Translations under genes and position numbers: made by a program
Notes under the pieces: model-generated
The model's input: the letters and a program-made list of their open reading frames with translations, nothing else
What the model was told of the DNA's origin: nothing
The model's database searches: none
In this document: in pieces, positions 1-64,000 of the stretch
Layout of the letters: every line of letters starts with the position of its first letter
Position numbering within the stretch: the stretch's first letter is position 1
Assembly (NCBI GenBank): GCA_015075425.1
Contig: JABTUL010000001.1
Coordinates: forward strand, 1-64,000
Source of the DNA: Spirochaetales bacterium
Lineage (GTDB): Bacteria; Spirochaetota; Leptospiria; Leptospirales; Leptonemataceae
DNA length: 64,000 nt
Direction: 5' to 3'

Positions 1-87
1 CCTGGCCTGAGGGAGAGCGTCAAAAAGACGCAAACAATTGACTTGAAGATACAGGGAATTGTAATTGTCGTCAACAGGGAAATCTAA
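1..87 (+). CDS. C-terminal fragment of an unidentified protein (partial)
   Basis: The first frame is open from the window edge and stops at TAA 85-87, giving 28 residues that end in VIVVNREI. This could be the tail of a gene that starts outside the window and lies just upstream of the HEPN-like gene. It is too short to classify, and the open frame could be chance. Confidence 0.2.
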   Translation, partial: PGLRESVKKTQTIDLKIQGIVIVVNREI

Positions 88-195
88 TTGTCGCTGAACA
101 AGTCCTCCTGGATTCGCTGCACCATCCAGATTACCTGCTTTTGGGCGGGAGGATGTGCTGGAGGATACGGTGGAAAAAAGGGAGGATGGGGAGGA

Positions 196-560
196 TTGAG
201 CCTCGTAGTAAAATCAGAAGAAAACATAACGGTTGCTGAGCAACTTGAAAAAGAAGGATTCTTTACGGCCCTGTGAACCGATTCTATTATGGTATGTTCC
301 AGATGATGCTCAGCAAGCTTCCGGAGGATGAGCGGGAGAAGCAGGCAGGTGGCTATGGAAGTCATAAGTCAGCCATGGAATCTCTTTACAGATTGCTGGC
401 TGTTCCGGTTCAGGAACGCTTCCGGAAAGGTTTCAATGAGGCCAGGAATCGCAGAGTGAAGGCGGACTACACCGCTCGATCCATCGATCAAAGCGATGAC
501 GCAGTGCGCAAGGGTGCAATAACTGTCATAGGGGTGCTACGGAATGAAAAAGCCCGATAA
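196..560 (+). pseudogene. HEPN-domain protein gene with one frameshift
   Basis: Two frames join into a typical HEPN helix pair. One frame from TTG 196 gives VAEQLEKEGFFTA and stops at 274-276. The next frame, from about 273, gives VNRFYYGMFQMMLSKL and runs to 560. In HEPN proteins these blocks are continuous (GFYxxAVNRAYYAMF), so a single base appears to be missing near 268-273. The C-terminal part has the usual helical, basic character. HEPN proteins are commonly RNases or toxins paired with nucleotidyltransferases, but no nucleotidyltransferase is visible here. A purine-rich stretch with four GGAGGAT copies precedes the putative start. The downstream gene begins inside the last codons, so the group was probably co-transcribed. 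Confidence 0.55.
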
Positions 561-1250
561 AGATCTGATGCTAAAAGTGATGAATGAAATCGAGCAACGC
601 TTTAATGTCAGAGCATACCCTCTATACCAACCTTTTGATGATGAGTGGATGATCGCGATAACGGATCGCGATCTTTTCTGGCGAGAAGAATTCGACAAAT
701 TTGCTGCGGAAAATGGTGCCAGGAACGGCGGGCTCGCTGCTCCGGGGTTCGTGACCGCAGAATTGTCATACCTCAGAGAGAACTACCGGAAGTATGGTAG
801 GGGGTTCTTCCAGATTGTGAATTCGAACAAGGTTACGACTCCGTGGACTGCTATCTCATCCCTAACAATTTCGCGGCATTGCAGGGAGCTGTGCTGGCTT
901 TCGATGCTGCATCCCATGGGATTGAACTCTATACAGGGCAGCCGGTGATTTCATGGGAAAGTATTCCAACTGTCATGCTTTCCATGGATGGGTTTGAGCC
1001 TCGCTGTTCTGCAGAGAAAATCACTTTGTCCAGTGAGGTTCTCAAATGGAAAATCAGGGAAGAGCTGGCAAAGCGGGAGGACCGCCCCGTTGCGGGGCTT
1101 GCTCTGCAATATGAGCATCAGCTAAAACTGACTCATTCTTTTTTCAAAATGTCGGCGCGCATTCAATTATCATCTGATTTTTCTCAAGTGTCGCAGCCTT
1201 GGTCCAGACTACGCGAAGTAGACTACGCAGAGCAGTCGGTCGCCGCCTAA
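544..1250 (+). pseudogene. unidentified protein gene with a frameshift near 800-840
   Basis: An ATG at 544 overlaps the HEPN-like gene and opens about 95 plausible codons (through YGRGFFQIVN). The reading then continues sensibly only in another frame (EQGYDSVDCYLIPNNFAAL and onward) to TAA 1248-1250. The joined product would be roughly 235 residues, soluble and mixed alpha/beta. I do not recognise the family. The second frame is itself open only from about 801, because of a TAG at 798, so it is unlikely to be an independent gene with a clear start. Its place between HEPN-like and SecB-like genes suggests membership of a toxin-antitoxin-chaperone-like group, but that is inference. Confidence 0.45.
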
Positions 1251-1661
1251 GTTGGACGCCTCAAAACATCCAGGTATTGTTTGCGAGGGAATACTACTTT
1301 CGCGCAGTTCCTTCCGTCGTAAGCCAGTTGTCACGGACGCAGCTGCTGATGATACGCTTTTCAGTTGCGGGTTGGGGCAGGAGACGAGCATCCAGACCGC
1401 CGCATCGTTTTTCTAAAGGGAAAATTTATTAAAAGGGATGCCGGGAAAATTGTAGCGGTCTTGGTGGCGGAATACGTAGGCATGTTCCGCATTCATCCAG
1501 AAATGCAAAACATGGATCTTGACCAGTTCTCCACCAAAAATGCTCCTGCCATACTTTTTCCCTATTTGCGGCAAACCTTCCACGAAATGCTGCTCCACGG
1601 AGGTCTTCCCGTTTCTGTCATTCCTCCTCTGAATGTTAACCTTCTCTTCCCAGAAGAATGA
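1222..1661 (+). pseudogene. SecB-like chaperone gene, frameshifted
   Basis: The 3' part (about 1353-1661) encodes FRIHPEMQNMDLDQF, then APAILFPYLRQTF, then HGGLPVSVIPPLNV. This is the order and spacing of the C-terminal half of SecB and SecB-like chaperones (IlFPYlRe...GGfPpl.lpPiNf). A SecB-like N-terminal block (VCEGILLSRSSFRRKPVV) lies upstream in a different frame from about 1249, with a shift near 1345-1355. I see no clean start codon for the N-terminal frame. SecB-like chaperones outside sec operons often protect antitoxins in toxin-antitoxin-chaperone modules. Here the neighbours are HEPN-like, but all three genes carry frameshifts, so the unit looks inactive. Confidence 0.5.
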
Positions 1662-1705
1662 AAAAAAGAGCTGGCCAAATCCGCCCGGGTCGGCAAGCTT
1701 TCTCC

Positions 1706-1837
1706 ATGATGCAAAAAGCCCTTTTTCTTCTACTGGCCGGGTGCTTGGCCCTGGCCGCTCTGGATGCCCATCGGGGCCGGACCGACAAGAACGGCTGTCA
1801 TGTGGACAAGAAGACCGGCATCCGCCACTGCCATTGA
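1706..1837 (+). CDS. small secreted YHYH-type protein
   Basis: ATG 1706 opens 43 codons: a hydrophobic leader (MMQKALFLLLAGCLALAAL), then HRGRTDKNGCHVDKKTG and the end RHCH. The GRTDxNGCHxDKKTGxxHCH pattern is that of the short YHYH-type proteins, in which His and Cys may bind metal. An upstream ATG at 1658 in the same frame overlaps the SecB-like stop by four bases and would add 16 basic residues. I prefer 1706 because it places the leader at the N-terminus. Its function is unknown, and it probably sits in the periplasm or is exported. Confidence 0.6.
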   Translation: MMQKALFLLLAGCLALAALDAHRGRTDKNGCHVDKKTGIRHCH

Positions 1838-1854
1838 TTTGCCGATAATGGGGC

Positions 1855-2187
1855 ATGGCTGACATAATCAACGCCACTACTGGGCTCTTCAACGCTCTGG
1901 TAGGTGCATTTGGACCATGGGGCGCGGTTGCCATTCTGGTCGGCTGCACAGGGTTTCTGGTCTACTGGAGAATCCGGTCCGATCGACAAAAAGACCGGGA
2001 CCGTTCAGCCGCTTTGCAGGAAAAAGAACGCGCCATCCAGCGCCTTGCGAATGAAAACCGGGAATACCGGATATTGATGATTAAAGAAAAATATCACTGG
2101 ACAGATGACCAGATCAACAGGTACATTTTAAAGGCGGAGTTCAACGACGGCGCTGAATCCCGCAAATTTCTGGGAGACGATAAATGA
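1855..2187 (+). CDS. small membrane protein with coiled-coil tail
   Basis: This is a 110-residue protein. One membrane segment spans roughly residues 18-38 (FGPWGAVAILVGCTGFLVYW). A strongly charged helix follows (RSDRQKDRDRSAALQEKERA), then a tail containing YHWTDDQINRY. The stop overlaps the next start by four bases (ATGA), so the two genes are probably translated together. The layout resembles small phage or plasmid accessory membrane proteins such as holin-associated ones. I cannot assign a family. Confidence 0.55.
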   Translation: MADIINATTGLFNALVGAFGPWGAVAILVGCTGFLVYWRIRSDRQKDRDRSAALQEKERAIQRLANENREYRILMIKEKYHWTDDQINRYILKAEFNDGAESRKFLGDDK

Positions 2188-2762
2188 TGGATTACGGTGG
2201 CGGCTTGCTATTGATCTGCGCTGGGTTGTTTGCTATAGCTGAACTAATCCAGATTGGCTACAACTATGTCCAGGCTCATCGGGCTCAGGAACAGGTGCGA
2301 GCAGAGAAGATGCGTTCTGAATTCGCAGAGCTGCGCAAGCAGCTGATAGCAGACGTATTCAATGGAAAGGTGCAGCCCGATTCTGGCCTTTTCCGGGTCC
2401 TCTATCAAATACATACAGTAATCATGCGCCGTCCCGATCAATATGCTCTGATAGCTCACAATGTAGCAATGGTCATGCAGGAAGAGATGGCGTCCCAGAG
2501 GAAAAACAAAAGGCGTATTACTCAGGTAGAAAAAGAGCATGTAACGCGTTGCGCCTTCGGATTGGCTCAGATGATGGTAAACTATATAATGCCACTGCGC
2601 GTCACGGTTCGGGTTCTGGATTATGTAAATAAATCCAGGGTGCTCCGGCCTATCGCAGAATTTGTTCTGGAACATCTACAGAGATATTTCCAAAAGCATG
2701 ATCCTGCATATTCAGAATTGAAGAAAGGCCAAGAAAGTCTTGAAGCGCTCGCCGCCGCCTGA
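2184..2762 (+). CDS. hypothetical membrane-anchored protein
   Basis: This is a 192-residue protein with an N-terminal membrane segment (LLLICAGLFAIAELIQIGY, about residues 7-26). A long helical domain follows that is rich in Arg, Gln and Lys and contains RKNKRRITQVEKEHV. It overlaps the preceding gene by four bases and presumably works with it. I do not recognise the family, and the lack of obvious motifs fits the accessory character of the region. Confidence 0.5.
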   Translation: MMDYGGGLLLICAGLFAIAELIQIGYNYVQAHRAQEQVRAEKMRSEFAELRKQLIADVFNGKVQPDSGLFRVLYQIHTVIMRRPDQYALIAHNVAMVMQEEMASQRKNKRRITQVEKEHVTRCAFGLAQMMVNYIMPLRVTVRVLDYVNKSRVLRPIAEFVLEHLQRYFQKHDPAYSELKKGQESLEALAAA

Positions 2763-2807
2763 GTCTTTTTTCCTTGACTTTCTGCAAACCTTTGCTTCTC
2801 GCAAAGT

Positions 2808-3029
2808 ATGCGGCAACACCCCAACTACTTTGATGATCCCATAACGGCGCAGGAAGCTGCTCGCATACTCGGCGGCATCAGCGCGGAGACGGTCCACAAC
2901 TATCGCAAGCTTGGCAAGTATCGGGGCCGCTTTCGCATCCTGTCCCGGCGCACCATTCTTTATTGCAAAGAGGACATTGTGGCCCATGCCACAGCTTGCT
3001 CCAGCCGCTCTGAAACTTTTTTGGATTGA
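2808..3029 (+). CDS. small helix-turn-helix (excisionase/MerR-like) protein
   Basis: This 73-residue protein contains ITAQEAARILGGISAETVHNY, the pattern of the short winged-helix DNA-binding domain of excisionase and MerR-like proteins. A basic wing (KLGKYRGRFRILSRRT) and the closing KEDIVAHAT follow. Such proteins bind att sites or promoters. No integrase is visible in the window, so an excisionase role cannot be supported by context. A regulator of the neighbouring small genes is equally possible. Confidence 0.55.
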   Translation: MRQHPNYFDDPITAQEAARILGGISAETVHNYRKLGKYRGRFRILSRRTILYCKEDIVAHATACSSRSETFLD

Positions 3030-3085
3030 AATTGCGGCTTTTTTCAGAAGTTGCGGTTTTTGATAGAACTGCCCGCAACTGCCTG

Positions 3086-3114
3086 TTGCATCATTCCCGA
3101 AAGTCTGCTACATT
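3086..3114 (+). promoter_or_regulatory. putative sigma-70-type promoter
   Basis: TTGCAT (3086-3091) and TACATT (3109-3114) are separated by 17 bases in the 160-bp gap before the gene at 3190. The spacing is ideal and the match moderate. Two related Ts-rich direct motifs (attgcggctttttt and gttgcggttttt) lie just upstream. Confidence 0.35.
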
Positions 3115-3189
3115 CCTGAAACGATTCCGGTAGATCCGGGAAAGTGTGATGGAACCCCTGTTTGCGCCCGGCCCCAGGCCGGGTGATTT

Positions 3190-3420
3190 TTGGGAGTGGA
3201 GGGCTGTCTGGAACGTGAGCATCATCGTTTTGTTTTGAAAGACATCATCAGCTATGGAGTCCTCCTCGTTTCCATGCTGGTCTATTACTTTACCGCCTAC
3301 CAGGCCCAGGAGCGCCGACTGGTGATCCTCGAAACCAAAGCGGCCCGCACGGAGCAAGACGTGCGAGAGATCAAAGACGACATCAAGGATGTGCTCAAAA
3401 TCCTGAGGAGCCGCCGATGA
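3190..3420 (+). CDS. small membrane protein with coiled coil (XhlA-like architecture)
   Basis: This is a 76-residue protein. One membrane segment spans about residues 20-36 (ISYGVLLVSMLVYYFTAY). A charged helix follows with regular heptads (TKAARTEQDVREIKDDIKDV). A single TM next to a coiled coil is typical of haemolysin XhlA-like and phage lysis-associated proteins, but here the TM comes first. The stop overlaps the next gene's start (TGATG). The true start may lie a few codons inside; the first residues before LKDII are not hydrophobic. Confidence 0.5.
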   Translation: MGVEGCLEREHHRFVLKDIISYGVLLVSMLVYYFTAYQAQERRLVILETKAARTEQDVREIKDDIKDVLKILRSRR

Positions 3421-3785
3421 TGAAGTTCTTTTATACAGACCCCACAGTCGTGGACCTGTTGCTCCAGGTTCCGGAGGCAGAAAAAAGAGTTGAATCGGCA
3501 AGGACTCTCTTGATATACTTGTCCTATTCACGCAAAGAAGATTTTGGAGAGCTCAAAGCACCCCTGGAAAGGTCTGGGGCGATGGAACTCCGGGAGGCCA
3601 TCATGACGGCAGCAGAACAGTTAAAGCAAGAAGGCAAGGCTGAAGGCAGGCTTGAGGGCAAGCTCGAGGGCAAGCTCGAGGACGCCCGGCGCATGGAGGA
3701 AGAGGGAATGGAGCTCCGGCTCATCGCGAAGATCACGGGCCTGACCACGGATGAGCTTTTGCGTAACGGAATTGGCGGGTTATAG
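3417..3785 (+). pseudogene. C-terminal remnant of a PD-(D/E)XK (Rpn-type) transposase
   Basis: The last 60 residues match the typical C-terminal tail of Rpn/PD-(D/E)XK family transposase-nucleases. There is a tandem EGKLEGKLE linker encoded by near-identical 12-bp units (about 3645-3680), then MELRLIAKITGLTTDELL. Complete family members are about 250-300 residues with an N-terminal nuclease fold (D...ExK). Only 122 residues are present, and no PD-(D/E)XK motif is visible in the first half. I therefore call it a 5'-truncated remnant, though a short stand-alone protein cannot be excluded. Confidence 0.55.
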
Positions 3786-3818
3786 TTTGAGAGCGAAATA
3801 ATTTTTCCTGCCCTGGAG

Positions 3819-4349
3819 TTACTCTGGAAGTTTATGCCAACTTCTTTCCATGCGACCGGCCCGGAATAGAACCTCTTCGGCACGACGGCCGCACTCCTCA
3901 CAGGCCGCAAAGAGGAAGCGGTGTACACCATCCCCTCTTTCATAGATATCAAAATCATTGCAATTTCCGAAAGGCTCACTGGTGCTCACCCGGTCTGCTG
4001 TCAGAAAGATGAGTCGGTACCGGGCCGGACAGGAATCGCCCGGGTAGGTGCGCAAAAGATAGAGATCCGGCTCAAGGAGCTTGAGGTCCCCGGGCAGTAC
4101 GGAGACGTCAGAAATGCCCGCGTCACGGCCCCGCCAGGTGAGGGTCACCTGCCCCGCGCTGAGGTAAAGCTGCGGATCCGCAGAGCCGCATCCTGCCCAC
4201 AGCACAATTGCTGCCCACAGAAGGAATCCGGAAAGGACACCAGGGTATTGATCTTCCGGCGATTTTCTGGACACCCCGACACCCAAACGCCGGCTCTGGA
4301 TGGGTGAGATTGTGTTATGAACTTTTGCACAACGGAATGGACAGGTCAT
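3819..4349 (-). CDS. putative lipoprotein of unknown function
   Basis: This 176-residue protein starts at an ATGA overlap with the stop of the upstream hydrolase gene, which supports the start. A hydrophobic stretch (VLSGFLLWAAIVLWAGCGSAD) ends in a lipobox-like WAGC about 50 residues in, so either the leader is unusually long or translation begins internally. The mature part is beta-rich and has a Cys pair (AACEEC). I do not recognise the family. It is the last gene of a three-gene minus-strand operon. Confidence 0.5.
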   Translation of the reverse strand: MTCPFRCAKVHNTISPIQSRRLGVGVSRKSPEDQYPGVLSGFLLWAAIVLWAGCGSADPQLYLSAGQVTLTWRGRDAGISDVSVLPGDLKLLEPDLYLLRTYPGDSCPARYRLIFLTADRVSTSEPFGNCNDFDIYERGDGVHRFLFAACEECGRRAEEVLFRAGRMERSWHKLPE

Positions 4350-5170
4350 TGTTCAGGCCGTAATATTTTTTCCAGGAACTTTTGCATCTCCAGCCAGGAT
4401 CTGCGGTCAGCTTCCGAATCATAGGCCACCGGGAGTTTGAATTTTTTTGCCTGCTGGTCTGCGTCCCTACTTGTAAAGGCGTGCTTTACACCGGGATAAC
4501 TGATAAATTCGTACGCCGCGCCGGCTTTCTTCATTTCTCTGTGAAAGGCAGCGATCTGTGCCGGTGGAACAAAGGCATCGTCTGCTCCATGCAAAACAAG
4601 GATCCGTACCTTGAAACCGGGCCGGGCCGGAGTCAGAGCGGCCAGACCACCATGAAAGCTGACCACTCCCTTAAGCGGTAAATCGGCCCGGGCCATGTTG
4701 AGTGCTACACCTCCCCCAAAGCAATAGCCGACTGCTGCCCGGAGTTCCGGGTCCACAAAAGGCAACCGATCAAGTTCCTCCAGGGCAGCGCGAAAGCGCC
4801 GCTCGGCTGCGGGAAAACTTTTCAACGACTCCTGAGCAAAAGCACGGGCCTCTGCGGGGTGTGTGGCCAGTTTTCCCGACCCATACATATCTATGGCCAG
4901 AGCTGCATAGCCAAGTTCGGCTAATTTGCGTGCTCTGTGACGGACATATTCATTGTGTCCCCACCATTCATGGATGACCAGGATACCCGGGATTTTTTTA
5001 TTTTTCTTTAAATTCGCGGGATAGGCCAGGTAGCCTTGAAACTGCTCCCCTGAAGAGGTGTAGTTATGCGCTCTTGCTACGATGTCCTGTGCCATCCCCT
5101 GGTCGGGACAGAACAGTATAAAACCCATAAACAGAGCATGGGCGATGTTTGCTTTCAAGGCCTTTGCCAT
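4346..5170 (-). CDS. dienelactone hydrolase family protein, exported
   Basis: This is a 274-residue alpha/beta hydrolase. The N-terminal leader (IAHALFMGFILFCPDQGMAQ) suggests export. Family marks follow: VIHEWWGHN near residue 64, the nucleophile elbow GYCFGG (cysteine nucleophile) near 148-153, the acid in LHGADDAFVPP, and the catalytic histidine in GVKHAF. The Cys-Asp-His triad is that of dienelactone hydrolases, which cleave the ester bond of dienelactone-like substrates. The real substrate here cannot be told. It overlaps the upstream gene by 16 bases and the downstream one by four, so the three probably form one transcript. Confidence 0.85.
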   Translation of the reverse strand: MAKALKANIAHALFMGFILFCPDQGMAQDIVARAHNYTSSGEQFQGYLAYPANLKKNKKIPGILVIHEWWGHNEYVRHRARKLAELGYAALAIDMYGSGKLATHPAEARAFAQESLKSFPAAERRFRAALEELDRLPFVDPELRAAVGYCFGGGVALNMARADLPLKGVVSFHGGLAALTPARPGFKVRILVLHGADDAFVPPAQIAAFHREMKKAGAAYEFISYPGVKHAFTSRDADQQAKKFKLPVAYDSEADRRSWLEMQKFLEKILRPEQ

Positions 5171-5535
5171 TTTTCATAAAACTCCGGCCATTCGCGGGAT
5201 TGCAAAAGAAACAGATTCTCTTTTTTGATTCGAATTTCCAGCCGTTTTGTCTGACCCGTATTGATATGTGTTAGCTGCAACTGACCGTCAAATGTGGGTC
5301 GGAAAACAAAGCCTTCTCCGGCGGGAGCATCGATCGTTTTCTGGATGGCCAGGGCCTCTCCTTCCACTCGCATAGCTTCATCCGGTCCCTTGCGCTGGCA
5401 ACTGCCACTTTCTTTACATTTGATGCCGGTGCGGACCCAATCGCCCTGTAAGAAATCTGGCAATGGCGGCGGTTTGTAAGCGGCAGAGGCGCAGCTGACC
5501 AGAGCAAACATCAGTAGAAAGAAAAAAGACTTCAT
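5155..5535 (-). CDS. small lipoprotein of unknown function
   Basis: The ATG at 5535 gives a clean leader and lipobox (MKSFFFLLMFALVSCASA), with Cys-15 as the likely lipidated residue. The frame is open further upstream, but the extra residues are not signal-like. The mature protein of about 110 residues contains LQGDWVRTGIKCKESGSC and ends EFYEKWQRP, a small beta-rich fold of lipocalin-like length. It is the first gene of the minus-strand operon leading to the dienelactone hydrolase. Confidence 0.6.
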   Translation of the reverse strand: MKSFFFLLMFALVSCASAAYKPPPLPDFLQGDWVRTGIKCKESGSCQRKGPDEAMRVEGEALAIQKTIDAPAGEGFVFRPTFDGQLQLTHINTGQTKRLEIRIKKENLFLLQSREWPEFYEKWQRP

Positions 5536-5621
5536 GATCAAATCGGAGCTTCCTCGGCACCGATGGCAAGCGCATTTGCAGTCCTGATTGACAGGGATGG
5601 ATTCCCTACCACGTCTGCTGC

Positions 5622-5933
5622 ATGCCCATCCTTGCCAGCAGTGAAAGGCTTCAGATAAAACTCCGGGACCGCGAGATTCCAGCCCGGGTGCTTTTTGAAA
5701 CTCCCGGCCAGCTGGCCCTGGGTCTACCGGAGGATGCATCCCTGCTGGACAGCCACCGTAAGGGTGAGGTCACCTCGTTCATTGCCGAATATTTTCAGGG
5801 AAACTACCGCTGCGCTTTTAAGACAAAATTCATACTGGAACCTAACCTTTTACCCGGTGGCGATGGCTTGATAGCCCTGTGCCCCATCCCCTCCAGCGTT
5901 CGACGCGTGCTGGAAGTCGATGCACCCGGATGA
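5622..5933 (+). CDS. hypothetical protein, PilZ-like in outline
   Basis: This is a 103-residue beta-rich protein. The strand pattern (LQIKLRDREIPARVLFE, then a turn, then FQGNYRCAFKTKFILEP) recalls a PilZ barrel. The RxxxR and D/NxSxxG c-di-GMP-binding motifs are not visible, so ligand binding is unsupported. It opens the long plus-strand gene train, and its stop overlaps the next start by 14 bases. Confidence 0.45.
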   Translation: MPILASSERLQIKLRDREIPARVLFETPGQLALGLPEDASLLDSHRKGEVTSFIAEYFQGNYRCAFKTKFILEPNLLPGGDGLIALCPIPSSVRRVLEVDAPG

Positions 5934-6261
5934 ATGGCCGGCCCTCCGTTCGCGAATCGCCGCGGACCTAAAATCCGGGGCAGACCGATTTTCCCGTATC
6001 CAGAACTCCCTGGGCCCCGTCGCACAAGGGTTTTCCATACGCAGCTACGTTATTCAATGTTACCGGAGGATTCTGAGGCATGATCCGGACCCCGTCGGAC
6101 TGGAACGTTACACGCAGAGTTGCGAACGCAGTCGTTTTGTCCGCTCCACTCTAAAGATCCGGCTCTTTCTCAGTCAAGAAAAGCGAATGATGGTTCGTGA
6201 GGACCTGAAAATATTTTGCGAAGATCATCTCCCGGCATGGCTCTGGAGGCGCTGGCTTTGA
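5920..6261 (+). CDS. DUF4214-like domain protein
   Basis: This is a 113-residue protein. The segment YRRILRHDPDPVGLERY (about residues 48-64) matches the signature of DUF4214-type repeats (YrxxLgRdPDpxGlxyy), which are often attached to glycosyltransferases or surface proteins. The stop TGA 6259-6261 overlaps a TTG that is the likeliest start of the following glycosyltransferase. In other genomes such domains are fused to GT4 enzymes, so this protein may be a detached accessory part of that enzyme. Confidence 0.55.
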   Translation: MHPDEWPALRSRIAADLKSGADRFSRIQNSLGPVAQGFSIRSYVIQCYRRILRHDPDPVGLERYTQSCERSRFVRSTLKIRLFLSQEKRMMVREDLKIFCEDHLPAWLWRRWL

Positions 6262-7328
6262 AAATTGTTCTATTGGCAGCGTCTCTGGAAAAGGGCGATG
6301 CGACCGGAAATGACATCTGCGGAATGCAGCGGATTCTGGCCGGCAAGGGGCATGATGTTTCCATCATGGTTCCGGAAAATCGCTCAGAACAAAAAACACT
6401 GAAACCGGATCTACAAATACTTCGCAAAGCAGATTGTATTATCTATCATCTTTCCATTCACTGGGAGGCTGCCCTGACTTTATTGCGTGAGGCAGGACGA
6501 CCGGTTGTGCTCCGCTACCACAACATTACTCCCGGGGAATTCTTTCGCCCGTATCGCCCGGATCTGGGTGAGCTCTGTGACCGGGGTCGGGCCAGCACGC
6601 AGGAACTATCTCGCCTTTCCTGTGCGGCCCTGGCCAATTCTGCCTGCAGCGCTAAGGAATTAGACGGCCTTGTGGCAGAAGACCGCATTTTTGTGCTGCC
6701 TCCCCTGCATGAAATAGATGCCCTTCAAGCAGAATCCCCATCAGAACACATCTTGCGTTCCCTGAAAACCTATCCGGAAAAAGAAGCCACGTTTCTCTCT
6801 GTGGGTCGGGTGGCCCCGAATAAAAATCATGCTTTGATGATCGAAGCTCTGGCCCACTACAGGGACCGTTACCCGGAGGCCCGCCTGCTGATTGCCGGGA
6901 AGCTTGATCCCTCCCTGAAGGCTTACTTGAATGAACTGCGGGCACTGCTGCGCCGCTATCATCTTAATCGATCCGTCACCTTCACCGGATCTTTAACTTT
7001 GAGTGAACTCAAGGCCTGCTACTGTTCCGCAGATGCCCTGTTGGCCCTTAGTTTACATGAGGGTTTTTGCGTTCCACCGCTGGAAGCGATGGCCTTGATG
7101 GTACCTGTCGTTTCCTCGGCCCGGGCAGCTCTTGCGGAGACCGCCCCTTTTGCTGTGGTTCCACCGCAACTCGATGCTGCCCATGTGGCTGCTGCTATGG
7201 AGGCCGTTCAGACCAAGGAGACCCGCAATGCCCTGGTTGCCGGTGCCTTTGCGCATTATATAGAAAACTTTAGCATGACATCTCTGAGCCAGCGTTTGCT
7301 ACAGATCTGGGCCACACTTTTTCCCTGA
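6258..7328 (+). CDS. GT4 family glycosyltransferase
   Basis: This is a retaining GT-B enzyme of about 356 residues. Its N-terminus KIVLLAASLEKGDATGNDI is the Rossmann start with a donor/acceptor loop. The C-terminal domain has LSVGRVAPNKNH, and near residue 270 EGFCVPPLE, the E-x7-E motif of the nucleotide-sugar site. TTG 6258 (TTGA overlap with the upstream stop) places the first strand at the N-terminus; ATG 6237 or 6216 would add 7 to 14 residues. Neighbours suggest it builds an envelope glycan or glycolipid. Donor and acceptor are unknown. Confidence 0.85.
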   Translation: MKIVLLAASLEKGDATGNDICGMQRILAGKGHDVSIMVPENRSEQKTLKPDLQILRKADCIIYHLSIHWEAALTLLREAGRPVVLRYHNITPGEFFRPYRPDLGELCDRGRASTQELSRLSCAALANSACSAKELDGLVAEDRIFVLPPLHEIDALQAESPSEHILRSLKTYPEKEATFLSVGRVAPNKNHALMIEALAHYRDRYPEARLLIAGKLDPSLKAYLNELRALLRRYHLNRSVTFTGSLTLSELKACYCSADALLALSLHEGFCVPPLEAMALMVPVVSSARAALAETAPFAVVPPQLDAAHVAAAMEAVQTKETRNALVAGAFAHYIENFSMTSLSQRLLQIWATLFP

Positions 7329-7416
7329 GTTACCCCCAGGGTTAGCCAGCATCTGCCGCCTTAAAAGCCGATGGAAAATCACTCGACAGGCCAGCGCCCG
7401 GATACTTCAGATTTCC

Positions 7417-8325
7417 ATGCCCGCATGCGTTATCTTGAATCCTTATTCCAATCGCTGGAATGCAAAAAGAAGGCGTAAGGAACTGGAAGCTGCTCTCCGG
7501 GCTGCGGGGATCGATTTTGTGATCCGGGAATCGGAAAGTCGGGGGCAACCGGTGGCTCTTGCCCGGACGGCTGTTCTTGAAGGTTTCACACCCATCATTG
7601 CTGCCGGAGGTGACGGAACAATTGGCGATGTAGTCAACGGCATGGCCCGTGCTGCCGGAGATGCCGGCGCAAGTATTGGACCGCTCGGAGTCATGGGACT
7701 CGGCACCGCGAACGATCTGATCTGCAATCTCAAGCTTCCTCTTGCTTTACCGGAAGCCGCAAAGGTGATCGCTGCCGGGGCGGTCAAGCACATGGATCTT
7801 TGCCGGGTAAATGATACGTATTTTGTAAACAATTCAGCAATCGGTCTTGAGCCCTATGTTACTTTGATTCAGCAGCGCATTGGATTTATCAGCGGTATCA
7901 CCCGTTATCTCGTGGCCGCCATCCGGGGTATTCTGGATCATCCAGTCTGGGAAGCGCACATCGAATGGCAAGGTGGTTCCTTTCATGGACCGATTTCCTT
8001 GCTGACCACAGGGAACTGCCCGCGTACGGGTGGTGTCTTTTTCATGACACCCCACGCTGATCCGTTCGATGGAAAACTAACTTTTGTTTATGGATACGGA
8101 AAGACACGGCTCCGGCTTTTCCAGCTTTTGCCTGACGCGATGAAGGCTGGTGCTGGAAACTATGTGGAAGCTCCGGAAATCCATGAGATTCACTCACCAT
8201 GGATCAAAGTCACACTGGATCGTCCTTCGCCGGCGCATGCCGATGGAGAAATTTTCGGGACCGACTTACAGAGTTTCCAGTATTCCATCCAGGCCGGTCG
8301 GCTGGCCCTTCTGGCCGGTCCCTGA
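7417..8325 (+). CDS. diacylglycerol kinase-like lipid kinase
   Basis: This 302-residue protein has the fold of bacterial DgkB/YegS-type lipid kinases. It shows the opening VILNPYSNR, the ATP-binding GGDGT (residues 64-68), and GLGTANDL, followed by the beta-sandwich domain ending in HADGEIF. These enzymes phosphorylate lipid hydroxyls such as diacylglycerol. It lies between a glycosyltransferase and a nucleotidyltransferase gene (1-base overlap with the latter, TGATG), which suggests it makes the phosphorylated lipid or polyol precursor for the same pathway. Confidence 0.85.
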   Translation: MPACVILNPYSNRWNAKRRRKELEAALRAAGIDFVIRESESRGQPVALARTAVLEGFTPIIAAGGDGTIGDVVNGMARAAGDAGASIGPLGVMGLGTANDLICNLKLPLALPEAAKVIAAGAVKHMDLCRVNDTYFVNNSAIGLEPYVTLIQQRIGFISGITRYLVAAIRGILDHPVWEAHIEWQGGSFHGPISLLTTGNCPRTGGVFFMTPHADPFDGKLTFVYGYGKTRLRLFQLLPDAMKAGAGNYVEAPEIHEIHSPWIKVTLDRPSPAHADGEIFGTDLQSFQYSIQAGRLALLAGP

Positions 8326-9086
8326 TGGACGCCATTGTCCTTGCCGCCGGAAAACCTGGACCTTCTGCGCCGCTCTACGCGCTTACGCGCGGTGATCCTA
8401 AAGCGCTCCTCAAGGTAGGCGGGCAGACAATGCTTGAACGAGTAGTCAGCGCCCTCGCAGATGCACCCTCAATCCAGCGCATCTATATCGTAGGGCTTGA
8501 ATATTCGAGCCGCAGTGGCAGACCAATCACCTGCCTTGCGGACCAGGGCGGGCTCTTTTCCAATGGAATGTATGCCTTAAAAAGGGCAGCGGCGGATCAA
8601 CCCTCAGCGGGCCAATTTCTGATTACTTCCTCTGATATTCCGGCTCTGCGAGCGGAGATGGTAGAATGGTTGATTGGCCAGGCGCGAGGCTACGATGATG
8701 ATATTTTTTATAATGTTATCAGTAAAGAAATTATGGAGAGGCGTTATCCGGGATCCGGACGGACCTATGTGCGCCTGAAAGGTCAGGAAGTCTGCGGCGG
8801 GGACCTGATTGTCGTTTCCGCGCGAATGATCAAGGAAAAGGAGGATCTGTGGCGGGGTCTTTTTGCCGCACGCAAGAATCCTTTTCGCCTTGCCGCTTTG
8901 ATTGGAATTCGCACACTGATCCTGTTTCTATTCCGGCAGCTGACCCTTGATGCAGCCGTTGCCGCCGTATCTTCCCGACTGGGCATTCGTGGTCGTGTCC
9001 TTTTGTGCCCCTTTGCGGAAATGGGAATGGATATTGATAAACCGGATCAGCTCAAAATCCTGGATAGAGATCTTTCGCCTCGATGA
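8325..9086 (+). CDS. sugar-phosphate nucleotidyltransferase-like protein (NTP_transferase fold)
   Basis: This is a protein of about 253 residues starting at ATG 8325. It opens with MDAIVLAAGKPGPS, then ALLKVGGQTMLERVV and FLITSSDIPAL, the layout of MobA/GlmU-like nucleotidyltransferases that activate a phosphorylated substrate with an NTP. The usual GxGxR loop is altered to GKPGPS, so activity is not certain. It has a hydrophobic stretch near residue 190 (LIGIRTLILFLFRQL). It is coupled to the lipid kinase before it and the PAP2 phosphatase after it (4-base overlap), consistent with making an activated head group. Confidence 0.7.
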   Translation: MDAIVLAAGKPGPSAPLYALTRGDPKALLKVGGQTMLERVVSALADAPSIQRIYIVGLEYSSRSGRPITCLADQGGLFSNGMYALKRAAADQPSAGQFLITSSDIPALRAEMVEWLIGQARGYDDDIFYNVISKEIMERRYPGSGRTYVRLKGQEVCGGDLIVVSARMIKEKEDLWRGLFAARKNPFRLAALIGIRTLILFLFRQLTLDAAVAAVSSRLGIRGRVLLCPFAEMGMDIDKPDQLKILDRDLSPR

Positions 9087-9613
9087 TGATGGACTGGTTT
9101 GCGCTTGACCGGGCTCTTGCTGGCAGGCTCAGGAGGAGATGCCGGCCGCGCTGGCTATTTGCCGCCCTTGCGCGTTCCGGTGATTCGTATGTCTTTTTTT
9201 TGTTGGCCGCTGCGGTATGGCAATGGGGCGATAAATTCAATCCGGCCCTCCCATCACTCGCTGTTTTTGTACTCCTGGCTATTATATTTACTTCCTTTAT
9301 TGTTTTATTTATTAAATGGGCTGTTCAAAGGGAGAGGCCTGCGGGCGACTGGGGTGGGATCTACCGCTCCCATGATCCTTACTCTTTCCCTTCCGGTCAT
9401 GCCAGCCGGGCGGGGCTGCTGGCGGTTCAGTCGCTGGGGGGTCCTTTGTGGCTGGCACTTCCGGTTTGCTGCTGGGCTTTACTGGTTTCTCTGGCGCGTA
9501 TAGTAATGGGCGTTCACTACCCGTCTGATGTTCTTGCCGGTTTTTTGCTGGGAATGGTCCTTGGAGCCATTCTGCACTTTTTCCGGCCGCTCCTTGCGCT
9601 GTATATGATTTGA
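9083..9613 (+). CDS. PAP2-family membrane phosphatase
   Basis: This is a 176-residue integral membrane protein with all three PAP2 motifs: KWAVQRERP (KxxxxxxRP), PSGH, and SLARIVMGVHYPSD (SRxxxxxHxxxD). About five hydrophobic segments surround them. Such enzymes remove phosphate from phosphatidic acid, phosphatidylglycerol phosphate or polyprenyl diphosphates on the outer face of the inner membrane. In this operon it could finish a phosphorylated lipid intermediate or recycle the carrier. It overlaps both neighbours by four bases. Confidence 0.9.
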   Translation: MMMDWFALDRALAGRLRRRCRPRWLFAALARSGDSYVFFLLAAAVWQWGDKFNPALPSLAVFVLLAIIFTSFIVLFIKWAVQRERPAGDWGGIYRSHDPYSFPSGHASRAGLLAVQSLGGPLWLALPVCCWALLVSLARIVMGVHYPSDVLAGFLLGMVLGAILHFFRPLLALYMI

Positions 9614-10476
9614 CAGGTATCGCGCAAGGGACTCCTTGCCCGCGTATGGCATTCGGGCAGGTACACCTGCATTCCGCCGCGTCTGATGGAACCATCCTTC
9701 CGGAAATGCTTGCTGAACTTGATTTTGCCGCGCTGACTGATCACGATACCTTCGCCGGCCTGGACCTTTTTCGGGATGCTCCCACACAAATGATTGCCGG
9801 CATTGAACTGTCTGTCCTTTATAAGGGAAATAAGTTTCACGTAGTTATACTCGAACCTCGACCCTCAGGGGACCTTTTTGATCTTCTGCGCGACTTGCGC
9901 TATCAGCGTGAAGTGAAAGTGCAACACTTCCTACGGAAAATGGAGGCTCACGGTTTCCGGCTTTCGACTTTTCCTTTTGCCTGGCCCGGGATTCACAAGC
10001 GCTGGCTCATCGAACAGCTTCTGCGCGATCCGCTCAATGGAGAGCTGGTCGAGCGCCTTGGTCTTCAGGGCCCCAAAGATTTTAAAAAACGTTTTGTTCC
10101 TGATTCTTTAGATTTTACGCCCCGGGGTGTGGCTCTGGAGCAGGTGCGAAAAAGTTGCAATGGCATTTTTATTCTCGCTCATCCCGGAGCATCGCTGGAT
10201 CTTAAAGTGATAGAGAATGTGCAGCTCGTGAAAGAAGTATGCCGGACATTTGGCTTTCACGGGCTGGAAGTCGTTACGCGCCGGCACAGCGAGTCGGATT
10301 CCCATGAGGCCCGTTTGATTGCCCGCGAACTGAATCTTGTGGCAGTAACCACAAACGATGTGCACGCACCCCAGGATCTTTTGAGTAACTGCACCTCACG
10401 GATGGAGCTGGATGCCCTGTATGAACGCAGCAATTGCGTGAGGGCTGATTGGAGTATTTTATTACATGAAGATTGA
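9610..10476 (+). CDS. PHP-domain metal-dependent phosphoesterase
   Basis: This is a protein of about 288 residues, or 276 if it starts at ATG 9646 rather than the overlapping TTG 9610. PHP motifs are clear: VHLHSAASDGT (HxH plus D), LTDHDTF, and later HPGA and TTNDVHAP. These residues coordinate the metal cluster of PHP phosphoesterases. The substrate could be a nucleotide or a phosphorylated sugar intermediate of the operon. The stop overlaps the next gene by 11 bases. Confidence 0.85.
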   Translation: MTGIAQGTPCPRMAFGQVHLHSAASDGTILPEMLAELDFAALTDHDTFAGLDLFRDAPTQMIAGIELSVLYKGNKFHVVILEPRPSGDLFDLLRDLRYQREVKVQHFLRKMEAHGFRLSTFPFAWPGIHKRWLIEQLLRDPLNGELVERLGLQGPKDFKKRFVPDSLDFTPRGVALEQVRKSCNGIFILAHPGASLDLKVIENVQLVKEVCRTFGFHGLEVVTRRHSESDSHEARLIARELNLVAVTTNDVHAPQDLLSNCTSRMELDALYERSNCVRADWSILLHED

Positions 10477-11830
10477 TTTAGTGTTTCGAACCGTAGGCGA
10501 AAGGACGAGCCAGCTGGCTCTGGAGCTGGCCCAAAAGCATATCCAGCCTGATACGGTGCATTTGATTGAAAATGTTCGGCCCTTTCCGCTGGCGGTACGG
10601 AGGATGCTGGAGATAGACTACCAGTGTGATTACGTAGTATTTATGGATGCGGACTGCATTGTCCTTGAGGATATGCGGCCCTTTCTGGAAAGCAATTCCC
10701 AGCCGTTTATTGATTGTTACCTGCTGGATCGGTTCCGGGGACGGGTACACTGCGGCATTCATATTACCCGCCTGGATGTGGTCCGGGCCATGCAAAAGAT
10801 CCAGCTTCCCGATCATGATCGACAATTGATTCTACGTCCTGAGTCGCGGTTACGCAATCTGGCACTTAATCAACTGGGGCTGGAGAAGACTTTCAAAAGT
10901 TTTAAGATTTTACACGATTTTTTTCAATACTATTGTGATATATTTTCCAAGTACGCATTGCGAGAGCTGAAAAGCCGCGAAGGGACATGGAAGGTGAAGT
11001 TCGATGCCAGTTTACACTGGTCACGTGGCGACGATCTGGATCGTAAAGTGGCCTTTGCGGCAATCGAATCGGTGCGCCGGCAACTTGGTGGCAACCCCGA
11101 CAGTGAATCTCTGGCCGACTATCTGGGCCGGTTGCCGGAAACAGCGCGCAGTGAGGTGAGTTCTTTAGGAATCACAGAAAAGAATCCTTTAACCATGTCT
11201 GAAATTGAGGAGACGGCTTCGCGTTCAGAAATTCAGGAAAGCTTTAGAGCCAGTCCGCAGAAGGTGTTTGGCATTGGTCTGGGGCGGACGGGAACCAAAA
11301 GCCTCTCTCTGGCCCTTGATGTTCTGGGAATCATTGTCATCCATTATCCCATCAGTGAGACGATCTACCAGGAGATGACTTCCGGGAATTTCCAGTTCTC
11401 CATTCTACAAGAATTCGACGGGATCACAGATATCACGGTGGCGGCCTTCTTTCGTGAGCTGGATGAGCTTTACCCCGGCAGCAAATTTGTTCTTACTGTA
11501 CGTGAGGAAGCCGGCTGGCTTAAATCCATGGAGGAGCACTGGAGCAACAAACCCATCCACGATCATGAAGGAGGCCCGTCAGAAACGCAGATGAAGATCC
11601 GGCGATTCCTGCGAGCTACCGTCTATGGCATTTACACTTATTCCCGACAACGATTGCGTAATGTACACAGACAGCATGAAAAAGATGTCCGGGAATACTT
11701 TAAGGATAAAGATAATTTGCTAATAATGGATATTACCCGGGGCGATGGCTGGGACCGGCTCTGTCCATTTCTGGGTTTGCCGGTGATTGATGCTCCTTTT
11801 CCCTACGTGAACAAAAAAGATGGTCTCTGA
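10466..11830 (+). CDS. glycosyltransferase-sulfotransferase fusion protein
   Basis: This is a 454-residue two-domain protein. The first 200 residues look like a GT-A glycosyltransferase (YVVFMDADCIVLEDM near residue 60, a DxD-type site). After a linker near 250, FGIGLGRTGTKSLSLALDVLG is the 5'-phosphosulfate-binding loop of a Sulfotransferase_4-type domain; FVLTVREEAGWLKSMEEHW follows and carries the 3'-phosphate-binding Arg/Ser pattern. The predicted role is to add a sugar and then a sulfate from PAPS to a cell-surface glycan. A cysC gene elsewhere in the window could make PAPS. I have not seen this fusion described. Confidence 0.7.
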   Translation: MKIDLVFRTVGERTSQLALELAQKHIQPDTVHLIENVRPFPLAVRRMLEIDYQCDYVVFMDADCIVLEDMRPFLESNSQPFIDCYLLDRFRGRVHCGIHITRLDVVRAMQKIQLPDHDRQLILRPESRLRNLALNQLGLEKTFKSFKILHDFFQYYCDIFSKYALRELKSREGTWKVKFDASLHWSRGDDLDRKVAFAAIESVRRQLGGNPDSESLADYLGRLPETARSEVSSLGITEKNPLTMSEIEETASRSEIQESFRASPQKVFGIGLGRTGTKSLSLALDVLGIIVIHYPISETIYQEMTSGNFQFSILQEFDGITDITVAAFFRELDELYPGSKFVLTVREEAGWLKSMEEHWSNKPIHDHEGGPSETQMKIRRFLRATVYGIYTYSRQRLRNVHRQHEKDVREYFKDKDNLLIMDITRGDGWDRLCPFLGLPVIDAPFPYVNKKDGL

Positions 11831-13007
11831 GTCTGGAAAAAACCTGCTTACGGTTTTCCTCAGCTTATTTCTGGTTATTCTGATGGTCGAGATCCTGCTG
11901 CGGATTGGCCCGTCCTATCCAGCGCTTCTACAATATGATCCGGTTCTCGGAGTCCGCTTTTTACCCGGAGCAGAGGGTTACTTCTCCAAGGAAGGCTCAA
12001 GCTACGTAAAGATCAACCGCCAGGGGTTTCGCAATCCCGAATTTCCACAAGAGAAAGGGCCCGGTGAAGTGCGTATTGGAATTCTGGGTGATTCCTTTGT
12101 AGCCGCTCTTCAGGTCGAGGAAGATCAGAATTTTACCCGGCTGCTGGAAAATGAGCTGAAGCGCTGTCAGCCTGCCGTTCGGGTGGTCAATCTGGGTGTT
12201 CCGGGCTATGGCACTGTTCAGGAGTACCTGCTTTCACAGCAAATTCGCGATCTGAAGTTTGACTGGTTGATTCTTTCTTTCTATCCTGGCAATGACCTGA
12301 TCAATAACAGTCCTTTACTATCCGGTGCAGAAATCCGGCCCCATTTTGATCCAGTAAAAAACGAGTTTGATTTTTCCTTTCAGGGCCGTGAGGACTTTCG
12401 TGTATTCAGCTCAAGGCTCTATTTGCGACTGGCCCGCATCGCACGCTACTCCTACATTGCCCGCCATACCCTGCGCGCCATTTACCGCATGATCTCCGCC
12501 GAGGCATCGCCGCCGCAGGAAGATACGGGTGCCAGCTGTGCGAAAGAGACGGGTATCCAGCGTACGTTGCTTCGCGAAAATCGAGCAGGGACGTATCAAG
12601 AGCCGCGTACAGAAGAGTGGCGCCAGGCCTGGCAGGCCACGGAGACGCTTCTTTTTCGATTGCACACGGAGTCCCGGGAGCGCGGTATGCAGTTTGCGCT
12701 TTTGAGCTTGAGTGCGCCCGTGCAGGTTTTTCCTCATCGGGAACTCCGATCCTGTCTGGCACGGAACTTAAATGAACCGGATCTACACTATCCCAATCGA
12801 CGGCTGGCAGAGTTCAGCCGGCGTCGTGGCATCCCTTTTCTGGACGTCCTTCCTGGCATGGAACGTGCGCTGGAACAAAATAGCGCCATTTACTTTCATG
12901 GGTTTGGAGAGCGTCTGGGTACGGGTCACTACAATGAGGAGGGTCATCGCCTGGTGGCAAGCGAGCTTGCTTTGTTTCTGCGACCGGCCATCTGCAAAGA
13001 GCGGTGA
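11820..13007 (+). CDS. membrane-anchored SGNH-hydrolase-like protein
   Basis: This is a 395-residue protein with an N-terminal membrane anchor (LLTVFLSLFLVILMVEILL). The SGNH blocks are ILGDSFVAALQV (block I, nucleophile Ser), NLGVPGYGTVQEY (block II), LSFYPGNDL (block III) and a C-terminal GTGHYNEEGH (block V, His). This layout matches periplasmic acyl-esterases or O-acetyltransferase partners acting on glycans (AlgJ/X-like). It overlaps the upstream fusion gene by 11 bases and the downstream ABC exporter by four. Confidence 0.8.
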   Translation: MVSESGKNLLTVFLSLFLVILMVEILLRIGPSYPALLQYDPVLGVRFLPGAEGYFSKEGSSYVKINRQGFRNPEFPQEKGPGEVRIGILGDSFVAALQVEEDQNFTRLLENELKRCQPAVRVVNLGVPGYGTVQEYLLSQQIRDLKFDWLILSFYPGNDLINNSPLLSGAEIRPHFDPVKNEFDFSFQGREDFRVFSSRLYLRLARIARYSYIARHTLRAIYRMISAEASPPQEDTGASCAKETGIQRTLLRENRAGTYQEPRTEEWRQAWQATETLLFRLHTESRERGMQFALLSLSAPVQVFPHRELRSCLARNLNEPDLHYPNRRLAEFSRRRGIPFLDVLPGMERALEQNSAIYFHGFGERLGTGHYNEEGHRLVASELALFLRPAICKER

Positions 13008-14698
13008 TGCGAACGAGCCAGGCCATGCGCTCCATTGCCCGGGCAGAGCGCGGGCAGGTCGGTGGCCTGATAGCAGTCAGCATTTTTGTGGCCCTGACGG
13101 AAGCGCTGGGTCTGTCCCTCATCGTGCCGATTCTTGAGTTTGCCACGGGAGGTCAGAGCCAGCAGGGGATTGGCCGCTGGATTTCTCCCGCGCTCCAGGC
13201 CGCTGGACCACGGGCTGTCTATGTAACGATTTTCATGGGATTCGTTTTGTTTTTCTTTCGCGCGGCACTCAAGATACTGCAGGCTTATCTCAAAAATCAG
13301 TTTGTCTGGCGGACAGCGGAACGCTGGGGAAATGCTGTTCTGTCCGGTTATCTGCATGAGCCGCGGCTTTATGACAGAAATGAGAGGCGGGGTGTCCTTT
13401 TTCACAATGTTATGGATGAGACGGCCATTGCGGCCAGTTGTTTACTTAAAATAATAGAGTATATGATTAAGGTAATTCTTTCCTTGTTTCTGGCCGCAAG
13501 CCTCCTGCTAACCGATGCCCGGATTGCAGCCCTTATCCTCCTTTACTGCCTTCTTGTCTTTCTGCTGCTGCGCCGCAGCACCCGGCAGGCATCCCTGAGT
13601 CAGGGCAGAAGCAAGGTGGAGCTCTTTCAGGACCTGAGCGCTTCTGTTTCAGAAATCCTGAACAATCACGAGACGATCAAGGCTTTTGCGCTTGAAGAGC
13701 GATTTCTAAAGAATTTCCAGCAGAAAAATCAAAGGGCGCGGGCTTTGCAAATTCGCATGAATACAATGAGAGCTCTTCCTCCGCCACTTCTTGAACTGGG
13801 ACTCATTTTTATCCTTTTTGTTGTATTCCTTTTTTCCGAGACGCTTACCGGAGCAAAACAAGAGTCTTTGATTCCGGTGCTTGGTATGTTCCTCATTGTT
13901 TCGCAGCAATTGCTCAATTATTTTAGTGCGCTCATTTCTGAGCGAATCAATCTCTATCAACTCATGCCTTCTCTGCTGCTTGTCGAAGGCCTGTCACGAG
14001 ATCGTCAGGAGAAAAGCAAACCGGAAGTCAGAAGAACCATGCCCCCATTTGCTGAAAAAATCGAGTTCCAGAGCGTTTCTTTCGCCTATCCAGGCCGTCG
14101 GATTTTTGAAAATTTTCAGCTCAGTATCCAGAAAAACCAGACAGTGCTGATTGTTGGTCCGTCTGGCTCGGGCAAATCAACTCTGATCGCATTACTCATG
14201 GGATTTTTAAAGCCCGATCAGGGAAAGATTTTGCTCGATGATCAGGATTTACAGAGCTATGATCCGGGAAGCTGGCGGCAACAGATCGCTTACACCGGCC
14301 AGAATGTTCAGCTTTTTCATGGAACACTTGAGGAAAACATAGTAATTGGAAGGAACAATGCCCCGCCATCTGCCCTTGCCCGTGCCGTGCAGGACGCCGG
14401 TCTTGAGACTTTTATTGAAACTCTCCCGGAAGGAATGAAAACCCAGGTGGGTGAGGGTGGTCTGATGCTTTCCGGTGGACAGCGGCAACGAATCGCTATA
14501 GCCCGTGCGCTTCTGCGCGAGAGCCCCATTCTCATTTTTGATGAAGCAACTTCTGCGCAGGATACGGCAGGAAATCAGGCCATGCGCGAAACCATCGCTC
14601 GCTTTCGCAAAGAGAAAACCATTCTTATCATCAGTCACCGGGAAGACCTGGTGGAAGAGCCGGATCAGACAGTGAGGCTGGGATATGGAAAAAGATAA
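13004..14698 (+). CDS. ABC exporter (fused TMD-NBD, MsbA-like)
   Basis: This is a 564-residue half-transporter. Six membrane helices lie in the first 330 residues. The nucleotide-binding domain has Walker A GPSGSGKST (near 385), signature LSGGQRQRIA (near 489), Walker B ILIFDEATS (near 508) and the switch ISHRED. The protein would work as a homodimer. Position inside the glycan gene train suggests export of the lipid-linked product across the inner membrane. Substrate specificity cannot be read from sequence. Confidence 0.9.
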   Translation: MMRTSQAMRSIARAERGQVGGLIAVSIFVALTEALGLSLIVPILEFATGGQSQQGIGRWISPALQAAGPRAVYVTIFMGFVLFFFRAALKILQAYLKNQFVWRTAERWGNAVLSGYLHEPRLYDRNERRGVLFHNVMDETAIAASCLLKIIEYMIKVILSLFLAASLLLTDARIAALILLYCLLVFLLLRRSTRQASLSQGRSKVELFQDLSASVSEILNNHETIKAFALEERFLKNFQQKNQRARALQIRMNTMRALPPPLLELGLIFILFVVFLFSETLTGAKQESLIPVLGMFLIVSQQLLNYFSALISERINLYQLMPSLLLVEGLSRDRQEKSKPEVRRTMPPFAEKIEFQSVSFAYPGRRIFENFQLSIQKNQTVLIVGPSGSGKSTLIALLMGFLKPDQGKILLDDQDLQSYDPGSWRQQIAYTGQNVQLFHGTLEENIVIGRNNAPPSALARAVQDAGLETFIETLPEGMKTQVGEGGLMLSGGQRQRIAIARALLRESPILIFDEATSAQDTAGNQAMRETIARFRKEKTILIISHREDLVEEPDQTVRLGYGKR

Positions 14699-15770
14699 CT
14701 GGCTTGAAACACTGACTGTCGCAGATCTCCCGGCTTTGCATGAAGCTCTGCTCTCGCGATTTGGGGTGACTTACGCAAGGCTCTGCGCGGCCATCACACA
14801 CAAAGGCATCCTCCTTGAAGGTCGCATCAATCGGGACAGTGCTCTGCGGGCCATTCGTTATGCGCTGGCTCATAAGAAAGATAGGAAATTGTACTTTATT
14901 TCTGATTGTCTGGACGATTCCTGGCCCGCGCTTTCTACTACGGATGCAGCAGAAATTCGCATAGAGCTTTCCCGTGCGGGAATTCTTGAAATTGCCGACT
15001 TAAGTACAATTCTATCTCCGCAGACCTCGTTACTCCTTGTGGTTTGCAATTCGGATCAATTCTTACTCGAAGCCCTGCGCCACTGCCATGATAGGGGCAT
15101 TGCTTACCTCATGCCGCAAATAACCCATCCCGCTGCTCGCTATTTTGAGCGCAATGATCGGGCCCGGCAGATTTTGCGGGAAGAAAGCAGGCTACCGCTG
15201 AAAAAATTTGACCTTTACGATTTTGAAATGATCATTCAAGCACTGGAGATTACCCGGAAACTTCCCGGCGACTATCTGGAAATTGGTGTGTATCAGGGGC
15301 GCAGTGCACGAGTGGCCCTGTCCTACATGCGGGCCGCGGGAATACAGCGCAAATCCTATTTTCTGGATACTTTCAGTGGTTTTGATTATCCTGAAGCCAG
15401 AGAGGCAGCGGATTCCTACTGGGCCGGTCGGCATGGCGATGGCGGTCTAACCTCTGTAAGCAATCAACTTTCCAGTTTTCAACATTTTGAACTGGTGCAG
15501 AGTAATATCATTCGCGACGCATTGCCTGCTGCGGTCTCCGCCATTGCCCTGGCGAATATTGATGTGGATCTCTATGATGCGACCCGGGCTGCCTTAAGCA
15601 AAGTTAGCGAGCGACTGGTGCCGGGGGGCATCATGATTGTTGAAGATGCGGGCCATACGCCGCTGCTTGGTGGAGCATTTCTGGCCACAGAAGAGTTTCT
15701 GGAGGAAAATGCCGATTTTTATCCGGTTCAGCTTCCTTCCGGTCAATGCTATTTGATTCGTATGAGTTAG
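14685..15770 (+). CDS. TylF/MycF-type O-methyltransferase with an unknown N-terminal domain
   Basis: This is a 361-residue protein. Residues from about 190 form a TylF-type SAM-dependent methyltransferase: GDYLEIGVYQGRSARVAL (SAM loop), YFLDTFSGFDYPE, ANIDVDLYDATR (metal-binding Asp residues) and GGIMIVEDAGHTP. TylF enzymes methylate sugar hydroxyls. The first 180 residues are a mixed alpha/beta domain that I do not recognise. It overlaps the exporter gene by 14 bases and ends the gene train. The likely job is to O-methylate a sugar of the glycan. Confidence 0.8.
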   Translation: MEKDNWLETLTVADLPALHEALLSRFGVTYARLCAAITHKGILLEGRINRDSALRAIRYALAHKKDRKLYFISDCLDDSWPALSTTDAAEIRIELSRAGILEIADLSTILSPQTSLLLVVCNSDQFLLEALRHCHDRGIAYLMPQITHPAARYFERNDRARQILREESRLPLKKFDLYDFEMIIQALEITRKLPGDYLEIGVYQGRSARVALSYMRAAGIQRKSYFLDTFSGFDYPEAREAADSYWAGRHGDGGLTSVSNQLSSFQHFELVQSNIIRDALPAAVSAIALANIDVDLYDATRAALSKVSERLVPGGIMIVEDAGHTPLLGGAFLATEEFLEENADFYPVQLPSGQCYLIRMS

Positions 15771-15795
15771 GTTTTTTTAGATCTGACTTTCGCAG

Positions 15796-15837
15796 CCTGT
15801 AAAGAGTATTGACAATCTACCTGTTACAGGATACCCT
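15796..15837 (+). promoter_or_regulatory. promoter with flanking dyad
   Basis: TTGACA (15809-15814) and TACCCT (15832-15837) have a 17-base spacer, 18 bases before ATG 15855. A perfect 7-bp inverted repeat, CCTGTAA (15796-15802) and TTACAGG (15824-15830), brackets the -35 box and could be an operator. Confidence 0.4.
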
Positions 15838-15854
15838 GGCCTGGTCTCATCTTT

Positions 15855-16445
15855 ATGAAAAAGCATGGCATTGTCCAAATATGTGTTATTGCTTTACTTT
15901 CCTGCACTCAATCGCCTCCAGCGAAAATTCTCTCCGGCCCCTGGAGCTATCGCTCCGGAAATGAGCCGCAGGGCAGGGGATGCACGGTGGCAACAGGCTG
16001 GAGCCAGTGCGTTTGGGAGAACAGATCGGAATTCCTCTTCCAGAAAATGGCTGTAAAAGTACCCGTCCGTGCCAGTCTGCAATTTATGTCTGTGGATCAG
16101 CTGGTTGCCCTCTATGTAAATGACTCCTTTGTATTTAGTGCCGGGGATCTGGACAGCCCTTCCGGCCAGCTCACCACCGGAAATACGTTGCACCTGGTCG
16201 ATCTACCGTCCGGTCAACTGGAGCTATGTTTTAAGATTTATGCGCCAGGTGCCTTTCCCGCTGTTGTGGGTGACATCCTTCTGGACAGAGAAGGTATTTT
16301 GATCCGGAATTTGATCAAGAAGGAAGCGGCAACGGTCACAGGTAATTCATTTTGCTTTTTCTACGGTTATACTTCCTTTTTTTGCTTGGCGCTGCTACCC
16401 AGCATGCCCTCGCTAACGACATGCAAAGCTTGCTTGATGAGGTAA
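15855..16445 (+). pseudogene. truncated 7TMR-DISM-like lipoprotein
   Basis: This is a 196-residue product with a lipoprotein leader (IVQICVIALLSCTQSPPA). Its jelly-roll-like domain (ASLQFMSVDQLVALYVNDSF, then SGQLELCFKIYAPGAFP) resembles the extracellular part of the 7TMR-DISM kinase at 19541-21451. After RNLIKKEAATV a first hydrophobic segment begins (SFCFFYGYTSFFCLALL) and the frame ends soon after, inside the start of the mntA-like gene. It looks like a 7TM sensor gene that lost its 3' part where the toxin-antitoxin pair now lies. A genuine short lipoprotein is the alternative. Confidence 0.45.
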
Positions 16446-16747
16446 AGGCCCGCCGCCAGAGGGAGCAGGAAGCTTTGCGAAAAACCCTTCTGCATCGGCT
16501 CCAGGCTGCTCTGCCTGACCTGCAGACGCGATTGGGCTTTCACACGCTTTATGTTTTTGGCTCACTGTGCCGGACCGGGGAGTTCCGCTCGGATTCCGAT
16601 GCCGATCTGGCCGTCGCGGGTTGCCCTCCAGAACAATTCTTTGGCCTTCAAGGTCGGCTGGAAGCATTGCTGGAACGTCCGGTTGACCTCCTGGATCTGG
16701 ATTGTAGCCGACGATCGGTAACTGACCTCAAGGCCCGGGCGCTGTGA
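16421..16747 (+). CDS. mntA: MntA-type antitoxin nucleotidyltransferase
   Basis: This is a protein of about 108 residues starting at ATG 16421. It has the minimal nucleotidyltransferase motif GSLCRTGEFRSDSDADLAV (GS at 47-48 and an Asp cluster at 58, 60, 62), followed by RLEALLERPVDLLDLD. MntA proteins adenylylate the tyrosine of their HepT partner and thereby block its RNase activity. Its stop overlaps the hepT-like start by four bases. The start is not marked by a strong ribosome site and lies inside the end of the preceding truncated gene. Confidence 0.8.
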   Translation: MQSLLDEVKARRQREQEALRKTLLHRLQAALPDLQTRLGFHTLYVFGSLCRTGEFRSDSDADLAVAGCPPEQFFGLQGRLEALLERPVDLLDLDCSRRSVTDLKARAL

Positions 16748-17217
16748 AAATAGAAGACTTTGCTCTCCTTCAGGCTGACCTGGAACGACAGCTACAGGAA
16801 ATCAACCGGGTCATGGCCGGGATTCGCGAGCTGCAACCTGAGTGGGATGCCGTACAGCTGGATAGCCTGGGCTACCGAATTCATAATTACTACTGTTCCT
16901 GGGAAGATCTTTTCCTGATCATCGCCCGCCATTTTGAAAATCACATTGAAGGCAGTGACCGCTACCACATCCAGTTATTGCGCCGCATGCAAACAACCAT
17001 CCCGGGCGTGCGGCCGGCTCTCCTGGCTGAATCGCAGGCAAAATTGCTGGATGAGTTGCGGGCCTTTCGACATTTTTTTCGCCATGCTTATGGTGCAGAA
17101 CTCGATCCCCGCAAGTTACGCATCCTCTTCAGTGATATTCTGGAGGGACATGCGGCGTTGCTACGGTGCGTTTCGACTTTCCTGAACCATTGCCGCAAGG
17201 ATCCTCAAAGCGACTGA
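16744..17217 (+). CDS. hepT: HepT-type HEPN toxin
   Basis: This is a 157-residue all-helical protein. RHFFRHAY (R109, H114, Y116) is exactly the RX4HXY motif of HepT toxins. R and H form the RNase centre, and Y is the residue that MntA AMPylates. The overlap with the nucleotidyltransferase gene (GTGA) and the motif together make a complete MntA-HepT module. It is a different HEPN family member from the broken one at the left end of the window. Confidence 0.85.
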   Translation: MKIEDFALLQADLERQLQEINRVMAGIRELQPEWDAVQLDSLGYRIHNYYCSWEDLFLIIARHFENHIEGSDRYHIQLLRRMQTTIPGVRPALLAESQAKLLDELRAFRHFFRHAYGAELDPRKLRILFSDILEGHAALLRCVSTFLNHCRKDPQSD

Positions 17218-17371
17218 AGCCGCGTGTACCCCTACTTTCGAGGCACCACTTGAGTAATAGGGCCGGAAAAACATGTAAGCCTGAGAATTCGCGGTGCAGG
17301 CCGTTCCGTCGCGCCCAAATGGGGCAGTATCAGGACCACGCGCGCAGTCATCCTGTGCGCCTTCAGCAACC

Positions 17372-18685
17372 CTAACCAAGATTTTCTTCTTCGTGAATCG
17401 GCAATTCCTGGCTCATTTTCTTGTCCTCTCCGGTCGTATGCGCCTGGAGCCATTTAATGAGATACTCCAGTATTTCATCTGTGATCTCCGTTTTCCCCCG
17501 GTTGTAGTCCACAATGAACAGTCCGATCTTTTCCTTGAAATTCTCATGGGCGGTCTTGTGTCTTCTATACTGTGAATAGTTGTAGCGTAGCATTAGCTCT
17601 TCTTCGACGGAGAAGTGGGCGATTGTGTAGACAACAAGTCGATTGAGGATGTCGCTAATGAAGCTGCGACCAATACTATTGCACTTTGCCCAGTTCAAGT
17701 CATTGATGATGTCAAAAAGTTTCTTGTGCTGATCGTCAATGCCCCGTATACCCACAGAATACTTATCATCCCAGGCAAAGAGGCGATCTGTATGGTTAGT
17801 GATAAGAGAGTAGCTCGTGGCCAGAAAATGTGCGGTCCGGTGCATATAGAAAATGGCCACCCTGTCATTCGGGTCTTCCTTTATCACTTCCAGGAAATTT
17901 CGGGCTGCCTCCGCATACTTTTCCGCATGGTAGAGCCAGACCCCCTTTTCAAAATCCTTTTTTGTGTTGTTGCGGCGGGCAATTGAGGATGTAGAAATAT
18001 TATCATAGATCTCGTAAACGCAGGTGGCCTCTTTCTTGCCCTTTGTCCGAACAACATCCAGAAAGCGCATGCTATAATCAGCTGTTGGATCGCTGAAGAG
18101 CTTCTGGTAAACAGAATCACTGATGAGAATATTTGAACCGTAGATTTTGTTCAGGTCCTGAAGCCGGGATGCGACGTTCACCGAATCCGCGATCACAGTA
18201 ACGTCCATTCGCTTGCTTTCGCCAAGGATGCCTATCATGAGTTCGCCCGTGTGAACTCCAATGCCCAGATCTACAATGGGGAGATGAATTCGTGCGAGGC
18301 GCCGGTTCAGTTTTTTCAGGGCATGATGGATGGCAATGGCAGAGGCTATGGCGTTCTTCGGGTGAGGAAATACGGCCAGTATAGCATCGCCAATATATTT
18401 ATCAATAATTCCTTCGTGCGAGCGGATAATGGGGGCAGCCATCTTCAGAAAGGCGTTCAAGTATCGGAAAATGAACTCTGGTTGCATCTTCTCGGAAATG
18501 GAGGCAAAGGACCGGATGTCAGAGAAGAAAATGGTCATTTCCCGTTTTTGCATGCGGCCCAATTCAAGCGGAATGCGACTGTCCGTGAGCACCCGTAACA
18601 GTTCGCGGGGGGCAAAGCGGGATACGGAGTATTTCCTGGATTTTGCATACTCTCCCGGGGGCCTATTTTTCAGGGAGACTTTCAT
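17372..18685 (-). CDS. class III adenylate/guanylate cyclase fused to bacteriohemerythrin
   Basis: This 437-residue protein has an N-terminal cyclase domain and a C-terminal bacteriohemerythrin. The cyclase has metal Asp residues D56 (FFSDIRSF) and D100 (DKYIGDAILAVF), Lys-96, and VNVASRL with the transition-state Asn and Arg, so it looks active. A TPR-like stretch (LYHAEKYAEAARNF) follows. The hemerythrin shows VGIRGIDDQHKKLFDIIN, HFSVEEELM, HKTAHENF and HTTGEDKKM, which supply the His/Glu/Asp ligands of a di-iron site. Oxygen or redox state probably controls cyclic nucleotide synthesis. No membrane segment is seen, so it is probably cytoplasmic. Confidence 0.85.
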   Translation of the reverse strand: MKVSLKNRPPGEYAKSRKYSVSRFAPRELLRVLTDSRIPLELGRMQKREMTIFFSDIRSFASISEKMQPEFIFRYLNAFLKMAAPIIRSHEGIIDKYIGDAILAVFPHPKNAIASAIAIHHALKKLNRRLARIHLPIVDLGIGVHTGELMIGILGESKRMDVTVIADSVNVASRLQDLNKIYGSNILISDSVYQKLFSDPTADYSMRFLDVVRTKGKKEATCVYEIYDNISTSSIARRNNTKKDFEKGVWLYHAEKYAEAARNFLEVIKEDPNDRVAIFYMHRTAHFLATSYSLITNHTDRLFAWDDKYSVGIRGIDDQHKKLFDIINDLNWAKCNSIGRSFISDILNRLVVYTIAHFSVEEELMLRYNYSQYRRHKTAHENFKEKIGLFIVDYNRGKTEITDEILEYLIKWLQAHTTGEDKKMSQELPIHEEENLG

Positions 18686-18793
18686 GAAATCCTTGAAGGG
18701 AGCGGGAAAGAAGTGAATCGGTGTTGCACAGGTCTGGTGCTAACTTCTTTACCTGCGGTCGGTCAAGAAGAATGGACCTCAAAGTTTACAAAA

Positions 18794-18809
18794 CCCCCTG
18801 AACAGGGGG
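18794..18809. other. tight G/C palindrome in a divergent intergenic region
   Basis: CCCCCTG-AA-CAGGGGG is a perfect 7-bp dyad between the divergent cyclase and response-regulator genes. A second GC-rich partial dyad (GCCTGCCGGGCCTGGCGGG) follows. It has no T-run, so an operator or cruciform is more likely than a terminator. Confidence 0.3.
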
Positions 18810-18888
18810 GTACCAGCCTGCCGGGCCTGGCGGGTTGTTTTGCCCCCTCTTTTTGTTTGCTCTTTTGTATTAGAATTTTACTGCTGGC

Positions 18889-19536
18889 TTGATGGTATCG
18901 CAAGAAGGGCCGGGGAAATTCAGATTCGGCATCGTGGAAAATGATGCCGACTTCCGCGAAGAGGTCCTGCGCCGTCTGGAGCTTCTACCGGTGACCCGGT
19001 CCGTCCGTGGCTGGCCCTCTGCCGAGCAATTCCTGCGTGATCCCGGACATGAAGAGGTCGATATTCTTCTTCTGGACATCATGCTATCCGGAGTTTCCGG
19101 AGTGGACCTGGTGCGGACCATTTCGGAAAAGCATCCGGAAATGCGCGTAGCTATGCTCACGAACATGAATTCCGATGCGATGATCTTCGATTCGATTCGA
19201 AACGGGGCCATTGGCTACATTCTCAAATCAGAACTCGGGAACCTGGAGGAAGTGGTGAATGTGCTGGCGTCAGGTGGGGCGACTATCACACCCACAATTG
19301 CCCTGCGTGTTTTCTCGAATTTCCGCCGCGTGGCGGGGCCTGGTCCGAACTTGACGGAGAGAGAAAGGCAGGTTCTGGGCCTGATGGTGAAAGGGAAAAG
19401 TATACATGCGGTGGCTACCTTCCTGGGATTGAGCGATCACACGGTTCACGGTTATGTAAAGACGATTTATAAAAAGCTTAATGTCCACAATCGTGTTGAG
19501 CTGGTTACCCGGGCCCGACAGCTGGCGCTCGAATGA
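18889..19536 (+). CDS. NarL/FixJ-type response regulator
   Basis: This is a 215-residue regulator. The receiver domain has the acidic pocket ENDAD, phospho-acceptor D63 in LLLDIMLSG, the conserved Thr in MLTNMN and Lys in YILKSE. The C-terminal LuxR-type helix-turn-helix reads LTERERQVLGLMVKGKS, then LGLSDHTVHGYVKTIYKKL. It sits directly upstream of a HisKA_3 kinase gene, so the two form a two-component pair. Targets are unknown. Confidence 0.9.
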   Translation: MMVSQEGPGKFRFGIVENDADFREEVLRRLELLPVTRSVRGWPSAEQFLRDPGHEEVDILLLDIMLSGVSGVDLVRTISEKHPEMRVAMLTNMNSDAMIFDSIRNGAIGYILKSELGNLEEVVNVLASGGATITPTIALRVFSNFRRVAGPGPNLTERERQVLGLMVKGKSIHAVATFLGLSDHTVHGYVKTIYKKLNVHNRVELVTRARQLALE

Positions 19537-19540
19537 GTCC

Positions 19541-21451
19541 ATGCGGTCAGGTTTCTTGATCTGCCCCCGGAGCATCGCTTTGCTTTTCCTCTGGTTGTCG
19601 GCTGCGTATTGCACACACACTGTCGCGCCGGTAAAGGGAACGGAGGCTCTTCTGTGGATACCGGATGGGGCCCTGGAGGCGCGTGAGCCCCTCTCGCTGA
19701 CCGGTCCCTGGGAATTCTACTGGGATAGACTCATCATGCCTGTGGAATTCCGGGGCGGCAGCGCTCCCATTCCGGATCGCCTGATGGAAACGATGAAGCC
19801 CTGGAACGATCCCTGGTCTGTAGGCGGCACCTTTGGCCCCCTGGGCCGGGCAACCTATCGGCTGCGCTTGCGTGCGGCTAAGCCCATAGGCCCCGTCCGG
19901 ATATCGTTTCTTCACCAGATGAGCGCATGGCGACTGTACGCTAATGGTGTGCTCCTTTCAGAGAGCGGAAAGATCGGAAATGGGCCCGCAGATCACATCC
20001 CTGGTCGCGTGGATGGCCTGGTTTTTCTCGAGCCCGGCGTCCCGGACCTGGAGCTTGTTTTTCAGATCGGGAACTATCACAACCCGCGCGGTGGTATGCG
20101 CGGAAGCCTGATTCTGGGTGCGCCGGCTGCCGTATCCCGGTACCTGCAACAGCGCCAGGCCCTTGAGATGGTTGCCCTGGGTATCATTCTGGGAGCGGTA
20201 ATCTACCACCTTTTCTTCTATTTAATGCACCGTTCCGAGCCTTCTTTTCTCCTGTTCTCGATTTTGTGTTTTGTTCTGGCCATGCGAATTCCCTTTCAAG
20301 GGCAGAAATTGTATACCCTATTTACAGACCCCGTTTCCTGGGAGGCTCAGATACGCATTTTGTCCCTCACAAATTTTGGAACACCGGCTCTTGCTCTGGC
20401 ATTCCTGCGAGCACTCTTCCCCGGTGTCGTCTCTTGGCGTTCCGTTGCGCCCTACGCCGGCCTGGCCGGTCTGACCAGTGTGGTCTACTTCTGGGGTCTC
20501 CTGGAAATTGCTTCGACCATTTTGATCTTCACCCTGATTGTGTACCCGGTCATGGCCCTGCACGTGGGTCGCATCATTTTCCGGGCCCAGAAAGGTGGAT
20601 TTGAGTCTGTCCTCATGGCCCTGGGCCTTGGCGGGCTCCTTATTTTGAGTCTGGTAGCTTACATCCAGAATCACCGCGGCCATGATGGTGGTTACTATGG
20701 TCTTGCGCCCGCTCTATTCTTTGTGATCTTTCAGGCCCTGGCTTTGGGCCGACTTTTCGCCGGTGGCATGCGTGCACGGGCCGAACTTGCGGAAAGCCAG
20801 CAGGCCAGCAGCGCGGCCCTCGTACAGCAACGGCAGGACCTGCAAACTCATCTGCATGATAGCCTCGGGGGCGCGCTTACGGACCTGCAAATCCACGCGG
20901 AGCGGCAATTGCAGAAGCCACCGTCAGAAATGCATGCGACCCTGCGGGGTATCCTGGACCGCATCCAGGCCACAACGCAGATGTTTCGATCCCAGCTTCT
21001 CTTTCTTGAGGACCTCACCTTGGCTGCCGAAGACCTGCTTGCCGGGATACAGATGACCCTGCTGCGCCGCTATGCCGATGCCGGGAGAGAGATTGATTTC
21101 GATTGCACGGATGAGGCGGCCTCCCTGGTATCCCGAGCATCAACCCGCACCCTGTCCATCAGGCAAAGAATGGATCTGTTTTACCTTATGGTCGAATTGG
21201 GTACGAATGATCTAAAGTATGGCTACGGGGAGTCGGTCTGGAGAATCAGCGCCGGGGAAGGAAAGCTGAGGATTCGCCAATCCAATTGCCGGCATCCCGG
21301 ACCCCTGGAGCGCCCTGTGCCGCTCAGTGCTGCCCATCGAGTGGAGAAATTCGGCGGGAACCTGCACGTAGAGCATACAATTGATGAGTACATAGTTATG
21401 ATTGAACTGCGGCCGGGTCGCCCAGAGGAGAGTCGATACCGCAATTCCTGA
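19541..21451 (+). CDS. 7TMR-DISM sensor histidine kinase
   Basis: This is a protein of about 636 residues from ATG 19541. The order is: N-terminal leader; periplasmic jelly-roll (LSLTGPWEFYWDRL, then TYRLRLRAAKPIGPVRISF); seven hydrophobic segments (about residues 205-405); then DLQTHLHDSLGGALTDLQI, the HisKA_3 phospho-acceptor region. The ATP domain has ELGTNDLKYG (N box) but looks short and divergent in its G boxes. The HisKA_3 type pairs with NarL regulators, as the gene just upstream is. The ligand is probably a carbohydrate-like molecule, by analogy with the DISM family. Confidence 0.85.
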   Translation: MRSGFLICPRSIALLFLWLSAAYCTHTVAPVKGTEALLWIPDGALEAREPLSLTGPWEFYWDRLIMPVEFRGGSAPIPDRLMETMKPWNDPWSVGGTFGPLGRATYRLRLRAAKPIGPVRISFLHQMSAWRLYANGVLLSESGKIGNGPADHIPGRVDGLVFLEPGVPDLELVFQIGNYHNPRGGMRGSLILGAPAAVSRYLQQRQALEMVALGIILGAVIYHLFFYLMHRSEPSFLLFSILCFVLAMRIPFQGQKLYTLFTDPVSWEAQIRILSLTNFGTPALALAFLRALFPGVVSWRSVAPYAGLAGLTSVVYFWGLLEIASTILIFTLIVYPVMALHVGRIIFRAQKGGFESVLMALGLGGLLILSLVAYIQNHRGHDGGYYGLAPALFFVIFQALALGRLFAGGMRARAELAESQQASSAALVQQRQDLQTHLHDSLGGALTDLQIHAERQLQKPPSEMHATLRGILDRIQATTQMFRSQLLFLEDLTLAAEDLLAGIQMTLLRRYADAGREIDFDCTDEAASLVSRASTRTLSIRQRMDLFYLMVELGTNDLKYGYGESVWRISAGEGKLRIRQSNCRHPGPLERPVPLSAAHRVEKFGGNLHVEHTIDEYIVMIELRPGRPEESRYRNS

Positions 21452-21461
21452 ATGGACTTCA

Positions 21462-21809
21462 TTGCAGAGCTGGTGGAAAATTGTATTTGATGCCCGTGCT
21501 CGAATCATTACGATCACACGCGGGGAAGAAAAGGTGTGGGTTACTTACGGATTACAGACGATGGATCAGGAATCCGGCCCAATGCAGAGGGCCAGCCGGA
21601 TTTTCGTTATGCGGCCACTCATATTTGTGACTCTGTTAAAAGACGGCAAAACATATGAAATGCGCATGCGGAAGGGCGATCCTTCCTTTGTCAATTTATA
21701 CGGAAGAAAATTTGTAAACTACGAGGGCCTGCTGGCTCTTGAGGTATTGGCCGGCAACATAGCATTGTTCATTTTTGGCTTGATTTTCCAGGTGCATGCA
21801 TGCTGCTAA
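21462..21809 (+). CDS. hypothetical protein with C-terminal membrane segment
   Basis: This is a protein of about 115 residues if it starts at TTG 21462. A short beta-rich part (WWKIVFDARARIITITRGEE, then FVTLLKDGKTYEMRMRKGD) is followed by a terminal hydrophobic helix (LAGNIALFIFGLIFQV). The frame is open from inside the kinase gene, and no ATG gives a convincing start. It overlaps the next gene by ten bases. The family is unknown. Confidence 0.4.
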   Translation: MQSWWKIVFDARARIITITRGEEKVWVTYGLQTMDQESGPMQRASRIFVMRPLIFVTLLKDGKTYEMRMRKGDPSFVNLYGRKFVNYEGLLALEVLAGNIALFIFGLIFQVHACC

Positions 21810-23020
21810 TGCTGGTGTTATTTAGCCGCATTCTGCTCCTCCCGTTTCTGGCGTCCTGCACGTTCTATCAGGTCGATTGTGATGCCCTGGACTCAGCGTG
21901 CAATCCGCTGCGCTTGAATTTGCTTTATGGTTTTAGATCCAGTGCCAGCATTTGTTCCGCCGCGTATCATGAATTGATTCTGCCATCAGCCTGGCCGCAG
22001 GTCCAGGCAGAATTGCGCGCCCAGGCAGCAAAAGGAAATTATGGCAGTCCATCAGCCACACTTTTCGGGCCGAGTCCTGGGGTGGGCAGCGCCTATGTAG
22101 GCGGAGTCCTTGCCCCCAATGGTATCATTTATGCGATTCCGCACTCCGCCACAAGCGTGGCCCGCATTGATCCGCGTTCCAATACCGTTACCTTTTTTGG
22201 GAGCCTGGCCGGTACGACCAAATGGGCGGGAGGCGTGTTGGCTTCAAACGGAAAAATTTACGCCTTTCCCTTTGGAGCGACCACGACATCTGTCCTCGTG
22301 ATTGATCCTGCTTCAGATTCGGTATACCAGTTTGGCGCGGTCTCAGCTGTTGCCGACAAATGGGCGGGAGGAGTTCTGGCTTCAGATGGACTGATCTACG
22401 GGATGGCCACCTCCGAAACGGCGGTTCTGGCAATTGATCCGCAATCCGACTCGCTGACTGCATGGGGGTCTTTGACCGGAAAAAGCGGGGCCGTGCTTGC
22501 GCCAACGGGGAAAATCTACGCCTTTCCTGTTACCGGCGGCGCGCCGTACGCTGCTGTTGATCCAGATGCGCGCACAGTAACTGCTTTTGGTGCCGCACCG
22601 GCCGGCGCTACGCCCTTTCTTGGCGGAGCTCTGGCGCCAAACGGAAAGATTTATGCGCTGCCGGCAATTGGCTCCGCCTACAGTGAAATTGATCCGGCCA
22701 CTCATGCAGTCGTTGATTTTGGCAGTCCCCCGGCCGGGGTGGGAGGCTTTGTCGGAGGCGTGCTGGCCCCGGACGGAAAGATCTATGGAATTCCCAACGG
22801 AAGCGGAGGTACTTACGTTGCCCTGGACCCGGATTCCCTTCAGGCTCCCACCTTCGGGACGATTGCCGGAGGCGACCTTTACCAGAGCGGCGTACTGGCT
22901 CCCAATGGAAAAATCTATGGAATACCCTTTAACGCGGGATCGTTTCTGGAAATCGATCCACGTGCGAACGGAACCTTGTGTCCGGCAATTCTGCAGTCGG
23001 CCTATCTCAATAAGTTTTAG
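21800..23020 (+). CDS. seven-bladed beta-propeller lipoprotein
   Basis: This 406-residue protein has a lipoprotein-like leader (LFSRILLLPFLASC, lipidated Cys at about 16). After about 85 residues it carries seven repeats of about 40-45 residues, each built as GGVLAPNGKIYAIP, then xxIDPxSxxVxxFG. Seven such blades fit a closed beta-propeller. The repeat resembles surface lipoproteins with a ligand or polymer-binding role. No catalytic motif is visible. It ends just before the left copy of the 44-bp direct repeat. Confidence 0.65.
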   Translation: MLLMLVLFSRILLLPFLASCTFYQVDCDALDSACNPLRLNLLYGFRSSASICSAAYHELILPSAWPQVQAELRAQAAKGNYGSPSATLFGPSPGVGSAYVGGVLAPNGIIYAIPHSATSVARIDPRSNTVTFFGSLAGTTKWAGGVLASNGKIYAFPFGATTTSVLVIDPASDSVYQFGAVSAVADKWAGGVLASDGLIYGMATSETAVLAIDPQSDSLTAWGSLTGKSGAVLAPTGKIYAFPVTGGAPYAAVDPDARTVTAFGAAPAGATPFLGGALAPNGKIYALPAIGSAYSEIDPATHAVVDFGSPPAGVGGFVGGVLAPDGKIYGIPNGSGGTYVALDPDSLQAPTFGTIAGGDLYQSGVLAPNGKIYGIPFNAGSFLEIDPRANGTLCPAILQSAYLNKF

Positions 23021-23024
23021 TTGC

Positions 23025-23068
23025 GCCGCACTTGAGGCAAGTCCGTTACCGGGAATTCAGTGCATCGC
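23025..23068. repeat. 44-bp direct repeat, left copy
   Basis: This is identical to 26575-26618 except for one base (A at 23035, C at 26585). On the minus strand it spells the last eight codons and stop of the acyl-carrier-like gene at 26596-26919 (DALNSR then TAA), but without the rest of that gene. The two copies bracket a 3.5-kb two-gene segment. Confidence 0.85.
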
Positions 23069-23215
23069 CCCGCCGCCTGACATGTTCTCAGTCAGACAAT
23101 CCGCATTTGATGATTTGATGTGGTAGGATGCTGGTTGAAAAAAATAGATTGAGAAAAAAACAAGCAAACAAAAATTTTGTGTTTGTTAGTACATCAACAT
23201 CGGTTTTTAGTTAGA

Positions 23216-24823
23216 ATGAAGGCGATAAAAACAGGATTGTCAGTATTTGCGATACTGTCCAGTTTTCTGGGGTCGGGCTGCGCCCCGACGTCTGAAAATT
23301 CTCGGTCAGACGCACAACTTGTCCTGGTGGGCTACCTGCTGGGCATTTCAAGCGATTCGACTTCCTCTGGTTCTTCTGAATACAATGGTCCTCTGGCCAT
23401 CCGTCTTCTCGGTGCGCGCTATCCCCATAATTCCAAATTTGATTTTGGCAGTGCAAATGTTGGCACTGGAATTGGTTATTTTGCCACGATAGAAAACGAT
23501 GAGGACAGTCCACAGATAATTGACAGTATAGAATTCTCAGGGATCCATTCAGCTGATTTCGATTGGTTTCCATTGTTCCCCGGTCTTCCGGTTACCATTG
23601 GCGCGCTGTCATCCGAAGATATGCTGCTCGGTTTTTTTCCATCGGCAGCCGGGTCTCGGGAGGGAAAAATCAACATTCAAGGTTTGCAGCTCAACTTGAC
23701 GGGGACCGGAACGACTGCTCCGGCGCCCCAGGAAATACGGTTAGTCGGACCTTCCGGAGAAATTGCCAGCGGCGGAGGCTATGATTTTGGTAACATTGCA
23801 GTTAGTGGCTCCTCTGGAGCTTTAACTTTTACCATAAACAATTCGGGAGGAACAGCTCTGAGTCTCACCGGCACTCCTAAAGTCGCTCTTGCAGGTGCAA
23901 ATGCCGCCGAGTTTAGCGTAAATGAAACAAGTACAACTTCACCGGTGGCAGCCAGCGCATTCACCACATTCACTGTGACATTTTCTCCAACCAGTGCCGG
24001 AGCCAAAAACGCGAGCGTGAGTATTGCAAACAACGACGCCGACGAAAACCCATTTACGATCAATCTTTCCGGGACAGGTGTACAACAGGAAATAAGAATT
24101 GATGGACCGTTCGGTGAAATTGCCAGTGGTGGCAGCCATAATTTTGGCAATGTTACCGAAGGCTCTTCTTCGGACGCGGTTGCTTTTACTGTCATGAACA
24201 CCGGCGGCGTTGCTTTAAGTTTGACTGGAACACCCAAAGTTGTCCTTGCTGGTGCGAATGCGGCAGAATTCAGCGTCAATGAGACAGGTACTACTTCGCC
24301 GGTGGCAGCCAGCGGATCCACCACATTCACTGTGAGCTTTTCTCCAGCCAGTCCCGGAGGGAAAAGTGCCAGTATAAGTATTGCAAACAATGATTCCGAC
24401 GAAAATCCTTATGAGATCCAGCTATCCGGAACGGGTCTGGCATCAGTCCCGGACCTGGAAGTAAAGCTCGGGGGTTTAACGATCAACAACGGAGGCACCG
24501 TTGACTTCGGTTTCAACCCTCAGTGTCCTGTGAGCGACAAAACATTCACTATCAAGAATAACGGAACTGCAAATCTCACCTTGAGCGCAACTCCCAGAGT
24601 ACAATTGAGCGGAGTGCAGGACAACGTGTTTATAGTAAATTCTCAGCCGACCAGTCCGGTCGTTCCGGGGAGTTCCACGGCTTTCATTATTCAGGCTTGC
24701 CTTGTTCCCTTTCCCGCCGGGTCGTTTACTCGCGCTACGGATAGTGCCACAGTGAGCATTGATAGCGATGACCCCGACTTCCCTAATTTCAGCTTCACTG
24801 TGACTGCAACTTTTGGCTGCTGA
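23216..24823 (+). CDS. ASPM-SPD-2-Hydin repeat lipoprotein
   Basis: This is a 535-residue protein from ATG 23216. The leader ends in SSFLGSGC, a spirochaetal lipobox. Four immunoglobulin-like domains of the choice-of-anchor D (ASPM-SPD-2-Hydin) type follow: FDFGSANVGTG, YDFGNIAVSGSS, HNFGNVTEGSSS and VDFGFNPQCP. The middle two are near copies with an exact offset of 357 bp (119 codons), so they arose by recent duplication. Such lipoproteins are surface or periplasmic binding scaffolds. The stop overlaps the next gene by 11 bases. Confidence 0.75.
   Translation: MKAIKTGLSVFAILSSFLGSGCAPTSENSRSDAQLVLVGYLLGISSDSTSSGSSEYNGPLAIRLLGARYPHNSKFDFGSANVGTGIGYFATIENDEDSPQIIDSIEFSGIHSADFDWFPLFPGLPVTIGALSSEDMLLGFFPSAAGSREGKINIQGLQLNLTGTGTTAPAPQEIRLVGPSGEIASGGGYDFGNIAVSGSSGALTFTINNSGGTALSLTGTPKVALAGANAAEFSVNETSTTSPVAASAFTTFTVTFSPTSAGAKNASVSIANNDADENPFTINLSGTGVQQEIRIDGPFGEIASGGSHNFGNVTEGSSSDAVAFTVMNTGGVALSLTGTPKVVLAGANAAEFSVNETGTTSPVAASGSTTFTVSFSPASPGGKSASISIANNDSDENPYEIQLSGTGLASVPDLEVKLGGLTINNGGTVDFGFNPQCPVSDKTFTIKNNGTANLTLSATPRVQLSGVQDNVFIVNSQPTSPVVPGSSTAFIIQACLVPFPAGSFTRATDSATVSIDSDDPDFPNFSFTVTATFGC
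23730..24437 (+). repeat. tandem 357-bp intragenic duplication
   Basis: Two in-frame units, about 23730-24086 and 24087-24437, share long identical protein blocks such as LAGANAAEFSVNE and TTSPVAAS. They encode consecutive Hydin-type domains. The high similarity suggests the repeat number can change by recombination. Confidence 0.7.
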
Positions 24824-26549
24824 GATCCACTCCGAATACATTGCTCTGCCCTTCCGGCTGCGCTACCAGAGTTACGCGGATGAACTCATCGAGAACACCG
24901 CAGGTCAAATGTTACATATGCCTGCAGGAACTGCGATGCTACTGTCCAGCCTGGCGCAGTTTCAAGATAGGCGCATAACGCTGGATCGATTGCGAAAGCA
25001 AGGCCTCGAACCTGGCCTTGATGTATTTGAGCAATGCGCGGCGGCCGGTTTGATCGCAAGTGCAAGGGAGATCCTGGAGGAGTGCAAAATCCAGGCCGGG
25101 GCGGTCAAAAGTGGCAATCTGGTATCATTGTGCTGGCTTGCCTGTAATAGGCCCGATTCGCTTGCAGCCAGTATACGCAGTGCATTAAATGATGGCCCAA
25201 CGAAAGTCCGGGAGCTGCAATTCCATGTCTTTGACGACAGCGTGGCGGATCGCGAAGGGATTGCGCGGGCTATCACAGCGATAGAAAAAGAATATAGCTG
25301 CACGATTGCATTACATGATGATGCAGCCAAACGGCAATACTTAAAACGCCTGAATCTTTCTTCAGAAGCTTCGAAACTGGCGCATTTTGCACTATTCCCA
25401 AACGCCCAACCTTCAACGGGCGGAAATCGAAACGCTGTTCTGCTGATGACAGCCGGTCAGAAAATTCTTTGCCTCGACGATGACATTCGGCTAACCTGCT
25501 ACCGTCCGCATTTGGAGCCGCCCCGGTTCAGCTCCGCCTATTTAACCGGGGATTGGTACATGTTTCCATCGATTATTGAAATCACAGATTTTTTGGACTC
25601 AAACTGCAAGCCGGCACACGCTGAATTTGTAGACTTTCATTCGGAGGCGTTACAAAATACTCCAGCGGAGATCGCGCTGGGAGAGAATTCGTGGCGCTCT
25701 CTCACACCTGAACTGGCGAATAAGTTATTGACACACTCATTGCAAATACGCGTGACTTCATCCGGGAGCTATGGCGACTCAGGTCTCGCCAGTCCAGCGC
25801 ATGCGCTTTTTCTGGACGGAGAGATGCGACAGCATTTGCTCCGCGATGCGGATACTTATCGCAGGTCCATTGCCAGCCGTCAGCTGCTTCGTATGAATAA
25901 AGGCCTGACCATCAAGCGCTCCACGCAACTGATGGGCATGAGTCTGGGGCTTGATAATTCGGCATTGCTTCCTCCTTTTTTTCCGGCCTTCCGGAATTCG
26001 GATGGTCTTTTTGCATCCTGCCTGGTCCTCTGCTTTCCAGAGGCTTGCCTTGCTGATCTACCCATCATGCCAGGCCATATTCCGCCCGGATTCCGCCAGC
26101 ACGATCATAAAGACTTATTTGAGATCCCCTGGCGTGTGCCTGAGATATTGCATTCGCTCATTCATGCCTGCCCGGAACCCTTAGCTTCTTCCGGCATCGA
26201 AAATATGAGAGAACTTGCTCGATTCATTCAGTACAATACGGTAAACGAAGAGGTTTTTCAATCTTGCATCATCGAACAACGGCGAAAGGCCCTGCTTCAA
26301 CAACTTCAACAGCTTGATGGACTCCTCGAAAAATTTTATGCTGAGCCAAATTTCTGGGCAGAAGATGTCGAGAAGCGTTGCGATAGAATCTTTGATCTCT
26401 TAAAAAAAGAAAGCTGGCCCATCAACGCTGGAGATGGCAGTGAAGTGGTCCCGTATGTGACCGCACGAGAATTATTGCGGAAATACGCTATGTTACTGGA
26501 AATCTGGCCCGAGATTTACGCGAGAGCGACAGAGCTGAATTCCAACTGA
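24813..26549 (+). CDS. unrecognised protein: PqqD-like N-terminus plus glycosyltransferase-like core
   Basis: This is a 578-residue protein. Residues 20-90 (ENTAGQMLHMPAGTAMLLSS, then a helix pair ending AAAGLIAS) resemble the winged-helix PqqD/RRE fold that binds leader peptides. From about 105 a GT-A-like unit appears: NLVSLCWLACNRPDSLAASI, then LQFHVFDDS and ILCLDDDIRL (a DxD-type metal site near residue 230). The remaining 330 residues are helical and unfamiliar. It is coupled to the Hydin-type lipoprotein gene and lies inside the 44-bp repeats. A role in sugar modification of a peptide or lipoprotein is a guess. Confidence 0.45.
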   Translation: MAAEIHSEYIALPFRLRYQSYADELIENTAGQMLHMPAGTAMLLSSLAQFQDRRITLDRLRKQGLEPGLDVFEQCAAAGLIASAREILEECKIQAGAVKSGNLVSLCWLACNRPDSLAASIRSALNDGPTKVRELQFHVFDDSVADREGIARAITAIEKEYSCTIALHDDAAKRQYLKRLNLSSEASKLAHFALFPNAQPSTGGNRNAVLLMTAGQKILCLDDDIRLTCYRPHLEPPRFSSAYLTGDWYMFPSIIEITDFLDSNCKPAHAEFVDFHSEALQNTPAEIALGENSWRSLTPELANKLLTHSLQIRVTSSGSYGDSGLASPAHALFLDGEMRQHLLRDADTYRRSIASRQLLRMNKGLTIKRSTQLMGMSLGLDNSALLPPFFPAFRNSDGLFASCLVLCFPEACLADLPIMPGHIPPGFRQHDHKDLFEIPWRVPEILHSLIHACPEPLASSGIENMRELARFIQYNTVNEEVFQSCIIEQRRKALLQQLQQLDGLLEKFYAEPNFWAEDVEKRCDRIFDLLKKESWPINAGDGSEVVPYVTARELLRKYAMLLEIWPEIYARATELNSN

Positions 26550-26574
26550 CGCACATTCAGATAAACTTCGGGCA

Positions 26575-26618
26575 GCCGCACTTGCGGCAAGTCCGTTACC
26601 GGGAATTCAGTGCATCGC
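26575..26618. repeat. 44-bp direct repeat, right copy (3' end of carrier-like gene)
   Basis: The copy covers the last eight codons and stop (TAA at 26598-26596) of the minus-strand acyl-carrier-like gene and its first downstream bases. These include the small dyad GCCGC-ACTT-GCGGC. It matches the left copy at 43 of 44 positions. Integration or duplication at a gene 3' end is the simplest explanation. Confidence 0.85.
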
Positions 26619-26919
26619 GCATATACTCGGAAATCGAACGTATTGTGTTTGCTTCTGTAAACATTCCTTTCGACAAAAACAGGCTCAGTTCGTTAGCAAC
26701 GAAATTTCTAATTTCCGTTGCTGTTTGCTCGTTCACTCCGAGGGATGCGAAAGAGTCGTCAGGATTCAGGTGTTCTGCCTTCCGACTGGTGTTCAGGGCG
26801 ATCACACGCGTAACGTAGGCAATGATTTTGTCCAGTTGTTCTGTGCTATCCTTGACGTTCACCAGAGAATCGCGAACTTCGGATTTGAAAGAATCATCTG
26901 CGCCGCTGTTTGAATCCAT
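26596..26919 (-). CDS. acyl-carrier-like protein lacking the phosphopantetheine serine
   Basis: This is a 107-residue protein whose residues 28-105 follow the four-helix carrier pattern: DDSFASLGVNEQTATEIRNF, then LFLSKGMFTEANTIRSISEY. In active carriers the motif is LGxDSL; here it is LGVNEQ, with Glu-64 where the modified Ser should be. It therefore cannot carry a thioester by the known route and may act as a protein-protein adaptor. It lies 18 bases downstream of cysC on the same strand, so the two are probably co-transcribed. Its 3' end is duplicated 3.55 kb away. Confidence 0.65.
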   Translation of the reverse strand: MDSNSGADDSFKSEVRDSLVNVKDSTEQLDKIIAYVTRVIALNTSRKAEHLNPDDSFASLGVNEQTATEIRNFVANELSLFLSKGMFTEANTIRSISEYMRDALNSR

Positions 26920-26937
26920 TTTTTTACCTCTAAAATA

Positions 26938-27540
26938 TCAAATTGTGTAAGGAAGATTGGAGCGGTACAGCACTTGCCGATCGCGTAGAAGGACGCGCAG
27001 CATTTCCAGTCCTGTTTCCAGTGTGACCGAGTCCGTGGGTATGGTGAGGTCAGGTTTGTAGGGCTCTTCGTAAGGAGAGCCCTTGCCCGTCAGGTTGGAA
27101 AGCTGCCCGCTACGCTCTTTGCGGTAAAGGCCTTTTACGTCTCGTCTTTCGCAAATCTGTAAGTCGCATTTCACAAAAATTTCCAGATAGTAATCATTGC
27201 CAATGCGGGCCCGGGCGGCCTGCCTGTCCCTTAGATAAGGAGCGATGGCGGCCACGCAGACCACGTAACCTTCTTTGAGAAAGAGAGCCGCCACCTCTGT
27301 GATCCGCCGGATGTTCTCTGAGCGGTCCTCACGCGAGAAGCCCAGATCAGAACACAGCCCGTTACGCAAATCGTCGCCATCTAACAGGACCACTGGCACA
27401 TGGGAGCGAATCAGCTCTTGCTGTAGAGCCGTGGCCAGAGTTGTCTTTCCGGCCCCGGAAAGCCCGGTAAACCAGAGCAGCGCCGGGCGATGGCGATCGG
27501 GGACGGCCTGAAAATGGAATCGCGATAAGGTATCACTCAT
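26938..27540 (-). CDS. cysC: adenylylsulfate (APS) kinase
   Basis: This is a 200-residue protein from ATG 27540. The P-loop GLSGAGKTT is at 26-34; LLDGDDLRNGLCSDLGFSRE, the Arg in DRSENIRRI, and the lid KGLYRKERSGQLSNLTG follow. It phosphorylates adenylylsulfate to PAPS, the donor for sulfotransferases. No sulfate adenylyltransferase (cysDN) or PAPS reductase is present in the window. That fits a role in sulfation rather than assimilation, for example with the fusion enzyme at 10466-11830. It is divergent from recG and precedes the carrier-like gene. Confidence 0.92.
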   Translation of the reverse strand: MSDTLSRFHFQAVPDRHRPALLWFTGLSGAGKTTLATALQQELIRSHVPVVLLDGDDLRNGLCSDLGFSREDRSENIRRITEVAALFLKEGYVVCVAAIAPYLRDRQAARARIGNDYYLEIFVKCDLQICERRDVKGLYRKERSGQLSNLTGKGSPYEEPYKPDLTIPTDSVTLETGLEMLRVLLRDRQVLYRSNLPYTI

Positions 27541-27622
27541 GGGAAAGCTACTTTTCTGAGCCCCGGCGCCTGTATATCCAAAAAAAGCTTTCCCTGTCGC
27601 GGTCATCCAACCGCTTTTTCCT

Positions 27623-29698
27623 GTGGCCAGACGTGCCTTAGCCAGTCCTACACCGGACCCGGTCCTGCAGCCGGTCAGCGCCCTTAAGGGAGTGGGTCCG
27701 GCCCGCGCCCGGGCGCTGAAGCTGGCCGGCATTGAGACAATAGAGGATCTTTACTATTACTTTCCGCGGCGCTATTTGGATCGAACCGTGCAGGCAAATG
27801 TACCCCTGCAGGCCGGGACGCCGGTCACTTTACTTGTAGAAGTAGAATCGAGTTTTGTGGCCCATGGGCGGCGCAGCCGACTCATGGTGCAAACTCGCTG
27901 CGGTCAGCAGAAAATCACTCTGGTCTGGTTCCGGCGTTACCAGTTCTTTCAGCGGCAGTTTGAGCGCGGCCAGCTGCTGATCGTTTCCGGAAAACTGGAG
28001 GATTTCCAGGGTTGGCAAATCGTTCATCCAGACTTTGAGGTGATGGATGCCGATGAACAGAAATTGGTGCACGTGGGTCGGATCATACCTCTTTACCGAT
28101 CCGGTGAAGAGCTACAGAACGGCGGATTTGACAGTAGAGGCTTCCGACGTCTGATATCGGCACTTGAGATCAGCATCCCTTCCGTGCTACCGCAAGCGGA
28201 GGAGCGTTTTCAAATTCGCCGCAATCAGGCTCTCGCGCATATTCATTTCCCACCTTCAGAAGAGGCACTGGAGCGAGCACGGTCTTATCTTCTGTATGAG
28301 GAATTGTATTTATTCCTGTTATTGATGCGCGAGAAAGTTCTCAGTCGGGTTCAGAATAATCGCCTCTATAAACCACTCATTCCAGAAGAGAGTAATCTAT
28401 TCCGGGACCTGGTTTCCCGTTTGCCCTTTGCGCTGACCCGCGGGCAGAAGCAGATTATAGCGGAAGTATCCCGAATCTGTCAGACTTCGCATTCGGAGTC
28501 CTTTCTTTTGCAAGGAGATGTTGGTTCGGGCAAGACACTTGTTGCCCTGCTTCTTGCCTGCCTCTATGTCGAACAGGGACTTCAAGTTGCCTTCCTGGCC
28601 CCGACCGATGTTCTGGCCCGCCAGCACTACCAGACCATTTCTACAGCCGTGGGGCTCTTTGGCAGACCGCGGCCGGGGCTTTTGACCGCTCAGGGTTCGC
28701 GCAAAGAGCGCGCTGCTTTGCTGGCAGAACTACAGCAAGGTGCGATCGATCTGGTTATTGGCACTCATGCTCTGCTTTCAGAGGATGTTGTCTTTGGGAA
28801 ACTTGCTTTTGTCATCATTGATGAACAACATCGATTTGGAGTCGAGCAGCGCGAGGCTTTGATTGGCAAGGGATCCCATCCAGATACACTGGCAATGACG
28901 GCCACGCCCATTCCCCGAACTCTCTGTTTGACGGCGTATGCAGATCTGAAGCTACTTCTGCTTAAAGAGAAGCCGGCCGGCCGCAAAGCAGTAAAGTCAC
29001 TCTGGTTGAAGGAAAAGGATCGCGAGGGTCTGTACCGATCCATTCGCAAATACGTAAGCCAGGGCCAGCAATGTTTTATTGTTTATCCTTTAATTTCTGA
29101 ATCAGAAAAAGTGGATCTGAAAGCTGCCAGCGACGCCTTCCTGGATCTGGAGCAAATCTTTAAAGAATTTTCTGTAGCGCTACTTCACGGGCGCATGCCT
29201 GCCCGGGATAAAGAAAGAGTGATGCGGGAATTCAAAGAAGGGCGAACCGGTATTCTTGTGACTACAACGGTTATTGAGGTGGGAGTGGACGTGCCCAATG
29301 CCACCATCATGGTAGTGGAGCATGCCGATCGTTTTGGCATTTCTCAGCTGCATCAATTGCGCGGTCGAGTGGGGCGCGGCGCACAGGAAAGTTTTTGCAT
29401 TTACATGACCCCGGATGCTGTAACAGACGATGCCCGTGAACGTCTGGAGGCGCTGGTGAAAAGCCAGGATGGATTCTATCTGGCAGATATCGATTTGAAG
29501 CTAAGAGGGCCGGGAGAATTGCTGGGTTTGCGCCAGCATGGACTTCCCGGCCTGCAGCTTGCCGACTTGCAGCGGGATCAAAAACTTGCGGAAACTATCT
29601 ATCAAGAAGTTCAGGACCTTTCCACATTGAATCCAGAGCTGGTTGCTCTGGCGCACCGTCGGTTTCGTTCCGTGGGCGATATATTTGGGTTTACATAG
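27623..29698 (+). CDS. recG: ATP-dependent DNA helicase RecG
   Basis: This 691-residue protein, read from GTG 27623, has the RecG layout. The N-terminal wedge domain contains a helix-hairpin-helix start (LKGVGPARARALKLAGI) and FPRRYLDR. The helicase core has Walker A LLQGDVGSGKTLVA, IDEQHRFG (DEQH box), MTATPIPRTL, and motif VI HQLRGRVGRG. The C-terminus has the usual motif after IYMTPDA. RecG reverses stalled forks and processes branched DNA. Length and motifs are normal. Confidence 0.95.
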   Translation: MARRALASPTPDPVLQPVSALKGVGPARARALKLAGIETIEDLYYYFPRRYLDRTVQANVPLQAGTPVTLLVEVESSFVAHGRRSRLMVQTRCGQQKITLVWFRRYQFFQRQFERGQLLIVSGKLEDFQGWQIVHPDFEVMDADEQKLVHVGRIIPLYRSGEELQNGGFDSRGFRRLISALEISIPSVLPQAEERFQIRRNQALAHIHFPPSEEALERARSYLLYEELYLFLLLMREKVLSRVQNNRLYKPLIPEESNLFRDLVSRLPFALTRGQKQIIAEVSRICQTSHSESFLLQGDVGSGKTLVALLLACLYVEQGLQVAFLAPTDVLARQHYQTISTAVGLFGRPRPGLLTAQGSRKERAALLAELQQGAIDLVIGTHALLSEDVVFGKLAFVIIDEQHRFGVEQREALIGKGSHPDTLAMTATPIPRTLCLTAYADLKLLLLKEKPAGRKAVKSLWLKEKDREGLYRSIRKYVSQGQQCFIVYPLISESEKVDLKAASDAFLDLEQIFKEFSVALLHGRMPARDKERVMREFKEGRTGILVTTTVIEVGVDVPNATIMVVEHADRFGISQLHQLRGRVGRGAQESFCIYMTPDAVTDDARERLEALVKSQDGFYLADIDLKLRGPGELLGLRQHGLPGLQLADLQRDQKLAETIYQEVQDLSTLNPELVALAHRRFRSVGDIFGFT

Positions 29699-29711
29699 GA
29701 TTGAATGCACT

Positions 29712-30032
29712 ATGATGATTCCGCGCAAGAAAGGCCAACCCCCCCGCCGCTTTTCATTTCAGGGCAAGATCTGGTTGTATCAGGGGGATGCAGCCTGGCA
29801 CTTTCTGACCCTTCCAGAAGAAATAGGGAAAGAGATTCGCGGGCTGTCTTCCGTAAAGCGCGGCTGGGGCTCGCGAAAAGTCCAGGTCACTGTGGGAGAA
29901 AGTAGCTGGCTTACATCCATTTTTCCGGACAAGAAGGCGGGTAGCTATCTGTTGCCGCTCAAGGCCGCAGTACGCAAAAAGGAACAATTGCATGCAGGCA
30001 TGGAGGTAGGGGTCACCCTGGAGTTGGTTTAA
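29712..30032 (+). CDS. DUF1905-domain protein
   Basis: This is a 106-residue protein from ATG 29712. FSFQGKIWLYQGDAAWHFLTLP, then KRGWGSRKVQVTVGESSW and SYLLPLKAAVRKKEQL, are the features of the DUF1905 beta-barrel (AF2212-like). The function is unknown; family members are often fused to YdeI-like proteins. It follows recG by 13 bases and may share its transcript. Confidence 0.75.
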   Translation: MMIPRKKGQPPRRFSFQGKIWLYQGDAAWHFLTLPEEIGKEIRGLSSVKRGWGSRKVQVTVGESSWLTSIFPDKKAGSYLLPLKAAVRKKEQLHAGMEVGVTLELV

Positions 30033-30048
30033 CTTTCCAGGATTTTAA

Positions 30049-31110
30049 TTAAAAGTATTTAACTACGGGAACTTCCTCTTTGATTTGTTTGTGGTGTTTT
30101 TTGATACCCTTTACCCACCCCCTGTAATTCAGGTCGATCGCCGCGCGATGTACGGAGCCATTCAGGGTATAGTTTTCTTGCTTTCGCAACAGTAAGTGAC
30201 CCAGTTCATGCAGCCACAGAAAGGCAATCGTCTCCAGTTTTTCTTCAGCCGTGTAGTTGCCCCGCTCTGCGATGAAAAAGGGTCCATCGGACAAAAAGGG
30301 GTAGAGGGCCAGCATCCCTGCACCGCGGTAGGGTCGATACTCATTGTTTTCTACAAATCCGGAAGTGATACCGCCACGGTTGATGACATACAGGGGCATA
30401 GTCCGGTCCGGCGCGGCCAGGATGGTATTGGTAACGATAAAGTCGGCCTCCTTCTCCTGATAAAGAAGAGCGTCCCAGTAGGCGAAAGCGGTCTGGCGCG
30501 TGAGGGCCGGGATATGGCGGAGTTCCTTACCCTCACGGTTTCTTTCTGAATAGATAGCTTGATTTTTTTTCACAAACTGGCGGGCGATTTGACTGATATA
30601 CAGTGCCTCTGAGTCGCCACGCGGGCCGAACGTTGCTTCAATGAGATCCACATCATGGGAGCGCAGCACGCGAAGAATGGCCGGCTCAACTTGTCTGGCC
30701 AGGTCCGGGTCGGCAAAACTCAGATGCCAGCCCTGGATGGGGTAAGAAGTAACGGGGTGATTGAATCGTTCCTCGCAACGTTCAAAAAACCGATCTATGG
30801 GTTCGCGACCGCTGAGCTTGAACTGGACCTTGAGATCCAGGTATTCACGAGCGAGCTTTTCCGTTAAAGCAAAGAGCTTTCGTGGTTCCGGGAGGTCGGG
30901 CATGGCCCCGTCCTCGACATACAGAACGTTCAGGGTATGCTTTGCTTTAAGGTCTACAGGTTCCAGGGGCGGCAGATTTTCCACATAGGCATGAAAGCTT
31001 TTTTCCATTCCTGCCAGCGGATCCTCTTTGATTTCCTTTTTTTGACAAACCAGAGCGAGCAGCAGGAAAACAGGCCAGGTAACGGATATGAATTTACAAT
31101 GTATGAACAT
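30049..31110 (-). CDS. HELGH-type putative zinc metalloprotease lipoprotein
   Basis: This is a protein of about 353 residues. ATG 31110 has a GGAGGG site 11 bases upstream and gives a leader (WPVFLLLALVCQKKE) with a relaxed lipobox at Cys. Near the C-terminus, ETIAFLWLHELGHLLLRKQENY holds HExxH, the zinc motif of gluzincin- and archaemetzincin-like peptidases. A longer start at 31134 is possible. The third zinc ligand cannot be named with confidence. It is divergent from ispE. Confidence 0.6.
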   Translation of the reverse strand: MFIHCKFISVTWPVFLLLALVCQKKEIKEDPLAGMEKSFHAYVENLPPLEPVDLKAKHTLNVLYVEDGAMPDLPEPRKLFALTEKLAREYLDLKVQFKLSGREPIDRFFERCEERFNHPVTSYPIQGWHLSFADPDLARQVEPAILRVLRSHDVDLIEATFGPRGDSEALYISQIARQFVKKNQAIYSERNREGKELRHIPALTRQTAFAYWDALLYQEKEADFIVTNTILAAPDRTMPLYVINRGGITSGFVENNEYRPYRGAGMLALYPFLSDGPFFIAERGNYTAEEKLETIAFLWLHELGHLLLRKQENYTLNGSVHRAAIDLNYRGWVKGIKKHHKQIKEEVPVVKYF

Positions 31111-31207
31111 TTCCCAGGCTTCCCTCCATGCCATCGGATTCAAAGAAGGAGCAGGCAGGTCGTCAAGGCGGTTTTCCTTTGAACCTGGACATTGCGCACA
31201 CACCCTC

Positions 31208-32104
31208 ATGAATCATCCGGGTTATCGACTGCGGGCACCGGCCAAGATCAATCTGGGACTGGAAATCTTTCACCGCAGTCCCGGCGGTAAACACTACCTT
31301 GCCAGCATTTTTCTGCCTGTTTCTCTGGCCGATGAGCTTATCTTCCGGCCCGCTGAAGAGGATGGGCTCTCCACGGTAAATTTGCTGGATGGTCCCGCGC
31401 GTCAGAGCTTTGCTGCTGTCAGTGAGGGCGGGAGCATACAGAACAATCTGGTCCACCGGGCGCTACAGCTCACGCAGCCTTACCGCACAGAGCGCTTTCA
31501 GATAGAATTGCACAAAGTGATCCCCACAGGCGGCGGGCTTGGCGGCGGCAGTTCCGATGCCGGTTGCACTCTGCGATTTTTGCGACCTTACTTGAACTGC
31601 AGTGAGTCTGCTCTTGATGGGCTGGCATTGTCCCTTGGTTCGGATGTCCCTTTCTTTCTCAAACCCGAGCCGGCTTTGATCCATGGCCTGGGTGAGCGAC
31701 GAACGACTATCGAAATCGGTCCGGGCCTCGGAATGTTATGTCTCCCGGATATCCACATGGGCACGGCTGAAGCCTTCTCCAGCCTAAAAAGGCCTTTACA
31801 CCCTGCCCCACCTCCCGAATCGTTGCAATCGCTGACGGAAAGTGTTCGGCAGGCGCTCAGAAAATCAGACTGGGCCAGGGTGCAGGGTTTGCGAAACGAC
31901 TTCGAACCAATCGTTTTTGAACTCCATCCCCGGCTGGCTCTGGTGAAGGATCGTATGGTTCAGGCCGGTGCGGCGTTTGCCTCGCTGTCGGGATCGGGAT
32001 CAGCGCTCTATGGCCTTTTTGCGGCGGGATTTGATGTGGGGGCGCTCTGCCGGCAATTCGGGGCATGGTTTCCTACCTTCAAATTTATCGAATTTAATTT
32101 TTAA
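31208..32104 (+). CDS. ispE: 4-diphosphocytidyl-2-C-methyl-D-erythritol kinase
   Basis: This is a protein of about 298 residues from ATG 31208, a GHMP kinase of the MEP isoprenoid pathway. It has LRAPAKINLGLEIF at the start, the ATP loop PTGGGLGGGSSDAG near 105-118, GSDVPFFL, and the C-terminal FASLSGSGSALYGLF. It phosphorylates CDP-ME. ispD lies 14 kb downstream. The gene ends four bases before the tRNA-Gln gene. Confidence 0.93.
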   Translation: MNHPGYRLRAPAKINLGLEIFHRSPGGKHYLASIFLPVSLADELIFRPAEEDGLSTVNLLDGPARQSFAAVSEGGSIQNNLVHRALQLTQPYRTERFQIELHKVIPTGGGLGGGSSDAGCTLRFLRPYLNCSESALDGLALSLGSDVPFFLKPEPALIHGLGERRTTIEIGPGLGMLCLPDIHMGTAEAFSSLKRPLHPAPPPESLQSLTESVRQALRKSDWARVQGLRNDFEPIVFELHPRLALVKDRMVQAGAAFASLSGSGSALYGLFAAGFDVGALCRQFGAWFPTFKFIEFNF

Positions 32105-32107
32105 TAC

Positions 32108-32182
32108 TGGGCCGTCGCCAAGCGGTAAGGCAGCGGGTTTTGGTCTCGCCATCCGGAGGTTCGAATCCTCCCGGCCCAGCCA
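32108..32182 (+). tRNA. tRNA-Gln (TTG anticodon)
   Basis: The acceptor stem TGGGCCG pairs with CGGCCCA (32172-32178), followed by discriminator G and an encoded CCA (32180-32182). The anticodon arm GCGGG-TTTTGGT-CTCGC has anticodon TTG. The D arm (AAGCGGTAAGG) and T arm (GAGGTTCGAATCCTC) are regular. It lies between ispE and the glmU-like gene and may be co-transcribed with them. Confidence 0.95.
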
Positions 32183-32188
32183 GGTATC

Positions 32189-32935
32189 ATGACAAAGAGC
32201 GTTGCAGTAGTACTGGCGGCCGGAAAGGGCACCCGCATGCAATCGGAACTGCCCAAGGTAGCCGTTGAGCTCCTGGGTAAGCCGCTGCTTGTGCATGTAC
32301 TGGATTCACTCGTCCAGGCGGGCCTTGGACGGATCATCATCATCGTTGGTTACAAGCAGGAAGTGGTTCGGCGCATCACTCCCGCCTACCCTGGAGTCCA
32401 GATTGAATTTGCCGAACAAAAAGAACAGCGCGGAACGGCCGATGCGCTTCTCTCCGCGCGGCATGCGCTCTCGGGTTTTAGCGGACAGATACTCGTCACC
32501 TGCGGGGACATGCCGGCCATACGTCCGCAAACCTTCCAGCGCTTGCTCTGTGCCGGCGGGGAGCCCGGAAAAGAACCCTACATGGCGCTGCTTTCCGCAA
32601 AGCTCGCTGTGCCCACAGGGTACGGTCGTATTGTGAGAACGGCCGGAGCGCAGGTGGAAGCCATCGTTGAAGAGAAGGATGCTACACCGGAAATCAAATC
32701 CATTGAAGAAGTCAATGCCGGGACCTACGTTTTTCCCGCCCCTGCCATCTTTGAGATCATGGAGCAAATCGGCTCAAACAATGCTCAGAAAGAATACTAC
32801 CTCACCGATACCGTTGCTCTGAGTCGTCAGGCCGGCCATACCGTGAATGCCGTTTTGATGGAAGATGCCAGCGAAGTGCTGGGAGTCAATTCCCTTGTGG
32901 ATCTAACTGTGCTCGCGGAGAAGCTGGCTTCATGA
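32189..32935 (+). CDS. glmU: UDP-N-acetylglucosamine pyrophosphorylase (GlmU uridylyltransferase domain only)
   Basis: This is a 248-residue protein. It has [18 protein letters not shown] (nucleotide loop with the catalytic Arg and Lys), [10 protein letters not shown] (UDP-GlcNAc loop), [16 protein letters not shown] and [10 protein letters not shown]. Bifunctional GlmU is about 450 residues with a left-handed beta-helix acetyltransferase. That half is missing here and the next gene starts immediately (4-base overlap), so the acetylation step must be done elsewhere. It supplies UDP-GlcNAc for peptidoglycan. Confidence 0.85.
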
Positions 32936-33870
32936 AAGGGGAACTGCTGGTATTTTCCGGCACCGCCAATCCCGGTCTTTCTGCGGAAATCGGGCGCTGG
33001 CTGGATGTAGAGGTGGCACCGGCGACCATCAAACAATTTTCCGATGGGGAGATCTCTATCAAGCTCAATGCCAATTGCCGTGGCCGTGATGTTTTTTTGA
33101 TCCAGCCGACTTCCTCTCCGGCTAACGATCATTTGATGCAGATGCTGCTCATGCTCGACGCGATTCGTCGGGCTTCGGCCATGCGTATCACCGTTGTTCT
33201 TCCTTACTATGGCTACGGCCGCCAGGATCGCAAATCAGAGCCGCGCGTGCCCATTTCCGCCCGCGTGGTGGCGGATCTGATCGAATCCATGGGCCCGGAT
33301 CGGATTTTATGCATGGACCTTCACGCCGATCAAATCCAGGGCTTTTTCCGACTGCCCGTGGACCATCTCTACGCTGCGCCGGTGTTTGTGGACTACATCA
33401 AATCGCGCAATTTTCCGGATCCGGTGATTGTCTCGCCCGATTCGGGCGGCGTGGAGCGGGCTCGTTTTCTGGCCAGGCAGATCAATGCTGGCCTGGCCAT
33501 CATCGACAAGCGGCGGCCGCAGGCCAATGTTTCAGAAATCATGCACGTAATTGGAGACGTAGAGGGTCGTACCTGTATTCTCTACGATGATATGATCGAT
33601 ACAGCAGGCACGATCAGTAAAGGGGCGCAGGCTTTGAAAGAAAATGGAGCAAGTCAGGTGCTGGCCTGCGCCACCCATGCCGTGCTTTCGGGACAGGCTC
33701 TGCAAAGGCTGGAAGAATCGGTCCTTGATGAAGTGATTTTAAGCAATACGATTCCCATTGTGGAGAGTCGTAAAATAGGTAAGATCACCGTTCTCTCGGT
33801 GGCCCGGCTGGTAGCGGAAGCGATTCGGCGCATCCACAATGAGGAATCTGTAAGTTCTTTATTTTTATAA
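32932..33870 (+). CDS. prs: ribose-phosphate pyrophosphokinase
   Basis: This is a 312-residue protein. [20 protein letters not shown], the ATP-binding [30 protein letters not shown] and the PRPP loop [13 protein letters not shown] mark the family. It makes PRPP for nucleotide, histidine and tryptophan synthesis. glmU-prs-rplY-pth is a common gene order in bacteria. Length is normal. Confidence 0.96.
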
Positions 33871-33884
33871 ATAGGAGTTAAGAA

Positions 33885-34484
33885 ATGGAACGTATATTAG
33901 CATGTAAGGAACGTAGCGCCACCGGCAAGAATGAAATGAACCGTTTGCGCGCAGCCGGTTACATACCAGGAAATATCATTTCCGGGGGAAAATCCACCAG
34001 TGTATCTTTTCTGGAAAAAGATTTCAGCAAAATGCTGGCCGGCGGGTTGCGTCAGGCATCCCTTTTTGAGCTGGAAGTAGATGGCGGTTCAAAGAATCGG
34101 GTTTTTGTAAAGGAAATTCAACGTCATCCGGTCAACGGGCGAGTCATGCACGTCGATTTCTATCGGGTAACTCCAGGGCAGAAGACACTGGTACGGGTGG
34201 CCGTGGAAACCGTGGGCGTCGCCAAAGGTATCAAAGCCGGCGGTGCTCTTGAACACTTTATACGGGTTTTGAAGGTCAAAGCATCACCGGAAAGTATGCA
34301 GGATGTTGTGAGTGTAGACATCACAGATCTTGACGTAGGGCAGTCGCTCTATCTGGAGGATCTGAAATTACCGGCGGAGTGGGACATTCTTTTGCGCGGG
34401 AATCCGATTGTGCTCAAAGTTGCTCAATCGCGGCTGTCACGCACGGCAGATCCGGCAGAGCAGGGTGCCGCTGCAAAGAGCTAA
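33885..34484 (+). CDS. rplY: 50S ribosomal protein L25/CTC
   Basis: This is a 199-residue protein of the long (CTC) form. The N-terminal 5S-rRNA-binding domain shows ACKERSATGKNEMNRLRAAG and YIPGNIISGG, then HPVNGRVMHVDFYRV. The C-terminal CTC domain contains VSVDITDLDVGQSLYLEDL. A good ribosome site (AGGAG) lies at about 33873. It is linked with prs and pth, as in many bacteria. Confidence 0.95.
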   Translation: MERILACKERSATGKNEMNRLRAAGYIPGNIISGGKSTSVSFLEKDFSKMLAGGLRQASLFELEVDGGSKNRVFVKEIQRHPVNGRVMHVDFYRVTPGQKTLVRVAVETVGVAKGIKAGGALEHFIRVLKVKASPESMQDVVSVDITDLDVGQSLYLEDLKLPAEWDILLRGNPIVLKVAQSRLSRTADPAEQGAAAKS

Positions 34485-34505
34485 TTTCATTTTCGTGCAG
34501 GTCAG

Positions 34506-35069
34506 ATGAAGCTAATCATTGGACTCGGGAATCCGGGGGAGCGCTTCCAGAATCATCGCTCGAATATAGGTTTTAAGATACTTGATGTTATTGCTAATAA
34601 CATCAATATTGATATTAGAACCAAGAAAAAGAAGTCGATGATTGGGCGCGGAGATTTTGAGGGGGAGCCCATTGTGCTCCTCAAGCCCCAGACCTTTGCC
34701 AATTTGAGCGGAGAAGCCGCGCTTTACATTGCGTCCTTTTTGCGGATCAGCCCACCGGATATCATCGTGATTCTTGATGATGTCACTCTGGAATTTGGAC
34801 GTCTTGCGGTGGAGAAAGGCGGGTCGGATTATGGACATCCGGCCATCGGAAATTTAAGCATTTCACTGAAATCCCCCGAGTTCATCCGCGTGCGGATCGG
34901 CATTCAGGGTGAGTCTATGGGCAAGCTGAGCCGGGAGAAATATGTCTCCCAGGAATTTTCGCCCATGGAAAATTTACAATTGATTACGATCATCAACGAG
35001 GCAGAAGCGGCCATTCGCGCCATTACACAGGGCGACATTAATGATGTGATCGAAAAGTTCAGCACTTGA
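34506..35069 (+). CDS. pth: peptidyl-tRNA hydrolase with altered active-site residues
   Basis: This is a 187-residue protein. The frame is typical: IIGLGNPGERF, KPQTFANLSGEA, VILDDVTLEFG, RVRIGIQG. The block that should read TRHNxG reads HRSNIG, so Ser-19 (34560-34562) stands where the catalytic His-20 of E. coli Pth lies, with a His two residues earlier. GGHNG is replaced by YGHPAIG, losing the Asn. The remaining Asn-9, the NLSG Asn, the Asp and the second His are kept. It normally frees tRNA from drop-off peptides. Synteny supports orthology, but the chemistry may differ. Confidence 0.8.
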   Translation: MKLIIGLGNPGERFQNHRSNIGFKILDVIANNINIDIRTKKKKSMIGRGDFEGEPIVLLKPQTFANLSGEAALYIASFLRISPPDIIVILDDVTLEFGRLAVEKGGSDYGHPAIGNLSISLKSPEFIRVRIGIQGESMGKLSREKYVSQEFSPMENLQLITIINEAEAAIRAITQGDINDVIEKFST

Positions 35070-35070
35070 T

Positions 35071-35099
35071 TTGACGTTTGACTGCTGTTTGTGTATATT
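35071..35099 (+). promoter_or_regulatory. ftsH promoter
   Basis: TTGACG (35071-35076) and TATATT (35094-35099) are spaced by 17 bases, 20 bases before the ftsH ATG, with GAGG as ribosome site. This is one of the best sigma-70-like matches in the window. Confidence 0.6.
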
Positions 35100-35119
35100 G
35101 TCACCAGTTTTGAGGAATC

Positions 35120-37114
35120 ATGAATCGTAATTTCAAATATCTCCTTTTCATCATGCTATCAGTGTTTCTGGTATATCAGTTATTCCAGTACAATGAGCAT
35201 AACACTCGCCGGGAGGTGGACGCTCTGACTTTCTCAGAGTTCATGCAAATGCTTGATTTGCGTGGCCAGACAAAGGTGGGCCGGATCTTTACCCGGTCGG
35301 GCTACAAGCCCAATTTTCTGGAAGAGAATCCATTTGTCCTGCGGATTTCTCCCCGTTTGATAGAGGGTCGCTACATCAAACCCGGCGTCATCGTTGAGCC
35401 GGGGGATGACTTTGAAAAACTCAAGGCCAAGACCCGTGCCTTCACTGTTGAACTGCAACCTCAAGCTATCTCTGACAAGTTGCTGGATCGTCTGGAAGAA
35501 CATGGAGTCCTGTATAAGTTCGTGAACCCGGATGAGGGCATCTGGGCCAGTATCATGCAAATCATGCCGATTCTTTTTATCGTTGGTCTGGGATTCTTCT
35601 GGTTTTTCATGATGCGCCAGATCCAGAATACGGGTAGCCGTGCCATGGCTTTTGGCAAGAGCAAAGCCAAACTCAGCTCTGACAGTAAAAAGAAAGTGAC
35701 TTTTAGCGATGTTGCCGGTTGTGATGAGGCCAAAACGGAACTGGTAGAGGTGGTTGATTTCTTAAAGGACCCCAAGAAATTTCAGGCCATTGGCGCTCGT
35801 ATTCCAACCGGTGTTCTTCTGGTGGGTCCTCCGGGTACCGGAAAGACTTTGCTTGCGCGGGCCATAGCCGGTGAGGCGGGTGTGCCGTTTTTTTCCATTT
35901 CCGGCAGTGATTTTGTGGAGATGTTTGTTGGCGTGGGTGCTTCTCGGGTGCGCGACCTTTTTGAACAGGCAAAAAAGAATGCTCCCTGCATTATCTTTAT
36001 CGATGAAATCGATGCCGTGGGCCGCTTGCGTGGCGCAGGACTGGGTGGCGGTCACGATGAAAGGGAACAAACCTTAAACCAGATGCTTGTGGAAATGGAT
36101 GGTTTTGAGGAGAATGAAGGGATCATCATTGTAGCCGCGACCAACCGGCCGGATGTACTGGATCCGGCTCTCCTGCGTCCGGGCCGGTTTGACCGGCAGG
36201 TAGTTGTAGATATTCCGGATTTGCGGGGTCGCGAGCAGATCCTGGCCATTCATACACGCAAAGTACCCATGACATCGGATGTTTCTCTGAGCGCCATTGC
36301 CCGGGGCACTCCAGGGTTTACCGGCGCGGATCTGGAGAATCTGGTGAATGAAGCGGCATTGCTCACGGCTCGACGCAATAAGCGGCGCGTCACTATGGAA
36401 GAGCTGGAAGAAGCCAAAGATAAAGTGATGATGGGGCCGGAACGTCGTTCTTTCATCATGAGCCAGTCAGAAAAAGAGGTGATTGCCTACCATGAGGCCG
36501 GTCATGCCCTGCTCGGGATGCTCTGCCCCTACGCGGAGCCCGTTCACAAGGTGACCATCATACCTCGCGGTCGGGCCCTGGGCTTAACGCAGAGTCTGCC
36601 AACCGACGACAAGCATATCCATCCCAAAAAATACTGGGATGATCGTATCTGTGTGCTTATGGGTGGCTACATTGCGGAAGAGCTGGTCTACAATGATACG
36701 GCGACGGGCACGGCAAACGATATTCAGGTGGCAACAAATATTGCCCGCCGCATGGTTTGCGAGTGGGGCATGTCGGAGAAGCTCGGCACCATTTCCTATT
36801 CTTCTTCCAGCGATACGGTCTTTCTGGGCCGTGAAATTCAATCCTCGCGCCATCACAGCGATGAAACGGCAGCCCTGATTGATCTTGAAGTCAAACGTAT
36901 TGTTCAAGATCAGCTGGAGCGTGGCCGCCGACTCATTCGGGAAAACCGCCCCAAGCTGGATATGATTGCTAAAGCCCTGCTGGATCGCGAAACCATCAAT
37001 GCGGATGAAATTGATGCCATCATTGGCCCTCTGGCGCAGACCAAGCGCAAAACGGAAGAGCGTCCCGAACAAAGTGGCGCGGTAAGCCCCGATCCCCAGC
37101 CTGCTCCGGCCTGA
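35120..37114 (+). CDS. ftsH: ATP-dependent zinc metalloprotease FtsH
   Basis: This is a 664-residue protein with two membrane helices ([16 protein letters not shown] near 8 and [18 protein letters not shown] near 150) around a periplasmic domain. The AAA module has GPPGTGKT near 235, [12 protein letters not shown], and the second region of homology [12 protein letters not shown]. The zinc site HEAGH is near 456. FtsH degrades membrane and short-lived proteins. The C-terminal tail is Pro-rich. It precedes an unknown conserved-looking gene by one base. Confidence 0.97.
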
Positions 37115-37115
37115 C

Positions 37116-38630
37116 ATGGCGGATACAGATCTTGAAGATCTGTTGTCCAATCCGTTTCCGTCGGCTCCCGGCGCATCCATTGCCCGCAAGGAACGCGTTC
37201 AGAGCAAGGGTCGGGACGATTTTACTTTTTTCCGGGCCCCGGCTGACATCGCTTTTCAGGCGCATCTCATGGAGGCCCGCCGCATTTCAGCGGCTCTCTT
37301 TGATCAGATCCATTCGCCCGCACAGAAGAGCATTGTTGAAAAAAATGGCGGTCCTCTGCGCAAAGCACTCGATGAGATCACCAAGAAGTATCGCATATAT
37401 ATTCTTACGGCCACCGATGATGTCCTGGAAAAAGAAGCTTTGCGCCTTGAGCGGCGCTACTTTGAAAAGAAAGCGGAACGTCGGGAGCTTGAGTTTATCA
37501 AACTCAAGCGCTACTATGAAAAAGTAAAAACTTATCATGAACTTGCCCGAGGAGAATGGCGCGTCGTTCAGAGAACCCTTGACACTCTGGCGCTCATGCC
37601 GGAAACCCGCGGTCTTGCCGCATCCCTTGCTCAGGAAGCCCTGGGGGGAATTCAGGATCTTTTGCGCCATACGGATTCGTTTCTGGAAGCCATCAAACTT
37701 TATATGCAGGCTGAAAGCGAAACCCTTGATGGGATCACTGCAACTTACAGGCTCACTGTTTCTTACAGTCCCAAAATTATTTATACAATTAGAGGATTTC
37801 TGGGAGAGGAGGTTGAGGAAGAGAAGGCCCCTGAAAAGGAGCCTGAACCCGCAGCAGACGAGGATGTCGACACAGGTTCCCTGGCCCGCAGTATCATCCT
37901 GGAAACCAGGGAACGCAAACTCAATCAGGCCAGCATCTATTCGGCAAAAATGCGCGGCAGCCGCGACTGGAACCGTACGCCGGCCTACAGCCTGGAAGTT
38001 CCCGTTCGATACTACGATGAATGCGTGCGACATTTCCAGAAGGCCTATCAGGTGTTTCTGGACCAGGAAGCCCGCACGGTTCTCAACCCCTCACAAGCGG
38101 AAGCGCAGCAGGGACTGGGCAAGGAGATGCTGGGCAATTATGTAAAAACGATTCGCGGCATGCTGGATGCAATTGCGGAAAAGATTCTGACTGTGGATTT
38201 TCCGGGCCTGGGCCGGCCCGACGTTTTCCTGTATCACTGCGGTCCTAACGTAGTATATGAAATATTACTGAAAAAAATGAATCAAGCGGGTATTGGTGAG
38301 ATCAACTACTTTGATGATGCCGGATCCAATGTTGTGGAGCTTCCTGAAGAGTTGCTCAAGAAATTGCTGATCGATTGGTGGGAAATTCGTATGCAGACAG
38401 TAAGCGGCGAAGACGTGGATAGCTATTTGAGCTATTCGCGCGCCCTGGAAATGGTGAAAAAAGAATACCGCGCTCTGGTTGAAGTTGGTTCGCGTAAATA
38501 TCGCGAGGAAAATGCGATGGCCAGCTACACCGGTCTTGAGAAATGGTTACGGGATAACCGTTATCGGGTCTTTGGACTGGAGAAGACGGTGGTCTTTATA
38601 CGATTCATACCGGAGTCATTTTTGAGCTGA
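37116..38630 (+). CDS. conserved hypothetical coiled-coil protein
   Basis: This is a 504-residue soluble protein that starts two bases after the ftsH stop. Long helices rich in Glu, Arg and Lys (EALRLERRYFEKKAERRELE) suggest coiled coil. An acidic linker (EEVEEEKAPEKEPEPAADED, about 230-250) separates two helical halves. I see no catalytic motif and do not recognise the family. The tight coupling to ftsH and good codon structure show that it is a real gene. Confidence 0.65.
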   Translation: MADTDLEDLLSNPFPSAPGASIARKERVQSKGRDDFTFFRAPADIAFQAHLMEARRISAALFDQIHSPAQKSIVEKNGGPLRKALDEITKKYRIYILTATDDVLEKEALRLERRYFEKKAERRELEFIKLKRYYEKVKTYHELARGEWRVVQRTLDTLALMPETRGLAASLAQEALGGIQDLLRHTDSFLEAIKLYMQAESETLDGITATYRLTVSYSPKIIYTIRGFLGEEVEEEKAPEKEPEPAADEDVDTGSLARSIILETRERKLNQASIYSAKMRGSRDWNRTPAYSLEVPVRYYDECVRHFQKAYQVFLDQEARTVLNPSQAEAQQGLGKEMLGNYVKTIRGMLDAIAEKILTVDFPGLGRPDVFLYHCGPNVVYEILLKKMNQAGIGEINYFDDAGSNVVELPEELLKKLLIDWWEIRMQTVSGEDVDSYLSYSRALEMVKKEYRALVEVGSRKYREENAMASYTGLEKWLRDNRYRVFGLEKTVVFIRFIPESFLS

Positions 38631-38643
38631 TGGAGAAAAGTGT

Positions 38644-39801
38644 ATGATAAAAACGTTGCCCCGTGCTATAGTCTGGACCCAGGAGCAGCAGGAGTTTCGC
38701 AGTCTGGCCCGGGATTTCTTTGAGAAAGAAGTTAAGGAGCAACATGCCCGGTGGGAGGTCGCCGGAATTGTCCCCCGTAGCGTCTGGGAGAAGGCCGGCT
38801 CGCTGGGTCTCATCTGTCCTAATTTCCCCGCGGAATATGGCGGAGCGGGAGTCGATTTTCTCTACAATGTGATCGTCATTGAAGAAAGCTCGCGGATTGG
38901 AAATTCTGGTTTCTTTATATCTTTGCATGCGGACGTTATTGCCCCCTACATTCTGCACTATGCCAGCGAAGAGCAAAAAAAGCGCTGGCTGCCCGGTATC
39001 ATAGACGGCACAAAGATTCTGGCTATAGCCATGACAGAGCCGGATGCAGGCAGCGATCTGGGAGCCATCAAAAGTACGGCTGTCCGCAATGGTGACCACT
39101 ATATTCTTAATGGTTCCAAAACTTTCATCTCCAATGGCTATCTTGCAGATCTGGTCATTGTGGTGGCCCGGACCAACGTGGACAAGGGTATTCATGGCAT
39201 TTCTCTGCTCATGGTGGAAGCGGGCATGGCCGGTTTTGAGCGCGGGCGCAGGCTCAAGAAAATCGGACTGCATGCGCAGGATACTTCTGAGATGAGTTTT
39301 TCCGATGTGAAAGTTCCCCTAACAAATTTGCTGGGTCGCGAAGGTTACGGTTTTCGTTACTTGATGTCAGAGCTGGCCCAGGAGCGACTCAGTCTGGCCA
39401 CGGCAAACCTGCGCAGCGCAGAAGCAGTGCTTGAGTTGACCATCGATTATGTTAAAACACGCAAAGCATTTGGCGGCCCGCTCAGCCGGATGCAGAACAT
39501 TCGTTTCAAGCTGGCAGACATGGCAACGGAGCAGGCTGCGGCCCGGGCTTTCCTGGATCAGGTTTTATTGCATCATGTCGCCGGGAATAAGGCGATGGTG
39601 CAGGCTTCGCAGGCAAAATTGCTCTCTTCGGAAATGCTCAAGCGACATGTGGATGAATGTCTGCAGATGTTTGGGGGTTATGGCTATATGATGGAGTATC
39701 CGATTGCGCGTGCTTATCTGGATGCACGGGTGCAGACGATCTATGCCGGCACCTCAGAAATTATGCGCGAGATCATCGCTGGAAGCGGACTGGGTTTGTG
39801 A
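38644..39801 (+). CDS. acyl-CoA dehydrogenase
   Basis: This is a 385-residue flavoenzyme. Features are AMTEPDAGSDLGAIKSTAV (FAD and substrate loop), FISNGYLADLVIVVART, and the C-terminal QMFGGYGYMMEYPIARAYLD and IYAGTSEIMREI. The position that is Glu in short and medium-chain enzymes (YEGT) is Ala (YAGT), as in isovaleryl and long-chain types where the base lies on another helix. It catalyses the first step of beta-oxidation or leucine breakdown. Which chain length it prefers cannot be told. Confidence 0.9.
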   Translation: MIKTLPRAIVWTQEQQEFRSLARDFFEKEVKEQHARWEVAGIVPRSVWEKAGSLGLICPNFPAEYGGAGVDFLYNVIVIEESSRIGNSGFFISLHADVIAPYILHYASEEQKKRWLPGIIDGTKILAIAMTEPDAGSDLGAIKSTAVRNGDHYILNGSKTFISNGYLADLVIVVARTNVDKGIHGISLLMVEAGMAGFERGRRLKKIGLHAQDTSEMSFSDVKVPLTNLLGREGYGFRYLMSELAQERLSLATANLRSAEAVLELTIDYVKTRKAFGGPLSRMQNIRFKLADMATEQAAARAFLDQVLLHHVAGNKAMVQASQAKLLSSEMLKRHVDECLQMFGGYGYMMEYPIARAYLDARVQTIYAGTSEIMREIIAGSGLGL

Positions 39802-39853
39802 CTTCTGGCAACGCTCATGAGGCGGGACATCCCTGAAGATCAGATAGAGAAAC

Positions 39854-40321
39854 TTGCAGATCCAGCTGTACTATGACCGTCTGCTTGCTCTGGCACATGC
39901 GGCCGGGCGGGCCGGTGAGGTGCCCGTAGCTGCCCTTCTGCTCCGGCCCGCAGCCGATGGTTTTGACCTTGTGGCCGAAGCGGCCAATTCCATCGTTTGC
40001 CGACGGGATCCCACAGCTCATGCAGAAATGAGGGTGATTCGTATGGCTGCCCGCCGGATTGGTTCGGAGCGTTTGCCGGGGACTCTCCTTCTGTCGACCC
40101 TGGAACCCTGCCTGATGTGTACGGGAGCTATCGTTCTTGCACGAATTGCAGCTGTGCACTTCTTTGCCCGGACGGGAACCGGCATAGGGATTACGGAGAT
40201 TTTGACCGCCGATACTCTGCCCCGCCTCAACCACAGGCCGGCGTGGTTGCAGATCGAAGAATACAGCACTCAAGCACAGGAAACGTTGCAGAGCTTCTTT
40301 GCGGATCGGCGGGGAAAATGA
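39854..40321 (+). CDS. TadA-like nucleoside/tRNA adenosine deaminase
   Basis: This is a protein of about 155 residues read from TTG 39854. The zinc site is complete: HAEMRVIRMA (His and catalytic Glu) and TLEPCLMCTGAIV (two Cys). These are the motifs of TadA, which makes inosine in tRNA-Arg, and of related deaminases. The start region (LYYDRLLALAHAAGRAGEVP) matches the TadA N-terminus. It could be the essential tadA; no rival copy is visible in the window. Confidence 0.8.
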   Translation: MQIQLYYDRLLALAHAAGRAGEVPVAALLLRPAADGFDLVAEAANSIVCRRDPTAHAEMRVIRMAARRIGSERLPGTLLLSTLEPCLMCTGAIVLARIAAVHFFARTGTGIGITEILTADTLPRLNHRPAWLQIEEYSTQAQETLQSFFADRRGK

Positions 40322-40356
40322 CTTGCCAGTCGTATTATGTCCCTTAGTTTTGCTGT

Positions 40357-41493
40357 ATGAAGAAAGGCCTGCTCCCTGGGCGTCCGGCAGTTCCTGTTCC
40401 AGCCGCCAAAAAGTATTTCAACCAGCCTGCTGGATCCAAACTCGACATCGTTGTCGGGGATGACGGCAGTGTGCAGCGCCAACCTGGCCGGACTGCGCTG
40501 CCGGAAGAAAAAGGCCCGGCGAGAGCTGCTCGACTCATGCTGGCTCTGGGACCCGAGCAGGCTGGAGCGATTCTAAAAGAACTTGATGAACGCGAGATCG
40601 AAGCCATCGCTCGCGAAATGGTGCACATCAAAAAGCTTACAGCAGAACAGAAAGCTGAGGTGCTGGCGGATTTTCAGGAAAGAGTGGAGGGCGAAGCGCC
40701 CATTCGTGGCGGGATGGAGCAGGCTCGTGAGATCCTGACCCGGAGCCTTGGAGAAGATAAGGCGCGTTCTATTCTAAGTCGTATAAAGGGGCGCAGCATT
40801 GAAAAAGATTTTCAATTTCTGGAAAAAATCGACCCGGCTCTGTTGTCATCCACTCTGGCAAGCGAACATCCGCAGATCACGGCTGTTGCTCTTGCCCACA
40901 TCAATGCACGCACCGCGGCGTATGTATTAAAAAGCTTCAATCCCGAATATCGTTCAGAGGTTACCCTGAGGATTGCCCGGACTTCGCGAATCCATCCGGA
41001 AGCCGTGGAAGGGGTTGCCGCCGTTTTGCGCAAACGCTTTGAGAAGCGTCAACAGGAAATCTATTCAGAGACCAGCGGCGTGGAAACCCTGGCCACAATC
41101 CTCAATCATACAGATCGGGGCACCGAGGATTCAATCCTGGGCCTGCTGGAAGAGCAGGCCCCGGAGCTTCTTGAAGAGGTGAAAAACAAACTTTATACAT
41201 TTGAAGAATTGATCCATCTGGAGATTCGTGAAATGCGGCTCTTGCTGGGCCGTTTGAATGACGATGCGCTTCTGGCAACTGCTCTGCGGGGCTCGGGTGA
41301 AGAATTGCGCCGCCATTTTTTCAACGGGCTTTCACAGAATCGTGCCGCTGATATTCTGGATGAAATGCAAATGCGCGGTCCGGTCAGCATTCGTGAGATC
41401 AATGATGCCCGCAGCTTTGTTGTGAAAATGGCCCGCCAGCTTGAGGATGAAGGGGCCATCCTTATAAAAAAGGAAAAAGAAGAATACATTTAG
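40357..41493 (+). CDS. fliG: flagellar motor switch protein FliG, extended N-terminus
   Basis: This is a 378-residue protein. About 45 extra residues rich in Pro and Gly precede the FliG domain start at RAARLMLALGPEQAG. ASEHPQITAVALAHI is the EHPQ motif of the middle domain. The C-terminal charged helix (RAADILDEMQMRGPV, then REINDARSFVVKMA) replaces the usual torque-helix pattern only loosely. Spirochaetes carry two FliG paralogues; this divergent one may be FliG1. It sits away from other flagellar genes. Confidence 0.85.
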   Translation: MKKGLLPGRPAVPVPAAKKYFNQPAGSKLDIVVGDDGSVQRQPGRTALPEEKGPARAARLMLALGPEQAGAILKELDEREIEAIAREMVHIKKLTAEQKAEVLADFQERVEGEAPIRGGMEQAREILTRSLGEDKARSILSRIKGRSIEKDFQFLEKIDPALLSSTLASEHPQITAVALAHINARTAAYVLKSFNPEYRSEVTLRIARTSRIHPEAVEGVAAVLRKRFEKRQQEIYSETSGVETLATILNHTDRGTEDSILGLLEEQAPELLEEVKNKLYTFEELIHLEIREMRLLLGRLNDDALLATALRGSGEELRRHFFNGLSQNRAADILDEMQMRGPVSIREINDARSFVVKMARQLEDEGAILIKKEKEEYI

Positions 41494-41502
41494 GTTCTGG
41501 AC

Positions 41503-42756
41503 TTGCGCTTCAAGCGACTGGTCTTTGTGGTTCAACGTTACTTCCCGGATGTGGTGGGAGGTTCAGAGCGCCTGGCTGGCCTCTGGGCTCAACTCTTGCG
41601 TCAAGAATGCTCTGTGGAGATCTGGACCAGCTGTGCACGTGATACGGAAACGTGGTCCAATGTTCTGGCTCCGGGCTACGATGAGCATGAGGGGATTTCC
41701 GTGCGTCGTTTTCCGGTTACCCTGCTGCGCGACCAATACTGGAATCGGTTGCATCGCCGCCTGGTCCGGGATTACAGCGGCTGGAAAAAAGAGCCGCAGA
41801 CCATCCATCCCCGGACACTCGAATGGTCCTTTCCCTGTCGCCTGGAGCGCTGGCCGCTTTCCTTACAGATGGAATGGTTGCGCCGCCAGGGGCCCTGGAC
41901 ACCGGCGCTCTGGGAAGCTCTGCTTGAAATCAGGGGCCAGGAAGATACGGGCTTTGTGCTGACGCCGTACCTTTATGCGACGACCGTGATTTCAGCTTTG
42001 CTCCTGCCGCGGAGCAGGACTTTCATTGCGCCGGCCCTGCATGATGAACCTCCAGCCTACCTGCCCTTGATCCGCGAGAGTCTCGGTTCCCACCGGTTCC
42101 TCTTTCTCACTGCTGCGGAAAGGCGGCTTGCTCTTGAACACTGGCCCGGCGCGGGGGAAAATCCGGTCATCGGCTTGCCGGTAGCAGGGAAAGACCAGGG
42201 CAGGAAAGGCGAAGACAAAAAAGACGAATCCGGAAAAGACGAATCCGCGCCGCCTTATGTTTTGTATGCCGGTAGAAGGGATGCTGCCAAGGGCGTTCCC
42301 GGGCTGGTTCAGGCCTTTGCCCGCAGTGATGGCCGCCTTGCGCTTTATTTGATTGGTTCGCAAGCCGCCCGAAATCAAAAGTATCCACCATCGATTGTAG
42401 AACGGGGCATTGTCAGCGATGAAGAGCGCAGGCGACTGATTCGTGGGGCTGTGGCTGTTGCCGTACCATCCCGCTATGAGAGTTTCAGCTTGATTGCCAT
42501 CGAAGCTATGGCAGTGGGGACTGTGGTTCTTGTGAACGGACAAAGTCCGGTATTGATGGAACATATAGCCAGCGGAGGTGGCGTGGCTTGCTATACTCCG
42601 GACGATTATGTCAGGGCGGCCGCGTCCTTACTCGATCCAGCTATTCGGCAAAGAATGTCGCTTGCGGCATGTAACTATGCCACCCGCTTTGCACCACAGC
42701 AGGTAAAAGGTCGCTTGCTGGACGCGCTAAAATCGCCGGGATTGAATACTTTATGA
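41503..42756 (+). CDS. glycosyltransferase, GT4-like
   Basis: This is a protein of about 417 residues from TTG 41503. It opens VVQRYFPDVVGGSERLA, the glycine-rich acceptor loop of GT-B enzymes. A low-complexity insert (GRKGEDKKDESGKDESAPP, near 230) precedes the donor domain, which starts YVLYAGRRDAAKG. Near 330, VPSRYESFSLIAIEAMAVGT carries the E-x7-E site. It overlaps prfA by four bases. Substrates are unknown. Confidence 0.85.
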   Translation: MRFKRLVFVVQRYFPDVVGGSERLAGLWAQLLRQECSVEIWTSCARDTETWSNVLAPGYDEHEGISVRRFPVTLLRDQYWNRLHRRLVRDYSGWKKEPQTIHPRTLEWSFPCRLERWPLSLQMEWLRRQGPWTPALWEALLEIRGQEDTGFVLTPYLYATTVISALLLPRSRTFIAPALHDEPPAYLPLIRESLGSHRFLFLTAAERRLALEHWPGAGENPVIGLPVAGKDQGRKGEDKKDESGKDESAPPYVLYAGRRDAAKGVPGLVQAFARSDGRLALYLIGSQAARNQKYPPSIVERGIVSDEERRRLIRGAVAVAVPSRYESFSLIAIEAMAVGTVVLVNGQSPVLMEHIASGGGVACYTPDDYVRAAASLLDPAIRQRMSLAACNYATRFAPQQVKGRLLDALKSPGLNTL

Positions 42757-43838
42757 AAAACGATAAGATTATTGATAGATTCCAGCACGAAATTGAACAC
42801 TACAGCTGGATCGAATCAGAGCTGGCCGATCCACGTACAGCCGCAGACCCCGCTCGCTTCAAAGAACTCAGTCGCCAGCACAGCAGGCAGAATTTGCGCG
42901 TTGAGAAAATGAAACAATTTCTGGCACTGTATGCCCGGCTTTCCGAGGCGGAATCGATCCTGAAAGATCCGGTTGATCCGGAGCTGGCAGAGATTGCTGA
43001 ACAAGAGAAAGAGGAGCTGTCTGCCCGGCTGACCGCAGAACGCTCGGAAATTGAAGAGCTGCTTTTACCACCGGATGCGAATGATGGTCGTGCCCTGATC
43101 TTTGAGATTCGCGCAGGGACCGGAGGGGAGGAGGCGGCTCTTTTTGCTGCCGAGCTTTTTCGTATGTATTTGCGTTACTCTGAAAAAATCGGTCTGCGCA
43201 CGGAGCTCATGTATATGCATGAAGCAGAAATGGGTGGGCTCAAAGAAGTTTCCTTTTCCGTTTCCGGTGATCAGGCCTACAGGTTGCTGCATCAGGAGGC
43301 CGGGACCCATCGGGTTCAGCGCATACCGACAACAGAAAGCGGCGGACGGATCCATACCAGTGCCGTGACCGTGGCCGTGCTCGTGGAGGCAGAAGAGGAG
43401 GAGGTGGAGATACAGGATCAGGATTTACAGATTGATGTGTACCGGGCAAGCGGCGCAGGCGGTCAGCACGTGAATAAGACGGAATCCGCCGTTCGCATCA
43501 CCCACATTCCAACCGGACTGGTAGTCACCTGCCAGGATGAGCGATCCCAGCTCAAGAATAAGGCCCGGGCCATGAAGGTGCTTCGCAGCCGCCTGGCTGC
43601 TGCGCAAAAAGAAAAAGCGCATGCTGCCGCATCTGAAACAAAAAAGCAGCAGGTTGGTTCTGGAGACCGGTCAGAGAAAATACGTACTTACAATTTTCCC
43701 CAGGGAAGGATTACGGATCACCGTATCAATTTTTCTGTGTACAACCTGGCAGAGTTCATGAACGGAGAGATGGGCAGCATGCTACAGGCTCTGGCCGACC
43801 ATGAGCGAGAGGAGCGCATGCAGCAGGTGCAGGTTTAA
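42753..43838 (+). CDS. prfA: peptide chain release factor 1
   Basis: This is a 361-residue protein. The GGQ loop (GAGGQHVNKTESAVRITHIP, near 235) catalyses peptide release. The RF1 anticodon-like region (HRVQRIPTTESGGRIHTSA) has the PxT type motif, here as IPTTES, typical of RF1 (UAA/UAG). The C-terminus has YNFPQGRITDHRIN. Its stop lies two bases from the convergent efp stop. Confidence 0.95.
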   Translation: MKNDKIIDRFQHEIEHYSWIESELADPRTAADPARFKELSRQHSRQNLRVEKMKQFLALYARLSEAESILKDPVDPELAEIAEQEKEELSARLTAERSEIEELLLPPDANDGRALIFEIRAGTGGEEAALFAAELFRMYLRYSEKIGLRTELMYMHEAEMGGLKEVSFSVSGDQAYRLLHQEAGTHRVQRIPTTESGGRIHTSAVTVAVLVEAEEEEVEIQDQDLQIDVYRASGAGGQHVNKTESAVRITHIPTGLVVTCQDERSQLKNKARAMKVLRSRLAAAQKEKAHAAASETKKQQVGSGDRSEKIRTYNFPQGRITDHRINFSVYNLAEFMNGEMGSMLQALADHEREERMQQVQV

Positions 43839-43839
43839 T

Positions 43840-44403
43840 TTACTTATTGACCCGTTCTACAAACGATAAATCCCGCATATCAATTTTCACAAGATCGTCC
43901 TGCTTTACATAGAGAGGCACCATGACCTCTCCCCCTGTTTCCAGAGTAACACGCTTGCGTGCTGATCCCTGAGTGTCACCTTTCAAACCTTCCTCTGCGT
44001 AGCTAACGCGCAGATCCACAAAAGTAGGTGGACTGATACCCACGGGTCTTCCTTCGTAGAAGGTGATTTCAAAAGGCATTTCCTCTTTCATGAAGGGCAA
44101 CATATCTTCTACCAGGTCACGGGGAATGGGGATCTGATCGAAATCGTTCTTATCCATAAAGACAATCGAATCGCCTTCTTCATACAGGTAGGTCATATAG
44201 CGTTTATCCAGTTCCACATCCTCCACCTTTTCAGAGGATTTTATGGTCCGTTCGATCACACGGCCGGTAATGACATGCTTGAGCTTTGTCCGGACAAAGG
44301 CACTGCCTTTACCGGGGTTCACAAACTGGGAAAAAGAAACCGAATAAAGATCATTCTCGATTTTGATGATCATTCCTTTCTTGACATCAATAGCATTGAC
44401 CAT
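43840..44403 (-). CDS. efp: elongation factor P
   Basis: This 187-residue, three-domain protein has a loop NPGKGSAF carrying Lys-32, the site that EpmA/EpmB would beta-lysylate. VTLETGGEVMVPLYVKQDDL lies in the C-terminal domain. EF-P relieves ribosome stalling at polyproline. It is divergent from a KamA/EpmB-like gene only 17 bases away, which supports a lysine-type modification. No EpmA is in the window. Confidence 0.95.
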   Translation of the reverse strand: MVNAIDVKKGMIIKIENDLYSVSFSQFVNPGKGSAFVRTKLKHVITGRVIERTIKSSEKVEDVELDKRYMTYLYEEGDSIVFMDKNDFDQIPIPRDLVEDMLPFMKEEMPFEITFYEGRPVGISPPTFVDLRVSYAEEGLKGDTQGSARKRVTLETGGEVMVPLYVKQDDLVKIDMRDLSFVERVNK

Positions 44404-44420
44404 AGGAAAAGTACGAATTT

Positions 44421-45554
44421 ATGCCGGAGACTCTCGTCAAACCAAAATCGAAACTCAGATGGCTCGACTACCGCTGGCAGTTGAGCAACAGAGCAAGAAG
44501 CGCTCCCGCTTTGCGCCAGCTGATCGATCTGCTTGAAACTAACGGGTACGGATCTCATCGTTTTCCGGCCTTCAAGGACGAAGTTTTTGCAGAGGCAGAT
44601 CGAAGATTTCGTTTTGCGGTCACACCGTACTACCTGTCTCTTTCTTCGGGAGAAGCGCAGTGCCCCATCTGGCGGCAGATTTTACCGGATGAGCGGGAAA
44701 CAAACGATACTCTCTTTACGCAGATGGATCCGCTGGCTGAAGAAAGTCATATGCCGGTCCGGGGGCTGACACATCGCTATCCTGATCGCGCCCTCTGGTA
44801 TGTTACCCATAGTTGCGCCGTCTACTGTCGTTTCTGCATGCGAAAACGTAAAGTCTCGCAATCATCCAGTGCTCCCCGGCAGAGCGATCGACAACAGGCT
44901 CTGGATTACATCCGCGCCCATCCTGAAATTCAAGAAGTGATTCTATCTGGCGGGGACCCTTTGCTTCTTCCTGATCATGAACTGGCAGACCTGCTCGAGG
45001 AGCTGCGTCGCATCCCTTCTTTGATCAGCATTCGTATTCACACCCGTATTCCCGTTGTTCTGCCCATGAGAGTGGATCGTTCTTTATGTAAGAGTCTTGC
45101 CGATTTTTATCCTCTGACCATGGTTACGCACTTCAATCATGCCCGGGAAATTACGGACCTTTCCCGATTGGCCGTGGAGCGACTGCGCCGCTCAGGAATA
45201 CAGGTGCTCAATCAGAGTGTTCTACTCAAGGGCATTAACGATTCGCTGGCAGTTCAGCGTGAACTTCTGCTGGGTCTTATGGGGATGGGTGTACAACCTT
45301 ATTATTTGCATGCACTGGATGAGGTGCAGGGTGTCTCGCATTTCAAGACGGATTTGCGTCTGGGTACGGAAATCATCGCCGGCCTTCGCGGAACGATTCC
45401 CGGTCATGCCATACCCCGCTACATGGTTGACCTCACCGGTGGCGGTGGCAAGGTATCTCTTGAGCCATCGAGTGTGATCGAGGAAACAGCGGATGCCCTT
45501 GTCTTTAAGAATTATCAGGGACGAAACTTCCTGCGCTTGAAGCAAGAATCGTGA
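44421..45554 (+). CDS. KamA/EpmB-like lysine 2,3-aminomutase family radical SAM enzyme
   Basis: This is a 377-residue protein. CAVYCRFC (Cys near 132, 136, 139) binds the radical SAM cluster. VILSGGDPLLLPDHELADLL, IRIHTRIPVVLPMRV, HFNHAREIT and the PLP-region sequence LTGGGGKVSLEPSS follow the KamA family. The length is nearer EpmB (about 340) than catabolic KamA (about 415). Its position beside efp argues that it makes (R)-beta-lysine on or for EF-P. Confidence 0.85.
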   Translation: MPETLVKPKSKLRWLDYRWQLSNRARSAPALRQLIDLLETNGYGSHRFPAFKDEVFAEADRRFRFAVTPYYLSLSSGEAQCPIWRQILPDERETNDTLFTQMDPLAEESHMPVRGLTHRYPDRALWYVTHSCAVYCRFCMRKRKVSQSSSAPRQSDRQQALDYIRAHPEIQEVILSGGDPLLLPDHELADLLEELRRIPSLISIRIHTRIPVVLPMRVDRSLCKSLADFYPLTMVTHFNHAREITDLSRLAVERLRRSGIQVLNQSVLLKGINDSLAVQRELLLGLMGMGVQPYYLHALDEVQGVSHFKTDLRLGTEIIAGLRGTIPGHAIPRYMVDLTGGGGKVSLEPSSVIEETADALVFKNYQGRNFLRLKQES

Positions 45555-46252
45555 AGGTTTTTGCCATCATTGTGGCCGGCGGTAGTGGCTCGCGGCTGGG
45601 CGGGGAGCGCCCCAAGCAGTTCCTGTTTGTTCAGGATCGGATGATCATTGAATACTCTCTGCAGACGTTTCTGACGTGGCCGCGTACGGCTGGACTGATT
45701 TTAGTCAGCCATGCCGATTTTTTACCGTTATGCGAGAGCCTTCTCGGGAGCGCGCGAAGTAAGGGCATCTCCGCTGTCGTGACTGCTGGAGGTCAAACCC
45801 GCCATGCCTCGACGCTCTGCGGACTGGCCAGGCTTCCCTCAGCAGTACGTGGTGATGACGTCATCCTTGTCCACGACGCTGCCCGGCCTTTTGTTTCTGC
45901 TCGGGAACTGGATCTTTTGCTTCAAGTTTTTGAAGGAGAAGATGTCATGCTTGCCTCACTGGCCGCGCCGGTGGTCGATACATTGTTTGCTGCGACAGGA
46001 CTTCCCGGTCGGACCCTGGAAAGCCTGGATCGCTCCCGGATCTTTGCCATCAAAACACCGCAGGCTTTGCGCTACCGGGCTCTGGAGCAACTGGATTGCA
46101 CGCAGGACAGAGACTACACAGACCTATTGAGCTGGGGTCAGGCCGCCGGAATTGCTGGCGAACTTGTCGCTGCCGACGCTGTCAATCGCAAAATTACCGG
46201 CCCCGAGGATCTGGAATGGATGCATGCCCGCCTGCAGAGCCTCCGTGAATAA
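45551..46252 (+). CDS. ispD: 2-C-methyl-D-erythritol 4-phosphate cytidylyltransferase
   Basis: This is a 233-residue protein. FAIIVAGGSGSRLGGERPKQ is the CTP loop, and VHDAARPFVSARELDLLL and the Lys in IFAIKTPQALRY are conserved in IspD. It makes CDP-ME in the MEP pathway, the substrate of IspE. It overlaps the KamA-like gene by four bases. Confidence 0.93.
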   Translation: MKVFAIIVAGGSGSRLGGERPKQFLFVQDRMIIEYSLQTFLTWPRTAGLILVSHADFLPLCESLLGSARSKGISAVVTAGGQTRHASTLCGLARLPSAVRGDDVILVHDAARPFVSARELDLLLQVFEGEDVMLASLAAPVVDTLFAATGLPGRTLESLDRSRIFAIKTPQALRYRALEQLDCTQDRDYTDLLSWGQAAGIAGELVAADAVNRKITGPEDLEWMHARLQSLRE

Positions 46253-46256
46253 GTTC

Positions 46257-46285
46257 TTGCCACAGAAAGTTATGTGACATAATTC
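46257..46285 (+). promoter_or_regulatory. putative promoter
   Basis: TTGCCA (46257-46262) and TAATTC (46280-46285) with a 17-base spacer lie just before ATG 46292. The distance from the -10 box to the start codon is only six bases, so a leaderless transcript or a fortuitous match must be considered. Confidence 0.3.
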
Positions 46286-46291
46286 TATTGC

Positions 46292-47341
46292 ATGCGCTCG
46301 ATCTGGGAAGAAATCAAAAAATCTTTGCTACTCGCTATTCTGGGACTGCTCTGTTTGCCTGCGGCTTTTTTTCTGGTGCATCGAGCCAGCGTTAGCTCCC
46401 CGCTCGGCCGTATTCTGGCTCAGGCCAGAGCTCCCCTTGATGCCGGCCCGGAAGATCTCGTCTTCGTCACCGGTAAAATCGAGGCCCCGACACTGGGAGA
46501 TCCCCTTTTTGTGGAAGCGGGACCCTATCTGCGCCTGGAGCGCCGCGGCGAAATTTACGCCTGGAAATCGATCGTTGAGGCTGGCAGCAAAGATCCCTCC
46601 TGTGTTCTTTCCTGGACAGACCAGCCCGATGAAGAAGTGCACAAAAAACCTGGATGCAGTGAAGAGCGTAAGGAGCGGAATTACGGCCGCAAATACTTTC
46701 TGGATGCGGATCGCGCTGTGCCTTCCTTTAAGCTGAAGGCTACGGATGGAGAGTACACGGTAAGCGGAGAACCGCGCTTTGAAAACATGCCACCGGTCCA
46801 GATCAAGCGTAAACAGTTGCTTCAACCATTCAAAGAGCAGGGGGATTACTTTCTGATCGATTCCTTTTGCATTGATCATCTGGAAGCGGAGTGTGAAAGA
46901 GTTCGCTGGCAGGGTGTGTCGTACGATCCAGAGGGTACTTACACCGTTCTTGGAAAGCTAAAAGACGGTAACATTTTACCATTTGATAGTAATGGCGGAT
47001 CTCTGCTGGTCGTTGGATCAGGTGACCGGGACGCTCTAAAGGAAAGCCTGGCACCGGGCTACCGCTACACCATGCTGGCCTACTCAGCCGGAGCTTTGCT
47101 GCTTTTATGGCTGGCGCTGCTGGCCCTTGCCCGTCCACTGCTCAAGCTTCTGGAATTTATACCTGTGCTGGGTCGCGTGGGTGCCGGATTCCTCCGATTT
47201 TTATTTCTTCTATTTTCGTTGGCTGTCATTGCCCTTTCTTTCTGGTTCCTTGAATACTGGTATCTGGTCCCGGCTGGCGTTGTAGCTCTCTTGATTTTGC
47301 TACTGGTACTTGCGGCACGCAAGATCAGGACTAAAGCATAG
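46292..47341 (+). CDS. TMEM43-family membrane protein
   Basis: This is a 349-residue protein. An N-terminal membrane helix (LLLAILGLLCLPAAFFLVH), a large extracytoplasmic domain (about 40-255, with Cys pairs) and three or four C-terminal helices match the TMEM43/DUF1625 family. Typical bits are YLRLERRGEIYAWKS and KYFLDADRAVPSFKL. The function in bacteria is unknown. The stop codon lies inside a 12-bp tandem repeat. Confidence 0.75.
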   Translation: MRSIWEEIKKSLLLAILGLLCLPAAFFLVHRASVSSPLGRILAQARAPLDAGPEDLVFVTGKIEAPTLGDPLFVEAGPYLRLERRGEIYAWKSIVEAGSKDPSCVLSWTDQPDEEVHKKPGCSEERKERNYGRKYFLDADRAVPSFKLKATDGEYTVSGEPRFENMPPVQIKRKQLLQPFKEQGDYFLIDSFCIDHLEAECERVRWQGVSYDPEGTYTVLGKLKDGNILPFDSNGGSLLVVGSGDRDALKESLAPGYRYTMLAYSAGALLLLWLALLALARPLLKLLEFIPVLGRVGAGFLRFLFLLFSLAVIALSFWFLEYWYLVPAGVVALLILLLVLAARKIRTKA

Positions 47342-47367
47342 TCTAAAACATAGTCTAAAACACAGTC
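47332..47367 (+). repeat. three 12-bp tandem repeats across a stop codon
   Basis: TAAAGCATAGTC, TAAAACATAGTC and TAAAACACAGTC follow one another without a gap. The first carries the TAG stop of the TMEM43-like gene; the second repeats TAG in the same frame 12 bases later. It fills the space between two convergent genes. Confidence 0.8.
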
Positions 47368-47384
47368 ACCGGAAACCAGGCTTT

Positions 47385-48350
47385 TCAGTGCCGTGGGCAG
47401 AAAGCGGAGTGCTCCGGGTGTTTGGGATGCTTGTGGCATTCATCGTTTTGGAACTGGCAACGTTCAAAAAAACGACAGGGTGATGGGAGGGAATCGTACT
47501 GCGTTGCCGGAGGAACGCTGCCGCCAATGGCGGCCAGGCGAGAGCGGCCCTGGCTTCTGCCGGGCAGCGCTGCAAATAGCGCCCGGGTGTACGGATGGCA
47601 GGGGTCCTCAAAAATCGCCCGGGTGGGCCCGGATTCAACGATCTGTCCGGCATACATGACGGACAGGCTGTCCGCTACCCGCCCCACGACCCCCATGTTA
47701 TGAGTGATGAGCAGGACTGCCATTTCATGGAATTCTTGTAATTTTTTTAGTAAATCCAGTATTTGTTTTTGCACGGTAACATCAAGGGCTGTGGTGGGTT
47801 CATCGGCAATCAGCAGGGAGGGATTGCAGGCCAGAGCGATTGCAATCATGACTCTCTGGCGCATTCCTCCGCTGAGTTCATGAGGATAGCGCCGGTAAAG
47901 ACTCACCGGATCACGCAGACCCATTTCTGCCAGCAGTTCCAGGACTCTATCTCTGGGCGACTGGCCTGGCTTCAAGGAGCGGTCAGGATGAATGCTTACC
48001 GCTTCGCGCACCTGGTCTCCGACAGTTATCACAGGATTCAAAGCTGTCATCGGTTCCTGAAAGATGATGCCCATGTCCCGGCCGCGCATCTGTCGTAATT
48101 TTTCCTTTTCCAGTTCCAGCAGGTTGCACTTACCATGCATGATCCTTCCAGCAGTATGCACCCTTCTTTGTGGAAGAAGCCCCATGATGGCCAGTGCGGT
48201 CACAGATTTCCCGCAGCCTGATTCGCCCACCAGTGCGTGTGTCTCTCCAGGTTTCAAAGATAAGCTGATCCGGTCCACAGCCCGGGCTCTCTTGCGACCG
48301 ACCTCAAAGTGGACGGAGAGATTTTCCAGTTGCAACAGAGTTTCTTTCAT
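47385..48350 (-). CDS. oligopeptide ABC transporter ATPase (OppD/DppD-like)
   Basis: This is a 321-residue protein. Walker A is GESGCGKS; signature LSGGMRQRVMIAIALA; Walker B LLIADEPTTALDVT. A cysteine-rich end (CRFFERCQFQNDEC) is typical of OppD/DppD-type ATPases. It overlaps the OppC-like gene by four bases. No OppF partner follows, so it may form a homodimer or use an ATPase from another locus. Confidence 0.92.
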   Translation of the reverse strand: MKETLLQLENLSVHFEVGRKRARAVDRISLSLKPGETHALVGESGCGKSVTALAIMGLLPQRRVHTAGRIMHGKCNLLELEKEKLRQMRGRDMGIIFQEPMTALNPVITVGDQVREAVSIHPDRSLKPGQSPRDRVLELLAEMGLRDPVSLYRRYPHELSGGMRQRVMIAIALACNPSLLIADEPTTALDVTVQKQILDLLKKLQEFHEMAVLLITHNMGVVGRVADSLSVMYAGQIVESGPTRAIFEDPCHPYTRALFAALPGRSQGRSRLAAIGGSVPPATQYDSLPSPCRFFERCQFQNDECHKHPKHPEHSAFCPRH

Positions 48351-49390
48351 GCTGGACCTTCTGCCTGGGCTGTGCGAGGATCCAGCGCGTCCCGTAAAGC
48401 ATCACCCAGCAAATTCAGGCACAGTACCAGGGGCAGGATTCCCAAAAAAGAGCTACCGGCAAAAATCCAGTACACTACAGGACTGCGGGTCAGTTCCTGT
48501 TGTGATTCAGTGAGCATGATACCCCAGGAGTCCGTGCCGGGCTCAACGCCGATCCCGATAAAGGTCAGCACGCTTTCTGCCAGAATGATGCTGGAAGCAG
48601 AGAGGCTGAAAGTAATCAGAACCAGATGGAATAGATTGGGAAGCAGGTGCACACTCAGGATGCGCCAGCGAGGGATCCCGGTGGCCACGGCTGATTGTAT
48701 GTAATCCATGCTTTTATGCTTCAATGTCTCACCACGCAGGAGGCGCGCCAGACCAACCCATCCCGTAATGCCAAAAGCCACACAGATCCAGAATAGGCTG
48801 CGTCCAAAAACGGAAAGAAAGGCTACAGCGAATAAGATCCAGGGGATGCTCGCAACCGTGGTATAGAGCCAGACGATCAAATCATCCACCCAACCACCGT
48901 AGTATCCGGCAAGCATTCCCAGAAGAATGCCAATGGGAAAGCTGATCAACGTGCTACCCATGGCCAGAAGCAGCGCCGTGCGTGCCCCTTTAAGAACTTT
49001 ATAAAATACATCGTAGCCGTTGATGTCCGTTCCCAGAATGTGTCTGCCCTTTAGCTGATTTTCCGGCTGGTGTTCTGTGCCTGGCTTTACACCTGTCATC
49101 TGCCTGGCCAGCGGAGCAGAATAGGTCCTTTCCTGAGGTACCGCTGAGAAAAGAAAATCCAGAACTGTATTGCTGTGGTGTTTTCCCGGAATGACCAGAA
49201 GGTCAAGAAATCCCGCTCCAAAATAGAAAAGGATCACGTAAAAAGAAAGCCGCACATGCCACAAGCTGCGCAACTGATTCATAGCGGGCCGCATGTAGCG
49301 TTTTCGAAAAAACGAACGCAGGCTCAGTACGCTTACGCTGGCGGCCAATAAGAGAGCCAGATTGTAAAGCAGATCCAGCCAGACATTCAT
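48347..49390 (-). CDS. oligopeptide ABC permease (OppC/DppC-like)
   Basis: This is a 347-residue membrane protein with an N-terminal helix, a periplasmic stretch containing HILGTDINGYDVFYKVLKG (the OppC signature GTDxxGRDVxSRxxxG) and five further helices. The EAA loop is near 230 (ETLKHKSMDYIQSAVATGIP). It is coupled to OppB before and OppD after by 4-base overlaps. Confidence 0.9.
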   Translation of the reverse strand: MNVWLDLLYNLALLLAASVSVLSLRSFFRKRYMRPAMNQLRSLWHVRLSFYVILFYFGAGFLDLLVIPGKHHSNTVLDFLFSAVPQERTYSAPLARQMTGVKPGTEHQPENQLKGRHILGTDINGYDVFYKVLKGARTALLLAMGSTLISFPIGILLGMLAGYYGGWVDDLIVWLYTTVASIPWILFAVAFLSVFGRSLFWICVAFGITGWVGLARLLRGETLKHKSMDYIQSAVATGIPRWRILSVHLLPNLFHLVLITFSLSASSIILAESVLTFIGIGVEPGTDSWGIMLTESQQELTRSPVVYWIFAGSSFLGILPLVLCLNLLGDALRDALDPRTAQAEGPA

Positions 49391-50421
49391 CTGAGCACCA
49401 CGCGCGGATCGGCCAGAACATAAGAAAGGTCAGTTAGGAGGCTGCCAATCATATATAAAAAAGATCCCATATAAACCATAACTTTTATTACCTGGAAATC
49501 CTGACCGGTAATGGCAGAAAAAAGCATATCACCCATGCCAGGAATACCAAAAAATTGTTCGAGAAGCAGAGATCCGGTTATCAAAAAGGGAAGTTGCATC
49601 ACAATGGATGTGAGAATCGGAATGAGGGAGTTACGCAGCACATGCCGGACCATGATCTGGCTTTCTGCGAGTCCGCGCGCCCTGGCAGTGCGCACGTAGT
49701 CCTGGTTGATCTGATCTAAAAAGACAGTGCGGTAAAAACGAATCTGTCCGCCGACACTGGCAACAACAGAAATAACAACGGGCAGAAGGACACTGTTGTA
49801 AATGGGCATAAGCGGGATGATTTTCCCGAATAGATAGTTAGAGGCAATCAAATAAGTGGGCAGAGCGATACTCATGCCCAGGACGCTTATAAAAACAAAG
49901 GAATAGTCGAGCCGGCTCTGATGAAAATAGCTTACCAGAAGTGCCACGCTTACACTGAAAAAAAGGCTGAGCAAAAAAGCAGGTAACATGAGGGACAGTG
50001 AAGGACCTATGCGTTCTATCATTGCTTCTTTGATGGGTTTTCTGTTTTTATCCATTCCAAAGCGGAAAAATAGCATATCCTGAACGGAGAGAAAGAACTG
50101 AGAATAGAACAGCCCGCGCTCGGCCAGTTCTGGATGGACTCTGCCATCTGCGCGCTCCGTGGTTGCGTCTGAAGGTAGATTGAGGAACATCGGCAGGTGC
50201 AAATTGTTATTTCGAATCCAGGCCTGCAGAACAGGCAGCGGTGCCTGCGGGCGGTGGACCCGGGCGATGGCCAGAGGATCACGGAAGTGAAAAAGAGCAA
50301 AGGTAATGAAAAAAACACCCAGCCAGACCGGGACCATGTACAGGATACGTCTGCTGAAATAAGCGGCCACGGTGTAGGGCTCTACAATGGGCTCTGGAGG
50401 CAAAGGAATTTTGCAGGGCAC
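49387..50421 (-). CDS. oligopeptide ABC permease (OppB/DppB-like)
   Basis: This is a protein of about 344 residues. YFSRRILYMVPVWLGVFFIT is the conserved OppB first helix; it would sit at the exact N-terminus if a GTG near 50370 is used instead of ATG 50421. The C-terminal half has the EAA loop YVRTARARGLAESQIMVRHV and five helices. It is the first gene of a minus-strand operon (B-C-D). No substrate-binding protein gene is visible nearby. Confidence 0.9.
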   Translation of the reverse strand: MPCKIPLPPEPIVEPYTVAAYFSRRILYMVPVWLGVFFITFALFHFRDPLAIARVHRPQAPLPVLQAWIRNNNLHLPMFLNLPSDATTERADGRVHPELAERGLFYSQFFLSVQDMLFFRFGMDKNRKPIKEAMIERIGPSLSLMLPAFLLSLFFSVSVALLVSYFHQSRLDYSFVFISVLGMSIALPTYLIASNYLFGKIIPLMPIYNSVLLPVVISVVASVGGQIRFYRTVFLDQINQDYVRTARARGLAESQIMVRHVLRNSLIPILTSIVMQLPFLITGSLLLEQFFGIPGMGDMLFSAITGQDFQVIKVMVYMGSFLYMIGSLLTDLSYVLADPRVVLR

Positions 50422-50456
50422 TGGACTGGGCCAGGACAGGTGTCGATGTATTGTCT

Positions 50457-50921
50457 ATGGGGAAGACCGTCATCGTTCTGGCTATTTTGACAACTTTTGC
50501 CTCCTGCATGGCCCCCGGTCAGGTACGGGAATTGCGTGAGCGCCGGCTGTTTCGGGCGGATGGAACGGGCATCGTTGATATTGCCCGACGTTATGTTGGT
50601 GTTCCGTATCGCTATGGGGGCAGTACACCGGAGGGCTTTGATTGCTCCGGTCTCGTGCGCTATGTGTACGCACGCGCGGGCTACTCTGTGCCGCGCAGCG
50701 CCAGAGAGCAATGGCAGGCGCTTGAGCCCAATCGGGTGCCCCGTCCGGGGGATCTGGTTTTTTTTAAGGCCGATTCCCGGAATATTTCCCATGTGGGAAT
50801 CTACGCCGGCAATTTTCTCTTTATCCATGCGCCGCGAACCGGCAAGAACGTTGGTTTCGATGATATCCGCGACAATTACTGGAGTAAGAGCTACGCGGGA
50901 ACCAGAACTGTCTTTCGCTAA
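50457..50921 (+). CDS. NlpC/P60 peptidoglycan endopeptidase lipoprotein
   Basis: This is a protein of about 154 residues from ATG 50457 (TTG 50451 is an alternative). A lipobox leader ends TTFASC. The catalytic set is STPEGFDCSGLVRYVY (Cys), NISHVGIY (His) and FIHAPRTGKNV (third His). It cleaves D-Glu-Dap bonds in peptidoglycan stems. It is divergent from the peptide permease genes; released peptides could be its substrates, which is inference. Confidence 0.88.
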   Translation: MGKTVIVLAILTTFASCMAPGQVRELRERRLFRADGTGIVDIARRYVGVPYRYGGSTPEGFDCSGLVRYVYARAGYSVPRSAREQWQALEPNRVPRPGDLVFFKADSRNISHVGIYAGNFLFIHAPRTGKNVGFDDIRDNYWSKSYAGTRTVFR

Positions 50922-51373
50922 TGATTCTGTCGCAGAGACTTAAAGAGCTGGGCCTGACCCTGCCTGATGTTCCCCCGCCGGTAGCAGCCTATGTTCCTGC
51001 CAGGATAAGTGGCGGCCTGGTCTATACAAGCGGCCAGCTTCCCCTGAAAAAAGGCCACCTCCTTTTAAGCGGGTCGCTCCACCGCGAAGATCAAGTGGCA
51101 GACGCGGCCCTTGCTGCCGAGCAATGCTTTCTCAACGCCCTTGCGGCCGCACTCCAAATGCAGGTGACTTTGCAGGGCGTTTTGAAATTAACCGTATTTG
51201 TGGCCTCTGGACCGGACTTTATCTGGCAGCATCTGGTAGCCAATGGAGCATCGGCTCTGGCTCAAAAAGTATTCGGGGAATCCGGACAGCATGTCCGTTC
51301 AGCCGTTGGAGTAAGTTCACTGCCGCTCAATGCATCGGTGGAACTGGAAGCGATTTTTGCGACCGCAATCTGA
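50921..51373 (+). CDS. RidA/YjgF-family protein
   Basis: This is a 150-residue protein that overlaps the NlpC/P60 stop by one base. YVPARISGGLVYTSGQLPLKKG, AEQCFLNALAAALQM and FGESGQHVRSAVGVSSLPLN follow the RidA family. The Arg in VRSAVG is the residue that binds the imine acid in active RidA enzymes. It probably removes reactive enamines, though this longer subfamily may differ. Confidence 0.85.
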   Translation: MILSQRLKELGLTLPDVPPPVAAYVPARISGGLVYTSGQLPLKKGHLLLSGSLHREDQVADAALAAEQCFLNALAAALQMQVTLQGVLKLTVFVASGPDFIWQHLVANGASALAQKVFGESGQHVRSAVGVSSLPLNASVELEAIFATAI

Positions 51374-51905
51374 TAACTCCATCGGAACGGTTCTCAAAGA
51401 ATACGTCCGTCTTACCCTTTTGGGCTGGTGGTCTGTGGTCCGCACTGTGGCCCGGGAACTGGAAAGCTATGGCGGCGGTATCTGGCAGCGGCATGTGTAC
51501 CTAACTTCCGGTCTGGCAATGATTCTTCTGGTCATTCCCGGCTGGGTAGAATACGAACTGACCTTTTTACAGAAAGCGGAAACATATACCATTCCAACCA
51601 ACAGTCGCTTTGTTTTTGCGCTGGCCGGTCTGATTAGCATTCTGCTTTACATATTTGAAATGCCTGCAGCTCTGATCCTTGGAAGGGTTGCCACCGTCCT
51701 GGCTCTGGCCGTATACATTGCCGGATTTCTCTTCCCGGCCCCCCTGCACACCTATCTACAGGGGGATTACAGCTTTACCCTCTGGGCTTACAGCATGATT
51801 TTCCCCTTACTGATCAACCTCCTGGTTATGAAGGAGGCCATACGTCTGCCCCTCATCCGATTCGGGGCAATCCGCCAATTTCTCAAATCTGACTCAGACG
51901 AATGA
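51357..51905 (+). CDS. hypothetical multi-span membrane protein
   Basis: This is a protein of about 183 residues. The frame is open from ATG 51330; I prefer TTG 51357 because it overlaps less of the RidA gene. Four hydrophobic segments are seen (LAMILLVIPGWVEYEL, FVFALAGLISILLYIFEM, ATVLALAVYIAGFLF, YSMIFPLLINLLVM). I know no family for it. The end overlaps the convergent small gene by 23 bases. Confidence 0.55.
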   Translation: MRPQSDNSIGTVLKEYVRLTLLGWWSVVRTVARELESYGGGIWQRHVYLTSGLAMILLVIPGWVEYELTFLQKAETYTIPTNSRFVFALAGLISILLYIFEMPAALILGRVATVLALAVYIAGFLFPAPLHTYLQGDYSFTLWAYSMIFPLLINLLVMKEAIRLPLIRFGAIRQFLKSDSDE

Positions 51906-52101
51906 TGTTTTCCCGGGTCATGCTGCTCAGGCCGGGTGCAAAACTGTTGCCGTTCTTGACGATTTCTCCGCCAAACGCTTCCAGCAGGTATTGATCGAAG
52001 GTTTTCTCTCGATTTCCGGCTACAGGCTCTACTCCGCGCCCGGGCAATCCTTCCCTGCGCTTTTTTTCAAAGATGGGGCTCTCCAGTTTCCGTACAATCA
52101 T
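51883..52101 (-). CDS. unrecognised 72-residue protein with strong expression signals
   Basis: ATG 52101 is preceded by AGGAGGA with eight bases of spacing, and further upstream by a TTGACA-18-TATTTT promoter within a perfect dyad. These signals argue that it is real, although it overlaps the convergent membrane-protein gene. The product is basic at the start (VRKLESPIFEKKRREG) and has FDQYLLEAFGGEIV and MTRENIIRL. I recognise no family. A small regulator or adaptor is possible. Confidence 0.5.
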   Translation of the reverse strand: MIVRKLESPIFEKKRREGLPGRGVEPVAGNREKTFDQYLLEAFGGEIVKNGNSFAPGLSSMTRENIIRLSQI

Positions 52102-52145
52102 AAACCGTTCCTCCTGTACTTTAGACGGATCTTAAAGCTGGAAGT

Positions 52146-52190
52146 TTATGTCTCATTGAAAAAATACCTTTCTTTGAGACATAATGTCAA
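52146..52190 (-). promoter_or_regulatory. promoter embedded in a perfect 10-bp dyad
   Basis: On the minus strand TTGACA (52190-52185) is followed after 18 bases by TATTTT. TTATGTCTCA (52146-52155) and TGAGACATAA (52175-52184) are perfect inverted repeats 19 bases apart that flank the -10 region. This is the geometry of a repressor operator controlling the 72-residue gene. Confidence 0.55.
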
Positions 52191-52210
52191 CCACTTTTTT
52201 TAGCTACTTG

Positions 52211-52246
52211 TTTGATTAGCAGTTTTTTGTCAAGCCACTAATCAAA
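52211..52246. promoter_or_regulatory. second perfect dyad, TTTGATTAG-N18-CTAATCAAA
   Basis: Perfect 9-bp inverted repeats are 18 bases apart, in the A/T-rich gap between the divergent 72-residue and FGE-like genes. Its centre is about 64 bases (six helical turns) from the first dyad, and the spacer is almost the same length, but the arm sequence differs. It could be an operator for the plus-strand gene or a hairpin in its leader. Confidence 0.5.
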
Positions 52247-52334
52247 AAATTAGCTCCGCCTTTTGATTTTTTTCAGTCTATCATCCCCCTGTGACATTGG
52301 GTTGCTTCGCCGTTTTTGTGCCGAAAATAGCTCT

Positions 52335-53555
52335 ATGAAGCCTTACCGTTTTGCGGCGATTTTGCTTTCTGTGGCCTTCTATGGCTCCGGGGCCCGGGAA
52401 GCCGTTTTTGCCAGGGTGGGGCGCATTGTGGCTACCCAGGCCAGGGCCGGTGAAGTTCAGGTGTTGTTGCAACGCCAGGGGGCTCTGCGCCGGCTACCAC
52501 CGGTCCGCCTTGCCGATTTTCTGGCCCGGCGACCGCTGTTTGTGCTGGATGGGGGAGGCAGCATTGGGTCTTTCAAGCTGGCTGCCATCCTGGAAACGCA
52601 CCCGGACCATTTTCTCCTGGTCGGGACCTTTTCCGATCCAGCGCTACCGCTCCGTGCCGGGATGGTCGTTGCTCTGGAGCAAGCTTTACCGGCTTACCGC
52701 CCGCCGGTGCCTGGCCGACCAGGAGGGTCAGGCCCTCCTGCCCCTCTGGAGCAAGCTTTACCGGCTTACCGCCCGCCGGTGCGCTATCAGCTACCGGAGC
52801 GGCAACCGCTGCCTTCTATCATCCATGAAAAAGATGGCAAAGAAATGCGCTTTGTCGCTGCCGACTACGCCATATACGGTCAGGATCACGATCCGATCGG
52901 TAACAATTACCAGCCGCACTTTGCCAGTCGGTCCACGGAAAAACTGATCCGCGTGGATGCATTTTACATGGACCGCTACGAGGTAACGGGCCAGGAATTT
53001 TTGGCTTTTTGTCTGGCAACCGGTCGGCCCCTGCCGGTGGAGTGGAGAAAGGCTGCACGCATTCCGTCCGGGCAGGCCGACCTCCCGTTTCTCATGACCT
53101 ACAGGGAGGCAGAGGAGTATGCCGCCTGGTCCGGAAAATTGATCCCCGATGAAGTCCAGTGGGAGATGGCGGCTCGCGGTGGCCTCAGTTTGCAGACCGA
53201 TGAAATGCCGCGCATTTATCCCTACGGCAACACCTTTCAACCCGAGCTCTGCAATACTGCTGAATCCGGACCTGGTCAGCTACGCCCTGTCCAGAGCCAG
53301 AATGATGCGAGCCCCTATGGCATCCTGGGAATGTGCGGGAACGCTCCTGAATGGACTTCCAGCTGGTATGGACCGTACCCAGGCCATCGTTTATCGGCGG
53401 ATTTGATGGCCGGCCGTCAGGTCAAAGTCATTCGTGGCGGGTCTTACTACCAGAATCGGCATGCAGCACGCGTGGATGCGCGCGCCTACGGCGGGATTCC
53501 TGACCTTGTCAATGACCGCAGGGCGGCTCTGCGGTTGATCGTGAAGGTGCGCTAA
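52335..53555 (+). CDS. formylglycine-generating-enzyme (SUMF1/FGE)-like secreted protein
   Basis: This is a protein of about 406 residues from ATG 52335, with a leader (FAAILLSVAFYGSGAREAVFA). Residues from 200 on show the FGE-sulfatase domain: DAFYMDRYEVTGQEFLAFC, YREAEEYAAWSGK, LIPDEVQWEMAARGG, YGILGMCGNAPEWTSSWYG and VIRGGSYYQ. The copper-binding Cys pair of true FGE is not convincingly present, so it may be a binding relative such as EgtB- or PvdO-like proteins. A 39-bp sequence is duplicated inside (about residues 113-149). Confidence 0.8.
   Translation: MKPYRFAAILLSVAFYGSGAREAVFARVGRIVATQARAGEVQVLLQRQGALRRLPPVRLADFLARRPLFVLDGGGSIGSFKLAAILETHPDHFLLVGTFSDPALPLRAGMVVALEQALPAYRPPVPGRPGGSGPPAPLEQALPAYRPPVRYQLPERQPLPSIIHEKDGKEMRFVAADYAIYGQDHDPIGNNYQPHFASRSTEKLIRVDAFYMDRYEVTGQEFLAFCLATGRPLPVEWRKAARIPSGQADLPFLMTYREAEEYAAWSGKLIPDEVQWEMAARGGLSLQTDEMPRIYPYGNTFQPELCNTAESGPGQLRPVQSQNDASPYGILGMCGNAPEWTSSWYGPYPGHRLSADLMAGRQVKVIRGGSYYQNRHAARVDARAYGGIPDLVNDRRAALRLIVKVR
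52672..52782 (+). repeat. 39-bp perfect direct repeat, 72-bp period, within the FGE-like gene
   Basis: 52672-52710 and 52744-52782 are identical and in frame, each encoding LEQALPAYRPPV. Between them lies a perfect 8-bp hairpin, CAGGAGGG-TCAGG-CCCTCCTG (52720-52740). The duplication adds 24 residues to a Pro-rich linker and could expand or collapse. Confidence 0.85.
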
Positions 53556-53580
53556 CCCGGATAATTCGTGAAAACCGTGG

Positions 53581-53687
53581 GTCGCCGCACGCGACCTTAC
53601 CCCTGGCCCCGCATACGGACGTCCTTGCCCGAATGCGGGGCGCTGCGCCCTCCGTGGCTCCGCGACAGGGGCAAGGCCGCGCGCGAC
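53581..53687. repeat. GC-rich foldable element (nested inverted repeats)
   Basis: This gene-free stretch has an outer stem CCTTACCCCTG (53595-53605) with CAGGGGCAAGG (53666-53676), 10 of 11 paired. It encloses a perfect 9-bp stem GCCCCGCAT (53606-53614) with ATGCGGGGC (53633-53641). A further arm may form in 53642-53665, and the outermost GTCGC...GCGAC ends also pair. It could be an interspersed palindromic repeat, a structured RNA or a shared terminator between convergent genes. Confidence 0.5.
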
Positions 53688-53725
53688 ACACTGTTCTTAC
53701 AAACAAGCTCCGGGTTTTCGAGGGA

Positions 53726-54151
53726 TTACTCATGCAGCAGCAGCCGACCCTCATCGTCCATTTTAACAAAGGGATTGTAGGCAACTTCCCAGGCATTGCC
53801 TTCACTGTCTGCAAAGTAGCCATGGTAACCGCCCCAGAAGACACGCTGGGGCTCTTTAAGAATACGAACATTTTTGCTTTTCAAGTCCTGGAAAAAAGCG
53901 TCCACTTCTGCCTCGCTGCGCAGGTTGCATGCCAGGGAAAAAGGCCGGAAGTGGCAGGCCCGGAAATCCTGCCCCATGTCCAGCGCCAGTTCCTGCGACG
54001 GAAAAAGGCCCAAAACGATTCCCTGGCAGAGGAAAAACACCACCCCTTGATCGTCCTTCATGGGCTTCCAGCCCAGCACATCAACATAGAAATCTCGAGC
54101 GCGTTGTAGATTCTGGACGCCAAGGGTAATAAAGGAAATCCGTTGTTCCAT
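53726..54151 (-). CDS. VOC-family (glyoxalase/bleomycin-resistance fold) protein
   Basis: This is a 141-residue protein. It starts ISFITLGVQNLQRARDFYVD, has VLGWKPM, and ends GGYHGYFADSEGNAWEVAYN. These are the two beta-alpha-beta-beta-beta modules of the vicinal oxygen chelate fold. The metal residues of lactoylglutathione lyase are only partly recognisable, so the reaction is unknown. It starts directly after the stop of the preceding membrane-protein gene. Confidence 0.85.
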   Translation of the reverse strand: MEQRISFITLGVQNLQRARDFYVDVLGWKPMKDDQGVVFFLCQGIVLGLFPSQELALDMGQDFRACHFRPFSLACNLRSEAEVDAFFQDLKSKNVRILKEPQRVFWGGYHGYFADSEGNAWEVAYNPFVKMDDEGRLLLHE

Positions 54152-54919
54152 TCAGGCAAGGTCCCTGGCTTTGAGCTCTTCAAATTTACGAATGACCTGT
54201 GAAAAGTAATCTTCTTTTAGAAGCAGTTCTGCCATGAGTTCCGTAGACAGGCGTTTGAGCTCTTCCTCGCTGCCGGCGAATTCTTCGTACTCACCGGATT
54301 TGCGCAGTCCCTGGCGAATCTTACGGGCCCACAGCAAAAAGGCCGTGACCACGGAACCCAGGAGCAACCGGCTGGAATTGAGCGTGCGTTTGATCAACTG
54401 GTTCAGGGGCCGGGTATCGAGTCGGCTGCATGTACGATTGACCAGGCCCGCTGTTGCCAGCAACTGTTGTTTGTGGCGTTCTTTTATCTCCGCGCTGGCA
54501 TCAGCGGGCGGACTGCTCTGTACAAGTCCGCACTGGATGGCATGGTCGGTGAGCACTGCTTGATGGACAAAGCGACTGGTCATGTCCGCTGCTTCCTTGA
54601 CGGCGAAGATAACTGTCATTTTTTTCAGTACTTGTTTGGCCGGGCGGAGTAAAAAGAAAACGATCAGCTGGAAAGGTAACAGAAAAAAGGAAAGCAGGCA
54701 GCCACGCTTTTCTTCATAGCCCCGGGATAAAATTTCGAGATCGCGATCGCTCAGTTGCAATCCATGGCGCGTTGTGACTTTGCGCAGCAGGTTTTTCTGG
54801 AAATGATTCAGCGCCCAGTCATCAAGCCAGGGCAAGGGGATGAGCGGACACAGTCCGCCCAGAAGGCAAAATGGTAAACTTTCTTTGAGAAGCGGGGCTA
54901 ATTCCTGCGATTTCGTCAC
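54152..54919 (-). CDS. hypothetical membrane-associated protein
   Basis: This is a 255-residue protein. Hydrophobic segments occur near residue 18 (FCLLGGLCPLIPLPWLDDW), near 75 (LLSFFLLPFQLIVFFLL) and near 185 (LLLGSVVTAFLLWA), joined by charged helices. A C-terminal amphipathic helix is rich in Glu and Lys. I do not recognise the family. It sits between MATE and VOC genes on the same strand. Confidence 0.5.
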   Translation of the reverse strand: MTKSQELAPLLKESLPFCLLGGLCPLIPLPWLDDWALNHFQKNLLRKVTTRHGLQLSDRDLEILSRGYEEKRGCLLSFFLLPFQLIVFFLLRPAKQVLKKMTVIFAVKEAADMTSRFVHQAVLTDHAIQCGLVQSSPPADASAEIKERHKQQLLATAGLVNRTCSRLDTRPLNQLIKRTLNSSRLLLGSVVTAFLLWARKIRQGLRKSGEYEEFAGSEEELKRLSTELMAELLLKEDYFSQVIRKFEELKARDLA

Positions 54920-54959
54920 AAATCACCTTTTCCGGTTCCGGCCCGTCCACAAGCAAAAT

Positions 54960-56363
54960 TCACACAGTTGCGCTTTTCCAGCCGCCGCGTTTGAAAATGG
55001 CCAGGGTGAAAAGTCCTACGGATGTTTCGGAAATAAAGACTGCCCAGAAGACTCCGGAATGTTTAAAGTCCAGATGTACTGCCAGAAGATAGGCCAGAGG
55101 AATCTGGATAACCCAGAAAAAAACCAGGTTGATTCGTGTTGGCGTTGCCGTATCTCCGGCACCATTAAAGGCTTGAACCGTCACCATCCACCAGCCATAC
55201 ACAAAATAGGAAAATGAAAGTATGCGAATCCATTCAGCCCCAATAGCAATAACCCGCGGGTCTTCTGAAAAGATGGCGACCAGGTCTGTATTGAAAAAGA
55301 AATAAATGAAAGAGACAAAAACTAAAAATATCATATTGTAGAATCCGATTTTCCAGACGGAGGACTCAGCCCGATCGGGGTGGCCGGCCCCCAAATTCTG
55401 GCCCACAAGGGTTGCTGCGGCATTGGACAGGCCCCAGGCCGGCATCAGGGTAAAGAGCATGATTCGTAAAGCGATCGTCGCGCCGGCCACAGCCTCACTG
55501 CCCACAACAGAAAGGATACGCATGAGAAAGATCCAGGAGGTTGTAGCCACAATCATCTGGCCGATCCCTCCCAATGAAGTCTTCAGTATTCCCAGCATGA
55601 TCTTCCAGTCCAGAATCCACTGGCCAGGGCGAATTCGTATGTGTTTTCCGCCGCGAAACAGAGCCCAGAGCTGGAGAAGAACGCCGACGCCGCGGCCGAT
55701 GTTCGTGGCTATGGCCGCCCCTTCAATACCCATCGCCGGAATCGGCCCGGCTCCATAGATGAGAATTGGGTCCAGAATAATATTGAGTCCGTTAGCCACC
55801 CAGAGTACACGCATGGCAATTGCAGCGTCGCCCGCTCCCCGGAACACGGCATTGATAATAAAGATGAGCATAATAACGGCATTGCCACCGAGCATCCACT
55901 GCGTATAACGGTAACCGTAGTTGATGCTCCATTCATCGGCTCCCATGAGAGCGAGCAGCTCCTTTGCATAAAAAATGCCACCTATTGTAAAGGGAAGGGA
56001 AGCGATGATCCCGAGGATGATGGACTGGACGGCCGATTCTCCGGCTGCTTCTGCATTTTTCTCACCCACGCGACGGGCAACAACGGCGGTCACGGCCATG
56101 GATAGACCCATAGCAATGCTGTAGAGAAGCATCAGATAGGTTTCCGTCAGGCCAACAGTGGCCACAGCCGATGCGCCCAGCTTTCCCACAAAATAGATGT
56201 CCACCACGGCAAAAGTGGATTCCATGATCAGTTCAAGAATCATAGGAACGGCAAGAAGAAAAATGGCTTTGCGCAGTGATATACGCGTGTAGTCAGCCTC
56301 AGTGCCACGCAGGGCATTCTTCAGTTCCTGCCAGATTACTTTGAATTGATCAGCTTTTTGCAT
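54960..56363 (-). CDS. MATE family efflux transporter
   Basis: This is a 467-residue protein with twelve hydrophobic segments in two related halves. IFLLAVPMILELIMESTFAV and DIYFVGKLGASAVATVGLTE at the N-terminus, and ATLVGQNLGAGHPDRAE in the second half, match MATE/NorM-type exporters. They pump cationic drugs or metabolites with Na+ or H+. Length is normal. Confidence 0.92.
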   Translation of the reverse strand: MQKADQFKVIWQELKNALRGTEADYTRISLRKAIFLLAVPMILELIMESTFAVVDIYFVGKLGASAVATVGLTETYLMLLYSIAMGLSMAVTAVVARRVGEKNAEAAGESAVQSIILGIIASLPFTIGGIFYAKELLALMGADEWSINYGYRYTQWMLGGNAVIMLIFIINAVFRGAGDAAIAMRVLWVANGLNIILDPILIYGAGPIPAMGIEGAAIATNIGRGVGVLLQLWALFRGGKHIRIRPGQWILDWKIMLGILKTSLGGIGQMIVATTSWIFLMRILSVVGSEAVAGATIALRIMLFTLMPAWGLSNAAATLVGQNLGAGHPDRAESSVWKIGFYNMIFLVFVSFIYFFFNTDLVAIFSEDPRVIAIGAEWIRILSFSYFVYGWWMVTVQAFNGAGDTATPTRINLVFFWVIQIPLAYLLAVHLDFKHSGVFWAVFISETSVGLFTLAIFKRGGWKSATV

Positions 56364-56444
56364 AGGGCCTGTCGTTTTTGTAGGGGGAGAAAATTGGACT
56401 ACCTTTTTAGGTTGCCAGTGTGCAGCGGAAATTCCGGGTATCTT

Positions 56445-57473
56445 ATGAAGTTTCTGTTAACTGCATTCCTTCTGATCCTATCCTGTGCTGCACTGCCTAT
56501 TTCGCCGGCGCAAAAATGCGAACGTGTGCCTGTGGGTCCCGGCCCGGAAGACTTTGTCCTGGATCTTTCCGTGCCCGGTGGCCGCATTCTGGTCTCAAGC
56601 CATGAGCGGCGCACGTGGGAGCGCGGTGAAATCTATGCTGTGGATCCCGGAAATTCTCCTGCTCGTATCCTGAAACGCGAGGGCGAACCAGCCGATCTGT
56701 TTTTTTCACCACATGGTATGGATTTACGCCGAATCAAGGGCCGGAACTTGCTTTTTGTGATCAGCCACGGTGCCCATGTACAGGAAGGCAAGCAACAAGT
56801 GCTGGTGTATGAACTTACAAAAGATATTTTACGATTTTCTAATATCATTGAGAGCCCGCTGTTTACATCTCCCAATGATCTGGCAGTGGATGAATCGGGT
56901 GGCTTCTATGTCAGCAATGATGCCCACAGTCGCGGTAGTTTTCTGGAAATGGCCCTTGCGCTCAAGCGTGCGTCGGTCGTATACTGTCCACCTGAAGCGG
57001 GAAATACCGACTGCCTGGTGGCAGCGCAAGGGCTGGCCATGGCCAATAGTGCGGCGGTTCGGGGTAATTCTGTTTTCATCTCCACGACGCGCAGCAATGA
57101 GATCCTCCGCTTTGATCGCCGGGCAGATGGTCGCCTTGAAAATCCGCTACAACTATTTCAGGGGCCCATGCTCGATAATCTTTTTTTTCATGAGGATAAC
57201 CCGGAGGAATTGCTCGTTGCTTCACATCCCTCGGGCATGGCCTTTTTACGCCATGCAAAGGACGCAAACAAACCCAGTCCTTCCGTGGTCTATGCCGTAC
57301 ACACACAAACCGGCGCTTCCCGTGTACTTTATGCAAATGATGGTAAAGAAATCTCAGCAGCATCAGGTGCTTTTTTGCTGAACAAAGTGCTTTATATTTC
57401 ACAAGTTTTTGAGCCGTTCCTGTTGCGCTGCGACAGGGGGGCGGGTTTCGATCACGCGGGAAAGAGCGAATAA
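56445..57473 (+). CDS. SMP-30/paraoxonase-like lipoprotein
   Basis: This is a protein of about 342 residues from ATG 56445. The lipobox leader is FLLTAFLLILSCAALP. The six-bladed propeller marks are GPEDFVLDLSVPGGRILVSS, FSPHGMDLRRIKGRNLLFVI, SPNDLAVDESGGFYVSND, and VFISTTRSNEILRFD. The Asn and Asp in SPNDLAV and the His in HGMD fit the calcium-site pattern of paraoxonases and gluconolactonases. It is probably a surface-exposed lactonase or arylesterase. Confidence 0.75.
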   Translation: MKFLLTAFLLILSCAALPISPAQKCERVPVGPGPEDFVLDLSVPGGRILVSSHERRTWERGEIYAVDPGNSPARILKREGEPADLFFSPHGMDLRRIKGRNLLFVISHGAHVQEGKQQVLVYELTKDILRFSNIIESPLFTSPNDLAVDESGGFYVSNDAHSRGSFLEMALALKRASVVYCPPEAGNTDCLVAAQGLAMANSAAVRGNSVFISTTRSNEILRFDRRADGRLENPLQLFQGPMLDNLFFHEDNPEELLVASHPSGMAFLRHAKDANKPSPSVVYAVHTQTGASRVLYANDGKEISAASGAFLLNKVLYISQVFEPFLLRCDRGAGFDHAGKSE

Positions 57474-57617
57474 TCGTCTGGGTTCGCGTGGGAGACGGAA
57501 AGTCGCATGCAGTTTATTTCTTCTGGATTCTTGAGTCAACCTTTTCACCGGCCCTTGAAACAACCGGGCTCTCGCACCTTGTTTCTGCGCCTTCGCCGCC
57601 GGAGCCTACGGGCAACT

Positions 57618-58058
57618 CTACTTGAGCAAAACATCGAGTCCTTTGAGAATGCCAATCATTGCTGACATGGCCACGATGATCCAGATTACCTGCCGATTGA
57701 TGGCCTGGTGTAAATCGGCACGGACTTTCTCAACCTCAGCCCGAACTTTTTCAACCTCGGCCCTGACCGTTTCAATCTCGACGCTGAGGTGAGCCCTGAC
57801 CGTTTCAATCTCGACGCTGAGGTGAGCCCTGACCTTTTCGATATCAATACTGAGGTCAGCCCTGACCTTTTCGATATCAATACTGAGGTCAGCCCTGACC
57901 TTTTCGATGGCTCCCCGGATCTCCCAGCTCTCCTTCTCAAACTGGGCGCGGCTAACAGCCTCTTTGCGCTCCTGGTAAGCTTCGAAGGCTTCCAGGATGG
58001 CCTCAGCCTTGGCAGGATCCTCCTCAAATGCCTTGTAAATTTTTACGGCAATGCTCAC
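57618..58058 (-). CDS. hendecad coiled-coil protein with C-terminal membrane anchor
   Basis: This is a 146-residue protein. After a helical start (YKAFEEDPAKAEAILEAFEA), residues about 50-115 repeat 11-residue units of the type IEKVRADLSID and IETVRAHLSVE. This 11-residue (hendecad) pattern gives a slightly right-handed coiled coil. A C-terminal membrane helix follows (VIWIIVAMSAMIGILKGL). The layout resembles DUF1640/coiled-coil anchors found near mobile elements. The function is unknown. Confidence 0.6.
   Translation of the reverse strand: MSIAVKIYKAFEEDPAKAEAILEAFEAYQERKEAVSRAQFEKESWEIRGAIEKVRADLSIDIEKVRADLSIDIEKVRAHLSVEIETVRAHLSVEIETVRAEVEKVRAEVEKVRADLHQAINRQVIWIIVAMSAMIGILKGLDVLLK
57761..57892 (-). 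repeat. four 33-bp tandem repeats coding for hendecads
   Basis: Units 57761-57793 and 57794-57826 are identical. Units 57827-57859 and 57860-57892 are also identical and differ from the first pair at a few positions. A partial fifth unit follows. The 33-bp period equals one 11-residue coiled-coil turn, so changes in copy number keep the frame and the heptad-like register. Confidence 0.9.
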
Positions 58059-58480
58059 AGAATGAAACTACCGGGGCTGTGGGGGCCGGGCAAGCAAAAA
58101 AGTGGCGGAAAGGCTGGCCCGATAACGCGTGAACATCCGGGCTCAGGGCCCATAATTTTTCCGGTCCCAGAAAGCCATTTTTTCCCCTTGCACGTCGGCA
58201 CGGGGGTGTGCGGCAAGCATACATGAACTTGCAGGTTATGCGCCATCGCGGCCCTATATTCGGGGCCGAATGATCAGGGATTGCAACTCAGGACCAGTAG
58301 TGAGTCAGGATGGTCTTGTAGCGATTGCTGGCAGCAGTGACGGGACAAAGAAAAGTGTTGGGATATTTATTATAGACAGAGAATCGGAACGTGAAGACCG
58401 TAAGATCCCGCAACGGATACAGAAACTGTGACCGCATTTTTTCGCTTGCTTTTATGGAGCAGGCTGCGAGGTCCAGCTGA
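58059..58480. other. 422-bp intergenic stretch without a convincing gene
   Basis: Short open frames exist on both strands but lack starts, ribosome sites or recognisable motifs. The first third is GC-rich. I see no clear promoter, terminator or repeat. A ribosome-site-like GAGG lies a few bases before ATG 58481's leader. Confidence 0.4.
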
Positions 58481-58864
58481 ATGAAGAAGATTAATATCCT
58501 CTACTGGCTTTCCACGGGTTTGTTACTTTTCTTCCTGCTCCCGGGCTCAGTCATGAACATCATGCAAACCGATGACTGGGTAGAAGTTTTCAAATTGCTG
58601 GGCTATCCGGGTTACCTTCTGCCTTTTCTGGGAGTCGCTAAACTTACAGGTTGCATCGTGATTGCGCAACCAAAGTTTCCGCGCCTGAAGGAATGGGCTT
58701 ATGCTGGCATCGTTTTTGATTTGGTTGGAGCGGTTTATTCAAGTCTGATGGCCGCCCCCTTCGACCCGAAGCTATTGTTTATGGTCCTCCCGATTTCCGC
58801 TGTATTTGCCTCGTATTTTCTGTGGCATAAAAAGTTACAGGCGGCTAACTCTATCCATGGATAA
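58481..58864 (+). CDS. DoxX-like small membrane protein
   Basis: This is a 127-residue protein with four membrane helices: LYWLSTGLLLFFLLPGSVMN, then LGYPGYLLPFLGVAKLTGCI, then WAYAGIVFDLVGAVYSSLMA, then LLFMVLPISAVFASYFLWH. LGYPxYLxPxLGVxKLxG is the signature of the DoxX-like family (DUF4260/DoxX_2). The role is unclear. Its stop overlaps the next gene's start by eight bases. Confidence 0.8.
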   Translation: MKKINILYWLSTGLLLFFLLPGSVMNIMQTDDWVEVFKLLGYPGYLLPFLGVAKLTGCIVIAQPKFPRLKEWAYAGIVFDLVGAVYSSLMAAPFDPKLLFMVLPISAVFASYFLWHKKLQAANSIHG

Positions 58865-59651
58865 AGAACTCGCTTTTTATTTGAAGATTACGCGACGCTT
58901 GCCGAACGTGCCGCGCATTTCTGCGCTTGTGAACAGAATTATCAAACCGCTATACTTACGAAAGCCACGTTCTGTTGTCGTGACTGAGGTTGACGGACTG
59001 AAGCTCGAGTTGAATCCGAGTGAGGCCGTTGACGGGGCGTTGTTATTTTATCCACAGTTGTACGACCGGGCGGAGATTGAATTCCTCCGGTCTCATCTCA
59101 AAAAGGATTCGATCTTTCTGGATCTGGGTGCTTATATTGGTTATTATGCAATGCAGGCTGCCCGTGTAATTTCGGGGGGGGGGGGGGCGTGTCCTTGCGG
59201 TGGAAGCGGAGCCTGAGGCTTCTGTAAAGATTCAGCGTAATCTGAATCTGAATGGATTCGAAAATATAATAAAAGTGATCAATTGCGGTCTTTCCGATAG
59301 GTCAGAAACTTTGAATTTGAGCGTGCACACATCCGGGAATCGTGGTGGTAGCTCATTTCTCCTTTCATCACCGGTTTCCGTCCCGGTGCAATGTCGTCCA
59401 TTGGTAGATATACTGATGGAGCAAGGAGTGCAGCGCGTCCACGGGATGAAAATTGATATTGAATCCATGGAATTAGAGTTCTATCGGCTTTCTTTGGAAA
59501 TGCGTCAGAAGATCTCTGGCCGGGGTTCGTGATTCTTGAATATTTTCCTGAAAATGATGCGGCGGCCGGAGGGAGCAGTCTTGATCTTCTGCTCCGGAAC
59601 GGATATCGAGTATCCGGGCGGACAGGTTACAATGTCCTTTTAACCCGATAA
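58857..59651 (+). pseudogene. FkbM-type methyltransferase gene with two frameshifts
   Basis: Three frame segments join into one FkbM methyltransferase of about 264 residues. The first (58857 to about 59174) has KKDSIFLDLGAYIGYYAM, the SAM loop. The second (about 59188-59480) has VLAVEAEPEASVKIQRNLN and GMKIDIESMELEF. The third (about 59485-59651) has PGFVILEYFPENDAA and ends VSGRTGYNVLLTR. The first break is at a run of 14 G (in-frame lengths would be 13 or 16). The second is a missing base near 59484. FkbM enzymes O-methylate sugars or other acceptors. Confidence 0.7.
59174..59187 (+). repeat. homopolymeric G14 tract inside the FkbM-type gene
   Basis: Fourteen consecutive G residues follow ATTTC. 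Such tracts slip during replication and are the usual switch of phase-variable surface genes. With 14 G the frame is lost; 13 would restore the first junction. Sequencing error in the homopolymer is possible. Confidence 0.8.
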
Positions 59652-59738
59652 AGGCGGGAAAATTCCCTCTTTAAATATTTTCCATTTCACCAAAGAGGAA
59701 TCGACTTCAATTGCCTGCCAAACCCGCCGCAACAAAAA

Positions 59739-60731
59739 TCAAAAATAGAGTCCAAAAGCAAGACGTGCCTGTCCGTCCATCGGGACCAGGCCAATATAGC
59801 TTGAAGAGGTTGGATGGAAAAGCGCAGCATCAGCAATATTCCAGAGATAGAGTCCGAGCGCGGCCGTTGCAATCGAATTGGTGACCGCTGCGCTGCGCTG
59901 CATGGCCTGCTTCTGTAGCATGGTCTGGCTGAGGGCGTTGAAATAAAAAGCGGATTTTGCAAATTCCGTGTTGTTGAGCGGAAATCGGCTGAGTTCCTGA
60001 ATCATGAAATAGGCGGCCAGCCTGTTCTGTGAACCCAGTTTTGCTGCAGCACCGGAAACACCGCTGCGCCGATCAATCAAGAACATGGTTGCGTCGTCGC
60101 TCAGCGGCAGAGATTGACCCACTTGATCGGCAACCAGAGGAGAAGTGTAAAATAACAGATTGGCGGAACTGCGGTAGGCAGACCGGGCTGCGCTGTATTC
60201 TGCAGCAGCGTACGCTCCGCCGCCGGCCAGGGCCAGCATGGTTCCGGCGTAGATGCTGCCTTCCAGGGCGCGACCCTGGTAGAATTGTCCCCAGCCGGGC
60301 AATAGAGCGCTGCGGGTGATGGCCCCCAGGCGAGTTTTCTCCCCCTCAGGCTCGGGGAGGGGAGTAGGCGAGGGGGCAGGGGCGGGCTGCTTTTGCTCCA
60401 GCAATTCCTGGCGGCGGCGTAATTCTTCCTCACGACGTTTTTCCAGGTCTTTTAATAATTCTTCCTGCCGCTTGCGTTCTTCTTCCTGCTTCTTGCGGGC
60501 TTCTTCTTGTTTTTTCCGGGCAGCGGCGGGATCCTCGACGGCTCCATAGACGATCCGGCGGACTGCCGCTTTGGCCACGGTCTGGGCACCGCCCTCGGTC
60601 TGGATGGTAACCGCTGATTGGCTCACCCCTACGATTTTCCCGGTGATGGTGCCGCCATTCTTAAGATAGAGAAGATCGGCGTGGACTGCGGTGGCGGCGA
60701 ATGTCAGTATCAGGACCAGATAAGTTCGCAT
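59739..60731 (-). CDS. LA_0442/LA_0875-type N-terminal domain protein with DUF5683-like region
   Basis: This is a 330-residue protein. A signal peptide (LVLILTFAATAVHA) precedes a small beta domain, LLYLKNGGTITGKIVGVSQS and AVRRIVYG, characteristic of leptospiral LA_0442/LA_0875 proteins. A highly charged helix (Glu/Arg/Lys/Gln, about 72-115) and a Pro-rich linker follow. The C-terminal part has SALLPGWGQFYQGRALEGSI, the DUF5683-like membrane module. It is probably an envelope protein of unknown role. It strengthens the placement in Leptospirales. Confidence 0.75.
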   Translation of the reverse strand: MRTYLVLILTFAATAVHADLLYLKNGGTITGKIVGVSQSAVTIQTEGGAQTVAKAAVRRIVYGAVEDPAAARKKQEEARKKQEEERKRQEELLKDLEKRREEELRRRQELLEQKQPAPAPSPTPLPEPEGEKTRLGAITRSALLPGWGQFYQGRALEGSIYAGTMLALAGGGAYAAAEYSAARSAYRSSANLLFYTSPLVADQVGQSLPLSDDATMFLIDRRSGVSGAAAKLGSQNRLAAYFMIQELSRFPLNNTEFAKSAFYFNALSQTMLQKQAMQRSAAVTNSIATAALGLYLWNIADAALFHPTSSSYIGLVPMDGQARLAFGLYF

Positions 60732-60824
60732 ACGTTATTTGACGACGGATGGCCCCATTTTTACCACCTTTTTTTCCCTCTTCCGACTCAAGTCAAAAGG
60801 CCACGGGACGATGATGATAGCAAG

Positions 60825-61058
60825 ATGAGAATTGAAGCGGGTTCCCAGAATGCCAGCCGGATACCGGGTATGTTCGTATATCCAGCTCCGCGCTACAACC
60901 CATCGCCCGTCGAGCCTGTTGCCAGCGTTCCTGCCGGTTCCGTCCGCCGTTCGGGTGGCTCTTTTAGCGAGCCGGTTTTTGATGAACTCTACGCTCCGGC
61001 AGGGGGTCGAAAAATGCCAGCCGAAATGGTCGGAAGTCGGTTTGACATTCTGGCGTAG
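60825..61058 (+). CDS. small protein of unknown function
   Basis: ATG 60825 opens 77 codons with a Pro- and Ser-rich middle (MFVYPAPRYNPSPVEPVASV) and a tail SRFDILA. Composition suggests a disordered protein, possibly a flagellar or regulatory partner. I recognise no family. It is divergent from the LA_0442-type gene and overlaps the next gene by 17 bases. Confidence 0.4.
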   Translation: MRIEAGSQNASRIPGMFVYPAPRYNPSPVEPVASVPAGSVRRSGGSFSEPVFDELYAPAGGRKMPAEMVGSRFDILA

Positions 61059-61338
61059 GGCGGTCCGCTATCCGGGCATCTTTGCCGGGCCCTTCTGCCT
61101 TTTTTTTGTGCACTGCTCCTTTCTGGCCCCCTATTTTGCGGATGAACCGACCATTGATCCCTGTGACCCGGTGGCCAACTACTACCAACCGGGCGGTGCT
61201 CATTACATTGAACGGGATTTTGTGAAAGACGATGGAACTCTGGACTACCAGCGCTATTTCGATTCTCAAAAACCCGGTGCTTCTCCCTGCGATCCGATCC
61301 GCAAGAATGAGGAGCAAAAAAGGGTGATCGGCCCATAA
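61042..61338 (+). CDS. small secreted protein of unknown function
   Basis: Read from TTG 61042, the 98-residue product has a basic N-terminus and leader (FWRRAVRYPGIFAGPFCLFF) ending near YFA-DEP. The mature part has two DPCDP/SPCDP motifs and YYQPGGAHYIERDF. The start is inferred from the signal peptide, because no ATG fits. It ends 40 bases before valS. Confidence 0.45.
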   Translation: MTFWRRAVRYPGIFAGPFCLFFVHCSFLAPYFADEPTIDPCDPVANYYQPGGAHYIERDFVKDDGTLDYQRYFDSQKPGASPCDPIRKNEEQKRVIGP

Positions 61339-61378
61339 AAAGAGTTTTTTGACTGGCCTGGATTCAACATCTGGCCTG

Positions 61379-64000
61379 ATGCGCGAGCTTTCCAGTCGCT
61401 ATGACCATCGAGCCATCGAAAAAAAATGGTATGAGACCTGGGAAAAGAGCGGCGTTTTCAATCCTGACTTTGAACCCACAGAATCGGCTGATAGTGTGGG
61501 GCCTGCCAAGAGGAAAGTTCGACGAAAAACTTTTTCCATCGTCATACCGCCGCCCAATGTAACCGGGCAGCTCCATGTGGGGCATGCCCTCAATCATACC
61601 ATTCAGGATGTCCTGGTCCGGGCAGCGCGCAAAAGGGGATTTCGCACCCTGTATCTGCCCGGAACGGACCATGCAGGCATCGCCACCCAGGCACGTGTTG
61701 AAAAGAACCTCAAGGAAGAGGGTCTGTCCAGGCAGGATCTGGGCCGCGAAGAGTTCATTCGTCGGGTCCGGGACTGGAAGGAACATTCCGGTGGGCTCAT
61801 CACATCACAAATGCGTAAAATGGGTCTGTCTGTGGACTGGAGCCGGGAGCGTTTCACGATGGATGAGGGACTGAGCCGTGCCGTGGTTCGCATCTTCAAC
61901 GACCTGTACAGCCAGGGACTGGTCTATCGCGATACGCGACTGGTAAACTGGGATCCGCAGACGCACACGGTGCTTTCTGATCTCGAAGTCATCCATGAGG
62001 AAATGCAGGGGGAACTGTATTCTTTTGCCTATCCTCTTGCCGATGGTTCGGGGGAAATCGTCGTGGCCACCACAAGGCCGGAAACCATGCTGGGCGATGT
62101 AGCCGTCGCCGTTCATCCAGATGATGAGCGCTATAAAGCATTGATCGGAAAGGTGTTGCGCCATCCCTTCCTTGAGCGGTCGATTACCATTGTTGCCGAT
62201 TCTACAGTGGACCGGGATTTTGGTACGGGCGCTGTTAAGATCACACCGGCACATGATCCGGCCGACTATGAGCTGGGGCGTCGCCATCAACTGGAATCCA
62301 TAAATATTTTTGATGAATCGGCCTGCATCAATGCGGCCGGTGGAAAATTTGCCGGCCTGGATCGTTTCAAGGCGCGGGTGGCCATCAAAGAGGCGCTGGC
62401 CGGCCTGGGCCTTGAGCGCGGGAGCCAGAAGCATACGATGGCTGTCGGTCGTTCGGAGCGATCCGGTGTCATAGTGGAACCCATGATTTCAACCCAATGG
62501 TTTGTGCGTGTAGGCCCGCTGGCGGCAGAGGCCATCAAGGCTGTTGAATCCGGTGCGATTCGCATGATTCCGGAAGTGCGCCGCAATATGTATTTCAGCT
62601 GGATGCGCGAAATCAAGGACTGGTGCATTTCGCGCCAGCTCTGGTGGGGTCACCAGATCCCGGCCTGGTACGGGCCGGATGAAACGGTCTTTGTGGCGCT
62701 TTCGGAAGAGGAAGCGCTTGCGGCGGCTCGAAAGCACTATGGCCAGGACGTGGTCCTGCGGCGTGATCCCGATGTACTGGATACCTGGTTTTCCTCTGCA
62801 CTCTGGCCTTTCAGCACCATGGGCTGGCCAGAAAAGACCGCGGATTTGAGAGATTTCTATCCCACGACAGTGCTGGTCACAGCGTTTGACATCATCTTCT
62901 TCTGGGTGGCCCGGATGATTATGTTTGGCCTCTTTGCTCTGAAGAAACCACCGTTTAAGACTGTTTACATTCATGGCCTCATGCGCGATGAGCAGGGCCG
63001 CAAAATTTCCAAAAGCCTGGGCAATAACATCGATCCTCTCGACATCATTGAAGAGTATGGAGCTGATGCTTATCGCTTTTTTTTGACAGCGACGATTGCG
63101 GAAGGGAAAGATTCCAAGTACTCTCACCAGCGGCTCAAAGGATATAAGAATTTTATCAATAAAATATGGAACTCATCGCGTTTTGTGCTGCTCAATCTTC
63201 CGGCTGATTTTCAGCCACCGGAAGATTTACTTGCATTGCCGCTGGAACAGGAAGATTTCTGGATTCTGTCAGAGCTTGATCAGACCCGTGAGTCGCTCGA
63301 AGATGCTCTGGACAACTGCAAATTTCATCTGGCCAGTGAAATGGTCTATCAGCTGGTCTGGAACCAATTCTGCGACTGGTACATTGAACTCATCAAGCCG
63401 CGCATGTTTGGCAAAATTTCCGTCGAGTCACAGCAGGCGGCACAGGCCACGGCGCATAAGGTTCTTAAAGACATTTTATCTCTCTTGCATCCATTCACTC
63501 CCTACGTGACGGAGGAAATCTACGAACATCTGGGCGGTGAGCATCTTCTAACGGTCAGTTCCTGGCCGCGACCCATCAAATTGTCAGCAAGTGGTAGGCG
63601 AGCCGCGCATGGGCTAAAGCTCGTTCAAGAGGTGGTAGTGGCTGCGCGATCCCTGCGTGCGGAAGCGGGTCTACCGCCCGACCGCAAGATGGATCTGGTA
63701 ATACGCAGCACGGACCGATCCATCCAGGCCGTACTCAAGCAAAAGGAAGCCGCTCTCCTGCGACTGGCTGGGGCCGCGAGTATCAGCGTGCAGGCTGGAT
63801 ACACTCCGCTTAAAGGTGATGCTATGAGTCCCTTCTCTGCCGGAGAAGTTTTTGTGCCACTGGGCACTTTGATCGACCCCGGTAAAGAGCTGGCCCGAAT
63901 GCAAAAAGAGATCGCCGAGCTGGACCGCTATATTCAGGGGCAGGAAAGTAAACTGGGCAATGAATCCTTCCTGTCCAGGGCTCCGTCTGCCGTTGTGGAA
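61379..64000 (+). CDS. valS: valyl-tRNA synthetase (5' 874 codons, runs off the window)
   Basis: ATG 61379 opens a frame that stays open to the end of the window. YDHRAIEKKWYETWE starts the class I synthetase; PPPNVTGQLHVGHALNHT is the HIGH region (near 66); TTRPETMLGDVAVAVHPDD belongs to the editing domain that removes Thr-tRNA-Val; GRKISKSLGNN is KMSKS-like (near 541). The anticodon-binding domain and start of the C-terminal coiled coil (ELARMQKEIAELDRYIQGQE) are present. Only the last few dozen residues are missing. Confidence 0.97.
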   Translation, partial: MRELSSRYDHRAIEKKWYETWEKSGVFNPDFEPTESADSVGPAKRKVRRKTFSIVIPPPNVTGQLHVGHALNHTIQDVLVRAARKRGFRTLYLPGTDHAGIATQARVEKNLKEEGLSRQDLGREEFIRRVRDWKEHSGGLITSQMRKMGLSVDWSRERFTMDEGLSRAVVRIFNDLYSQGLVYRDTRLVNWDPQTHTVLSDLEVIHEEMQGELYSFAYPLADGSGEIVVATTRPETMLGDVAVAVHPDDERYKALIGKVLRHPFLERSITIVADSTVDRDFGTGAVKITPAHDPADYELGRRHQLESINIFDESACINAAGGKFAGLDRFKARVAIKEALAGLGLERGSQKHTMAVGRSERSGVIVEPMISTQWFVRVGPLAAEAIKAVESGAIRMIPEVRRNMYFSWMREIKDWCISRQLWWGHQIPAWYGPDETVFVALSEEEALAAARKHYGQDVVLRRDPDVLDTWFSSALWPFSTMGWPEKTADLRDFYPTTVLVTAFDIIFFWVARMIMFGLFALKKPPFKTVYIHGLMRDEQGRKISKSLGNNIDPLDIIEEYGADAYRFFLTATIAEGKDSKYSHQRLKGYKNFINKIWNSSRFVLLNLPADFQPPEDLLALPLEQEDFWILSELDQTRESLEDALDNCKFHLASEMVYQLVWNQFCDWYIELIKPRMFGKISVESQQAAQATAHKVLKDILSLLHPFTPYVTEEIYEHLGGEHLLTVSSWPRPIKLSASGRRAAHGLKLVQEVVVAARSLRAEAGLPPDRKMDLVIRSTDRSIQAVLKQKEAALLRLAGAASISVQAGYTPLKGDAMSPFSAGEVFVPLGTLIDPGKELARMQKEIAELDRYIQGQESKLGNESFLSRAPSAVVE

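Follow-up and report, generated by a model that had tools for sequence, protein, structure and literature searches.

The region 23069–26574 of the window (the whole stretch of 64,000 nt that was analyzed) is best explained as a horizontally acquired, non-autonomous cassette of two genes, one for a lipoprotein and one for a putative glycosyltransferase (GT) with a PqqD-like N-terminus, inserted by single-crossover-type or illegitimate recombination. The probability of this reading as a whole is estimated as about 0.45. Its core, namely acquisition of the cassette with duplication of a flank, is well supported because the gene pair is bracketed by a direct repeat, coincides with a shift in composition, is patchily distributed and has a second bracketed counterpart in another genus. 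As an insertion scar alone the site is ordinary. If confirmed, the cassette points to a little-described and testable pairing of a lipoprotein with a glycosyltransferase, and it illustrates how Leptospira-like bacteria can exchange a surface lipoprotein together with its modifying enzyme when the unit encodes no recombinase.

Layout of the cassette and its bracketing repeat

The cassette is enclosed by a 44-nt direct repeat, the copies of which occupy positions 23025–23068 and 26575–26618 (3550 nt from start to start). Direct comparison confirms the claim of the earlier note that 43 of the 44 bases are identical (98%); the mismatch is at repeat position 11, where the left copy has A for C, and the longest exact core comprises 33 nt (23036/26586). 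The right copy was previously described as the 3' end of a carrier-like gene. This is correct for 26596–26618, the last 23 nt of that gene, but the copy also includes 21 nt past its stop codon.

The left flanking gene (21800–23020, plus strand) codes for a predicted lipoprotein with an FLASC lipobox and DUF6923-like repeated units, its stop being located 5 nt before the left repeat. The DNA separating the repeat copies is 3506 bp long. It starts with an A+T-rich leader on the plus strand (23069–23215; GC content is 42% over 23021–23215), which is presumed to carry the promoter, the match to a sigma-70 promoter being not clear. The leader is followed by cassette gene 1 (23216–24823, plus strand), which encodes a lipoprotein with an LGSGC lipobox and tandem HYDIN/ASH-type Ig domains, and by cassette gene 2 (24813–26549, plus strand), which overlaps it by 11 nt. 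The 578-aa product of gene 2 is formed by a putative PqqD-like N-terminus and a GT-A-like glycosyltransferase part containing an invariant DDD motif. Beyond gene 2 lies the target gene (26596–26919, minus strand) for an acyl-carrier-like protein (PF00550). When the flanks are joined over one repeat copy, both flanking genes are whole, convergent and separated by ~25 nt. The phosphopantetheine serine motif of the carrier-like protein reads LGVNEQT and contains no serine, so this protein may not be a normal acyl carrier.

The 4.13-Mb genome (4 contigs) harbors two copies of the repeat according to BLAST, and no third copy of its 21-nt core was found genome-wide at ≤3 mismatches; this disposes of the possibility, raised in the earlier note, of a widely scattered element. 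Self-BLAST of 264 kb of the same genome (the window together with ten 20-kb stretches) returned the repeat pair with an E-value of 9e-14 and one other pair, located inside a repeat-coding gene. The 44-nt pair is thus the only short direct repeat in this sample with a spacing of >1 kb outside a repeat-coding gene, which argues that it is neither a chance match nor a scattered element. It is very unlikely that the repeat is an assembly artefact or a functional element (a shared terminator or RNA motif) instead of an insertion scar. The assembly does consist of 4 contigs with 96% completeness, and a regulatory motif is possible at a length of 44 bp, but the 2.46-Mb contig is continuous through the cassette site, the two copies are the only ones genome-wide and have sharp edges, and the repeat showed no structured RNA above shuffles, no terminator at either copy and no match in Rfam.

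Composition and distribution

Among 135 intervals of 3.5 kb the cassette is the most deviant in tetranucleotide use and also the lowest in GC content. Finer intervals demonstrate that the shift is confined roughly to the cassette, with its edges near the repeats. The deviation may in part reflect the biased make-up of Hydin repeats, and for this reason composition is taken as supporting evidence only.

Presence of the cassette in all relatives, which the earlier note named as an observation that would speak against integration, is not what was found: a homologue of the GT occurs in 2 of 22 genomes of the family and in 14 of 393 genomes of the phylum. The nearest relative, a Leptospirales MAG (G015, JAEUSB010000080.1), carries a Hydin-GT pair in the same order at an unrelated locus, with 30–49% identity to the pair from the window, although its contig breaks off within the Hydin gene, so that the left flank is missing; its genus mates G003 and G018 gave no GT match. 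As for the flanks, which were sought in relatives to locate an empty site with a single repeat copy as suggested in the earlier note, no such site was seen: no homologue of the carrier-like gene was found among 60 relatives, the flank synteny search detected cysC in 3 others of 31 genomes (43–46% identity), and recG is found in relatives but its upstream neighbors are not common to them, i.e. the neighborhood is not conserved. A phage or plasmid origin of the cassette was rejected, as its DNA had no match in phages, the GT had none in plasmids or viral contigs, and the cassette proteins had none in PHROGs or PADLOC.

The near identity of the two repeat copies indicates that the duplication is young, and it stands against the marked divergence of the gene pair from its nearest relative. 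Such a relation would be expected if the repeat were unrelated to the acquisition and resulted from faulty local replication, by template switching or staggered-break fill-in, around a long-resident gene pair. This is quite unlikely: a short duplication would hardly bracket a deviant and patchy gene pair exactly by chance, and such pairs are absent from the sampled background.

The second bracketed case was found in the single-contig genome G349. There a Hydin-GT pair is located between a segment of the neighboring recQ-like gene and a 134-nt copy of this segment with 78% identity. The recQ fragment has only those two copies in the G349 genome, and the far one is decayed (stops and a frameshift). 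No comparable short repeat was present in 200 kb sampled from G349, where the sole match was an 871-nt duplication. The G349 bracket need not have arisen by the same kind of event as the cassette of the window, and its formation by a simple single crossover requires a later deletion. At other GT loci, where the lipoprotein partners are not of the Hydin type, no bracket was detected except for repeats of lipoprotein genes and a 34-nt palindromic element at locus L094. The L094 repeats were not counted as a third bracketed case since they belong to palindromic elements. Two bracketed cases do not suffice to establish a rule. The palindromic, MITE-like sequences of L094 (for example AGTTCCTCGAAGCTTAGTGG and its complement) are situated at 4200–5470 and 9450–9700 around the GT locus of G354.

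Route of insertion

In the earlier note the repeat was attributed to site-specific integration. Foreign insertion with duplication of the target end is the part of this interpretation which is retained. In its full form the interpretation takes the two 44-bp copies for attL and attR, bounding either an islet or an integrase-less remnant; attB would have been located where the carrier-like gene has its 3' end, and a tyrosine recombinase would have acted in trans or have since been lost. The textbook outcome of integrase action is duplication of a gene 3' end with the gene kept intact, and 44 bp is a typical length for att identity blocks. Here the 3' end of the gene is duplicated together with downstream DNA and the gene is intact, which fits integrase action as well and counts against a non-integrase route. 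The enzyme could come from the genome itself, which has nine tyrosine recombinase matches, among them XerC/D-type and tandem transposon-type ones. One ORF of 659 aa (L066, G000:C1:1381190–1382689) consists of two tandem tyrosine recombinase domains.

However, all nine matches lie outside the window, and no recombinase is encoded between the repeats, in accordance with the earlier note, or elsewhere in the window. The 44-nt repeat contains no inverted-repeat core above chance (0.41–0.70 of shuffles were equal or better), and no other copy of the core exists in the genome (≤3 mismatches) or in viral contigs. Moreover, the G349 case differs in the gene, in the part of the gene and in the length of the repeat: the repeated segment of G349 is internal to recQ, near its 5' end, which makes one shared site-specific recombinase unlikely for both cases. 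Considered as a genomic island, the cassette has direct repeats at both ends, one of them at a gene end; it has no integrase, and its core, found only twice in the genome, is not shared with any integrase-bearing element. Taken together, site-specific integration is a serious possibility, yet not the most probable one.

A short-homology or illegitimate route is favored because there is no paired recombinase site and no partner site, and because the second case differs. By this route, the incoming DNA would have recombined with the chromosome over a short block common to both, at the point between two convergent genes where the carrier-like gene has its 3' end, either in a single-crossover-type or in an illegitimate event. 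Such an event would leave the 44-bp direct repeat and both neighboring genes intact, and RecA or end-joining would be its likely agent rather than a dedicated integrase. We infer that the direction of the event was insertion; recombination between the repeats could allow the cassette to be lost again. The insertion of a gene cassette is an event of a known kind and an ordinary means of gene gain in bacteria; small direct-repeat-bounded islets without an integrase of their own are known.

Two other types of elements do not fit. The cassette is similar to integron gene cassettes in being a small mobile cargo unit between recombination sites, but it has no attC-type pair (GTTRRRY/RYYYAAC) and no inverted repeat above chance, it possesses its own upstream region, and all TIGR02249 (IntI) matches in the genome are below the curated cut-off. 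Insertion of a transposon or IS is contradicted by the lack of a transposase gene between the repeats and by a duplication of 44 bp, which is not short; exact inverted repeats of ≥20 nt are also absent from the window, and the cassette ends show none.

The integrative genomic islands SGI1 and PAISt reside at the 3' ends of trmE (PMC8409611) and bacA (PMC4057263), respectively. As in our case, the recombination site is at a gene 3' end and foreign cargo is inserted there. In contrast to the cassette, which comprises 3.5 kb and two genes and encodes no recombinase, both islands are much larger, and the site-specific recombination system of each is identified. Foreign DNA can also be inserted in a homology-facilitated way or by illegitimate recombination at short homologies, as documented in several bacteria (PMC3240628), and the same route was proposed for effector-immunity modules of the Vibrio T6SS (PMC5361080). 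These cases resemble the cassette in that a small gene module is found beside a conserved anchor with no dedicated recombinase, but they are not defined by a bracketing 44-bp direct repeat, and for the cassette the route is deduced indirectly.

The putative glycosyltransferase and its lipoprotein partners

The previous assignment of the cassette products is upheld for the Hydin-type lipoprotein (PF22544, NF012200). The assignment of the second product as a GT with a PqqD-like N-terminus is only plausible because the family matches are weak. The 578-aa protein alone was not recognized in Pfam and NCBIfam searches. In its family, DDD is invariant in 16 aligned members, PF00535 matches 2 members, and the family profile weakly matches a glycosyltransferase at positions 105–145. 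The PqqD-like N-terminus is suggested by a weak match of the G015 homologue to TIGR04353 (E 0.12), by a weak match of profile positions 18–82 to the TbiB1 RRE (E 0.76), and by strands followed by helices predicted with low confidence for the window protein (model pLDDT 32). A match of the G015 homologue to XerA_Arch (E 0.007) was judged spurious. Shorter members of the family (about 460–480 aa) have no PqqD-like N-terminus.

Fusions of a RiPP recognition element (RRE) with a PF00535 glycosyltransferase are known (PMC12710340). The predicted order of domains in the cassette GT, a PqqD-like N-terminus and then a GT-A-type domain, is the same, whereas its partner is a large lipoprotein and not a short RiPP precursor, and the window protein is unmatched in Pfam and NCBIfam.

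By one lipobox rule, 12 of the 24 genes that adjoin the GT at twelve other loci resemble lipoprotein genes, compared with 12/204 and 5/204 background ORFs; because these loci are partly related and the rule was set after viewing, the p-values of the comparison serve as a guide only. The partners vary, being of the Hydin type in the window and in G349 and having NHL-like or unrecognized domains elsewhere. As the GT family is patchy and mostly found beside a lipoprotein gene, the cassette gives the impression of a transferable unit of an enzyme and its substrate, in which the PqqD-GT protein probably glycosylates its partner lipoprotein. At L088, L089, L093, L095 and L098 the GT homologues are situated within clusters of several related lipoprotein genes, and L093 and L095 contain two GT genes in tandem.

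A limited literature search revealed no report of spirochaete GTs paired with variable lipoproteins. It is conceivable, though improbable, that spirochaetes possess a family of non-autonomous two-gene cassettes, each consisting of a variable surface lipoprotein and a dedicated PqqD-domain GT, which spread by an unrecognized route in which a short part of the flanking gene is copied to the opposite side of the insertion. If so, this family would be a surface-glycoprotein exchange system with no recombinase of its own.

Elsewhere in the window, a small gene on the minus strand contains 33-nt tandem repeats (57760–57908) encoding 11-aa units (EKVRADLSIDI).

What the first reader, a model, noticed from the sequence alone, without database searches (positions are those of the whole stretch)
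26596..27540. Serine-less acyl carrier-like protein downstream of cysC
The motif LGVNEQ replaces LGxDSL. The gene follows an APS kinase by 18 bases and shares its 3' end with the repeat. A non-acylated carrier fold linked to PAPS supply is unexpected.
Basis: partly seen in the sequence, partly recalled or inferred. Interest (0 to 1): 0.55.

Follow-up and report, generated by a model that had tools for sequence, protein, structure and literature searches.

The report
Orphan serine-less carrier-fold protein by cysC
A small bacterial gene next to a sulfate-activating enzyme encodes a protein shaped like the carriers used to build fats and polyketides, but it has lost the one residue needed to carry anything; it has no close relatives in the genomes searched, so whether it is a working adaptor or a leftover cannot yet be told.

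Summary
A 107-aa ORF (26596-26919, minus strand) starts 18 nt after an APS kinase gene (26938-27540, minus). It scores as coding, passes Pfam's cut-off for carrier proteins (PF00550, 24.2 against 20.8 bits) and, given an alignment with six carriers, is modelled as a type I PKS-like ACP fold (pLDDT 82.9). The phosphopantetheine serine is replaced by Glu64 (LGVNEQ for LGxDSL), at the first residue of helix II; two flanking motif residues differ too, so it is not one point mutation. Its last 23 nt lie in a 44-nt direct repeat (43/44) whose other copy is at 23025-23068. None of 33 other APS kinase loci has a carrier beside it. The genome encodes CysD, an APS-reductase-type CysH and one sulfotransferase, so CysC probably supplies PAPS for sulfation. 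Linking APS kinase to carrier modules is known (SulI of sulfazecin). Best reading: an unmodifiable, PKS-ACP-derived helical adaptor co-expressed with CysC. Close rival: a decaying relic. Modest interest; new variant of a known kind.

The parts
26596..26919 (-). 107-aa serine-less acyl-carrier-fold protein (Glu64 at the phosphopantetheine position)
   Evidence: ORF; PF00550 24.2 bits, cut-off 20.8; coding score; model and fold matches
26716..26739 (-). codons of G61-V-N-E-Q-T-A-T68, with E64 in place of the serine
   Evidence: coordinates counted from the ATG at 26919
26920..26937 (-). 18-nt gap with AGAGGT 7 nt before the ATG, a plausible ribosome-binding site
   Evidence: inference from sequence
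26938..27540 (-). cysC, APS kinase, 200 aa (P-loop GLSGAGKTT, DGDDLR, FSREDRSENIRR, KGLYRK present)
   Evidence: PF01583 190.4 bits; TIGR00455 over cut-off; aligned with human PAPSS1 APS kinase domain
26575..26618 (.). right copy of the 44-nt direct repeat; covers the last 23 nt of the ACP-like gene
23025..23068 (.). left copy of the 44-nt direct repeat, intergenic, just after the 406-aa gene
   Evidence: no other copy of its 20-nt core (up to 2 mismatches) in the own genome
23177..26549 (+). two-gene unit between the repeats (ASH/HYDIN-like lipoprotein and a 578-aa protein, weak GT2 match); a neighbour, probably a separate cassette
   Evidence: same pair in G015 without carrier or CysC

Best explanation
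The gene encodes a free-standing protein with the four-helix acyl-carrier fold, most like type I polyketide synthase ACPs, including an extra N-terminal helix. It cannot be phosphopantetheinylated at the normal place because Glu64 stands where the serine should be, so it cannot carry acyl groups in the usual way. It is probably made together with APS kinase (CysC). I think it most likely works by non-covalent binding: as a small helical adaptor or regulatory partner of CysC, or of an enzyme that uses its product PAPS. Shown: the ORF, the motif, the carrier profile match, the gene order. Inferred from a model guided by carriers: the fold. Inferred only: co-transcription, loss of modification, and the adaptor role.
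For: Profile match over Pfam's cut-off. Type I PKS ACPs head the sequence matches to solved structures, though at E 0.011 and above. AlphaFold2 with six carriers gives pLDDT 82.9 and helices 5-21, 25-44, 64-78, 86-89, 93-106, helix II starting at Glu64; Foldseek's five matches at E<=0.001 are all carrier domains or synthases that hold one, and VIA-align gives Z 15.0, rmsd 2.0, 93 aligned, to the ACP chain 9d2z_C. Coding score. DSL is replaced by NEQ while residues around it (TA.EIRN, E69) still match PKS ACPs, which suits a fold that was kept after the attachment site was lost. The own genome has two other PF00550 proteins, and by the call's counts no PKS or NRPS carrier for it to stand in for; both others keep the serine. 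CysC looks catalytically complete. CysH is of the APS-reductase type (ECC...CAPC) and a sulfotransferase is encoded, so PAPS for sulfation is the likely output.
Against: No homologue conserves the pair: 0 of 33 other CysC loci have a carrier, and no close relative of the protein was found, so selection for the fold is not measurable. Folded alone, the model is poor (pLDDT 60.0) and its best structure matches are meaningless. No binding partner is known. The only Pfam-detected sulfotransferase lies 1.2 Mb away. The protein may simply be decaying.
Confidence: 0.4

Rival explanations
1. Relic. The gene is what remains of a carrier domain from an acquired APS kinase-carrier module (compare SulI, where APS kinase is fused to an NRPS initiation module) or of a lone PKS ACP. 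It lost the serine by drift and does nothing now.
For: No conserved relatives, and no CysC or ACP beside recG in 8 relatives, so the pair is a local acquisition or a fast-changing locus. Lower G+C (0.463) than cysC (0.556). The repeat at its 3' end points to rearrangement. Precedent for APS kinase joined to carrier modules: PMC11298585 passages.
Against: Reading frame, start signal and codon usage are intact, and the fold-type residues are kept while three motif residues changed.
Confidence: 0.38
2. A loaded carrier with a non-standard attachment residue, for example Thr66 or a nearby serine (Ser59), still serving an acyl or sulfated intermediate.
For: A carrier with a 'variant phosphopantetheinylation-site' is named in the title of PDB 2afd (title only). 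The own genome has a 4'-phosphopantetheinyl-transferase-like ORF beside its second ACP (by my reading of the sequence, not scanned).
Against: No hydroxyl residue at the helix II start; Glu64 takes the place. No assembly line in the genome.
Confidence: 0.07
3. Not a carrier at all: an unrelated small helical protein that resembles the profile by chance.
For: Single-sequence model poor with no structure match; identity to carriers 14-25%; the better model was guided by carriers.
Against: Full-length match over a curated cut-off at E 4e-05, again 24.5 bits in the whole-genome search; independent NCBIfam PKS and ACP models match the same part at E 4.7e-05 and 0.0014, both far under their own cut-offs.
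Confidence: 0.1

Closest known systems
Type I polyketide synthase ACP domains (e.g. mycolactone MLSA2/MLSB ACPs 5hv8, 6h0q; mycocerosic acid synthase ACP 9d2z)
   Same: Helix order with an extra N-terminal helix, length, motif frame LGxxxx followed by T..E.R
   Different: Free-standing; serine replaced by Glu; no PKS in the genome
SulI of sulfazecin biosynthesis: APS kinase plus carrier-bearing NRPS module in one protein (PMC11298585, passages seen)
   Same: APS kinase encoded together with a carrier
   Different: SulI's module works on a loaded substrate (an initiation module for D-glutamate, per the passage seen); here the two are separate genes, no adenylation domain is next to them, and the carrier cannot be loaded at the usual site
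Saxitoxin cluster: sxtO (APS kinase) with the ACP domain of SxtA (PMC2679770, passages seen)
   Same: PAPS supply and a carrier domain in one gene cluster
   Different: There the carrier is predicted to be loaded with acetate and is not a partner of the kinase
Anabaena Asl1650 (PDB 2afd), ACP with a variant attachment site (title only)
   Same: Free-standing ACP fold with an altered motif
   Different: I could not read its paper (one search found none), so which residues vary was not checked

Membership tests
PF00550 PP-binding carriers | Profile score over Pfam's cut-off | tested here: met
   24.2 bits against 20.8; 24.5 bits
PF00550 PP-binding carriers | Four-helix carrier fold | tested here: inconclusive
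   Met in the model built with six carriers, not in the single-sequence model
PF00550 PP-binding carriers | Serine for 4'-phosphopantetheine at the start of helix II | tested here: not met
   Glu64
Functional acyl carrier protein | Phosphopantetheinylated in vivo or in vitro | not testable with these tools
   Needs mass spectrometry
APS kinase (CysC) | PF01583/TIGR00455 over cut-off; P-loop, DGD, KGLY motifs | tested here: met
   (motif names recalled)
Conserved cysC-carrier gene pair | A carrier gene next to cysC in other genomes | tested here: not met
   0 of 33 other CysC loci; one of these (L022) holds only about 100 nt downstream

The most novel reading that the evidence does not exclude
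The first seen member of a class of permanently unloaded (apo) carrier-fold adaptors that bind APS kinase or a sulfotransferase and steer PAPS to one sulfation reaction, with Glu64 standing in for the negatively charged phosphopantetheine site.
Probability: 0.1. Interest if true: 0.6.

Novelty: new variant of a known kind. Interest (0 to 1): 0.27.

Why it matters
If the protein works, it would be a carrier fold put to use without its prosthetic group and tied to PAPS supply, and the two-gene operon is small enough to test directly. If it is a relic, it is ordinary gene decay. As it stands it is one orphan gene in one genome.

Tried and rejected
The pattern scans need exact short peptide matches and can miss distant relatives.

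Link with the neighbouring 578-aa protein: rejected as partner, because its relative in G015 comes with the lipoprotein gene but without a carrier. An integrase or transposase reading of the repeat was not supported: and the Pfam scans the segment holds only the lipoprotein and the 578-aa ORF among long ORFs; no other copy of the repeat core is in the own genome. Integron-like attC was considered by eye and dropped. Promoter and terminator scans gave 5 and 8 sites against 4.1 and 6.5 expected, so no use was made of them. PHROGs and PADLOC gave nothing for the carrier-like protein. Paper searches for serine-lacking ACPs or for an APS kinase-ACP pair gave no direct precedent; the library misses most subscription journals. 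PMC4552970 and PMC4728517 passages were not relevant.

Full report
What is there. On the minus strand, cysC (27540-26938) is followed after 18 nt by a 107-codon ORF (26919-26596). The ORF has a plausible ribosome site and codon usage like the window's other genes: 0.193 in frame, all five other frames negative, 0 of 2000 shuffles as high. It matches PF00550 at 24.2 bits (cut-off 20.8) over residues 35-99. Against solved structures, type I PKS ACPs rank first, though only at E 0.011 and above.

The missing serine. Alignments to PKS ACPs and to six carriers put Glu64 on the attachment serine: LGVNEQ for LGxDSL. The Glu codon GAG is at least two base changes from any serine codon (from the genetic code), and the residues on either side of it (Asp to Asn, Leu to Gln) differ too, so one recent point mutation does not explain it. 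The genome has two other PF00550 proteins (3 matches in all); both have serine at the place.

Fold. A single-sequence AlphaFold2 run was poor (pLDDT 60.0) and Foldseek found nothing of use with it. With six carriers in the alignment pLDDT rose to 82.9; Foldseek then gave 5 matches at E<=0.001, all carrier domains or synthases that hold one, and VIA-align Z 15.0, rmsd 2.0, 93 aligned, to the ACP chain 9d2z_C. The second model leans on the carriers that I chose, so it shows that the sequence is compatible with the fold, including an extra N-terminal helix, rather than proving it. Helix II begins at Glu64.

The APS kinase. CysC is well over the cut-offs of PF01583 and TIGR00455, keeps the P-loop, DGD and KGLYRK motifs, and aligns along most of its length with human PAPSS1's APS kinase domain. 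The rest of the pathway is in the genome: a CysD-like protein and a CysH-like protein, found among 3 PF01507 matches, two over the cut-off. CysH carries KECC and CAPC, the pattern of iron-sulfur APS reductases (that pattern is recalled), so it would not need PAPS. One PF13469 sulfotransferase is encoded at C1:1235718. PAPS from CysC therefore most likely feeds sulfation. No gene next to the pair says which molecule is sulfated.

Relatives and gene order. No close homologue was found: 0 in the 21 other genomes of the held family apart from one PKS-like hit, 1 PKS-like hit besides the own gene in 392 phylum genomes, none in phages, two PKS-like plasmid hits, none confirmed in viral or species genome scans. 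CysC itself is patchy: 3 of 21 other family genomes, 24 of 392 in the phylum with the own one counted. ORFs of 45 aa or more in 35 loci were scanned with a carrier profile: the own locus and a PKS control locus (L025) rang, and 0 of 33 other CysC loci did. One of the 33 (L022) holds only about 100 nt downstream of cysC, and many hold about 1.5 kb. In 8 relatives with 3.7-14 kb held upstream of recG, neither CysC nor the carrier was there. In one relative (G008, L014) cysC is followed by an ORF that I read as a sulfotransferase (read by eye, not scanned).

The repeat. The 44-nt direct repeat (23025-23068 and 26575-26618) flanks a two-gene unit: a lipoprotein with ASH/HYDIN-like domains and a 578-aa protein with a weak GT2 match. 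The same pair lies in G015 without a carrier or CysC in the 4.3 kb held. The simplest reading is that this pair was inserted, or rearranged, at the 3' end of the carrier gene, with duplication of the 44 nt; the gene's reading frame ends inside the repeat and is not cut. This is inference: the empty site was not found in another genome.

Mechanism. Shown: orphan coding gene, carrier profile, no serine, next to cysC. Inferred: co-transcription and no pantetheinylation. Proposed: a non-covalent adaptor of CysC or of a PAPS user (0.40), against a decaying carrier relic (0.38), an unrelated helical protein (0.10), or a carrier with another attachment residue (0.07). The first two are nearly even because the deciding evidence, selection across orthologues, is absent.

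Known comparisons. APS kinase together with carriers is known: SulI holds both an adenylylsulfate kinase and the initiation module (PMC11298585, passages), and the saxitoxin cluster has sxtO with the ACP of SxtA (PMC2679770, passages). N-terminally extended PKS ACPs are reported (PMC6382882; listing and start of abstract only). Searches for serine-lacking ACPs in the open library found no match to this case; that is weak evidence of absence. By its membership test the protein is carrier-like but not a functional carrier.

Noticed in passing
23025-23068 and 26575-26618: 44-nt direct repeat (43/44) flanking a lipoprotein plus 578-aa gene pair that also occurs as a pair in relative G015 (L008); looks like a cassette insertion with a long duplication, but no recombinase was recognised in it.
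   Followed up: partly
26938-27540 (-): CysC has IAPY where 17 of the 18 CysC ORFs with a readable motif (own included) have ISPY, ISPF or VSPY; the serine there is the phospho-serine of E. coli CysC (recalled), so both neighbours lack a serine typical of their families.
   Followed up: partly
G000 C2:1003505-1004026 (L048): CysH carries ECC...CAPC, the iron-sulfur APS reductase pattern (recalled), so sulfate assimilation need not pass through PAPS.
   Followed up: partly
24813-26549 (+): 578-aa protein without a curated family (weak GT2 match, E 0.23), with one relative at 30% identity in 60 other genomes searched.
   Followed up: partly
21800-23020 (+): 406-aa protein with seven copies of a GGVLAPNGKIYG-like repeat at about 130-nt spacing.
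   Followed up: no
about 52672 and 57760: Exact direct repeats of 33 nt or more at 72-nt and 33-nt spacing.
   Followed up: no
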